37,514 nucleotides of DNA from a virus, in IMG/VR virus record IMGVR_UViG_3300033144_005032, positions 1 through 37,514 of that record, one strand, 5' to 3'. Made by a program: the position numbers and the translations under genes. Shown here one piece after another: positions 1-37,514 of this stretch (its first letter is position 1; each line of letters opens with the position of its first letter). A model generated the notes under the pieces. That model did not search any database, was not told where the DNA came from, and worked only from the letters and a program-made list of their open reading frames with translations.

Positions 1-147
1 TCATGATTGTTGAAGATTCCTTCTGGTGAGGGCGTTCTGGGGTGTTTTAGGGGTGCGTGAATTAGGGTCTTGGAATGGTGCTGGTCTCCTGGGGTGGGCT
101 ATTCGGCTGAGAAGGGGATTATGCCACTTGGGTTAATGCTGAGGCTG

Positions 148-468
148 TTAAATAATTCCCAATTCCGTAGCTTTTTTCTTCGTGATGAATTGCCCCTTGC
201 GTGCAACGAGAAACCTGGACTTTGTGGTTTTAGAGATGAGGCGTTCTTCGAAGATGTCCTCTTGGACTTCGTACATGTCCGTCTCTGCCAACGTGTCATC
301 TTTACCCAGGGTGACGATGTGGTCTGGTGCCTCGTAGTTCTTGCTGACGCAATCACCGTTTGGGCTTCCACAGATAACACACTTTTGGCGTGACGCCAGA
401 GTGACCCGGATACCTGGATACATTTCGGTGGATTGGTCTCCACCAAACTCGTTGTCGTAGAAGCTCAT
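148..468 (-). CDS. Small Cys-containing phage protein, unknown function
   Basis: Encodes 106 aa. Residues about 30-40 carry a CxxC...C cluster (CVICGSPNGDC), which could bind a metal; the C-terminal third is rich in Lys/Thr. The 'CGSP.GDC' motif resembles small hypothetical proteins of actinophages from memory, but no function is known to me. The start has no Shine-Dalgarno; a TATGAT hexamer ends 6 nt before the ATG with TTGCGA 17 bp further upstream, suggesting a leaderless transcript. It is transcribed away from the plus-strand gene at 524. Several overlapping open frames on both strands are shadows of it. Confidence 0.7.
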   Translation of the reverse strand: MSFYDNEFGGDQSTEMYPGIRVTLASRQKCVICGSPNGDCVSKNYEAPDHIVTLGKDDTLAETDMYEVQEDIFEERLISKTTKSRFLVARKGQFITKKKATELGII

Positions 469-474
469 TTACCG

Positions 475-503
475 ATCATAGTCGATAGTGGCGCTCCTCG
501 CAA
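475..503 (-). promoter_or_regulatory. Predicted promoter for the 106-aa Cys protein (leaderless)
   Basis: On the minus strand TTGCGA (498-503) and TATGAT (475-480) are separated by exactly 17 bp. The -10 ends 6 nt before the ATG at 468, so transcription would begin at or next to the start codon. There is no ribosome-binding site in between. Confidence 0.5.
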
Positions 504-523
504 ATCCATGCCATAATTACTTC

Positions 524-817
524 ATGGAAGAAGCAACACCACAAGAAATAGCCATTGACCGAGCCATTGCGATCCTCGATGGCATGACAACACAGGCAGC
601 CAATTCAAACGTTGACGGTGAAGCAATGTTCGATGACGATGTTGCTGTTACGATGGCATTGGCGTGGTCGAATCTCGCTATTGCGATCGTGCAGTCGAAT
701 CGTTTTGCAGCGGCGAGGAACCTCGCCTCTCTTGCTGCGGACTGGTTGGAGAACCCGACGCGGGAAGGCCACGATCTGCTGGTTGTTGCCGTGTCTCAGT
801 ACAGGGACTTTGGCTAG
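524..817 (+). CDS. Unknown helical protein, 97 aa
   Basis: The only plus-strand gene in the first 3.3 kb. The frame is open from a GTG at 488, but the ATG at 524 is preferred because 488 lies within the divergent promoter. The product is acidic at the N-terminus and rich in Ala/Leu, with predicted amphipathic helices (residues 40-80), reminiscent of short TPR-like helical repeats, but no family is recognised. There is no Shine-Dalgarno; a CATAAT hexamer ends 6 nt before the ATG. Its stop overlaps by 4 bp the stop of the convergent gene at 814-1053. Confidence 0.55.
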   Translation: MEEATPQEIAIDRAIAILDGMTTQAANSNVDGEAMFDDDVAVTMALAWSNLAIAIVQSNRFAAARNLASLAADWLENPTREGHDLLVVAVSQYRDFG

Positions 818-1053
818 TCTCCGATTTCGTATTCGCAACCCAGGGTTTGTCCCCTGTAGACGTCTTTGGTGAGTGCCTTCATGGCATCTGCTGATCCCTT
901 GAAATAGGCTGCGTCCTCGTATATTTCCTGCTTCAGTCGGTCGCGGTGGAGGAACATGTACTCTTCGCTCAATGATTTGAGGACAGCTTCAAGCTTGTCC
1001 TTGTTTGTGTAACGATTCCACTTGATGTTCTTTCGAGAAACCCAAACGGTCAT
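814..1053 (-). CDS. Unknown small basic protein, 79 aa
   Basis: Encodes 79 aa with a Lys/Arg-rich first half and an acidic C-terminus; helical character around residues 20-60. A GGAGG ribosome-binding site lies 5 nt before the ATG. It follows the ParS/MbcA-like gene by 10 bp, so both are probably one transcript. Its 3' end meets the plus-strand gene tail to tail with a 4-bp overlap. No domain recognised. Confidence 0.65.
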   Translation of the reverse strand: MTVWVSRKNIKWNRYTNKDKLEAVLKSLSEEYMFLHRDRLKQEIYEDAAYFKGSADAMKALTKDVYRGQTLGCEYEIGD

Positions 1054-1063
1054 TATTCCTCCG

Positions 1064-1369
1064 TCACTGATTCCAATTATATGTAGTATTGTCTGCCAGG
1101 GCGATTACGCGTTTGACGTCCCCGTCACGTAATGCTTCTAGTGGCGTTCTTTCGTCAAGGCTTGGGAATTTCCCAAAGAACCATCCTGCTATTGTCCATT
1201 TATCTGCGCCATGCAAGTGTGTCAGTACTTGATCGAACTCTTCACGTATCTCCGGATCGAACTGAAAAATCGGGGCAATAGTTATTCCGTCTCTAGTTAC
1301 CAAGACGAGACTTGCGTCTTCGGTGTCCACTGTGAACGGACCCAATATGTTCCAGGGGCTGTCAGTCAT
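1064..1369 (-). CDS. ParS/MbcA-type antitoxin-like domain protein (DUF2384-like)
   Basis: Encodes 101 aa from the ATG at 1369, which has GGGGAAG just upstream and overlaps the preceding stop by 4 bp (ATGA). The C-terminal half (residues about 55-101) has the pattern of the Xre/MbcA/ParS toxin-binding domain: 'GWFFGKFPSLDERTPLEALRDG' continuing with a DV.RVI.LA helix, matching the family's W...P...L.GRTPLE.L..GD...V..LA layout. In that family the domain neutralises RES-type NAD+-degrading toxins. No RES toxin gene is visible nearby, so this may be a free-standing phage homologue or antitoxin mimic. The N-terminal half is not recognised and has no clear HTH. Function is inferred from motif layout only. 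Confidence 0.5.
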   Translation of the reverse strand: MTDSPWNILGPFTVDTEDASLVLVTRDGITIAPIFQFDPEIREEFDQVLTHLHGADKWTIAGWFFGKFPSLDERTPLEALRDGDVKRVIALADNTTYNWNQ

Positions 1370-1545
1370 TTTTCTTCCCCCAACAGAACGTCTAGCGGTA
1401 TTTGGCCGATCCCGCCACACTTTTGGCAGGGGCCATCCTCGTAGGCGTAGATCGCTAGGGATTCTACGTTGAAGGTTTTGTGTTCGGGGTCGATCCCGTT
1501 GCCGTTGCATCGGCTACAGGTAACTCCGATCGTGATAAATCCCAT
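1366..1545 (-). CDS. 59-aa zinc-ribbon-like protein with two CxxC motifs
   Basis: A short gene of 59 codons. It carries two Cys pairs, CSRC (residues 10-13) and CQKC (40-43), each followed by Gly-rich N/GxG, as in DnaJ central-domain zinc fingers (CxxCxGxG). The pairs are about 27 residues apart, enough to form one zinc site. A GAAGGA ribosome-binding site lies just upstream of the ATG, and the stop overlaps the next gene's start (ATGA), which supports translational coupling. Small one-zinc DnaJ-like proteins are common in phages; the role here is unknown. Confidence 0.65.
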   Translation of the reverse strand: MGFITIGVTCSRCNGNGIDPEHKTFNVESLAIYAYEDGPCQKCGGIGQIPLDVLLGEEK

Positions 1546-1555
1546 TGCGTCCTTC

Positions 1556-1586
1556 AGAAAAGCGGTGGGGACCCGAAGGCCCCCAC
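1556..1586 (-). terminator. Rho-independent terminator after the ParB-like gene
   Basis: Minus strand: a 9-bp stem with one mismatch (GTGGGG arm, TTCG tetraloop, CCCCAC arm) followed by CGCTTTTCT. It lies 17 bp past the stop of the ParB-like gene and immediately before the 59-aa gene, so genes 1545-814 need readthrough or another start. Confidence 0.65.
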
Positions 1587-1602
1587 TACTGCTTAACGTT
1601 TG

Positions 1603-2481
1603 TTACTTGCGTTTCGGGAACAGATGGCCCGTCGGCGTTACTACGTCAATGCGATTCGTTCTCAGGCCCTTGTTGTAGGCCATGATGAGCTGATTCGCTG
1701 TTTCGTTGATTGGCTTTGTCCCAGATACGGCAGCAATGCTACTGCCCCTTGCGAACACCTGCTGCGGTGTCCCAATGGACGCAACAGCTTTGGCTAGCCG
1801 ACCGCGATTTACGGTTGAGTCCGAGTATAGTATTGCCCCAACGCTCGTCAACAGTGCGTAGAAGAACGTATCGGTATGACGGTCACCGTCGTATGCGCGA
1901 AGCAGCACGTCCAGCACCCCATCTACCAATTCGACGCCACCATTTTGGTACAGGCGATAAACGGTTCCGATAGAACGCAATCCGGGCGATTTGTGGAACT
2001 TGACAACCTTGACGTTGTGCTTGTCCAGAACACTCTGGATAGCTACTGCGTCTGGGTTGCCTGCTGCCACAGAAGCCCTGTGAATATCCACGGGCTTCGG
2101 CTTGGTCCGGTTTGAGTTCAGCGTGGTAAACACGCGGGCTTCATCCCGAACGGATAGGCCGGTATGTATCACTGCTGGAACCTTCTGGTCCTCCCAGCCA
2201 ATGTCGTACATCGCGGCAACACGGTGCCCGCCATCAATGATGGCCAGCGTTCCGTCTGTTCGCTTTGAAATAACCAACGTTCCGAATGAGTCGGGATCAA
2301 AGTTGGTCGCGATTCGGTAAACCTTTGTCGGTTCCAGGTCACGTTGATACGTGCTGTCACTGACGAGGTCGCGAATGTATACCCACGTGATCTCAACGGT
2401 GTCGCCACGAGATTCCTCGACGACTACGTTCAGCGGTTTGCGACGATCTAACTTTGGTGTGGTTAGTACTTGATCAGTCAC
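1603..2481 (-). CDS. ParB/sulfiredoxin-fold (DGxHR-type) protein
   Basis: Encodes 292 aa. The N-terminal half has the ParB/Srx nuclease-like layout: a strand with 'YQRDL' (45-49), a helix, then 'IIDGGHRVAAM' (81-91), the DGxHR signature that contacts nucleotide in ParB-type folds, followed by 'VPAVIHTGLS' and an 'LNSNRTK' region seen in phage DGQHR proteins. The C-terminal half is helical and unassigned. The start is the GTG at 2481: it has AAAGGAGG at good spacing, whereas the longer open frame to 2535 would begin inside the promoter. A strong promoter and a leader hairpin precede it and a terminator follows, so it is its own unit. Known homologues act as regulators or nuclease/NTPase-like proteins; no ParA partner is present, so plasmid-type partition cannot be claimed. 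Confidence 0.75.
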   Translation of the reverse strand: MTDQVLTTPKLDRRKPLNVVVEESRGDTVEITWVYIRDLVSDSTYQRDLEPTKVYRIATNFDPDSFGTLVISKRTDGTLAIIDGGHRVAAMYDIGWEDQKVPAVIHTGLSVRDEARVFTTLNSNRTKPKPVDIHRASVAAGNPDAVAIQSVLDKHNVKVVKFHKSPGLRSIGTVYRLYQNGGVELVDGVLDVLLRAYDGDRHTDTFFYALLTSVGAILYSDSTVNRGRLAKAVASIGTPQQVFARGSSIAAVSGTKPINETANQLIMAYNKGLRTNRIDVVTPTGHLFPKRK

Positions 2482-2510
2482 GGTGCATCCCCTCCTTTCT
2501 GTGGTGTATT

Positions 2511-2529
2511 CCGCGCTGTCCAGGCGCGG
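2511..2529. promoter_or_regulatory. Perfect inverted repeat in the ParB leader
   Basis: CCGCGC and GCGCGG flank a 7-nt centre, placed between the predicted transcription start (about 2531) and the ribosome-binding site. In RNA it would be a hairpin at the extreme 5' end; in DNA it could be an operator, possibly for autoregulation. Function inferred from position only. Confidence 0.45.
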
Positions 2530-2537
2530 TATCACAC

Positions 2538-2566
2538 ACTATAGCAGAAGGGCCATTCGTTGTCAA
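2538..2566 (-). promoter_or_regulatory. Strong sigma70-type promoter for the ParB-like gene
   Basis: Minus strand TTGACA (2561-2566), 17-bp spacer, TATAGT (2538-2543), with TGC before the -10 as in extended -10 promoters. This is the best promoter match in the window. Predicted start about 2531, giving a 50-nt leader. Confidence 0.8.
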
Positions 2567-2570
2567 GAGT

Positions 2571-2894
2571 TCAGCGAATCAGACGTTTGGTCACTCCGGC
2601 GAATAGGGCAACCAGGAGAGCGGCGTAGACAGAGCTGGAGAAGCTAAAGCCAAAGTCGAGAATTTCTTCATCTGCAAGTACGGCAGTCATTCCCATGATG
2701 GTTGCCGTAGATATCGCCAGATAAAGGACCGAAACGAAAAATGCGGCAACGAAGACAGTTGCACCGAGGGAGAACTTTGCCCTAGCCTCTTCTTTGGCCA
2801 TAGCCTTTTCTTCCTTCTCGACGATGGGGTCAGCAGCTTGGTCGCCGATGATTCTCTTAGTGATGTCTTCCCAAGATTCGTTTTGTTCAGACAT
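2571..2894 (-). CDS. Small membrane protein with two transmembrane helices
   Basis: Encodes 107 aa from the ATG at 2894, which overlaps the end of the upstream regulator gene by 8 bp and so is probably translationally coupled (no own ribosome-binding site). The N-terminal 45 residues are charged (many Glu/Lys); two hydrophobic segments follow, about residues 42-70 and 80-102, separated by a short acidic loop (ADEEILD), and the protein ends in Lys-Arg-Leu-Ile-Arg. Size and topology fit a two-helix holin as well as a generic phage inner-membrane protein, but no endolysin gene is adjacent, so the holin idea is weak. Confidence 0.7.
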   Translation of the reverse strand: MSEQNESWEDITKRIIGDQAADPIVEKEEKAMAKEEARAKFSLGATVFVAAFFVSVLYLAISTATIMGMTAVLADEEILDFGFSFSSSVYAALLVALFAGVTKRLIR

Positions 2895-3246
2895 CGGAAA
2901 CGATTTGGTGAATGCGTTGACGCGACAGACCGAACTCCTGCCCAATTTCACGCAAGCTCATTCCGTTAGAACGCATCTGCTTGATGTGGTTGTCGCGTAC
3001 AGTGTCCGACTTTGGGCCAGGACGCAACGGGCCCCACTGCCAGCCCGAATAAGCCTCAAGGTTTGCAATTCTGTCTTGAGCGAGCTGCCCTTGCCGATAT
3101 CGGGTACGAAGGTATGAAACCCACGAGCCAAGATTGATTTCTTCTCCTCCGTATGTCTCAACGTGGTTCGCTGGGACGAGGGCGTGGCCCTCTCTGGCGG
3201 TGAATGCGTCTAGCGCCGCTTGGCGTGCGTTCGGGTCTATTGCCAT
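2887..3246 (-). CDS. Helicase-associated (HA) domain plus HTH regulator
   Basis: Encodes 119 aa from the ATG at 3246, chosen because AAAGGA lies 10 nt upstream; an in-frame ATG at 3273 is possible if the message is leaderless. Residues about 8-66 resemble the helicase-associated (HA) domain: a helix, 'GHALVP', 'LGSWVSYLRTRYRQGQL', 'RIANLEAYSGWQW'. After a Pro-rich linker, residues 80-119 form a sigma-region-4/Trp-repressor-like helix-turn-helix ('MSLREIGQEFGLSRQRIHQIV'-type). HA domains are small DNA-binding helical domains seen often in actinobacteria. The combination suggests a compact DNA-binding regulator, perhaps of the divergent structural operon. Coupled downstream to the membrane protein gene. 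Confidence 0.75.
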   Translation of the reverse strand: MAIDPNARQAALDAFTAREGHALVPANHVETYGGEEINLGSWVSYLRTRYRQGQLAQDRIANLEAYSGWQWGPLRPGPKSDTVRDNHIKQMRSNGMSLREIGQEFGLSRQRIHQIVSDV

Positions 3247-3280
3247 GGTCGGGTAGTCCTTTAGATCAGTCATGCTGTAA

Positions 3281-3309
3281 ACATTAGCCCAAATCGGGCA
3301 TCATGTAAA
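3281..3309 (-). promoter_or_regulatory. Predicted promoter for the HA/HTH regulator
   Basis: Minus strand TTTACA (3304-3309), 17-bp spacer, TAATGT (3281-3286). The -10 ends 7 nt before the ATG at 3273, so the start would lie there, giving a 27-nt leader for the ATG at 3246. The spacer holds a GCCC...GGGC imperfect palindrome that could be an operator. Confidence 0.5.
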
Positions 3310-3328
3310 GGGTTGACGTGCTAAAACC

Positions 3329-3359
3329 TTCACAACGGGCGAGTGCCGTTGGGTATCAT
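3329..3359 (+). promoter_or_regulatory. Candidate promoter for the structural operon
   Basis: TTCACA (3329-3334) and TATCAT (3354-3359) are 19 bp apart, the same arrangement as before the sheath gene (TTCATC-19-TATCAT) and at 17129 (TTCTCT-19-TAGAAT). The -35 is poor and spacing long for a host sigma70 promoter, so it may be a phage-specific late promoter or chance. Confidence 0.3.
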
Positions 3360-3390
3360 GCAATGCGAACCCCGTAGGGAGAACTGCAAC

Positions 3391-3540
3391 GTGCCTATTC
3401 CTAGTACCAATGTCGACACCGAACTTTCGTCAGCGACGCGATCTTCGGTTCCGGAACGTCCGGGCCTGTTGACGCGTATCCGCAGACGCATCCGTGACGC
3501 TCTTCGCTCGTCTGCCGCGCGTGCTCGCGGAGAATCATAG
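3391..3540 (+). CDS. Arg-rich 49-aa peptide at the head of the structural operon
   Basis: Encodes 49 aa. The first 25 residues are Ser/Thr/Pro-rich and polar; the last 24 form a strongly basic helix ('RIRRRIRDALRSSAARARGE'). The GTG at 3391 is chosen because AGGGAGA sits 8 nt upstream, better than the ATG at 3343. It ends 16 bp before the adaptor gene and is the first plus-strand gene of the tail cluster. No family recognised; the basic tail could bind nucleic acid or a capsid partner. Confidence 0.55.
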   Translation: MPIPSTNVDTELSSATRSSVPERPGLLTRIRRRIRDALRSSAARARGES

Positions 3541-3556
3541 ACACTAAAGGAGCCCT

Positions 3557-4183
3557 ATGTCCCTCGTAACCGTTGGCGACTTACAGAACTACGCCGACTG
3601 GTCATTCAGCGACACGCAGAAACAGGCGGCAGAAGGAGTGATCGCAGGTCTCCAAGTTGAAATGGAAACCTACTTGCGTCGCCCTGTCGAGCTGACTCGT
3701 TTCCGTGACGACTACACTGTCCCGTCCAACTACAGGGCCTCCAGCCTGAACTCCACGTTCTATGACGGAACGGATGTGACGGGAGTGACGCAACAGTATC
3801 AGCTGGAAACGTTCATTTTGAGTCTGGATAACTCCCCCGTTGGGAAAGTTCTCGAAGTGACGTCTTCAACTCCGTCTGGCAGCGTAACGAAGACACTTGC
3901 CGAAGGAACTGACTATGTTGTTCGCAAGTTTGGTATTGAGTTTTTTGGTGGCATCGGTGCCGACTTTCTCATAAAAGTTACATACGATGCAGGGCTCGAC
4001 GGTAAGGACATTGACTATTTCAAGCTTGTGATTTTGCGTGCCGCCATTCGAGAGATGCAAAACATGCATGACGATGTTGTCGCTGTGAAGGACTTGGAGA
4101 CAAGGAACGTGGGTCCGTTGCAAACCGGGTTCCTCGATACTGAGCTGTCGATGTTGAAGCGGTGGCGACGAGTTAGGCCGTAG
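3557..4183 (+). CDS. Head-tail adaptor (connector) protein
   Basis: Encodes 208 aa, the usual size for gp6/gp15-type adaptors (HK97 gp6, SPP1 gp15 fold). It has an N-terminal helical part ('VTVGDLQNYADWSFSD', then a long helix ending in a YLRRPVE motif), an inserted beta region (residues 50-140) and a C-terminal helical bundle that includes 'DYFKLVILRAAIREMQNM', the pattern of proteins that sit between portal and tail. Preceded by AAAGGAG. It is followed by the gpG-like and terminator genes in the canonical order adaptor - stopper/neck - terminator - sheath. The portal and capsid genes that normally precede it are not next to it. Confidence 0.75.
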   Translation: MSLVTVGDLQNYADWSFSDTQKQAAEGVIAGLQVEMETYLRRPVELTRFRDDYTVPSNYRASSLNSTFYDGTDVTGVTQQYQLETFILSLDNSPVGKVLEVTSSTPSGSVTKTLAEGTDYVVRKFGIEFFGGIGADFLIKVTYDAGLDGKDIDYFKLVILRAAIREMQNMHDDVVAVKDLETRNVGPLQTGFLDTELSMLKRWRRVRP

Positions 4184-4185
4184 CG

Positions 4186-4686
4186 ATGGGAACAAAAGTT
4201 CGAGTCGATGATCGGCAAGCCAAACTCAACATGAGGGCACGTTTCCGACGTGCCGAAGATTTCCGTCCCGTGTTCCGGTGGGCACAGCGCGAGATGGAGC
4301 GGGCCAATCGTGCGAATTTCGCTACTGAGGGTGTTGCGTCTGGTGCGGCATGGAAGCCACTTGACCCAAAGTATGGTGCTTGGAAACTTGCCCATTACGG
4401 AGCAAAGCCAATTCTCGTATTGACACGAGACTTGAAAAGCTCCCTCACGAGCCTTCGCGGATATCCAAACGAAATTGGACGCAAAGTCGCAACGTTCGGA
4501 ACAGACGTCGAGTATGCCAAGTTTCACCAATCCGGGACATCGAAGATGGCGCAAAGAACAATCGTGTTCATCCCGCCGCTCTTCGCCCAAGCGATGTCTC
4601 AACAGGTACTCTCACACATACTGTATGGAAAGCTGGGCGTCGGCGGTGCGCCGATACAACTTCTTAAGGGGCTCTTCCCAGGATGA
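4186..4686 (+). CDS. HK97 gp10 / Mu gpG-like neck or tail-completion protein
   Basis: Encodes 166 aa. It has the layout of phage virion morphogenesis proteins: an N-terminal basic helical part with 'ANRANFATEG', then 'W.PLDPKY.AWK' (residues about 56-70), 'ILVLTRDLKSSLTS' (about 77-90) and 'VEYAKFHQSGT' (about 108-118) followed by 'R...F.PP'. In Mu gpG / P2 gpS-type proteins these elements form a ring at the tail-head junction. It starts 2 bp after the adaptor stop and its TGA overlaps the next gene's ATG, so the three neck genes are coupled. Confidence 0.75.
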   Translation: MGTKVRVDDRQAKLNMRARFRRAEDFRPVFRWAQREMERANRANFATEGVASGAAWKPLDPKYGAWKLAHYGAKPILVLTRDLKSSLTSLRGYPNEIGRKVATFGTDVEYAKFHQSGTSKMAQRTIVFIPPLFAQAMSQQVLSHILYGKLGVGGAPIQLLKGLFPG

Positions 4687-5567
4687 TGAATGGACCCAAA
4701 AGGGCCAGGCATTGGGTAACCGATTACCTGTCTTCGGACGTGCCTTCTCGCCTCATCCCGTACCGTGCATGGTGGAGTCTTGACGACACAACTTTGCCAA
4801 ACCCCACCCTGTACCTCACATACGAACCCGTTGCCATCGACCACTGGCCCATGATCTACACAGTCGCCTTAGCGACACAGTCAATCACGCGAGAAGACTA
4901 CGACTACGATTCCAACCCAAAATACGAAGTCCGTATGGCAATGAGAACGTACATTTGGGCAAAGGGCGAAACTTCGGAAGGAGCCTCAGACCTTCGCGAC
5001 GATCTTACAACAGTTGTTCGAGACGCCTTTCTTGATGGTCCAGCCGTATCTGGATACAACCAAATGCAAACAGACTGTTCTGGCCTCATCGACGAAGGAA
5101 CAATCCGAGAAGAGTTTTCAGACCTGACGCCCCTGAAGGGTGAACGCATGTTGGCGGGCGCTTACATTCAGTATGACCTCGTCATGACCGAAGTTGTCAC
5201 CAGGGACTTGCTTGGCTCTGGCATCGTGTCTGTTATCCCGACTGTCATGGTTGGTTTGATTGAGAAGGTTCCCAATGCGCCCACACTGCTCCTCACCGTA
5301 GATGGCGCTGCAACAGAAGTAGATATGACCTGGCGCGCACCTACGTGGGACGGAGGCGGTTTCCCGCTTCTGGGTTACAAGGTTGAGCAATCGGAAGACG
5401 ACGGAGATAATTGGACAGTTTCAATAGCTGACACTGGGACCACTACTCCGACTGCTACCGTTACGGGGTTGACAACGGGAGAAGTTTACTTATTCCGCGT
5501 GTCTGCAATAAACGAAAACGGAACCGGAGCCGCCTCTGCACCTTCAGCACCCACGACAGCACCGTAG
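4683..5567 (+). CDS. Tail terminator protein with C-terminal fibronectin type III domain
   Basis: Encodes 294 aa. Residues 1-185 match tail terminator proteins (lambda gpU / T4 gp15 role) by position and layout: an N-terminal helix, a beta core with a long acidic loop, and repeated strands ('EVRMAMRTYIWAKG', 'GAYIQYDLVMTEV'). Residues about 195-290 form an Fn3 domain: 'PNAPTLLLTV', 'VDMTWRAP', 'PLLGYKVEQSEDDGDNW', 'TVTGLTTGEVYLFRVSAINENGTG'. Fn3 on a neck protein is less common than on tube or fibre proteins and would hang from the collar. Translationally coupled to the preceding gene. The terminator role is inferred from gene order; the Fn3 assignment is clear. Confidence 0.75.
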   Translation: MMNGPKRARHWVTDYLSSDVPSRLIPYRAWWSLDDTTLPNPTLYLTYEPVAIDHWPMIYTVALATQSITREDYDYDSNPKYEVRMAMRTYIWAKGETSEGASDLRDDLTTVVRDAFLDGPAVSGYNQMQTDCSGLIDEGTIREEFSDLTPLKGERMLAGAYIQYDLVMTEVVTRDLLGSGIVSVIPTVMVGLIEKVPNAPTLLLTVDGAATEVDMTWRAPTWDGGGFPLLGYKVEQSEDDGDNWTVSIADTGTTTPTATVTGLTTGEVYLFRVSAINENGTGAASAPSAPTTAP

Positions 5568-5591
5568 TGAGGGAACTATCTCTCTGAAACG

Positions 5592-5622
5592 TTCATCGCT
5601 GTTAAGGTCAAAGGTGTATCAT
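5592..5622 (+). promoter_or_regulatory. Candidate promoter before the sheath gene
   Basis: TTCATC (5592-5597), 19 bp, TATCAT (5617-5622), about 40 bp before the sheath start, in a 96-bp gap. The same spacing and -10 occur upstream of the operon at 3329-3359. Sheath and tube are needed in high copy, which makes an internal promoter plausible. Confidence 0.35.
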
Positions 5623-5663
5623 CGACTCAGTTTCAAGATTTAGCCAATTGGAGGCAAACCCAG

Positions 5664-7133
5664 ATGCCCGGCGTTGTTGTAACAACCGCAGTACGCACCG
5701 GACCTTCCGGCGCAGGAGAAGTTCCCGCCGCACAGTGGTTCGCTGCCGGTACCACAGAACGTGGACCAATTGACGATCCCGTATTGATTCGCAGCATGTC
5801 CGAGTACGTTTCGTACTACGGTGACTATGTCAGCGGTAATCTTTACACATACGTCCAAACCTATTTCGAAGAAGGCGGAGGCCGCGCCTACGTCTATCGA
5901 ACCACCGGAGCGAGCGCTTCAGCCGGATATCTTGACCTCCAAGATAACAACGCTGGCGATACGATACGGATGACCGCAGGTTCGCCTGGCGCATGGTCAG
6001 ACCAACTCGAAGTTGAAGCGGTTGCGGGTGATGCCGTTGACACATACAAGCTCAAGATTTACTTGAAGAGCGAATTGCTCTACACGAGCCGCGACCTTGT
6101 TAACCCCGCTGATGGCGTGGCCGTCATCAACACGTCGGCAGTGGCGCACCTTGTTGTTGCTTCCGACCTTGGTTCAGTCGAAACGCCTCCGGACGACAAC
6201 CCGATCGTAGCCGCAGCCACTGCGCTGTCCGCAGGTTATGACGGTGACGCAATTGTTGACGCCGACTACTCGACGTCGATCGACATGTTCACCTACGACC
6301 TTGGTCCCGGTGCCGTGTCCATTCCCGCAAAGGAAGGGGCAGCTATTTGGGGATACCTCCTTGCTCACGGCAAGGTAAATCACCGTATTGCGCTTTGTGC
6401 ATTCGGCGAGTCCGACGCTATTGCAACCGTCAAGACATCCGTTGCCGCGATGTATGCAGATGACGCAGCGGACTACGCAGGGTTCTACTTCCCTTGGATC
6501 AAGATTCCCGACCCGGCAACCTCAGGGCTCACGCTCACCCAATCGCCAGAAGCGTTTGTTGCGGCTGCAAGATCAAAGGCTGTTACGCAAGACGGTCCAT
6601 GGATGCCGGGAGCGGGTCTCATCTCTGAGAGCAATTTTGTGAACGGCGTCGTTACGACCCTCAATTCGGCAGATGGCGATGGGCTTGACGAAAAGCGCAT
6701 CAACGCAATCAGGAAGATTGCTGGCGGAATCCGCGTCTACGGTGCACGTTCCATTTCGGCCGATGAGACGAACTGGCGTTACCTGACCAACAGGGACACA
6801 GTCAACTATGTAGCCTGGGGTGCAGAAGAGCGTCTTGAGGACTTCGTTTTCTCGACAATCGACTCCAGGGGCGCACTGTTCGCCCGCATCGAGTCGTCAC
6901 TTATCGGCCTCCTTGATCCGGTCCGTCTCGCTGGCGGCCTTTACGAGGCTTACGACGAAAACGGCAATCAGGTTGACCCTGGCTATTCCGTAGAAGTTTC
7001 TGATGAACTGAACCCGCTGGCCAACCTTGCACAAGGTAAGATCGCAGCGAACATCAACATTCGGGTTTCGAGTGTTGGTGATCAGATCACGGTGACAGTG
7101 ACAAAGAGCAACCTGACCACTTCAGTGGTTTAA
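5664..7133 (+). CDS. Tail sheath protein
   Basis: Encodes 489 aa, a normal length for the contractile sheath that surrounds the tube and drives injection. The N-terminus 'MPGVVVTTAVRTGPS' and 'AAGTTERGPIDDPVLIRSMSEYVSYYGDY' are classic sheath features (strand exchanged between subunits, then the 'G...P..I.S..E....YG' turn), followed by 'GGGRAYVYRTTG'. The C-terminal domain contains 'WRYLTNRDTVNYVAWGAEERLEDFVFS' and ends with a beta strand pair ('NINIRVSSVGDQITVTVTKS') that links neighbouring rings. A TTGGAGG ribosome-binding site precedes the ATG. This gene fixes the contractile morphology. Confidence 0.93.
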   Translation: MPGVVVTTAVRTGPSGAGEVPAAQWFAAGTTERGPIDDPVLIRSMSEYVSYYGDYVSGNLYTYVQTYFEEGGGRAYVYRTTGASASAGYLDLQDNNAGDTIRMTAGSPGAWSDQLEVEAVAGDAVDTYKLKIYLKSELLYTSRDLVNPADGVAVINTSAVAHLVVASDLGSVETPPDDNPIVAAATALSAGYDGDAIVDADYSTSIDMFTYDLGPGAVSIPAKEGAAIWGYLLAHGKVNHRIALCAFGESDAIATVKTSVAAMYADDAADYAGFYFPWIKIPDPATSGLTLTQSPEAFVAAARSKAVTQDGPWMPGAGLISESNFVNGVVTTLNSADGDGLDEKRINAIRKIAGGIRVYGARSISADETNWRYLTNRDTVNYVAWGAEERLEDFVFSTIDSRGALFARIESSLIGLLDPVRLAGGLYEAYDENGNQVDPGYSVEVSDELNPLANLAQGKIAANINIRVSSVGDQITVTVTKSNLTTSVV

Positions 7134-7152
7134 CGTTTGGAGCAAATAGCAA

Positions 7153-7599
7153 ATGGCTAAGACTTCTCAGAGGCAAATTGTCGCAGAGATCAAGCCCGTT
7201 TCCCTGGGTGGTAGACAAGCGCCGCGTTTCAACGGCAAGTTCGCCCAGGTATCTGGTGGAGAAATCACTGCGGCTGTGGAAAAGGTCTACGATGGTGGGG
7301 CTTTGTTCCCAGAAGTTCTGTGTGCGCCGCCTGAGGTTGGCGACATCACGGTGACCCGCCACTTCGATTCGGGCCGTGACGGTGCAGCACTCAAAAAGCT
7401 TCGTCAGCAAGTGGGTTCCGCGTACTACGACGTTTATGTCTATACGCTGAACTGCGACCTGAAGGAAGCCGGTACGGAACGTGTATATGCGAAGGCATTG
7501 ATTGTCGGCTTGACAGAGCCTGAGGGTGATGCATCTTCCGGCGCACCATCAACCTATTCGCTGACATTCAGCATTTCGGCCATCTCGGCAGCGCAGTAA
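7153..7599 (+). CDS. Tail tube protein
   Basis: Encodes 148 aa, directly after the sheath as in most myoviruses. Beta-rich with the tube pattern: 'GGEITAAVEKVYDGG', 'EVGDITVTRHFDSGRDGAALKKLRQQVG' (interstrand helix), 'YDVYVYTLNCDLKEAGTERVYAKALIVGLTEPEGD' and a final strand 'STYSLTFSISAISAAQ'. The 'I.VTR.F...RD' segment followed by a helix is shared with T4 gp19 / pvc1-type tube subunits. It forms the rigid inner tube pushed through the host envelope. A terminator hairpin follows. Confidence 0.88.
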   Translation: MAKTSQRQIVAEIKPVSLGGRQAPRFNGKFAQVSGGEITAAVEKVYDGGALFPEVLCAPPEVGDITVTRHFDSGRDGAALKKLRQQVGSAYYDVYVYTLNCDLKEAGTERVYAKALIVGLTEPEGDASSGAPSTYSLTFSISAISAAQ

Positions 7600-7625
7600 A
7601 GCACAGCTCTAAACGTTGAGAATTT

Positions 7626-7656
7626 GAGGCAGAGTTTCGGCTCTGCCTCTTTCTCG
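7626..7656 (+). terminator. Rho-independent terminator after the tail tube gene
   Basis: A perfect 9-bp stem (GAGGCAGAG / CTCTGCCTC) with a 6-nt loop, followed by TTTCTCGTCT, 26 bp past the tube stop. Probably lowers expression of the chaperone and tape measure genes relative to sheath and tube. Confidence 0.8.
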
Positions 7657-7705
7657 TCTCTAGGCTTATGCCTGTACTTACTAGCAACCTAGAACGGATT
7701 CCACT

Positions 7706-8221
7706 ATGAGTGATGACACTTACGATGTCGAAATGTCTCCTGACGCGATGCCGCTCGACGACGATTCAGACCTGGCTAAAGGCTCAGTTCTTGATCAGCT
7801 CAAAGAAGAGCTAGCGAAAGAAGTTGAACGTTCGCTTATCGAGATTCGCGTACCTGAGCGTCCGAACATTTCGATTCGATTTTCTCCGAACATGACGCAA
7901 GAACAAATCAAAGCGTGGCAACGCAATTCGGGTTCGAATTCGAAACGTGGCATGGACGGCGTGAAGTTCGCCTGCTACGTCATTGGTTCCACGACCTCTG
8001 GTATCTACGTCAACGACAATCTGGTTACAAACAATGACGGCATTGCCGTCAACTTTGCTTCCAAAGAACTTGAAGACATGACGGAAATGGACAATCCGTT
8101 CGATGTCATCAAGGTCGTATTCGGGGTTGAGGCCCACATCGAGTCAACGGCTATGGCAATTGTTGAAGCTGCTGGTTGGGGCGAGGATGTGGACGTGGAG
8201 GACCCTACGGCACGACGCTAG
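7706..8221 (+). CDS. Tail assembly chaperone, short form (gpG-type)
   Basis: Encodes 171 aa. Acidic N-terminus, then 'IEIRVPERPNISIRFSPNMTQEQIKAWQRNSG' and 'VKFACYVIGSTTSGIYVNDNLV', ending in helical acidic segments. Such pairs of overlapping genes immediately before the tape measure gene are the tail assembly chaperones (lambda gpG/gpGT role) that coat the tape measure during tail building. The frame overlaps the next open frame (-1 relative) by about 55 bp, as expected for a programmed frameshift. There is a 106-bp gap upstream with a terminator. Confidence 0.8.
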   Translation: MSDDTYDVEMSPDAMPLDDDSDLAKGSVLDQLKEELAKEVERSLIEIRVPERPNISIRFSPNMTQEQIKAWQRNSGSNSKRGMDGVKFACYVIGSTTSGIYVNDNLVTNNDGIAVNFASKELEDMTEMDNPFDVIKVVFGVEAHIESTAMAIVEAAGWGEDVDVEDPTARR

Positions 8222-8424
8222 ACGATGCATTGGAAGCATTGATTGCTAGTAATCCGAGGATTACTGTAGCGGCGCGTTTCGGTGAGCTTTGGGGCACAGA
8301 CCCCATCGTCTTGCTGGAATGTTCCGAAGAGGAGTGGCTGCTTAGACTTGCCTGTGGTAAAGTCGTCGCAGAGGACCGAGAACAAGAACGCCAAGAGATG
8401 GAGAGGGCCCAGCAAGGAGGATAG
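8176..8424 (+). CDS. Tail assembly chaperone, frameshift extension (gpT-type)
   Basis: A frame in -1 relation to the preceding chaperone, with no credible start codon of its own near its 5' end (only TTG at 8176 without ribosome-binding site). Its residues 'LDDALEALIASNPRITVAARFGELWGTDPIVLLEC' and the charged C-terminal helix ('VAEDREQERQEMERAQQGG') resemble gpT-like extensions and end 22 bp before the tape measure. A fusion would be about 239 aa. No canonical XXXYYYZ heptamer is present: TTGGGGC (8176-8182) and a Pro CCT that could slip to CCC (about 8204) are the candidates. The exact shift point is unknown. Confidence 0.65.
   Translation: MGRGCGRGGPYGTTLDDALEALIASNPRITVAARFGELWGTDPIVLLECSEEEWLLRLACGKVVAEDREQERQEMERAQQGG
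8248..8265 (+). other. Perfect inverted repeat downstream of the frameshift zone
   Basis: AGTAATCC and GGATTACT flank a 2-nt centre, so a 7-bp stem with a 4-nt loop can form in the mRNA, 40-70 nt past the frame overlap. It could be a stimulatory structure for frameshifting, though it is further away than is typical (5-9 nt spacer), so the link is tentative. Confidence 0.3.
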
Positions 8425-8446
8425 GGGCTTTTTCTGGGAGTACTAG

Positions 8447-11400
8447 ATGCCTGCTGAAGATCGTGTAGTAATACATGTAGAGGTCGATGCCGATTTGGGT
8501 GCTGACCGGGCAAAGATCGAAGCGTTCTACAGAAGCCTCGAACAGGGCGCAAATCGTGTAGATAAGCGCATCAAGTCGTACGACAAGACTCTCCACAAAG
8601 TTACCCGAACTCAAGACAGGTTTGAGAAGGCCCTCCACAAAACCCGCAAGGCCCTTTCTTCTGTCTTCAATGCGTTTGGTAGCTTTCTTGGCCTTCTCGG
8701 TAAGTTCTCTTTCGTAGGTATGGCCATTGAGATCGGCCTAGTTTCTATTGCCCTTCTTAGCGTTAAGGCTGCCCTGGTAACGGGCAGGTTTGCTATTCGT
8801 GCATACCAGGCTACTCTCACTGCTTTGGGCATTACTGCTGGTGGCGTGGCGGTGGCCCTTGGTTCTATCGCCGCTGTGATGAGACAATTCCAAGAAGTGA
8901 GCCTCATCCCGCAACTGGGAACTAGGGGCGCTTCGATTGCTACCCGTGGTGTCCTAGGGGATCAGTTGCTTTCCTTTTTCGGCATGGAGGGATTGAACAC
9001 AGCGGTTGCCGCTTTGGCACAGGGCGGTGTTGATACTCGTTCTGGCTATTCGCACATCTTGAGGCAGCTCGGCGACTTTACTTCTGATCCGAAACAGCTC
9101 GCTGATTTGGCTACGGTGTATGCACAAATCCAGCAGCAAGGTATCGTTTCTACCGACAGCCTCGCTTCGCTTGGTGGTGTTAATGCGTCTCTTGTTTCTG
9201 GTATTGGCGAACTTATGGGCCTTGATTCTAGGGGACTTGAGAAAGCTGCGGATAGAGGCGGTATTCAGGCTGAGGTGTTCAGTCAGGTTATTGCGGGACA
9301 GGCTGAAGCGACAAACGCATTTGAGGGGCAGCTCGCTCGCTTGAATGCTACGGTCCTTGGTCAGCTCAAGGGCCTTATCGTAAGAATGTTGAGCTTGTTC
9401 GCCGATCTTGGCCAGCCGTTCCTTCAGCAGATCACTAACGTCATTTCTTCCGTTGAGACCATCGTTACTAGCGCCGTTACGCGTATCCGTGGTTCGGTGA
9501 CGCGTTTCGGTTCGGAACAGTTCCTTCCTGGCTTGCTTGCCGCCTTTGAAAAATTCACCGACTTCATGGTGGTGCTTACCAACGATTCTCTACCCAAGGT
9601 TGAGGGGTGGGTCGATGGGATGATAAGTGCGTGGGATAAGACGAAGAACTTCTTCATCGACATGATGCGCTATATGGCTCCACTTGAAAAAGGCGCAGAC
9701 ACTTTGTGGGATTTCATGAAGCGAGCTTTCGGTCCTTTCTTCTCTGGCTTCGGGTCTTTGCTTCAGCAAATGAACAAGCTTCTTACCGACAATGCCGATA
9801 CTTGGGCAAAGTTTGGTGATTCGATAGGCAAGTTCGTGAATTCGCTCTTTGCTTTCATGGGGCAAGGCAACAGGTTCTTTGTTGAGGCAATGCCAGTCTG
9901 GGGTGCGTTTTTCGATACCCTCGCTGAAGACTTTATGCCGATAATGGCAGATTTCTTTTCCCTTATTCACCACGCTGCGCTGACTGCACTTCCGGTCGTT
10001 GCTCAAGCCCTTTCTGCTGTTGCTTCCGCGTTGCGCCCCATCGTTCAGGTCCTTACTCAGCTGCTCTCCATTCCGGGTATCGGGACGTTGTTGTCGCTTG
10101 TCATTGCGGGCTCAATGTTCGGTGGGACACGTGGGTTAATGGCTGCTGGGCTTTTGGGAAGACAGGGCGCGGCTAGGACTGGTGGCTTGTTGGCAGCCAT
10201 GGGTGGCGCGAGTGTCGGCGCGGCGTCGAGTGTTGGCCCCCTTGCTGGGCCAGCCTTCTTGGCAATGAGTGGACTCAAATTGGCTGGTGGATCGGCGGCG
10301 ATTGCAGCAGGCTCAGGGTTTGCTGGCTATATGGGGGGAGGTTTTGTTGGCAATAAGGTAGGCGGACAAGCTGGGGAGCTTGCTGGGGCAGGCATCGGTA
10401 TGGGGCTGGGCGCAACGACTGGCGCAATAATTGGGTCGATGGTTTTTCCCGGACCCGGAACCCTGGTCGGGGCAATCGGCGGCACAATTATTGGCGGTAT
10501 CGCGGGCGTACTTGGGGCACAAAGCGCACATAATGATATTCGAAAAGCGGCGCAACAGGCGGCACAAAGCGCCATAGACGGCTTGCGTCAAGGACTTGGA
10601 ATAGACCTTGCTCAGGGCAGGAACATGCAGGCATACTCCAGTACGGTGAAACAACTCAACGTCCTTATGGGAGAACGAAAAGACCTTCTTGGGGAGGAAG
10701 TTAACGCAGATGGCGAATACGTTCGTCTGTGGTATGAGCGGCATAAGCTTCAACAAGAATCCGCAATAGCAATGGACTTTTTGAACGAAAACCTTGATCA
10801 TTTACAAGACGCTTCAGGCTTAAGCAGCGCAAAACTACTAAACCTTGCCGACATCATGGGGGTCGACTTAACGACATCCATTGGGAGCATGGTGGATACG
10901 CTGAAAGCGCTCGGCGTTTTAGCTGATCGGGATTTCACAAGAGCTGGAGTGTTCGACAACAACTACAAGATTCTCGAAGAGAATCTGTACGGTAAGGGTT
11001 CATTCTTTGAGCAACAGATCGTTGCCCCGGAAATGCTTGACACAGTCAATGCCTTCGGTAACACCTTAAAACCAATTTTTGATGCCGGAGGAACGCCAGA
11101 TTCTGGGCAAGTACGCGGAATGTTTGATTCCATTATCGCTTATGCACAGACAAAGTTCGGTGTTGACGGTGGGGCTGCGTTGGCTTGGACAATCAAGGAA
11201 GTCATACCTCAACTCAACGAACAAATGAACACGGACTATTGGTCGCAGCTCCTTCCAGACCTTGAACGCACGTTTATAGACATTACAAGCCCAGAGGGCA
11301 AGTCGGGCAAGGCGCTGTACGCAGCAATCTATGATGCGTTCCAGTACCATGAGGGAGAACTGACTAGCCCAACAGAACAGAAAGTATTGGCTGACGCTGA

Positions 11401-11902
11401 ATTTGTTGAACAGTGGGCAAAGCTTGGTGACGTTCCAATTGAAGACTTCGGAAGGGTGCTCGGGTCGATGCTCGAAAGATGGTCAGACTCGACCGCAATT
11501 GACCGTATGGCAATGTTCAACGACTCTGTTGCCAACCTTTCTTCTGCCTTCGATGTCCTCATCGGCAAGATTTATTCGTTCCTTGGCATTCCGAACCCGA
11601 GCAAGCCCAAACCGGAGTCGAGAACGAGTGAGCGGAAACCGGGCGGTCCGGTAAAAACTCGTAGGAGATGGATAGAGGGAGATAGGGATTCTCCGTTCTC
11701 ACCAAACTATGTGGGCCCAACTGGCTCGACAGGTACCACAAGCGTCCAAGGTGGCGACACCAACGTAAGGACGAGCATCACAAACCACAACACATTCGAT
11801 GATCTTGACGCTTTTATCAAATTGATAGCCGAACAGGCCGGAGACGCAACAAGGAATGCAGCGCAACGCCGTGCAGAAGCACTGGCCTCGTGGAACGAAT
11901 AG
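8447..11902 (+). CDS. Tape measure protein
   Basis: Encodes 1151 aa, the longest plus-strand gene before the fibres. Layout: N-terminal basic helical region with coiled-coil character (residues 15-75), a hydrophobic stretch (about 78-145), a long helical body with 'TRGASIATRGVLGDQ' and 'YAQIQQQGIVSTDSLASLGGVN' as in actinophage tape measures, a long Gly/Ala zipper (about 540-695) likely to cross or open the host membrane, and a polar, charged C-terminus. At about 0.15 nm per residue this suggests a tail near 170 nm. Starts 22 bp after the chaperone. It ends in 'NAAQRRAEALASWNE', a motif that recurs at the end of the hub protein. Confidence 0.93.
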   Translation: MPAEDRVVIHVEVDADLGADRAKIEAFYRSLEQGANRVDKRIKSYDKTLHKVTRTQDRFEKALHKTRKALSSVFNAFGSFLGLLGKFSFVGMAIEIGLVSIALLSVKAALVTGRFAIRAYQATLTALGITAGGVAVALGSIAAVMRQFQEVSLIPQLGTRGASIATRGVLGDQLLSFFGMEGLNTAVAALAQGGVDTRSGYSHILRQLGDFTSDPKQLADLATVYAQIQQQGIVSTDSLASLGGVNASLVSGIGELMGLDSRGLEKAADRGGIQAEVFSQVIAGQAEATNAFEGQLARLNATVLGQLKGLIVRMLSLFADLGQPFLQQITNVISSVETIVTSAVTRIRGSVTRFGSEQFLPGLLAAFEKFTDFMVVLTNDSLPKVEGWVDGMISAWDKTKNFFIDMMRYMAPLEKGADTLWDFMKRAFGPFFSGFGSLLQQMNKLLTDNADTWAKFGDSIGKFVNSLFAFMGQGNRFFVEAMPVWGAFFDTLAEDFMPIMADFFSLIHHAALTALPVVAQALSAVASALRPIVQVLTQLLSIPGIGTLLSLVIAGSMFGGTRGLMAAGLLGRQGAARTGGLLAAMGGASVGAASSVGPLAGPAFLAMSGLKLAGGSAAIAAGSGFAGYMGGGFVGNKVGGQAGELAGAGIGMGLGATTGAIIGSMVFPGPGTLVGAIGGTIIGGIAGVLGAQSAHNDIRKAAQQAAQSAIDGLRQGLGIDLAQGRNMQAYSSTVKQLNVLMGERKDLLGEEVNADGEYVRLWYERHKLQQESAIAMDFLNENLDHLQDASGLSSAKLLNLADIMGVDLTTSIGSMVDTLKALGVLADRDFTRAGVFDNNYKILEENLYGKGSFFEQQIVAPEMLDTVNAFGNTLKPIFDAGGTPDSGQVRGMFDSIIAYAQTKFGVDGGAALAWTIKEVIPQLNEQMNTDYWSQLLPDLERTFIDITSPEGKSGKALYAAIYDAFQYHEGELTSPTEQKVLADAEFVEQWAKLGDVPIEDFGRVLGSMLERWSDSTAIDRMAMFNDSVANLSSAFDVLIGKIYSFLGIPNPSKPKPESRTSERKPGGPVKTRRRWIEGDRDSPFSPNYVGPTGSTGTTSVQGGDTNVRTSITNHNTFDDLDAFIKLIAEQAGDATRNAAQRRAEALASWNE
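11855..11902 (+). other. C-terminal NAAQR...ASWNE motif of the tape measure
   Basis: Encodes 'NAAQRRAEALASWNE' and stop. The hub gene ends with 'NAAQREAARASWDE' (13717-13761). Two unrelated proteins of the tail tip share this end; possible docking peptide. Confidence 0.6.
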
Positions 11903-11917
11903 GAAGGAGCCGCGCCG

Positions 11918-12607
11918 ATGCCACTCATCAACTTTTACGTAAGGCAAGCCTTCGAAACCATAAGCCGCACAGGCTCAACAGTGAATATCATCGCGTTGCC
12001 GCAGCGCGCAAAACTCAAACAGCTCGCAGCACCAAACAAAAGCATCACATTTCCCTTCGGACCGCAAGACATCCAATACGACAGCTACGGACTCGAATAC
12101 GCAACAGTCGACAGGCCAGGAACGAAACCCCTACTCGAAGCAACAACAAAGAAACTTCGCCACGTTTCGATAACGGCGATGATTGCCAGGAGAGAAGACA
12201 GCGGCCGTTCGTCAATCCAATCCACACTCGACACTTTGGAAGCCATAGCATCTGACGACGTTGACTGCCAATTCACCTACGGCGTCACCACCCTGCCATA
12301 CCGCGTTCGTGTCGTGTCGTTCGGATACACAACAGTACGCCGCGACCATGACGGAAACATTACACAAGCAGAAGCAGCCATTGAGCTTCGTGAAATCATC
12401 AACTTCTCCCAGTCGGTTGTGACGCTAGATGCAATTCAGTACCCGCCAACACCCATAGCAACAACAGATAAGTCAACGGGCTCCCCTGGCGATCCAGGGG
12501 ACGACCCCGTAGACGAAGATAACGGTGTTAACATTATCGTACCCGACGCGTGGGAGGGCCCGTCACAGCCACTTTTCCCACCAATAGATGGAAAACTTTA
12601 CTACTAG
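11918..12607 (+). CDS. Baseplate tube-end protein (XkdP/gp48-53-like, no LysM)
   Basis: Encodes 229 aa. Residues about 30-180 carry a beta-rich domain with 'ITFPFGPQDIQYDSYGLEYATVDRPG' and 'LRHVSITAMIARR', a layout seen in proteins such as XkdP that join the tail tube to the hub; a helix ('SSIQSTLDTLEAIASDDV') and 'YRVRVVSFGYTTVRRDHDGNITQAEAAIELRE' follow. The last 50 residues are acidic, Pro-rich and probably disordered. Many homologues end in a LysM domain; none is visible here, and the peptidoglycan-binding function seems to be moved to the next gene. AAGGAG precedes the ATG. Identity is from layout and gene order. Confidence 0.65.
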   Translation: MPLINFYVRQAFETISRTGSTVNIIALPQRAKLKQLAAPNKSITFPFGPQDIQYDSYGLEYATVDRPGTKPLLEATTKKLRHVSITAMIARREDSGRSSIQSTLDTLEAIASDDVDCQFTYGVTTLPYRVRVVSFGYTTVRRDHDGNITQAEAAIELREIINFSQSVVTLDAIQYPPTPIATTDKSTGSPGDPGDDPVDEDNGVNIIVPDAWEGPSQPLFPPIDGKLYY

Positions 12608-12609
12608 CT

Positions 12610-13761
12610 ATGTCTATTTCTAAAGTGATCGTTGGCGAAATTGGTGGAAAAAACGACGAAGTCCAAGAATCCATTCTTTCCCTATCCACAAGCCTCACAA
12701 CAGACCTCACCTCCGAAATCAAATTCACGATCTTCGATCCAGGGTTTAAAATGGTGAACGCTGGCTACTTCCTGATCCGTCGACCCGTCGCATATGCTGG
12801 CCTGAATTTCGAAATCAGTTCAGTTGAAGTCGACCGCAAACCGAAAACCCCCGACACGGTCAAACTGTTTGCGCGAGGTGCCGCCGTACAGAAAATGAAA
12901 CGAGACAAGGGCTCAACAAACTTCGGAAAGATATCCCCATCCACATTTGCTCAACAGAAAGCGACAGAATTCGGCATCGGAATTTTCGCCGAAGGGTCAG
13001 CAGCGAAAGCAGCCATTACGAGAACCCACGACGAAAACTCAGACGAATCCACGTGGGACGTCATGAACCGTCTCGCTGGCGACAACGAGTTCATCACGTT
13101 TGAAACGGACGGAATCCTTTACTTCGCGTCTGAAAAGTTCATCATCGAAAACCAGACCGGCATCGCCTTTAATCCGTTTACACAAAGCGAAGGTGATGCT
13201 TGGTATGTCCACGAGTTTCGTGCGCACAGGTCTGACGATGAGCCAATGGGGTTCGACATCGACTTCTCTGTAAATAGAACAAACGGCAAGCAGTTGAGGC
13301 CAGGGATGGTTGTCCGGTTCAACGGACTAAAGACTTACGACAAGCCAGCAATGATTACGTCTGTAGAATGGGACGAAGTTGGGTTTGACGACGGACTCGG
13401 CGACGCTAAACCTGATCCTGTTCGTGTGAATGCCCGCACACCTGAAGACAATGAGGATGTTGGTGCGGAGACGAAGTCGCAGAAGACGGGTAGCCGTGGC
13501 GACGACGTGTTGAGGCTTCAGCAGGCTTTGGCATCTGCTGGGTATAGTCCAGGGCCTCTCGATGGTATTTTTGGTCCGAAGACAAGAGCTGCTGTGGAGC
13601 GTTTTCAGGCTGACAAAGAGTTGCCGGTCACGGGCATTGCCGACCCGGCAACATGGGAAGCACTTGGGGTGGTGACGGGCGCAACGCTGGCCGCGACGCA
13701 AAGCTCTACGACACTGAACGCGGCGCAACGCGAGGCGGCACGAGCTTCGTGGGACGAATAG
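12610..13761 (+). CDS. Baseplate hub (gp27/gpD-like) with C-terminal peptidoglycan-binding domain
   Basis: Encodes 383 aa from the ATG at 12610, 2 bp after the previous stop. Residues 1-285 have the hub layout of the phage late control D / T4 gp27 family: 'ITSVEWDEVG', 'DESTWDVMNRLAGDNEFITFETDGILYF' (a very typical hub segment) and 'LRPGMVVRFNGL'. Residues about 290-355 form a PG_binding_1 three-helix domain ('SRGDDVLRLQQALASAGY', 'GPLDGIFGPKTRAAVERFQ', 'ADPATWEALG'). Such a domain targets the murein layer and fits a Gram-positive host. The protein ends in 'NAAQREAARASWDE', nearly the same C-terminus as the tape measure. A catalytic murein hydrolase domain was not found. Confidence 0.85.
   Translation: MSISKVIVGEIGGKNDEVQESILSLSTSLTTDLTSEIKFTIFDPGFKMVNAGYFLIRRPVAYAGLNFEISSVEVDRKPKTPDTVKLFARGAAVQKMKRDKGSTNFGKISPSTFAQQKATEFGIGIFAEGSAAKAAITRTHDENSDESTWDVMNRLAGDNEFITFETDGILYFASEKFIIENQTGIAFNPFTQSEGDAWYVHEFRAHRSDDEPMGFDIDFSVNRTNGKQLRPGMVVRFNGLKTYDKPAMITSVEWDEVGFDDGLGDAKPDPVRVNARTPEDNEDVGAETKSQKTGSRGDDVLRLQQALASAGYSPGPLDGIFGPKTRAAVERFQADKELPVTGIADPATWEALGVVTGATLAATQSSTTLNAAQREAARASWDE
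13717..13761 (+). other. C-terminal NAAQR...ASWDE motif of the hub
   Basis: Second occurrence of the C-terminal motif described for the tape measure, after the peptidoglycan-binding domain and a Thr/Ala-rich linker. Confidence 0.6.
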
Positions 13762-13770
13762 GTACCGACA

Positions 13771-14562
13771 ATGACTAACCGATCTACATTCTCCAAATCA
13801 TCATCAAGATATCGGCCCCCTGCTGGCGTATATGCGGCACAGGTGTCACAAGTCGACGGCTTGAATGTGTACATCACTGTGCCTCGGCTTACGAAAGAAT
13901 TCGAGCACGGCCCAATTGTTTATACCGGGACAGTGCCGACGGTAGGCGACTTTTGCTTTGCCCACTTCCTCGAAGGACGTCAAGATGATGTCGTTGTCAT
14001 CTTCCCTGGAGGTGGCGGGAGTGCAGGCCCGATCGAGCCAACATTCTTTGTATGCGCCGACTCTGAAAGACAGGGACTTCAGGCAGTGGCCGACTATGTT
14101 TCCCCAGCCGCAGCGAACCAGACAATCCACGACGCGTGCCTTGCCCTTCCCTCGGGAGGCGGAAAGGTGCAGTTGAGTGCGGGCAGGTTCATCCTGTCTC
14201 CCCCAACTGCTGGCACTGTCAACGAATACATTTCTTTGTACGATAACAGCACACTGGAAGGCGTTGGGGGTGCTACGATCCTTGAAGTCAATCCGCTGGC
14301 ATCCGGATGGCAATACGGCATATATATGGCAAACTATTCGCAAGTAAAGAACCTGACTATTGATTTCACGAACGCAGCAAATCCTGGTTGCTACGGCATT
14401 TATGCTGACGGGAATAACGGACTTATCGAGAACGTCACCTTCATCGGAATGGACGCGGCGGACCAGGAAGACCTCTATTACGCATTGGTTGACTGGGGTT
14501 CTAAAGCCGTGAATTGCCGCTTCCTCAACCTATCCGGACAGGTATCGCCGCCATCAACATAA
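13771..14562 (+). CDS. OB-fold baseplate spike with N-terminal part of a beta-helix
   Basis: Encodes 263 aa. Residues 18-90 resemble the OB-fold of gp5/gpV-type spike proteins: 'RPPAGVYAAQVSQVDGLNVYITVPRLT', 'VPTVGDFCFAHFLEGRQDDVVVIFP'. A Gly-rich linker follows, then from residue 105 a pectate-lyase/glycan-degrading start: 'AANQTIHDACLALPSGGGKVQLSAGRFIL', 'STLEGVGGATILEV', 'VKNLTIDFTN', 'GLIENVTFIG'. The helix has only a few coils when the frame stops after 'NCRFLNLSGQ'. The coils appear to continue in the gene at 15001, in the same frame, with a different small gene in between. It may be a split gene or the first of two interacting proteins. Confidence 0.75.
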   Translation: MTNRSTFSKSSSRYRPPAGVYAAQVSQVDGLNVYITVPRLTKEFEHGPIVYTGTVPTVGDFCFAHFLEGRQDDVVVIFPGGGGSAGPIEPTFFVCADSERQGLQAVADYVSPAAANQTIHDACLALPSGGGKVQLSAGRFILSPPTAGTVNEYISLYDNSTLEGVGGATILEVNPLASGWQYGIYMANYSQVKNLTIDFTNAANPGCYGIYADGNNGLIENVTFIGMDAADQEDLYYALVDWGSKAVNCRFLNLSGQVSPPST

Positions 14563-15008
14563 TGTCACGAATCATCATTGTTTCCAAAGGCGGATACGAC
14601 TCCGCACTTCTTGAATATGGGGAAGTCGTTGTCTCTCCAGCCGTGCTTATGGATCATTCCGACGGCAAGAGGCTCGGTCGGAAACATTTGGGCATTTTGC
14701 GTGCAATGGTTGCTGCCGTGGAAGAAGCGGACCCTGGAGACCTCATTATGCAAGACGACATGTTCCTTGCTTCAGACCCTTTCAGGGAAGTTGCGCCGCT
14801 AGGGACGATCCGCACTTTGAACGAGCCGACCGCCGGAGGGCGACACTTCTGCCCACGCGCCTTCATCATTTCTGATGAAGAGATTAAGGTAGAGCTGTTG
14901 GAAATGTGGAGAATCGAAGAGTTGCGTTCCTGTTTGGCTTGGAGCGGAATAGAAAAGGTGTACGACTATACCCCTGCTTTCCACACGGGGGTAGCCTCTC
15001 ATGGCTAA
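14562..15008 (+). CDS. Small glycosyltransferase-like protein inserted in the spike locus
   Basis: Encodes 148 aa. An N-terminal strand 'RIIIVSKGG', then 'LGRKHLGILRAMVAAVEEADPGDLIMQDDMFLASDP' at about residues 38-74: a helix after a conserved His, then an acidic DDM triplet after a hydrophobic strand. This resembles the DxD region of GT-A glycosyltransferases, including short versions I recall from actinophages. 'RTLNEP' and 'RHFCPRAFIIS' follow. At 148 aa it is minimal for a GT-A domain. Start and stop overlap the flanking beta-helix genes (TAATG; ATGGCTAA), so translation is probably coupled. It is all-alpha/beta in style, unlike its neighbours. Enzymatic activity and substrate are unproven; a divergent non-catalytic protein is possible. 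Confidence 0.45.
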   Translation: MSRIIIVSKGGYDSALLEYGEVVVSPAVLMDHSDGKRLGRKHLGILRAMVAAVEEADPGDLIMQDDMFLASDPFREVAPLGTIRTLNEPTAGGRHFCPRAFIISDEEIKVELLEMWRIEELRSCLAWSGIEKVYDYTPAFHTGVASHG

Positions 15009-16671
15009 CTACGGTTTACATATGTGGGAAGGTAGCGCTGAGGGATGCTATTTTGAAGCGGGTGTCGAGGACCCATGTTCCGGGGTCCCAGCTTTTGACA
15101 CTATCGGCATTTACACAGAAGGCGACGAAATCCTTGTGGATGGGAACAAATCCCAATATGCGCACTTCATATTTTCTGGCACAAACAACATAGTCGCGTC
15201 GAACAACCATATGCGTGGTGCCACCACTATCATCGACTATTGCTATAGCGTGACGCTTTCGGGGAACCATTTCGAGGGACTCAAGTACGCTGCGGGCGAG
15301 CATCCGTCCAATGTCGGGATTGTGGATAGCAGCGTAAACGTCGACATATCTGGAAACACGTTCTTTAACTACGGCACTTCGCTGGTATTCCATTGGAATT
15401 CCTATAACAACGAGTTTACGATTGTTGGCAACCAGTTTTCTGGTAGTGATGGCATTTTGATGAACGGTCCGTGGGACAAGACTTCGTTTCGGCTTGAAGG
15501 GTTTGTCATTAGCGGTAACGAAATGACGAACAAGTGGACTAGCGAATCCAGTCCACGAATCAATCTTGGCGGTTTCGGGTACGATGCCGAAGTTTCTCAC
15601 GGGGTAATTTCGAATAACTCTATAGCGAACAACTTCGAACCAGAATCACTCATCACTATAACGAATAGAGAAAACTCTTCCGATGGTGGAGTCAGGATTT
15701 CTGATAACACTTTGCACGGAACGGGGTCGCCGCGTCCGACTGCTATTACGATCTACGCCGAAGTGGGTTTCGGAGAGGGAGTTGGGCAAAACTATGTCAT
15801 TTCGAACAACGACTGTGCCGGAACGGAAGGAATCGTTATTTGGGGTGGCCAATCGGCACAGATAACAGACAACATTTTTCCCCAACCCATTGGTACTGAC
15901 GAATACTATGCAGACCAAGTCATTGGCCAGATCGTCGCATGGGGGCAGGACTTCGCTCTAGTCAAAAACAACCACATATCTATCGGAAACAAAACAAACT
16001 CCCGCTACGGAGAGACTGCCGTCATTCGCGTCAATGCCAACAAGGGCGTCATTTCTGGCAACACGATAGAAGGCCACATCATTACTGACGAGTGGGAGAG
16101 TACAGTAATTGATACTGCAATAAGGCTACAGAACGGCGCATACACCATCACCGACAACCACTACCTGGGTGTCGGGGAGCGCTGGGCAGCGACGAAAGAC
16201 AGGCTATGCAACGGACTTGTCGTCACCGGAGCCGATTCGGTAGTCGGCACAAACGGAATGAACATGGACTTCTCCGGCGCAACAAACGTCACCTACCTCG
16301 ACTCCAAAGAAATCATGGCGTCGAAGGAAGGCACTATCGGCGTAACGGGTGGAGCCCTCAGGGTTCCATTCCGACAGAACGCAAAGATTATCTCCGTGTC
16401 GGCAATGGTTGATACTGCACCAACAGGCGCTTCACTAATAGTTGACCTCATAGACAGTGCCGGGACAACAATGTTCACGACGCAACCGAACCGTCCAACT
16501 ATCCTGGCAACACAAAACATGTCCGACGAAGAAGTACCCGATGTTACCGATGTCGACGCGAACTCTTACGTGATAGTGCAAGTAGACCAAATAGGGTCTA
16601 CAGAACCAGGCCAAGACCTGACGGTACTTATTCGTTGGCACCCACGGTTCGAATGCGAGCCAGAAGAGTAA
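15001..16671 (+). CDS. Right-handed beta-helix tail spike, C-terminal part
   Basis: Encodes 556 aa. It begins directly in beta-helix coils ('GLHMWEGSAEGCYFEAG', 'FIFSGTNNIVASNNHMRG', 'SVTLSGNHFEG', 'VDISGNTFFNYG', 'GVISGNTIEGHII'), about 15 or more turns with N/G-rich corners, without the capping N-terminal region expected for a free pectate-lyase-type protein. From about residue 440 a beta-sandwich domain follows ('EGTIGVTGGALRVPF', 'TAPTGASLIVDLIDSAGTTMFTT', 'ANSYVIVQVDQIGST'), common at the end of phage tail proteins. Such spikes bind or cut surface polysaccharide. It is in the same frame as the spike gene ending at 14562, supporting an original single gene of about 820 aa. GGGGGT lies upstream of the ATG. 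Confidence 0.8.
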   Translation: MANYGLHMWEGSAEGCYFEAGVEDPCSGVPAFDTIGIYTEGDEILVDGNKSQYAHFIFSGTNNIVASNNHMRGATTIIDYCYSVTLSGNHFEGLKYAAGEHPSNVGIVDSSVNVDISGNTFFNYGTSLVFHWNSYNNEFTIVGNQFSGSDGILMNGPWDKTSFRLEGFVISGNEMTNKWTSESSPRINLGGFGYDAEVSHGVISNNSIANNFEPESLITITNRENSSDGGVRISDNTLHGTGSPRPTAITIYAEVGFGEGVGQNYVISNNDCAGTEGIVIWGGQSAQITDNIFPQPIGTDEYYADQVIGQIVAWGQDFALVKNNHISIGNKTNSRYGETAVIRVNANKGVISGNTIEGHIITDEWESTVIDTAIRLQNGAYTITDNHYLGVGERWAATKDRLCNGLVVTGADSVVGTNGMNMDFSGATNVTYLDSKEIMASKEGTIGVTGGALRVPFRQNAKIISVSAMVDTAPTGASLIVDLIDSAGTTMFTTQPNRPTILATQNMSDEEVPDVTDVDANSYVIVQVDQIGSTEPGQDLTVLIRWHPRFECEPEE

Positions 16672-16702
16672 ACATGAGTGCCCAAACGAATCAGGAGACT
16701 GC

Positions 16703-17098
16703 ATGAATATAACAAAAAATCGCCCCACTGCCGACGAACTCGTCGCCGTATCGAACAAACCCAAAGCCAAGTGGGAAGGCATCCTGAAGGGGTCCGATGT
16801 CTTCATATCGGCGCGTGACGACGACGACGCGTTGATCGGGTTCGTGCACGGGCATGGTGACTCTGAGTCGTGGACGTTGGAACGGATTTGGGTCGCGACG
16901 GACTACCGTGGGCAAGGTATTGGGAGGGCGATGCGGATTCGCTGTATCAAGGAATGTGAGAAATTCACTGTCGGTAACGGCGTGATTCGCGGATTTTCGA
17001 CCGATGAGGCGGCACCGTTTTGGGATGCTTTCGAAGATACCAAAGTGAAGAAGGGTTTCATTGGTGAACGCCACATTAGGGGAACTCCTAAGAGGTGA
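16703..17098 (+). CDS. GNAT-family N-acetyltransferase
   Basis: Encodes 131 aa. Motif A is clear: 'LERIWVATDYRGQGIGRAM' (about residues 55-73), where RGQGIG is the R/QxxGxG/A acetyl-CoA pyrophosphate loop, preceded by 'DALIGFVHGHGD' (beta 4) and followed by a helix 'RIRCIKECEKF'. The C-terminus 'EAAPFWDAF...KKGF' fits the GNAT end ('FY...GF'). GNATs move an acetyl group to an amine; the target here is unknown. AGGAG precedes the ATG. Its place between the spike and fibre genes is unusual for an enzyme and suggests modification of virion proteins or of a host surface or defence molecule. Confidence 0.85.
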   Translation: MNITKNRPTADELVAVSNKPKAKWEGILKGSDVFISARDDDDALIGFVHGHGDSESWTLERIWVATDYRGQGIGRAMRIRCIKECEKFTVGNGVIRGFSTDEAAPFWDAFEDTKVKKGFIGERHIRGTPKR

Positions 17099-17128
17099 CC
17101 TATTTCTTCAATATTGTAGTCGACGGGG

Positions 17129-17159
17129 TTCTCTGAAACTGGTGTCCATCGTTTAGAAT
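17129..17159 (+). promoter_or_regulatory. Candidate promoter before the discoidin-type fibre gene
   Basis: TTCTCT (17129-17134), 19 bp, TAGAAT (17154-17159). The -10 ends 8 nt before the ATG at 17168, which has no Shine-Dalgarno, so a leaderless message is likely. Confidence 0.35.
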
Positions 17160-17167
17160 CAGTCGAT

Positions 17168-18637
17168 ATGGCGAAAATTAATCTGCAAAGCAACGTCCCC
17201 CTCGGGACGCTAGATGCCGACATCAACGATGTCGTAACGTCTCTTGATGTTGGTGCGGGGGAGGGGGCGTCTTTTCCTGCGGCCCCGTTCGTTATCGGCG
17301 TCAACGGTGAGGCGATGCTGGTTACGGTCAAGTCGACGGATACGTTTACGGTTACGCGCGGGTTTGAGTCGACGACAGCAGCTTCACATACGGCGGCTGA
17401 TACGGTGACTCATGTTCATACGCATAGGAATCTGTTGCCGCGTGACGACACTTCCGGCAGTTATCTTCTGGAGACAGACCTGGATTTGAATGGGTTCGAA
17501 ATTGTTGGTCTCTCGGATTTGCGTCCGACAGGTGGGGCCACCGGGGAACGGCTCGCCAAGGTATCTGCCACCGATCATGACACCGAATGGGTAGACCCGT
17601 CACTAGAGCTTGGTGGCTTGCAGGATGTAGACCTCGTTACCACAACACCGTCTACGGGGGAAGTCATAGAGTTCCTTGGTTCGTCCCATGTGCAACTCGA
17701 CCGCAGCGGCTGGACCTGTGACGCTTCGAGCTTCAGGTTTGGCACTATCTGCGCCGACGTTATCAACGACGACCCAGAACGCTGGTTGAGTGATTCGGGG
17801 GGGACACAGTGGTGGAAAGTTGACCTCCAGACACCACAGAAGGTGAACCGTTTCAGGTATGAGAATTCCGGGTCACCCTATGGCTCCAATGGGGGCAACC
17901 CGATTCTCATCCAGTCCTCTGATGACGATTCGGATTGGACGACGAGGTACACCATAAACAGCCCGGTGTACAGCACGGACTATGTGCAGGCGATATCCGA
18001 AGTAACGGCACGTTATTGGCGGTGCTATCGGGTTGGTACCATGGGCATCGACGAGTTCTATCTGTACTTCACCACCGACACTTGGGCCAACCGGCCACCG
18101 TCACCCCTGACTACGAAGGGCGACGTGTACGGGTATGACACGGGTGATGCTCGGCTACCTGTCGGCACGGATACACACGTTCTGACTGCCGATTCTGCTC
18201 AAGCGTTGGGTGTCAAGTGGGCTGCTGCTCCTGTTGGAGCCTTTCCCCTGTCCGGACATTGGACATTTCGTACAGACACCGGGTCTTCGCCAACTAGCGG
18301 CAGGCTTCATATGGATAACGTTACGACAGCGTCCGTAACGAACCTTTACGTCCACGAGCTTGACATTGAGGGTGCTGATCGTACTCTGATTTTGGGTGAG
18401 CTTGCTGACGGACAGAATGTGTATGTTTGGGATTCTTCTAGCGCAGGGGATGTTGTTCATTTCCTGGTAGATGATGCGCCGTCTGTTGCTTCGAACGTCT
18501 GGACGATTCCGGTAAGATATGTTCTTGCTGACGGAACCACGCCTTGGTCTCAGGACACTGCTGTGGCGTTTGCGTTCGTCGGAGACGACCCGCACTCGGC
18601 GGTTAAAACCCTAACTCTCATGCTTGGAGGTATGTGA
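17168..18637 (+). CDS. Tail fibre/adhesin with discoidin (F5/8 type C) domain
   Basis: Encodes 489 aa. N-terminal module (1-95) is the common phage tail-protein start: 'MAKINLQSNVPLGTLDADINDVVTSLDVGAGEGASFP', then 'VTRGFESTTAASHTAADTV'. Residues about 175-300 have an F5/8-type C lectin-like fold: 'WWKVDLQTPQKVNRFRYENSG', 'IQSSDDDSDWTTRYTI', 'ARYWRCYRVG'. These domains bind glycans or membranes. Then comes the frequent fibre motif 'LTTKGDVYGYDTGDARLPVGTDTHVLTADSAQALGVKW' (in pieces around 315-355) and a terminal beta domain. No ribosome-binding site is visible. Its role is probably recognition of the host surface. Confidence 0.8.
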   Translation: MAKINLQSNVPLGTLDADINDVVTSLDVGAGEGASFPAAPFVIGVNGEAMLVTVKSTDTFTVTRGFESTTAASHTAADTVTHVHTHRNLLPRDDTSGSYLLETDLDLNGFEIVGLSDLRPTGGATGERLAKVSATDHDTEWVDPSLELGGLQDVDLVTTTPSTGEVIEFLGSSHVQLDRSGWTCDASSFRFGTICADVINDDPERWLSDSGGTQWWKVDLQTPQKVNRFRYENSGSPYGSNGGNPILIQSSDDDSDWTTRYTINSPVYSTDYVQAISEVTARYWRCYRVGTMGIDEFYLYFTTDTWANRPPSPLTTKGDVYGYDTGDARLPVGTDTHVLTADSAQALGVKWAAAPVGAFPLSGHWTFRTDTGSSPTSGRLHMDNVTTASVTNLYVHELDIEGADRTLILGELADGQNVYVWDSSSAGDVVHFLVDDAPSVASNVWTIPVRYVLADGTTPWSQDTAVAFAFVGDDPHSAVKTLTLMLGGM

Positions 18638-18966
18638 TGGCCGAAGCATTCAAAGTACTTGGACAGTCAACCCCGTCAGCGACCACACTCACTGACGTCT
18701 ATACGGTTCCGTCTGTCACGTCGGCTGTCGTTTCGACGATCACGGTATGTAACAGGTCGGGGACAGCTACGTCGTTTCGCATTTCTGTGGCCCCTACTGG
18801 TGCTGCCGACACGGATGCCCATTACTTGTATTATGACGTTGCGATTGAGGGCAATGATACGTTTGCGGCGACTCTTGGGTTGACGCTTGCTACTACTGAT
18901 AAGGTTCGGGTTTATGCGACGTTGGCGACGTTGTCGTTTTCTGTGTTTGGGTCGGAGGTTACCTAA
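18637..18966 (+). CDS. Small beta-rich virion protein, 109 aa
   Basis: Encodes 109 aa from the ATG at 18637, which has GGAGG six nt upstream; a GTG one codon earlier is less likely. The pattern 'FKVLGQSTPSATTLTDVYTVPS', 'VSTITVCNRSGTATSFRISVAPTGAADT', 'HYLYYDVAIEGNDTFAATLGLTLATTDKVRVYA' is a beta-sandwich found widely among phage tail clusters. Function unknown; probably a decoration or fibre-associated protein. Coupled to the preceding and following genes. Confidence 0.75.
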   Translation: MAEAFKVLGQSTPSATTLTDVYTVPSVTSAVVSTITVCNRSGTATSFRISVAPTGAADTDAHYLYYDVAIEGNDTFAATLGLTLATTDKVRVYATLATLSFSVFGSEVT

Positions 18967-19356
18967 ATGGCGCAGAAGTTTACTAGGACCGGATTCGCTC
19001 TCGGCGTTGAAGCCGACATTTCTAGAGAAACTACTTGGGCCGACTCGACCAATCCCCTAACCGTAACAACAGGCACTTTGCATCGGATTTATGCTACATA
19101 TGATCGCAGCATCTCTAGTGTCCACGCCTCCGTATCCGTACCCAACTCAGGCGGCACAACAACTTTCGATATTAAAACGGACGGCACCACCATACTTTCA
19201 TCCGACCTCACAATTGCCGACACGAATTACGAATCAACGGTAGTTACTCCCACAACAACCGATTGGGATGATGGCTCATATTTGACTGTAGAGATAACTG
19301 GCGTCACAGGTGGAGCAGGGATGGCTACCGTAGCGATTGAGTGGAGTAGGAGATAA
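18967..19356 (+). CDS. Small beta-rich virion protein, 129 aa
   Basis: Encodes 129 aa starting directly after the previous stop. Alternating hydrophobic strands ('LHRIYATYDRSISSVHASVSVPNSGG', 'TTFDIKTDGTTILSSDL', 'GSYLTVEITGVTGGAGMATVAIEWSRR') fit a jelly-roll such as those in phage fibre-tip proteins. No conserved catalytic residues. Likely a structural partner of its neighbours; no specific family recognised. Confidence 0.7.
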   Translation: MAQKFTRTGFALGVEADISRETTWADSTNPLTVTTGTLHRIYATYDRSISSVHASVSVPNSGGTTTFDIKTDGTTILSSDLTIADTNYESTVVTPTTTDWDDGSYLTVEITGVTGGAGMATVAIEWSRR

Positions 19357-19360
19357 GGAC

Positions 19361-20347
19361 ATGGCCCTTTTGTATTTTGACAATTTCGATGATGGCTTGA
19401 AGCTCTTTCGGGGTTTGACCAATAATAGTGCCGACTTCAACACAAGCCATGGGCGTAACGGTGGTATTGGTTTTAGGGCAGGCGATCAGTACAACGATAA
19501 CGTGAGGGTTGATGTTGTTCCGGGTGATGACACAATAATCTTGGGGTTCTGGCACAGAATCTTTAGTGGTCCAGAGGGTGATGTTCTGGCTAGTTCGCTT
19601 GATTTTACTTCGACCGATAATGGTCAGCAACGAAATCTGATTTGTAATGGCAATACGGTATCCACAGCTTTAGGGCTTTTTGATTACCCTGTATGGGAAT
19701 GGGTGGAACTCAAGATTTACTATCATGCTTCTGCTGGGACTATGGAGATTAGACGTAATGGCGCAACCGTTGCGTCTGACACCGGATTGGATACAGGCAC
19801 CATGCCTGATCCGTTTTACATTACTTATGGCATCACTGGCTCTGCTGGTGTTAATGGCGTAAGCTTTACGACCCTTTACATATGCGATGGTACGGGTTCC
19901 TACAACAATGATTTCCTTGGTGAAGTTGAGATAGTGACCCTGTATCCCTCTGGAAACGGGAATTCTTCTGGCATGGTGGGGTCGGATGCCGACCAGACGG
20001 ACAACTATTTGCTTGTAGATGAGGTTGGCGATCCATCAAGCACTGATTATGTGGGGTCTTCAACAGAGGGCGATAAAGACACCTACGCAATGGATGATTT
20101 AACTGGATCACCCGACATCCTTGCAGTACGAGTTTCGCTATTTGCGGGGAATGACGACGCAGGCACCAAATACATACGTCCTCTTGTGCGTACAGCATCA
20201 ACCGATTATGCCGGTACGTCTGTTCCCCTATCTACCGAATATGCGGGAGTGGATGGGTTGTATGAAGAGAATCCAAATTCTTCAGCAGCATGGACGGCGA
20301 GCCAAGTAAATAGCATAGAGGTTGGTCAGGAAGTTAGGGACTCATGA
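19361..20347 (+). CDS. Lectin-like (concanavalin/LamG fold) tail protein
   Basis: Encodes 328 aa from the ATG at 19361 (GGAG...AAGGA upstream); the longer frame has no ribosome-binding site. Residues 1-205 look like a concanavalin-A/LamG fold: 'LYFDNFDDGLKLF', 'IILGFWHRIFSGP', 'WEWVELKIYYHASAGTMEIRRNGATVAS', 'FTTLYICDGTGSYNNDFLGEVEIVTLYPSG'. The second half ('DNYLLVDEVGDPSSTDYVGSS', 'GDKDTYAMDDL', 'ILAVRVSLFAGNDDAGTKYIRPLVRT') is a module often joined to it in phage tail proteins. Probable glycan-binding receptor protein. Overlaps the next start by 4 bp. Confidence 0.75.
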   Translation: MALLYFDNFDDGLKLFRGLTNNSADFNTSHGRNGGIGFRAGDQYNDNVRVDVVPGDDTIILGFWHRIFSGPEGDVLASSLDFTSTDNGQQRNLICNGNTVSTALGLFDYPVWEWVELKIYYHASAGTMEIRRNGATVASDTGLDTGTMPDPFYITYGITGSAGVNGVSFTTLYICDGTGSYNNDFLGEVEIVTLYPSGNGNSSGMVGSDADQTDNYLLVDEVGDPSSTDYVGSSTEGDKDTYAMDDLTGSPDILAVRVSLFAGNDDAGTKYIRPLVRTASTDYAGTSVPLSTEYAGVDGLYEENPNSSAAWTASQVNSIEVGQEVRDS

Positions 20348-20547
20348 CTGAGGCACGATCAGCACGAACATCTGTACAAACTGTTGGTTCCTTCTCAGAT
20401 GTAGAGGCCACTTCAGCACGAACATCTGTACAAACTGTTGGTTCCTTCTCAGATGTAGGGGCCACTTCAGCACGGACGTCCGTGATGGTAATTTATCGAC
20501 CTCCCCCTATCAAGCCGCTCGGGCCATGGGATATCATACCTATTTGA
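20344..20547 (+). CDS. 67-aa protein with 18-residue tandem repeats
   Basis: Encodes 67 aa, starting inside the stop of the lectin-like gene. It consists of an 18-residue unit ('SARTSVQTVGSFSDVEAT') present twice with a third, cut copy, then a Pro-rich end ('YRPPPIKPLGPWDIIPI'). Similar ARTSVQ segments occur at the C-termini of phage lectin-like tail proteins, so this may be a detached tail of the preceding gene or a small linker. Function unknown. Confidence 0.6.
   Translation: MTEARSARTSVQTVGSFSDVEATSARTSVQTVGSFSDVGATSARTSVMVIYRPPPIKPLGPWDIIPI
20359..20480 (+). repeat. 54-bp tandem repeat (two full copies plus a partial)
   Basis: Copies start at 20359, 20413 and 20467, exactly 54 bp apart. 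The first two are nearly identical over their length, indicating a recent duplication or gene conversion; the third matches for about 14 bp. Confidence 0.9.
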
Positions 20548-20557
20548 AGGATGATCT

Positions 20558-23203
20558 ATGACTTGGGTGCCCGTTTTAGCACCACCATTAGGCGGATTCC
20601 TTCAAGAAGATTCTGACCTTACACAAAACGTAATCCTTGGTCTGCTTGACGCGTCCCCGACCTTATATCAGCCGCAAGTAAACCTGTCGATCGCTTTCGG
20701 CCTGCTAGACGCGTCGCCAACAATTCACGAACCGACACAGCTATGGAGAACGGTCGACGTTCCGACAATCGGTGCCGACACAACCATCTTTGCGCCATCC
20801 TTTGACATCACGGTCAATCCGCCACTCCTCGACGGAGCGGCGACATTCTACGAACCAACAATGGTCCCAGGCCAGGTCGCCGTCGTTGCCTCCCTCATCG
20901 CATCGGCACACGTCGTGCACGAACCAACCTTCGTTCCGGGCTCCGTCACTATCGTCGTTGACTACTTGGCTGCGGCGTCGATCGTCTATGCCCCCACGTT
21001 TGACATAACAATCGACCCACCACTTCTTTCCACAACAGCAACCGTTTACCAGCCGACAGCGCTGAAGTCTGACTATCCAATCGTCGTTTCGCTACTTAAT
21101 GCATCAGCAACGGTTTATACACCAAGCACGTCTATCGAGATCGCCCCACCACTCGTTGCACCCACGATCACGCTGTACCAACCAACGCTTGTTCCGGGAT
21201 CGGTTACGATCACCGTTCCGCTGATAGATGGTTCAGCAACTTTCTACGATCCGGTTATCCAATCCGGTACGTTCACTGTCGTCGTTCCGTTCCTCGACTT
21301 GAACATAACACCAGACACGCCAACGCTTGTGCAGGAACAGTTCATCCTTCCGGTACTGATCAACGCTTCCGCAACGCTATTCCAGCCGACAGCTATCCGG
21401 GATGCGTTTTTGGACATTCCGTGGATTGCCGCATCGACACAAGTATTCCAGCCAATAGCTGCAACTTCCGTGAACGTCACAATGGCCCTCATCTCGACGC
21501 CAGCTACGATACGTCAGCCAACTGCCATCAAGCTGCCATACAACGTCGTCACTCCGCCTGTGGGGCCCTCAGCGCTCGTTTACGAGCCTTCTACGTCAAC
21601 TACGTACAACGTTACCCCTGCGTTGCTCGACGCTTCTGCGGCGATCCTAACGCCACTAATTGATACAACAATCGACGTGCCAATCCAGCTTCTCGACGCG
21701 AACCCGACCATTCACGACCCAACAATGGATCAATTCAATGTCATCATCGTACCGTGGCTTAACGTCGGCACCCAATACCACACACCAATAATGGCAGCTG
21801 GAGACGTAACTGTCACACCTCCGTTGATCTCGGCAGAAACTGTCGTACATCAACCGACAATACAAACAAGCCTGAATGTAGCGATGCCCTTCATCTCAAC
21901 AGAGACAACACTGTCCGAACCGACGTTCGCTCTATCCGTAACAATCGACACAGAGTTCATCAACAATGCACCAACCGTGTATACGCCGACCACCGATGCG
22001 GAAGACCTCACTACGGGTTGGTATGTCGGGTTTATTCCCATTTCTGGCGAAATTTGGGTAGAGGGAGAGATTTGGGCACCGTACCTGGCTTCGCTCGCAA
22101 CGATTTTTGCCCCATCTGTATTTGCAGTTGTAACACAGCCCATCTCGGCACCGCACCTGGCTTCACTTGCGACGATTCTTGTCCCATCTGTAGTTGCAGT
22201 CGTGACACAATTTATCTCGGCGTCACATCTAGCCGTAACACCACTAGTACATGCTCCCGTCGTTGGCGGACCGTCGACACAGGCTATTGCTCCACCAAGA
22301 ATCGTGGTGCCCGTTTTGACTTATTTGCCAACCATCAGCCAGTCGGGTGGAAGTCCGGATTGGCCAGACGCCTTCATGTCTTACCCCGCACAAACAGCTC
22401 CGATTGTTTTGGACGGGGAATCCGACGTGACGATTGAATACCTCTCTTTCGAAAATTTCTACCGATCAACCGGGCGACCAATCACGCTCTACAATTGCGA
22501 CAACATCACCATTCGCCGCATCGACACACGTGGCTGCACTATGGGGCTGGTTTTTGCACTCGAATGTACCAACCTCACCATCGAGTACTGTCGCGCCGAA
22601 AACATAGCTGAAGAGTTCAGGGGCCAAACGCTCAACGTCGACTTTTCAAACGAGAACGACTGCAACTTCTACCAGCTCGACAAGTGCGACGGATTCTTGA
22701 CCCACCATCTCAAAGGAAGGTACGGTAATACCGAAGACGTTTTCTCTCACTATATGTCGAAAAATGGCAACGTAAACGATATCCAGTGGGAAGGTGGAAT
22801 TTCTGAAAACCAACCGACTTCAGATGGCTCCCCCTCTACTCCCTGGACCTCGGACTCCAACACAGGCCTGATTCTTGGCGACGGAGACGGAGACAATGTA
22901 ACAGTCACGAACTCCACGTTCCTCAACCCAGGACAGGTCGGGCTGGCAATTGCGGGAGGAGGAAACAACACGTTTGACAACTGCGTTGTGTATCACGAAA
23001 ACACGAACCAGCCAATAAACACCGCAGCCTACGTCTGGGGTCAGTACTCGTACTGTTCGAACCACGCCATGACTAATTGTCGTGGCGAATTTGAGCAACA
23101 CGGTGGATTCTGGAACGGCGGGAACTGCGGAACCGTGAACACAAACGGATCAAATTTTGAGGACAGCAGCCTCAACAAGGAGGATTACCGAGTTACGTTG
23201 TGA
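20558..23203 (+). CDS. Repeat-rod tail protein with C-terminal beta-helix
   Basis: Encodes 881 aa. From about residue 25 to 590 it is made of some 25 degenerate units of about 22-27 residues with the core 'LLDASATVYxPT' (hydrophobic pair, D/N-A-S/T, strand, Pro). From about 600 to the end is a beta-helix: 'SDVTIEYLSFENF', 'NITIRRIDTRG', 'LTIEYCRAENI', 'DNVTVTNSTFLNPG', 'NNTFDNCVVYHEN'. The order suggests a long shaft carrying a spike-like tip that recognises or degrades surface glycan. A GAAGGA site precedes the ATG. The same repeat is found in two other proteins of the window. Repeat fold and function of the shaft are inferred. Confidence 0.75.
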   Translation: MTWVPVLAPPLGGFLQEDSDLTQNVILGLLDASPTLYQPQVNLSIAFGLLDASPTIHEPTQLWRTVDVPTIGADTTIFAPSFDITVNPPLLDGAATFYEPTMVPGQVAVVASLIASAHVVHEPTFVPGSVTIVVDYLAAASIVYAPTFDITIDPPLLSTTATVYQPTALKSDYPIVVSLLNASATVYTPSTSIEIAPPLVAPTITLYQPTLVPGSVTITVPLIDGSATFYDPVIQSGTFTVVVPFLDLNITPDTPTLVQEQFILPVLINASATLFQPTAIRDAFLDIPWIAASTQVFQPIAATSVNVTMALISTPATIRQPTAIKLPYNVVTPPVGPSALVYEPSTSTTYNVTPALLDASAAILTPLIDTTIDVPIQLLDANPTIHDPTMDQFNVIIVPWLNVGTQYHTPIMAAGDVTVTPPLISAETVVHQPTIQTSLNVAMPFISTETTLSEPTFALSVTIDTEFINNAPTVYTPTTDAEDLTTGWYVGFIPISGEIWVEGEIWAPYLASLATIFAPSVFAVVTQPISAPHLASLATILVPSVVAVVTQFISASHLAVTPLVHAPVVGGPSTQAIAPPRIVVPVLTYLPTISQSGGSPDWPDAFMSYPAQTAPIVLDGESDVTIEYLSFENFYRSTGRPITLYNCDNITIRRIDTRGCTMGLVFALECTNLTIEYCRAENIAEEFRGQTLNVDFSNENDCNFYQLDKCDGFLTHHLKGRYGNTEDVFSHYMSKNGNVNDIQWEGGISENQPTSDGSPSTPWTSDSNTGLILGDGDGDNVTVTNSTFLNPGQVGLAIAGGGNNTFDNCVVYHENTNQPINTAAYVWGQYSYCSNHAMTNCRGEFEQHGGFWNGGNCGTVNTNGSNFEDSSLNKEDYRVTL
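20630..22335 (+). repeat. About 25 degenerate LLDAS-type coding repeats
   Basis: Coding repeats of roughly 66-80 bp. Mostly diverged at DNA level, except a recent 72-bp duplication at 22085-22228. Confidence 0.8.
22085..22228 (+). repeat. 72-bp tandem duplication within the repeat rod
   Basis: Two neighbouring copies (22085-22156 and 22157-22228) encode 'LASLATIFAPSVFAVVTQPISAPH' and a closely similar unit, with a high DNA match. Points to recent unequal recombination inside the repeat array. Confidence 0.7.
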
Positions 23204-23245
23204 ACTAACCCACGCTCGCTCACCCTTGGACTAATCTGTAAGCGC

Positions 23246-23560
23246 ATGAGAGTACTGTCATATCCGTTTCGGTTTAACCCAGGGCAACCTAACCAGTTCG
23301 TCACAGTTGAACACGAAAGCAACGACTACAAGGCCCAACAGGTGTCATCGTTTATGCGTACACATCGCGGAGAGCGCCCCATATATCAAGACTTCGGGAT
23401 CGAAGACCCAACGTTTGGCTCTGGCACAAAGACGCCACAGTTCGACGACACCACCTTCGCTTCCGAATTCTCAACCTTCTACGACAACATCATGCTTACT
23501 AGAATCAACATCATCGCATCCGAAGGTGCGTTGAACCAAATTCAGATAGAGTTTGAATAG
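23246..23560 (+). CDS. Baseplate wedge protein, gp25-like
   Basis: Encodes 104 aa and precedes the J-like wedge gene, the usual place of gp25. Sequence: 'VTVEHESNDYKAQQVSSFMRTHRGERPIYQDFGIEDPTFG' (the gp25/W family has a helix followed by 'T..GER...P.FG') and a C-terminal strand 'LTRINIIASEGALNQIQIEFE'. It is shorter than T4 gp25 but the 'GER' and 'FG' features fit. gp25 links the sheath to the wedges. No ribosome-binding site; a TAATCT hexamer ends 8 nt before the ATG, suggesting a leaderless start. Confidence 0.7.
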   Translation: MRVLSYPFRFNPGQPNQFVTVEHESNDYKAQQVSSFMRTHRGERPIYQDFGIEDPTFGSGTKTPQFDDTTFASEFSTFYDNIMLTRINIIASEGALNQIQIEFE

Positions 23561-23568
23561 AGGCAACC

Positions 23569-24777
23569 GTGACATCACCAGACTGGTCGGAATATGTTGA
23601 CCTCACCGTCTACGACCAAGACGCAACCGAACTCTTCAACGAAGCAATCGACTACGGCATTGACACACTCCCAGAATGGGCCCCACAGTCGGGAAACATC
23701 GAAGTTGTTGTGCTCGAAGCAATAGCAACGCAGGCGTCAAACGTTGCAACAGCCGCAAACCGTGTCCCAGGAGCAGTAATGGAGACACTGCTTTTACTAT
23801 ATGACATTGAGCGAAACGACGGAACAAAAGCAACGGCGACTGTCGACGTCACGATGATCAACGATACCGGATACGTCGTCCCGGCTGATACATATTTTGC
23901 GTACTTTCCGGCAGGAAACGGGCAACCGCTGGTGTACTCGCTTGATGAAGACATCACAATCGCAGCAGGTGGATCAACGGGACAAGGACAAATCACGGCA
24001 CTTGAGGTCGGAACAGAATACAACGACCCGTCCATCGGGGCGACGCTCCAAATCCTTTCGACAATGCCATATCTCCTTTCGTCCACCTTGAACACACAAC
24101 CAGAAGGCGGCACGGAACCAGAAACAGACGAAGAGTTTTTTGCTCGTGCAACAACAACTTTACGTTCGTACTCAGCCGCATTAACGACAGCGGTACAGAT
24201 TGAGAGCTGGGTTCTCGTTACCTATCCGAACGACGTGTATCGGGCCAAAGCTTACGACAGGCGCAGAAAATCTGATCGAGATAACACCAGCCCGACATTC
24301 GACCTCCACGACGGGTATGCACTTGTAGTGGTTGCCGGATTTAACGCAACGATCACGGATACCAGTGATGTTCTACTAGCTGTTGGTGAACTTGACATCA
24401 TTTCGACAGCACTTGACGCAAAAACAAATGTCGGTCTTGTTACCGAACTGGTAAACGCCGAACTCGTTGACGTCAACGTAGAGATTACCGTCATGCCCTA
24501 CATCGGATACACAACAACTCAAGTTCAGCTTGCGATCGACGCTGCATTTGACGAATACTTCAGCCCGAACAACTGGAACTGGGCTGACACGATCAGAGAA
24601 ACAGAGATCATCGCCCTTGTCGACAACGTTGAAGGCGTCGACTACGTAGATCAGGTGATTTCTGTCTCGACAGCATCGGCGAATGCAACCGTAACTGGCA
24701 ATGACATGGCATTCCATCTCCTTGGTTCCCTCCCTGTTTCTACAACCCACATTGTCAACGTACTTTCACCGTCGTAA
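23569..24777 (+). CDS. Baseplate wedge protein, J-like (gp6 family)
   Basis: Encodes 402 aa with a GTG start. The Baseplate_J pattern is clear: an N-terminal helix-rich part 'FNEAIDYGIDTLPEWAPQSGNIEVVVLEAIATQASNVATAANRVPGAVMETLL', then the beta part 'TGYVVPADTYFAY', 'VGTEYNDPSIGATLQIL' and 'GGTEPETDEEFFARATTTLRSYSAALTT', a very conserved J-family segment. The C-terminal part has 'VNVEITVMPYIGYTTTQVQLAIDAAFDEYF' and 'IRETEIIALVDNVEGVDYVDQVI'. Forms the iris of the baseplate that opens on contraction. The stop overlaps the next start (TAATG). Confidence 0.88.
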   Translation: MTSPDWSEYVDLTVYDQDATELFNEAIDYGIDTLPEWAPQSGNIEVVVLEAIATQASNVATAANRVPGAVMETLLLLYDIERNDGTKATATVDVTMINDTGYVVPADTYFAYFPAGNGQPLVYSLDEDITIAAGGSTGQGQITALEVGTEYNDPSIGATLQILSTMPYLLSSTLNTQPEGGTEPETDEEFFARATTTLRSYSAALTTAVQIESWVLVTYPNDVYRAKAYDRRRKSDRDNTSPTFDLHDGYALVVVAGFNATITDTSDVLLAVGELDIISTALDAKTNVGLVTELVNAELVDVNVEITVMPYIGYTTTQVQLAIDAAFDEYFSPNNWNWADTIRETEIIALVDNVEGVDYVDQVISVSTASANATVTGNDMAFHLLGSLPVSTTHIVNVLSPS

Positions 24778-27700
24778 TGACTGCAACAAACCTGTTAGCC
24801 ATAAATACTGCCAAGATGCTTACGGGCATTGGCGGATGGAGTCCAGTCACTAACTGTACTCTGTCCCACTCTGTTCACGGTTCACCATGGACGGTCGTGC
24901 TAGGTGGCGACGTGTACCAAAACGGTATGCAGGCAAAGGCAACGGGTGCGGGCAATATCGAATATGAGACCGAAGATTTCCGCGTCAATGTGGGTTCGGT
25001 TTACAAGTCAACTATTTGGCTAGGGATGATAACGGGAAGAACGTCTCGGCTCGGTATCCGTTTTTACGACATTGACAGCATCCTTTTGCTCAACGATTAC
25101 AACGAGATAGCGACATTCGAGGATAACGAGTGGGGTGGAATTGGTTTTGCTGAGATCGCGCCAGAAAACGCTTATTACGCAAGGCTGTATTCAAGGAGCG
25201 ACGGGCTTGCAATAGATGAAGTAATTGGCGTTTCTCGACCGGCAGTGTTCGAGGACAGCGACATCTACTCTGACTTCATGTCATATACGTTGAAATATGT
25301 GCCACAATTCATGATTGACGATGATTTCGCTCAGGACAAAACTGGCAACCCAGGCGTCCCATCTCCGCTAGTTCGATACATGTCTATGGGGACATATCCG
25401 TTGAGCCTTATTCATGACACGATTCAGGCATGGGATTACGTTCGCCCTGTTGATTCAATTGACGGGCAAGCAGATTTGTCCACCCTTGCAGACCCGTTTG
25501 CTGCGGAATCGGCATGGTTGCCGTGGCTTGCACAAACGATGGGGGTATCCCTCGACACAATTCCGTCAGGTGGGCGGTCGCCGTGGCTTGCGTTCGAAAC
25601 GGCAGGCATCGACACGTGGGTTGAGTGGGAGGAAGACGTTGACCCTCTTTCAATTCCGGGCGTATCTGACACCGAATGGGTAGATATCGAAACATTCTCC
25701 CCAGATTTTTTTAACGTAGACGTAGCGAGACGTCTCCAGATCGCATCCGGATTCAATGGCATTCTTGGTGGAACAGCAGAATCCATCTCTATCTATGTGT
25801 CGGCGTTGCTGAACACCGAATCAGACAATCCGTTCGTGTACGTAGTGAAGCATTACGCAACGAATCCCTATCGGGTGCTCGTCGCGACGCTGGGTATCGA
25901 AGACCCTGACCCTGATGGCGACATGCTCGAACGGGCAATCGAAGCAGCGACACCAGCCGGAACGGACGTGACAACGAAACACGGCGTCTATGTGACGGCA
26001 CGCAGCTACTACGCCACCGACGATTTCTTTTCCAACATGTGGACAGACCTGCCATTCGCCGCTAGCCGTCTCCCGATCCGAATGGTGGAAAATGGCGCAG
26101 CCAGCGGGCAGTCACTCGTAACCGCAAGCGTCACCGGATCGCTCGAACCGTTTTATGGATCAGGTGTCGGACTCGCACGCTGGTACGAAGGCTATTCTCT
26201 GTACTCGGGAGCTGTCCAGCTACGAACCGAACCGCACTCGTCGTTTAACGTACTTGGCGACATGAGTTTCAGGGTGCTCGTATCGAACGTATCTCTACCA
26301 GCTACAGGCAACACGCTCCTCATCGGAGGGTCGGAAGACAAGTGGAATCTTCAAGTCGACGACGCCGGGACCCTCATCTTCAACTGGGAAAACAGCGGAA
26401 GCAATCAAATCTCGTCTGACACTGTAGTTAACTTCGGCAATGCCGATACGCGTCCATTTTGGCTCCGCGTCGACCTGGACGTCAACAACGGCGCAAGCGG
26501 ACACGACGTTTACTTCTATACGTCACCAAGCCTCTACTCGGAAGTTTGGGACCAGGTCGGTACAACCATCACGACAGGAGCTGTAACAGCAATCGACACG
26601 TCGGCTAACGCAAACCTGTACCTGCTCGACGACACCACGACATCCGACGCCTCTCTAACGACAATTGTGTACCGCGCCATCCTGTACGATGACCTCACTG
26701 GAAGTATCGCAAACGACATCAACTTGACCGGCGAGTTCACACATAGCGCAGACCTCATCAACACCAATACAAGGTTTTTCCGCCTGCCCATTTCAAACAT
26801 TCAGGTATTCGTCGAGCCAGCAACAGTGGGCGCTACGAATCTTGTTGAATCGGATTGGGTTGCGAACAATCACGCATTCCGTGACGATTATTGGTATTTC
26901 GGACATTCGCCCTTTAGTTTCAGTGGCGGAACAGCCTCTCTCGGCGACACGCTTGTAGTAACCGATTTGCCGTCCGATACCTATGACTGGACTGTCACGC
27001 TGGCAGATGGCACGACAGACGCCGGATCAACGGGAACGGTTACAAGCATCACGTTCGATGCTGACGATCATGGCGGACAATCCATTCTGAACATCGCTGT
27101 GCGCGAAGATACCGGACAAACCCTTCAGGCGTTTTTCACTCCAGATATGCTCTCGGGAAACACCCTTGTGGCTGTCGACGGACAAAGCAGAACGTGGACG
27201 CTTACTCGCGCATTCGAAACGTCGGAGTATTACGAATTTTCCGAATTTGTGGATCGGCCACACCTGCAAGCATCTGGCGGAGACGGGGTGTTTACTTCAG
27301 GTCAATACTTCGACGCTGAAGAGCCGATTACTGTTGGTATTGTTGCGCGACGTTTTTGGTCAACCGCAGGTATCACCGACATCGTGGATCACACTTTTAC
27401 GGGCACGGCTACAACGGGTTGGAAGATTCGATATAACGGTACCGATATCGAGGCAATCGTTGAGGGCGACCCAGGAAACGTGACGCTGTCTTATAACGAA
27501 TCGGCGACTGCTCTTGGGGAGTTCAACTTGATCACGCTTCGTCGAGATATTCAATCTGGGCTTATTTCGTTGTGGATCAATGAGACGAAAGAAGACGAGA
27601 TTGCTGATCCGTGGCTTGATGCCGGATTGTTTGATCCGGCAGACATTGGGAATACGGGAACGTTTGGTGATTCTTCTGCGGTCAATAAGTTCGATATGCG

Positions 27701-28055
27701 CTACTTCGGTATCTTCGATCGTTCTCTTTCTGATGACGATATCTTGTACCTGACAAACGAAATGGGACGTCTCGTTCCGTTGCTGCCACAGGCACAGCAA
27801 ACGATTAACGCACCAATCGTTGTGAGCGCACCTGTTGTTTACATCCCAGGATTCGATCTCGCCGATTGGGATATCTTGCCAGGAGTAATAACGGCAGGAC
27901 CAACACTCCATGCGCCACAACTAAATATGAGCGTTCCAATGAATTTCTTGGCAACAACCGTGACGCTATATGCACCACAGATCAACAAAATCGTTCAGGC
28001 GGATTTCTTGGCAACAACTGTGACGCTGTATCAGCCAACCGTAGACCAACCGTAA
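24777..28055 (+). CDS. Large baseplate/tail protein (gpI-like) with lectin-like domains and terminal repeats
   Basis: Encodes 1092 aa. N-terminal beta-sandwich (about 1-150). About 180-420 looks like a P2 gpI-type tail protein: 'VPSPLVRYMSMGTYPLSLIHDTIQAWDYV', 'AWLPWLAQTMGV', 'VARRLQIASGFNGILGGTAESISIYVSALL', 'AIEAATPAGTDVTTKHG', the usual partner after a J protein. Two LamG/concanavalin-like regions follow (about 450-675 and 785-1000; 'EEPITVGIVARRF', 'FNLITLRRDIQSGLISLWINE'). The last 90 residues are four LLDAS-type repeats ('LATTVTLYAP'). So one polypeptide seems to combine wedge attachment and receptor binding. No fibre chaperone is nearby. Confidence 0.75.
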   Translation: MTATNLLAINTAKMLTGIGGWSPVTNCTLSHSVHGSPWTVVLGGDVYQNGMQAKATGAGNIEYETEDFRVNVGSVYKSTIWLGMITGRTSRLGIRFYDIDSILLLNDYNEIATFEDNEWGGIGFAEIAPENAYYARLYSRSDGLAIDEVIGVSRPAVFEDSDIYSDFMSYTLKYVPQFMIDDDFAQDKTGNPGVPSPLVRYMSMGTYPLSLIHDTIQAWDYVRPVDSIDGQADLSTLADPFAAESAWLPWLAQTMGVSLDTIPSGGRSPWLAFETAGIDTWVEWEEDVDPLSIPGVSDTEWVDIETFSPDFFNVDVARRLQIASGFNGILGGTAESISIYVSALLNTESDNPFVYVVKHYATNPYRVLVATLGIEDPDPDGDMLERAIEAATPAGTDVTTKHGVYVTARSYYATDDFFSNMWTDLPFAASRLPIRMVENGAASGQSLVTASVTGSLEPFYGSGVGLARWYEGYSLYSGAVQLRTEPHSSFNVLGDMSFRVLVSNVSLPATGNTLLIGGSEDKWNLQVDDAGTLIFNWENSGSNQISSDTVVNFGNADTRPFWLRVDLDVNNGASGHDVYFYTSPSLYSEVWDQVGTTITTGAVTAIDTSANANLYLLDDTTTSDASLTTIVYRAILYDDLTGSIANDINLTGEFTHSADLINTNTRFFRLPISNIQVFVEPATVGATNLVESDWVANNHAFRDDYWYFGHSPFSFSGGTASLGDTLVVTDLPSDTYDWTVTLADGTTDAGSTGTVTSITFDADDHGGQSILNIAVREDTGQTLQAFFTPDMLSGNTLVAVDGQSRTWTLTRAFETSEYYEFSEFVDRPHLQASGGDGVFTSGQYFDAEEPITVGIVARRFWSTAGITDIVDHTFTGTATTGWKIRYNGTDIEAIVEGDPGNVTLSYNESATALGEFNLITLRRDIQSGLISLWINETKEDEIADPWLDAGLFDPADIGNTGTFGDSSAVNKFDMRYFGIFDRSLSDDDILYLTNEMGRLVPLLPQAQQTINAPIVVSAPVVYIPGFDLADWDILPGVITAGPTLHAPQLNMSVPMNFLATTVTLYAPQINKIVQADFLATTVTLYQPTVDQP
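27795..28052 (+). repeat. Four LLDAS-type repeats at the end of the gpI-like gene
   Basis: Units 'VVSAPVVYIPGF', 'VITAGPTLHAPQL', 'FLATTVTLYAPQI' and 'FLATTVTLYQPTV', spaced about 22-24 residues. The last two are nearly the same at DNA level. Same family as the repeats at 20630-22335 and 30650-33815. Confidence 0.75.
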
Positions 28056-28083
28056 TACAATGCCCCCGAGGAGTTAGCACAAC

Positions 28084-29112
28084 ATGGCAGTTACCCAGAC
28101 CGAAAGATTCGCGATTTACCGCTGGAGTTCCGGTGCCGATTCTTTTACTCGCGCTCAGCTCGATGCGAGTCACGCGAACCTTGAAGCGAAGGCTGCGGGC
28201 TACCATCAGGACACCTCTAGGCCAACCGCAGGACCCGAGTGGGAAGGGTTCATTTTCTTCAACACGTCCAACGATGGACTCGAATACTGTGACGGAACGG
28301 CGTGGTTTGGCCTCAACTCATACGGCTCCCCAACGACACAAGCATTCGACGATTCGGCGTCTGACGGTACGGCAACAACCGTTGCGAGATCAGACCACAA
28401 ACACGGATACCCAGGCTTTGGCACGCCTATAGACGTTTCTACGTCGAACCAAAACGGTACCGCACCAACCGTTGCTCGCTCTGACCACCAACACGGGCTT
28501 GCCGACCTTGTCGTTTCTGGTGGAATTATCCAGGACGATTCAGTTAACACAGACTCGATTGTGGATGGGGCGGTTACCAAGATCAAGATGGCTGGTAACT
28601 CTGTTGGGTCTGCCCAAATCGAAACGAACGCGGTCACTGGTGCGGAGCTTGCAGGCGACTCTGTAACGTCGGCACACATCGTGAACGGCACTATTGCGGC
28701 GGTCGACATCGGTACGGGAGTTATCAACACATCTCACGTTGATTCGATTGATGCATCGAAGATTGACGGAACCGTGTCGTCGTCGCCAGATATTGATGCT
28801 TCTCAAGTTGTATCTGGCATTTTGACCGTAGCACGTATCCCGGACCTTGATGCAAACAAGATCACGGCAGGGACGCTTAGTTCGTCACGCATCCCGAACC
28901 TTCCCGCCTCGAAAATCACATCAGGGGTGTTTAATCCGTCCCGAATTCCTTCCCTCGCAGCATCAAAGATCACATCTGGCGACCTTGCCGACGCACGCGG
29001 ACCAGAACGCATCAAGACAACGTTCGCAGGAGTAGAACGTCAAAGCAGAATCTACGTCAACACCAACGGTCCATCCGGAGGCCAAGCATACGACATCTGG
29101 ATTGAGTGGTAA
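28084..29112 (+). CDS. Tail fibre with HxH motifs and SKITSG repeats
   Basis: Encodes 342 aa. Start 'MAVTQTERFAIYRWSSGADSFTRAQLDASHANLEAKAA' is a common fibre attachment region; then 'FFNTSNDGLEYCDGTAWFGL'. Two 'GT..TVARSDHxHG' units follow, with HKH (105-107) and HQH (135-137). In T4 gp12-like needles HxH from three chains coordinates iron inside a trimeric fibre, so a metal-bound shaft is plausible. Residues 140-330 are short beta-helical or coiled repeats ('NSVGSAQIETNAVTGAEL', 'IPNLPASKITSGVFNPSR'), forming the trimer shaft. Ribosome-binding site GAGGAG. Host specificity or fibre trimer. Confidence 0.8.
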   Translation: MAVTQTERFAIYRWSSGADSFTRAQLDASHANLEAKAAGYHQDTSRPTAGPEWEGFIFFNTSNDGLEYCDGTAWFGLNSYGSPTTQAFDDSASDGTATTVARSDHKHGYPGFGTPIDVSTSNQNGTAPTVARSDHQHGLADLVVSGGIIQDDSVNTDSIVDGAVTKIKMAGNSVGSAQIETNAVTGAELAGDSVTSAHIVNGTIAAVDIGTGVINTSHVDSIDASKIDGTVSSSPDIDASQVVSGILTVARIPDLDANKITAGTLSSSRIPNLPASKITSGVFNPSRIPSLAASKITSGDLADARGPERIKTTFAGVERQSRIYVNTNGPSGGQAYDIWIEW

Positions 29113-29115
29113 GCC

Positions 29116-29931
29116 ATGGGCGACATCCATATCAATAATGGGTCGTGGCAATCAATCCAAAACCTTTACGTCAACGTTGGTTCCTGGAACGCTGCGAAAC
29201 GCGCCTACATTCACAACGGCTCCGGTTGGGTGCTCGCTTGGGAAAACGAAATCACGGAAACGTTCGCGTTCTCCGCAGGACAGACATATCAGAACACCAC
29301 GCTATGTACCACGAACCGATGCCACTGGACCCTTGTCGCCGGAGAACACCCTAGCCTCGACACAAACCACTTCGGTCTTTGGATTCCGGGCAACGGAAGC
29401 GCGTCGGGACAAACCATCGGAACAACTTTGAATGGCCGGACAATAGCCTCCCTCAAAGTAACCCTTGGATTGGGTTGGTCATATTCCGGTCGATACAACG
29501 GAGATGGAATCCCGTCAAGAGTCTCCCTCTGGGGAGCTGCATACAGTTCAATCCCGGGGTCCTTCTCGTCGGCAGGACTTACCTACCTGGGAACGCTTGC
29601 TTGGTACCCGGCCACATCCGACTACACCAGCGGGTTCGCAACCGTAACACAAGCACAGCTTGGCATTGATCCGCCAACGCAAGGAAACAGATATCCACAA
29701 GTTCGTGCAGACATCGACTTCACGTCACAACTATCCTCAACTGCAAGGACTAACTTAACGAACGGCTCTATCCAAAGTTTTGTGTTGAGCCAGTACAACT
29801 ATCTCGGGGTGAAGCAAAACTACACCTACTACGCGTCTTATACCGAGCCAGGCGAGACGTACACAACTAGCGGCATTCCCGCTACGGGTGACGCAAACGC
29901 ATTTAGAGTAAAAGTCACGCACACGGGATAG
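29116..29931 (+). CDS. Tail protein with N-terminal NGSW repeats, unknown C-terminus
   Basis: Encodes 271 aa, 3 bp after the fibre. The N-terminus has three 13-14-residue units around 'NGSW' ('INNGSWQSIQNLYV', 'NVGSWNAAKRAYI', 'HNGSGWVLAW'), a module common in tail fibres; the gene at 34499 (other strand) has a related set at its C-terminus. The remaining 230 residues are Ser/Thr/Tyr/Trp-rich and probably all beta, with no family recognised. The context suggests the fibre tip or a fibre-associated protein. Confidence 0.7.
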   Translation: MGDIHINNGSWQSIQNLYVNVGSWNAAKRAYIHNGSGWVLAWENEITETFAFSAGQTYQNTTLCTTNRCHWTLVAGEHPSLDTNHFGLWIPGNGSASGQTIGTTLNGRTIASLKVTLGLGWSYSGRYNGDGIPSRVSLWGAAYSSIPGSFSSAGLTYLGTLAWYPATSDYTSGFATVTQAQLGIDPPTQGNRYPQVRADIDFTSQLSSTARTNLTNGSIQSFVLSQYNYLGVKQNYTYYASYTEPGETYTTSGIPATGDANAFRVKVTHTG

Positions 29932-29944
29932 TTCGGAGAACACG

Positions 29945-30172
29945 ATGGATGACGATTATGGGGACAGTATTTCCAAGGTCGATGAATTCGCTGCCGCCCA
30001 ACTACGGGGCGAAGGCATCCTTGTCGGCTACGTGTTGATTGCTGAAGTTCTCGGCGAGAAAGGGCAGGAAGTGCGGCTCGTAGCTTCGGACGGAATGAGC
30101 CCGATTACTGCTCTCGGGATGGTAACGGCAGCACAGGGAATGATTGATCTTCCGTACGGCTTCGAGGACTAG
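29945..30172 (+). CDS. Small conserved-type phage protein, 75 aa
   Basis: Encodes 75 aa with GGAGA upstream. Acidic N-terminus, then 'LRGEGILVGYVLIAEVLGEKGQEVRLVASDGMSPITALGMVTAAQ'. Proteins with the 'ITALGM...A' end occur next to tail genes of actinophages from memory; function unknown. It is the last plus-strand gene and meets the minus-strand BppU-like gene tail to tail with a 4-bp overlap. Confidence 0.7.
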   Translation: MDDDYGDSISKVDEFAAAQLRGEGILVGYVLIAEVLGEKGQEVRLVASDGMSPITALGMVTAAQGMIDLPYGFED

Positions 30173-30495
30173 GGGCTTGGCGCGTCAAGGTTGTCCTTGA
30201 CCTCAAAAACCTCGATCTCGGAACGCCACTCACCAACGGGTGTAACTACGTACGCCTGAATCCGCCACTTTCCAGCCATGTCCAGGTCATCAATGATCGA
30301 CACGTACTGGATAACTCCATCGACCCCGTCTGTCTCGAATGTAGCAGCCTTGTCAACGGTTGTGCCGTCTGGCTTCTCGAACCGGATTTCTGTAGTTGTT
30401 GCAGCAGAGATATTGACAGCGTCGTCGTACTCGTCCACGATTGTGGGACGGAATACTGTACCGATGTCATCTACTCGGATATCAGCATGGGCCAT
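30169..30495 (-). CDS. BppU-like N-terminal (Ig-fold) baseplate protein
   Basis: Encodes 108 aa. The layout 'VFRPTIVDEYDDAVNISAATTTEIRFEKPDGTTVDKAATFETDGVDGVIQYV' and 'DMAGKWRIQAYVVTPVGEWRSEIEVFEV' is the Ig-like N-terminal domain of upper baseplate proteins (BppU family), often a free-standing protein in phages. It may connect receptor-binding parts to the baseplate. AAGGAG lies upstream (12 nt), overlapping the end of the large repeat gene. Last gene of the minus-strand fibre operon. Confidence 0.75.
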   Translation of the reverse strand: MAHADIRVDDIGTVFRPTIVDEYDDAVNISAATTTEIRFEKPDGTTVDKAATFETDGVDGVIQYVSIIDDLDMAGKWRIQAYVVTPVGEWRSEIEVFEVKDNLDAPSP

Positions 30496-30512
30496 GGCGT
30501 GATGTTACTCCT

Positions 30513-33500
30513 TCATCGGTTCCGAACTAGGACACTCTCGGTGTGTGTTTGGGCAATGCCCATTGTCTTTTTGTAGTCTTGCCTGATGCCCATTCTGAAC
30601 GCGACGATCTCAAGGGCTGCTTCTAGCGTAACCGCTGGGCCCCACACCGTGATGATGCCACCGATTGTCGGAACGTCGATTCCGCCACCCTGTCTCGGCT
30701 CGTGGATGGTCGGTGGCGTGTTGAGCAACGGAACCTGAATGTAAACTTCGCCTGTTGTGATGACGGGTTCGCGAACTTGCCCAACCTGAATGGTTGGTGG
30801 CGTGATTTGGAGCGCATCGAAGGATGGCGTGTGGACAGTCGGTGTTGCGTCGATCGAGGGGATTTGGACTGTAACAGTTGTAGTAATTGACGGTTCGTGA
30901 ACTTGTCCGACATTGATCGTTGACGGCTCAACTGTTATAGAAGTACTGAGCGTCGGGTCGTACAGTGTCGCCGATACATCAACCACTTCGACCTCAACGG
31001 AAACCGTGGGTTGAAGCGTCGGATCATATAGCGTTGTAGTCGCGCCAACGAGCGGTACCGTGATGTTGTGCGTTGAGTAGACGACAAGGTCGAGAACTGT
31101 CGCAGAAGCATCCAGCAACGGAATGGCAATGGTGCCTGCCGTCGAGATTCCTGGGTCGTGCAGCGTCACTGACGCGTCGAGCAGGTTTACAAGAACGAAC
31201 TGGTCTCCGATGACAACAGGTGTATGGAAAGTCGCAGAAGCATCCAGCAGGGGAACAACCACATCGACGATTGCATATACAGCGGGGTCGTGGATGGTCG
31301 CCGCGACGTCGATTGTTGGTGGTTCAATGGAGCTGGAAGCGTCGAGAGTTGGAGTGTAAACTGTTGGTGCGACATCAAGTAGCTCGACTGGTAGCGTCCT
31401 CCAGAGCTGTGTCGGCGAATGCAGTGTCGCGGACGCATCGAGGACGTCTGGGATGATGTAGGCCGCAGTGGTAAGTGTCGGATCGTAGAGGGCCGCTGAT
31501 GCGTCAAGCAACCCAACAGATACAACCATGTTGACGGTCGGGTCGTACAGCGTTGCTGAAGCGTCAAAAACTGGCGGCTGTACCGTGATGTCAAACGCTG
31601 GTGCATGGATCGTGGCCGAAGCATCAAGCAACGGAACATGTAGGAGGTGGTAAATCTGTGTCGGTGGGTACAGCGTCGGAGATGCATCAATCGTTGCGAA
31701 CTCGATTTCACGCTGAACAGACGGCAGGTAAACCTGACCAACCTGAATGACATCTGGTGTGATGTAATTCGTGAGAACAAGTGTCGGTTCGTGTAGTGTC
31801 GCCGAAGCGTTAAGTAAGTCGAGACTGACATTTTGGATAATGTTCGTCGGTGCGTGAAGCGTCGGCGACGCGTCGATGGACGGAACGACCACGTCGACCG
31901 TTGAGTAAACAACAAGGTCGTGCAGCGTCGGCGAGGCGTCAATTACTGGTGGAGCGACTGTGCCCGCGGTGTCGATCCCCGGCACGTGAATCGTTGCCGA
32001 CACATCCAGCAAATCAACGAAGACGTACTGGTCGGTGAATATGACCGGATCATAGAAACTGGGCGACGCATCAAGGTGATCGACGTGAATAGTGGAATCT
32101 GTCGATGGTGTGTAGATCGTTGCAGAAGCGTCAAGCAACCCTACGGGTAGTGTTCTCCAAAGTTGTGCGGGCTCGTGAAGCGTTGCCGAAGCGTCCAACG
32201 TTGCAGGGGTGATCGCTGCTTGTACGGACGGCGAGTGCAGGGTTGCGGCAGCGTCGAGAACGGGAATGTATAGGAGGTGGTAAATCTGTGCTGGTGCGTG
32301 CAGGGTTGGTGACGCATCGAGGTGGTCGATCGGTGCGTCGATCGTTGCTGCCAGTGTCGGGTCGTAGAGAGTTGCTGATGCGTTGAGAACGTTCGGGTGA
32401 ACGTTGCTGACCGTTGTTGGTGAGTGCAGCGTCGGTGTTGCGTTGATGACGTCCGCGAATGTGACTGCGTATGTTGGTGCGACAACTGGTTCGAGGACAG
32501 AGCCAACAGCGAGGAGCGGCATCGCGACGGCGACGGTGGCATAGAGTGTGGGATCAGAGACTGTCGCAGCAGCCGCCAAAAGCGGCACGACAACGGTGAC
32601 CGCACCTCGCTGAATCTGGGGATCGTAGAATGTTGGTGCCGCGTCAAGGAGCGGCGGATCAATTTGTGACTGTTGTGTGGGTGCATAGACTGAAGTCGGA
32701 TTCGACAGTAACGGAAAGTACAAAACGTGATAAAGCTGTGCGGGCTCGTGAAGCGTTGCCGAAGCGTCCAACGTTGCAGGGGTGATCGCTGCTTGTACGG
32801 ACGGCGAATACAGGGTTGCGGCAGCATTGAGAACAGGAGGGTGCAGAACGTGGAATAGTTGTGACGGGGCGTGTACTGTTGGCGATGCATCAAGTAGTGG
32901 CACGGGCACGTCAACGGATAGAGCAAGGGTCGGCTCTCCTATGGACGGCGCTTGATCAATCCACGGAATATCGAGTATGTGGTAAAGCTGTACGGGTTCA
33001 TGGACAGTACCGACGTTGAGAACAGGAATGTCGAGTATGTGGTAAAGCTGGGCGGGTTCGTGGATAGTTGGGGAAGCGCCTAGTAAGCCTGGTGTAACAA
33101 ACTGCTCTTGAGCCAAGGTTGGTTGATGGATCGTTGGGGAAGCGTCTAGGAGGCCGACTGGCAGGGTTTGCCACAACTGTGTCGGCTGGTGAATCGTTGG
33201 GGACGCGTCAACGATTGGCGGCGTGATCGTGTTGATCGTGCCCAGGCTTGGTTCGTGAATGACAACACCGACATTGAGTACCGGAATCCGCAGAATGTGA
33301 TAAAGCTGAACGGGTGCGCGGATAGTCGGGCCAACGTCAAGTAGTGGCGCAACAACGACAACCTGTCCTGGAGCCATCGTGGGTTCGTGAACCGTTGGCG
33401 ATACGGCTACGAGCGGAATCGTTACATTGTACGATGCGGCGATGGTCGGCTGGTAGGGAGAAGCCGTCGAGTCGATGTGCGGCAGCGTGATGTCGTATGA

Positions 33501-33866
33501 AGCAGCAAGGGTCGGTTGCTCTACGGCGGCCGAAGTATCCAGCAATGGAATATGCAGAATGTGATTGATCTTTGTCGGTGCCCAAATGACCGGGTTCACC
33601 GTAAGGAGCGGGACCTCGACAATACCAGTAACGTCTACGGTTGGTTCGTAGAAAGAAGGCGACGCATCCAGTAGTGGTACGTGGATGTAGCTGTCGGCTT
33701 CGGGTGTGTGGAGGGCTGCCGACGCATCAAGGAGCGGCGGCGTGATCGTGGCTTCCGCCAGCGAGGTGGGTTCGTGAACAACAACACCCACGTTAAGGGT
33801 CGCGGGCGCGACGAAATCTGCCCTAAGGGGCCTTGGGAGGATGAACGGGATAGCGGTATTGGCCAC
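30513..33866 (-). CDS. Giant LLDAS-repeat fibre protein, about 49 repeats
   Basis: Encodes 1117 aa from a GTG with AGGCGG five nt upstream. After 17 residues ('MANTAIPFILPRPLRAD') it is an almost unbroken array of about 49 units, mean length 22 residues: about 6 variable, hydrophobic/Pro ('xxVPLLDASATLHxPTxx'). The last 45 residues differ ('TLEAALEIVAFRMGIRQDYKKT') and are helical and charged. Each unit has two short strand-like segments bounded by Pro, so a beta-solenoid or a trimeric beta-spiral rod is a reasonable guess; this is inference. It would make a long rod on the tail. The codon-level repeats are partly near-identical (71 bp). No enzyme motifs, no Cys, few charged residues. It lies between a coiled-coil gene and the BppU-like gene. 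Confidence 0.7.
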   Translation of the reverse strand: MANTAIPFILPRPLRADFVAPATLNVGVVVHEPTSLAEATITPPLLDASAALHTPEADSYIHVPLLDASPSFYEPTVDVTGIVEVPLLTVNPVIWAPTKINHILHIPLLDTSAAVEQPTLAASYDITLPHIDSTASPYQPTIAASYNVTIPLVAVSPTVHEPTMAPGQVVVVAPLLDVGPTIRAPVQLYHILRIPVLNVGVVIHEPSLGTINTITPPIVDASPTIHQPTQLWQTLPVGLLDASPTIHQPTLAQEQFVTPGLLGASPTIHEPAQLYHILDIPVLNVGTVHEPVQLYHILDIPWIDQAPSIGEPTLALSVDVPVPLLDASPTVHAPSQLFHVLHPPVLNAAATLYSPSVQAAITPATLDASATLHEPAQLYHVLYFPLLSNPTSVYAPTQQSQIDPPLLDAAPTFYDPQIQRGAVTVVVPLLAAAATVSDPTLYATVAVAMPLLAVGSVLEPVVAPTYAVTFADVINATPTLHSPTTVSNVHPNVLNASATLYDPTLAATIDAPIDHLDASPTLHAPAQIYHLLYIPVLDAAATLHSPSVQAAITPATLDASATLHEPAQLWRTLPVGLLDASATIYTPSTDSTIHVDHLDASPSFYDPVIFTDQYVFVDLLDVSATIHVPGIDTAGTVAPPVIDASPTLHDLVVYSTVDVVVPSIDASPTLHAPTNIIQNVSLDLLNASATLHEPTLVLTNYITPDVIQVGQVYLPSVQREIEFATIDASPTLYPPTQIYHLLHVPLLDASATIHAPAFDITVQPPVFDASATLYDPTVNMVVSVGLLDASAALYDPTLTTAAYIIPDVLDASATLHSPTQLWRTLPVELLDVAPTVYTPTLDASSSIEPPTIDVAATIHDPAVYAIVDVVVPLLDASATFHTPVVIGDQFVLVNLLDASVTLHDPGISTAGTIAIPLLDASATVLDLVVYSTHNITVPLVGATTTLYDPTLQPTVSVEVEVVDVSATLYDPTLSTSITVEPSTINVGQVHEPSITTTVTVQIPSIDATPTVHTPSFDALQITPPTIQVGQVREPVITTGEVYIQVPLLNTPPTIHEPRQGGGIDVPTIGGIITVWGPAVTLEAALEIVAFRMGIRQDYKKTMGIAQTHTESVLVRNR
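32164..32234 (-). repeat. 71-bp exact repeat, copy A
   Basis: Identical to 32737-32807, and the match continues with few changes for about 20 bp more. Both copies encode 'ITPATLDASATLHEPAQL'. Confidence 0.9.
32737..32807 (-). repeat. 71-bp exact repeat, copy B
   Basis: Second copy of the 71-bp block, 573 bp from copy A, same orientation and frame (573 = 191 codons). Recombination between them would remove or add about nine repeat units without a frameshift. Confidence 0.9.
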
Positions 33867-33911
33867 GTATCCCGCCTAGCTAGTAGACGTGAACCTCAGG
33901 TGAGGGGCGAG

Positions 33912-33943
33912 TTGAAAGAAGCTCGAAGACTTATGCGTCTTCG
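33912..33943 (-). terminator. Possible weak terminator after the coiled-coil gene
   Basis: A 7-bp stem (CGAAGAC / GTCTTCG) overlapping the stop codon, followed on the minus strand by AGCTTCTTTC. The T-run is broken, so termination would be weak or this could just modulate expression of the giant repeat gene. Confidence 0.35.
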
Positions 33944-34125
33944 GCAGGTACCTCTTCAAGTACTGGTGCTTCTTCTTCATCGTCTCCTGGCTCTTCCAAA
34001 AGCTTGCGGTTCTTGATCTGTGCGATCAAAAGTGACTGCCTGAGAAGAGAGTTTTCTCGTTGCAGGTCTGCCACAAGTTCTTGCAGGAACTCTTCCTGAG
34101 TTACTTCTACGTCTCGTGTAGTCAT
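33931..34125 (-). CDS. Small coiled-coil protein, 64 aa
   Basis: Encodes 64 aa. Residues 8-43 form a heptad-patterned helix ('FLQELVADLQRENSLLRQSLLIAQIKN' with L/I at a and d), then a highly acidic tail ('EEPGDDEEEAPVLEEV'). GAGGT precedes the ATG and a promoter with a clear -10 lies about 38 bp upstream. It could act as an oligomerisation or assembly partner for the giant repeat protein encoded next. No family recognised. Confidence 0.65.
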   Translation of the reverse strand: MTTRDVEVTQEEFLQELVADLQRENSLLRQSLLIAQIKNRKLLEEPGDDEEEAPVLEEVPAEDA

Positions 34126-34162
34126 GGGTTGTTACCTCGTAGGTGTTAGCTGAACGTCCCAC

Positions 34163-34191
34163 AGTATAGCAGCCCCTTGCGTCGTGCCTAT
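34163..34191 (-). promoter_or_regulatory. Extended -10 promoter inside the inverted fibre module
   Basis: TATACT (34163-34168) preceded by TGC; the string CTGCTATACTGTG matches CTGCTATAGTGTG of the ParB-like promoter at all but one base. The -35 (ATAGGC) is poor. It would serve the coiled-coil and giant repeat genes. Confidence 0.5.
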
Positions 34192-34235
34192 CTTCTTTTT
34201 GCTTGTGATTTTGGTGCTTCCCTCGCGATTTCTTC

Positions 34236-34448
34236 TTATGACGTGAGTGTGTCGTCTGGTGTTATTGCTACTGCGGCTTCTGCTTCCTGTGTTTCGACAC
34301 GCCAAACGATGTGCTTGATGTGCTCAATCAGTGCCGTCTTTGCATTTGCAGCCGATTCGTTCTCAACGGCGATGTTTGCTGCTGCGCAGAGGCCATGAAT
34401 GACGCGGTCAAGCTGTTCTGCCGGAATTGTGAGTGTGATATCTGCCAT
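34236..34448 (-). CDS. Unknown small protein, 70 aa
   Basis: Encodes 70 aa from the ATG at 34448, which has AGGAGA 6 nt upstream; the longer frame to 34481 has none. It begins 'MADITLTIPAEQLDRVIHGLCAAANIAVE', a strand followed by an amphipathic helix, then a helical region and an acidic/Thr-rich tail. Similar 'I.IP......VI...C' short proteins occur in phage tail clusters from memory; function unknown. A promoter lies between it and the next gene. Confidence 0.65.
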   Translation of the reverse strand: MADITLTIPAEQLDRVIHGLCAAANIAVENESAANAKTALIEHIKHIVWRVETQEAEAAVAITPDDTLTS

Positions 34449-34498
34449 TGGTTTCTCCTGTGTGTTTGCTGGTTTTGTCAAGCTCGAATCTCATACTT

Positions 34499-35248
34499 TT
34501 ACGGAACCCAACTTGATCCGTTGTAGGACTTGAGAAGCCCTGTGTCCCAACTTGATCCGTTGTATACTTTCATGACCCCCGTATCCCAACTCGAACCGTT
34601 GTAGACGCTGGTGGCTGCCGCTGCTCCCTTGAACGTCGCAATAGCTGCGGCATGATACGAGGTAGCACCAGTCCATGAGAAGGAGGGATTCAGTGCCGTC
34701 GTCGCTGACGTAATCAGATAACCACCACCCATGTTCAGTGACGAACCGTTGAAAAGGTCTCCGTTCTTTGTGAAACTGGAATCTATCGAATACGTCTTAT
34801 CGGGACCTGACCATTGGCCGTGAAACGCCACGGCAACCTCGTCGGCTTGTGTCAAAGTTCCGGTCGTTCCCGGCTGAAACGAAGAGAAGCTGCTCTCAGA
34901 ATAAGCATTATTCACTTTGTCTAATGGTGACGTTATGGCTACGCCCGAAAATTCGTAACAGATGAGACCATATTCTTCATCACCACTATAGGTAAGCGTC
35001 ACTGTTGACGATTCTGAAGCACCAGCAACTTTGTAGTAGATGTAGCGGTTCAAATAGCCCGGACCAGTCTCGCCCGATACGGCCGTTGACCAGCCGGACG
35101 GCGCTCCAGAACTGGTCGTGCCTCCCCACGACATAGCGACAAGCAACGAACCCTCTATTGGGGACGAATCGAATGTAATCGCAATCTCGTATGGAGAGCC
35201 GGGATAGTTCACCGTTGTTGTTTTTGCCTGAGTGAATGCAATAGCCAT
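34499..35248 (-). CDS. Beta-sandwich tail adhesin with C-terminal YNGSSW repeats
   Basis: Encodes 249 aa from the ATG at 35248, overlapping the previous stop (ATGA). Residues 1-205 are beta-rich: 'AFTQAKTTTVNYPGSPYEIAITF', 'GSLLVAMSWGGTTS', 'YIYYKVAGASESSTVTLTYSG', 'LICYEFSGV', 'ATSYHAAAIATFKGAA', the pattern of a widespread phage surface-binding domain. The C-terminus has three 13-residue repeats, 'YNGSSWDTGVMKV'-like, at an exact 39-bp period. Probable adhesin or fibre tip. Enzymatic residues are not visible. Confidence 0.7.
   Translation of the reverse strand: MAIAFTQAKTTTVNYPGSPYEIAITFDSSPIEGSLLVAMSWGGTTSSGAPSGWSTAVSGETGPGYLNRYIYYKVAGASESSTVTLTYSGDEEYGLICYEFSGVAITSPLDKVNNAYSESSFSSFQPGTTGTLTQADEVAVAFHGQWSGPDKTYSIDSSFTKNGDLFNGSSLNMGGGYLITSATTALNPSFSWTGATSYHAAAIATFKGAAAATSVYNGSSWDTGVMKVYNGSSWDTGLLKSYNGSSWVP
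34507..34610 (-). repeat. 39-bp tandem repeat encoding YNGSSW units
   Basis: Three copies with the same block (TACAACGGATCAAGTTGGG-like on the minus strand) starting 39 bp apart (34507, 34546, 34585 on the plus strand). Confidence 0.85.
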
Positions 35249-35538
35249 CAGCCACTCACCCGCCCAACTTTCGAGCCAACAGCCGATGCGTTCGTTCCCG
35301 GCTTTGTTCCGCCTGTGACGAACTTGCGCTGTCCCGGTGGTATCCCGATTGACGATTCGGCAGTTTGTGCAGGAATCGTTATCGACTGTCCAGTTTTGTC
35401 CTTCCACTCATACTCAATCGGCCACGGATCATCGGTGAGGTTGGCGTACACGATACTCGTCGCTTCGTCCGCAACCGAGTCCACCTCTAACGCAACATAC
35501 CGGCTTGGTCTTGAGTCAATGAGGTACCACAGAGCCAT
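35248..35538 (-). CDS. Small tail-cluster protein, 96 aa
   Basis: Encodes 96 aa from the ATG at 35538, which overlaps the TAA of the long fibre gene (TAATG); the frame upstream of it is part of that gene's shadow. Sequence: 'MALWYLIDSRPSRYVALEVDSVADEATSIVYANLTDDPWPIEYEWKD', then 'ITIPAQTAESSIGIPPGQRKFV', a compact beta domain. The end 'GSKVGRVSG' is Gly/Ser-rich. No family recognised; probably a fibre-associated protein or an Ig-like decoration. Confidence 0.7.
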   Translation of the reverse strand: MALWYLIDSRPSRYVALEVDSVADEATSIVYANLTDDPWPIEYEWKDKTGQSITIPAQTAESSIGIPPGQRKFVTGGTKPGTNASAVGSKVGRVSG

Positions 35539-37514
35539 TAGGTTGTGTCCAGCCAGAGGTCGCCAGTAAGGGGAGAACCCGGTGCAGACGTTCCTACATA
35601 AACATTGCGGAACTGTTTCGTGGTGAGTGCTTGAGTCACCTGAGAAACAAATGCCTTGGAGGGTTCCCAACTATCAGCCGCATTGTCCCAAAGTAGCGCG
35701 GTTGCTCCCGCTCCTGTGTTGAAAGCCATGTTCGTTGTTGAGAAGGAAATACGTTCTGTTCCCGCTGAGTCTCGCATCGCCATAGTGCCCAAAGCACGGA
35801 TGTCTCCTACCCCCAAAAGGTCACCCGTCATAGTCACATCGCCATTTGTTGTGTCAATTGACCAACGAGGAGTGACGGCAGCATCTGTTATTGACATAGT
35901 TCCGTCGCCACGAAGATTGTTGACATCCAAAATGTCGTTATCAGACATGTTTATGGTGTCGCCCATTATGAGGGCACCAGTCATCGTGTCGCCGCCAACT
36001 TCCACATAGCGAACGTCGTTGTAAGCACGGTCGCCGACGTGGGTTCCTGCGGTGGGGTCAAGAGGTGAGTGCAGTATATTGCCGCCGATGCTGACAGTCG
36101 TAGAGAACTCCACCAGAGCGTTAGCGAAAGATGCAATGTCTGTGTCACCAGAGCCAACAATTGTGAAATAATCAATTGCTGTGGTGCTGCCGCCGATGCG
36201 AAGTCGGAGCGTGTCCTGCGCTGACGGGTCGATAGCAAAGTAGGCAACACCCAATGATGCGTTTTCCCAACTAACTTGATCTTGATCCGCTATCACGATT
36301 GACCCAGACATGTCTCCACCAGCCAACGGCAGGTAGTCACCGAGGTCACCAACGGCATAGCGTCCGTCGTTGTAGTCACGGTCGCCGACGTGGGTGCCTG
36401 CGGTGGGGTCGAGTGGGCCGCTGAGTGTTCCGCCACCAGACATTGTCAAATCAGTACCTTGCGGAAGGCTCAAAATGGCAGCGACAGTGTTGCCTACCGT
36501 AACGGTTCCGCCCTCAACATTTAGATGAAGAACTGATGCGCCACCTGCACCATCACGGGCCATAATCTCATTGCCGTCAATACCAATGTTTGCTCCGCCA
36601 GAAGGCCCGATCTGCAAAGCACCAGTGCCGTCTGCAAGGCCCACGTCTTCGGTCGACTCGATGGTGACGGTTTGACTGTCTATCGTCACGATGTCGCTGG
36701 CTTGGGACACGATCGCCAGCACGTTCTCAGACACTCGTCTAATCCCCGAATTCGTGTCACTTAGGAAAGAAATACCGGGGAGACCCTCAGTTCCGTCTGC
36801 TGCATAAACCCTGCCCACAACAACAAGATCAGTATTGACTTCCCAACGGTCGTCAGACTCATCCCACAACAACGAAACCGTAGAGCCGTCATCTTTCCTG
36901 AATTCAATATCAGTGTTGTAAATGATGATGCGTTCAGACGTATCAAGTGACTTAATCGCTAACGGGTCTGCACCAGCAACAATGTCGTCAACGGTCAGAC
37001 CTGTGGCATCAAACGAGAACGCACCACCACTGGACGATTCACCAGCCATCGTCATTGACGCAGACACATCAATGTCCACCATCACCGTTTCACCCGAAGG
37101 TGTGTCACTGGTGCCTTGGCTCACCCAATCCACAGCAGAGAACTCATGCCCCATTGTGTTCATGTCACGAATCGTTGCTACAATCTCACCAGCACCGAAC
37201 GTGCCAGCGACCTTCACGTCAACATACGACAAGCCAGTTGCAGTGGTCATGACAAGGCGAATACGGTCAACTGCGCTGCTGCTTGCGCCACCATGAAGCA
37301 TCGTTACGGCACCAGAAGCGGACCAGTCCTTTGAAACCAAGAACGTCCACGACGACGGAACGGTGGAACCCCCAAGTGTTGCCACCGTGATTTGAGATTC
37401 GCCTCGACCGCCCGAGGTTGTTTTCTCAGCTATCCGATACCAGTTCCCGGCAGTGGCAGTCACGTCATTTACGGTCTCAAATGAGGCTGCGTCGTAACGA
37501 AGGTCGTTGTAGTC
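35538..37514 (-). CDS. Long tail fibre, 5' end beyond the window
   Basis: The frame is open to the right edge, so the GTG at 37463 is internal and the true start lies outside; at least 658 aa are present. Upstream of that GTG the frame reads 'YNDLRYDAASFETVND', matching the repeat 'DPTAGTHVGDRxYNDxRY' seen twice further on (plus-strand positions 36365-36413 and 36014-36063). The rest has beta-prism/collar type repeats ('GGGTLSGPLDPTAGTHVG', 'YLPLAGGDMSGSIVI', 'GGDTMTGALIM'), typical of phage fibre repeat modules, and a C-terminal 'NVYVGTSAPGSPLTGDLWLDTT'. Probably a trimeric fibre shaft. Confidence 0.8.
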   Translation of the reverse strand, partial: DYNDLRYDAASFETVNDVTATAGNWYRIAEKTTSGGRGESQITVATLGGSTVPSSWTFLVSKDWSASGAVTMLHGGASSSAVDRIRLVMTTATGLSYVDVKVAGTFGAGEIVATIRDMNTMGHEFSAVDWVSQGTSDTPSGETVMVDIDVSASMTMAGESSSGGAFSFDATGLTVDDIVAGADPLAIKSLDTSERIIIYNTDIEFRKDDGSTVSLLWDESDDRWEVNTDLVVVGRVYAADGTEGLPGISFLSDTNSGIRRVSENVLAIVSQASDIVTIDSQTVTIESTEDVGLADGTGALQIGPSGGANIGIDGNEIMARDGAGGASVLHLNVEGGTVTVGNTVAAILSLPQGTDLTMSGGGTLSGPLDPTAGTHVGDRDYNDGRYAVGDLGDYLPLAGGDMSGSIVIADQDQVSWENASLGVAYFAIDPSAQDTLRLRIGGSTTAIDYFTIVGSGDTDIASFANALVEFSTTVSIGGNILHSPLDPTAGTHVGDRAYNDVRYVEVGGDTMTGALIMGDTINMSDNDILDVNNLRGDGTMSITDAAVTPRWSIDTTNGDVTMTGDLLGVGDIRALGTMAMRDSAGTERISFSTTNMAFNTGAGATALLWDNAADSWEPSKAFVSQVTQALTTKQFRNVYVGTSAPGSPLTGDLWLDTT
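36014..36063 (-). repeat. Fibre repeat module copy (HVGDRAYNDVRY)
   Basis: About 49 bp with only a few differences from 36365-36413; a third copy is cut by the right edge (37503-37514). Encodes the 'DPTAGTHVGDR.YND.RY' module. Confidence 0.8.
36365..36413 (-). repeat. Fibre repeat module copy (HVGDRDYNDGRY)
   Basis: Second copy of the fibre module, matching 36014-36063 at most positions. The spacing between copies is about 350 bp (117 codons), so they mark repeated fibre segments. Confidence 0.8.
37503..37514 (-). repeat. Fibre repeat module, third copy cut by window edge
   Basis: The last 12 bases match the beginning of the 36365 copy, in the same frame, which shows that the long fibre continues beyond the window. 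Confidence 0.6.

Follow-up and report, generated by a model that had tools for sequence, protein, structure and literature searches.

Genes in pieces have been described in several phages, among them nrdA/mobE of Aeh1, the topoisomerase/mobA locus of T4 and gene 43 of phage 25 (PMC2988022), and for Aeh1 nrdA and phage 25 gene 43 the divided products were shown to function jointly (PMC2988022). These cases are the nearest known parallel to the arrangement proposed for the locus reported here: in them a small gene has entered another gene, intact in related phages, and left it as two reading frames. On the other hand, those cases concern enzymes with a homing endonuclease as the insert, whereas here the divided gene would encode a structural spike, the insert has no recognizable similarity to nucleases and joint function of the products would be a prediction. 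Phage gene fission by insertion is already known for enzymes, and its occurrence in a spike would be unusual; a title-level literature search, partial in coverage, found no beta-helix spike divided in this way.

Proteins comparable to parts of the locus are known as well. Contractile-tail Arthrobacter phages and their uncultured relatives carry fibre-extended OB-fold proteins in the same slot behind the tail hub (Hirko gp22, ArV1 ORF022 and a 973-aa ORF of the uncultured relative L111); each is one uninterrupted ORF with an unrelated fibre part, whereas here there are two ORFs (products P1 and P3) with a gene (P2) between them. The minor tail proteins of Streptomyces phages (WRightOn gp41, Stella gp40 and LuckySocke gp12) have a cap that P1 residues 92-179 resemble, in an order of anchor, cap and body, but they are single chains with a different anchor and no detectable similarity to P3.

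The window analyzed here, i.e., the whole 37,514-nt stretch of IMG/VR record IMGVR_UViG_3300033144_005032, is from an uncultured virus of bacteria and shows a contractile-tail gene order: sheath, tube, chaperone, tape measure, LysM-type protein, hub and then P1-P2-P3, with a gp25-like wedge and baseplate J further on. By sheath comparison the nearest isolated phages are Gordonia myophages (36-39% identity), followed by Arthrobacter phages, and 80 uncultured relatives with sheath identity of 42-53% were included in the comparison. The features of the locus are as follows (+, forward strand):

12610..13761, +: tail hub with a C-terminal peptidoglycan-binding region (likely start ATG 12610; homologous to hub/minor tail proteins of Gordonia, Brevibacterium and uncultured phages)
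13771..14562, +: P1, putative first spike piece, 263 aa, with an OB-fold anchor, a beta-helix cap and about four rungs, ending at a rung boundary
13771..14037, +: OB-fold domain serving as the anchor of P1 (matched by same-slot OB genes of relatives at E values as low as 3e-18)
14044..14307, +: putative cap at the N-terminal end of the beta-helix, P1 residues 92-179 (WRightOn gp41, 37% over 90 residues; profile match)
14542..15006, +: putative inserted segment, probably spanning these 465 bases, a number divisible by 3 (borders taken from rung phase only)
14562..15008, +: P2, 148 aa, between the spike pieces, with the motif HLGIL...QDDM (ATG 14562; open frame and coding score)
15001..16671, +: P3, putative second spike piece, 556 aa, a capless beta-helix beginning on a rung, then a C-terminal domain
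16339..16635, +: C-terminal domain of P3, approximately residues 447-545 (phrog_27064, E 1.4e-6; fibre proteins of other phages)

The first-pass annotation had described three ORFs joined by start/stop overlaps, with P1 and P3 in the same frame, and all of this was borne out, coordinates included: the stop of P1 and the start of P2 share one base (TAATG), and P2 and P3 overlap by 8 bases. The common frame of P1 and P3 contains six stops between 14560 and 14992, and the P2 frame is open over 14505-15005. Codon usage favors the annotated frames: scores trained on the window's other genes were +0.135 for P1, +0.09 for P2 and +0.177 for P3, negative values were obtained in the other forward frames, and the favored frame switched near 14500-14560 and near 15000. 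The overlaps suggest that the P1-P2-P3 run is probably translationally coupled; no obvious Shine-Dalgarno sequence precedes P2, and a G-run lies about nine bases upstream of P3. An Rfam search found no intron.

Two artifactual or unconventional origins of this layout were weighed. The arrangement is known from a single record and might be an assembly chimera; yet GC, GC3 and codon usage show no break over the three genes (GC and GC3 also being in line with the neighbors), a random join would be unlikely to produce overlapping starts and stops and to preserve the frame, and the repeats near the insert borders are weak, chance-like matches, which makes a chimera highly improbable. Alternatively, the locus might encode a single polypeptide in which P2 is a domain in a beta-helix loop, with the frame changes representing programmed frameshifts or two indel errors, and the frames do overlap in a manner that would permit this (P1 and P2 both open over 14505-14559, P2 and P3 both open over 14995-15005). 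Such a product would need two separate shifts in opposite directions, however, and we consider it very unlikely: no slippery sequence was seen in 14505-14559, the sole homopolymer close to the second border (GGGGG, 14987-14991) is followed by a P3-frame TAG at 14992, and start codons stand exactly at the gene overlaps.

P1 residues 1-90 are a tail-tip OB-fold, as had been proposed: homologues occupy the same post-hub slot in dozens of relatives, with approximately 43% identity to the ORF after the hub in L032. The adjoining putative cap matches intact minor tail proteins of Streptomyces phages (E 0.02 collection-wide, 1e-7 pairwise), which are 421-611 aa long and of which the 605-611 aa members end in an apparent beta-sandwich head, as read from their sequences. 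In P1 the anchor and putative cap are followed by neither a head nor a recognizable C-terminal cap, and the protein ends 15 residues past a rung anchor. The earlier claim that it terminates in the middle of a beta-helix was upheld in part: judged by the motif, the stop falls at a rung boundary, while the beta-helix itself is suggested by a weak but specific cap similarity, the count of P1's own rung motifs being non-significant against shuffles.

P3 is the complement of this arrangement, with rungs and a head but neither anchor nor cap. Its beta-helix is strongly indicated by the Asn-ladder: 13 such motifs were seen versus 1.19 expected, none of 5000 shuffles reached 13, and the rung anchors lie 20-34 residues apart. 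The first residues are already on a rung, in agreement with the proposal that P3 begins in mid-helix without a cap. The single-sequence AF2 model of P3 was of low confidence and unusable; a Foldseek search with this poor model returned trimeric beta-helix tailspikes in its top rows (best E 0.05, non-significant but consistent). The Asn-ladder and these non-significant rows from a low-confidence model suggest the general fold of Phi92 gp150 and the Sf6 tailspike, which differ from the present case in having one polypeptide per subunit.

How the two products would fit together was assessed at the break, with rungs assigned by eye from the motif rather than from a structure. With N248 as the final rung anchor in P1 and G15 as the first in P3, direct joining would yield a rung of 30 residues; trimming the join to Q257/N3 would yield one of 22. 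Because both lengths fall inside the observed range of 20-34, the break appears to lie in a turn between rungs, the rung phase being indicated by the motif only. Pfam, PHROG and PDB searches with the joined P1+P3 sequence gave no match spanning the junction, and the profiles of the Streptomyces proteins matched the P1 cap and did not bridge it.

The same slot was then compared among relatives. An OB profile recovered 50 ORFs from the relatives' loci (several being copies of one record); these encode the OB domain alone (82-173 aa) or fused in frame to further sequence. In the closest relative (L032 and L111, one record) the slot holds a single OB-fibre ORF with a Peptidase_G2 C-terminus, which stops 55 bases short of the wedge gene; in about 20 further records there are closed one-piece OB-fused genes of 253-827 aa, several with S74, C1q or collar domains. 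Neither a split OB gene nor P2 was found in any of the relatives' loci examined. P1 departs from this pattern of OB alone or OB plus fibre in one ORF, the helix and head sequence being present only in P3. Since the fibre parts of the relatives' OB genes are not homologous to P1 or P3, these genes demonstrate the rule of the slot and not the ancestor of this spike. Moreover, in searches of phages, viral contigs and genome contigs with P1, P3 and the joined sequence, similarity was confined to the OB domain, the cap and the C-terminal domain, and no intact homologue of the beta-helix came to light. The expectation of one uninterrupted gene in related phages was confirmed for the OB-fibre (in the closest relative and the ~20 records) but not for the same beta-helix; homologues that are always separate and complete, which would have spoken for two independent genes, were likewise not encountered, although no homologue with either helix half in full was found. 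Wider sampling of relatives could put the question to the test, given a fixed slot whose anchor domain carries very different fibres from one relative to the next.

This comparison also bears on the possibility that nothing was split at all, i.e., that P1, made up of the OB domain and a short helix with its cap, is a short tail-tip protein complete in itself and P3 a separate neighboring fibre, with P2 simply located between them. Short OB proteins of 253-280 aa do exist among relatives (L017, L020, L054 and L096), and this phage has several other fibre-like genes in its hub-to-wedge region. Against two independent genes, P1 stops with neither head nor recognizable C-terminal cap, P3 starts on a rung lacking anchor and cap, and exactly one rung results when the ends are combined; we regard separate genes as rather unlikely, though the most serious of the alternatives.

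The reading that we favor, and deem probable if only just, is that one spike gene was split by insertion and that its two chains reassemble rung-to-rung. Several considerations argue for the split: i) the OB anchor sits in a fixed post-hub slot where relatives have one-piece genes and no split or P2 cases; ii) P1 has no head and P3 neither anchor nor cap, whereas the uninterrupted proteins that carry this cap measure 421-611 aa; iii) the joined ends form a 30-residue rung; iv) P1 and P3 share a frame, adjoin P2 through the TAATG and 8-base overlaps, and all three genes have native codon usage. Others weaken it: i) the collections searched yielded no intact homologue of the beta-helix, and the fibres of relatives are non-homologous; ii) short OB proteins of 264-266 aa do occur (L054 and L096); iii) the helix motif of P1 is non-significant and no family matches the joined sequence across the junction; iv) a common frame of P1 and P3 has a 1 in 3 chance; v) the AF2 single-sequence models are unusable. 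For the ancestral spike of about 820 aa put forward in the first-pass annotation, the comparison with relatives, the break at a rung boundary and the normal length of the joined rung thus count in favor, while the intact ancestor was not found.

Under a split by insertion, the ancestral gene, of about 810-820 aa, would have encoded a tail-tip OB anchor, a beta-helix cap, the beta-helix and a C-terminal head. A segment of about 465 bases carrying P2 would have entered at the turn between two rungs, and the starts and stops of the halves form an overlapping run that is probably coupled in translation. The two chains would most likely meet rung-to-rung and rebuild one spike on the tail tip, probably as trimers. 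The evidence for fission is stronger than that for reassembly; we infer the ancestral P1-P3 fusion, the coupling, the non-covalent reassembly and the trimer from the features above. If true, the beta-helix fold can be built from two chains and a receptor-binding protein has a natural split point, which would bear on how tailspikes acquire loops and inserted modules.

Although the letters HLGIL...QDDM are present in P2, its assignment to the GT-A glycosyltransferases was not sustained: Pfam (up to E 10), NCBIfam and PDB sequences gave no GT-A match, the best PHROG value was 0.022 to a family of no assigned function, and tblastn gave no significant relative. Relatives of P2 were found in none of the phages, viral contigs, genome contigs and plasmids searched, and profile searches detected no homing endonuclease or other nuclease family. 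The protein carries QDD as a DXD-like candidate, and its single-sequence AF2 model (pLDDT 36) is unusable. The order of its motifs is reminiscent of GT25-type enzymes, and a sugar-transferring activity is possible, although no profile, sequence or structure search supports it. Most likely P2 is a passenger gene, tolerated owing to its position in an inter-rung turn. A bolder version, in which the two chains form a tailspike with one continuous helix stacked rung-to-rung and P2 acts on or within the spike (e.g., modifying it during assembly), seems to us improbable.

The fibre-like genes downstream raise the further possibility that the insertion inactivated the spike gene, which is now in decay, with receptor binding taken over by other fibres (17168-23203), of which one has an F5/8-type domain and one a beta-helix. 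A decaying gene would be expected to gather stops; the two halves are instead long and open, their starts and stops overlap, codon usage remains of the coding type right up to the borders, and decay accordingly appears unlikely.

The hub-to-wedge interval (13762-23245) measures approximately 9.5 kb here versus one gene in L111, and the slot is expanded with fibres and small enzyme-like genes. Directly 3' of P3, within the spike/fibre region, lies a GNAT acetyltransferase gene (16703-17098, +; PF13508, E 3e-8), and the fibre protein at 17168-18637 (+) has an F5/8-type galactose-binding domain (PF22633, E 1e-12). Two large proteins, at 20558-23203 (+) and 30513-33866 (-), share a repeated 'LLDASPT...PT' pattern; the former has a beta-helix region too (PF13229, E 8e-10), and was ruled out on comparison as an intact paralogue of P1/P3. 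Among relatives, six (L062, L068, L048, L041, L076 and L082) have a conserved gene of 249-252 aa between the OB-fibre and the wedge, whose product reads like a peptidase-type endolysin, and in Arthrobacter phage Jinkies (L029) a gene for an HNH endonuclease lies between the LysM-type and hub genes, on the opposite strand (1204-1785, -). Elsewhere in the window, a DUF6551 protein (1603-2535, -; PF20188, E 3e-15) shows a weak likeness to DndB.
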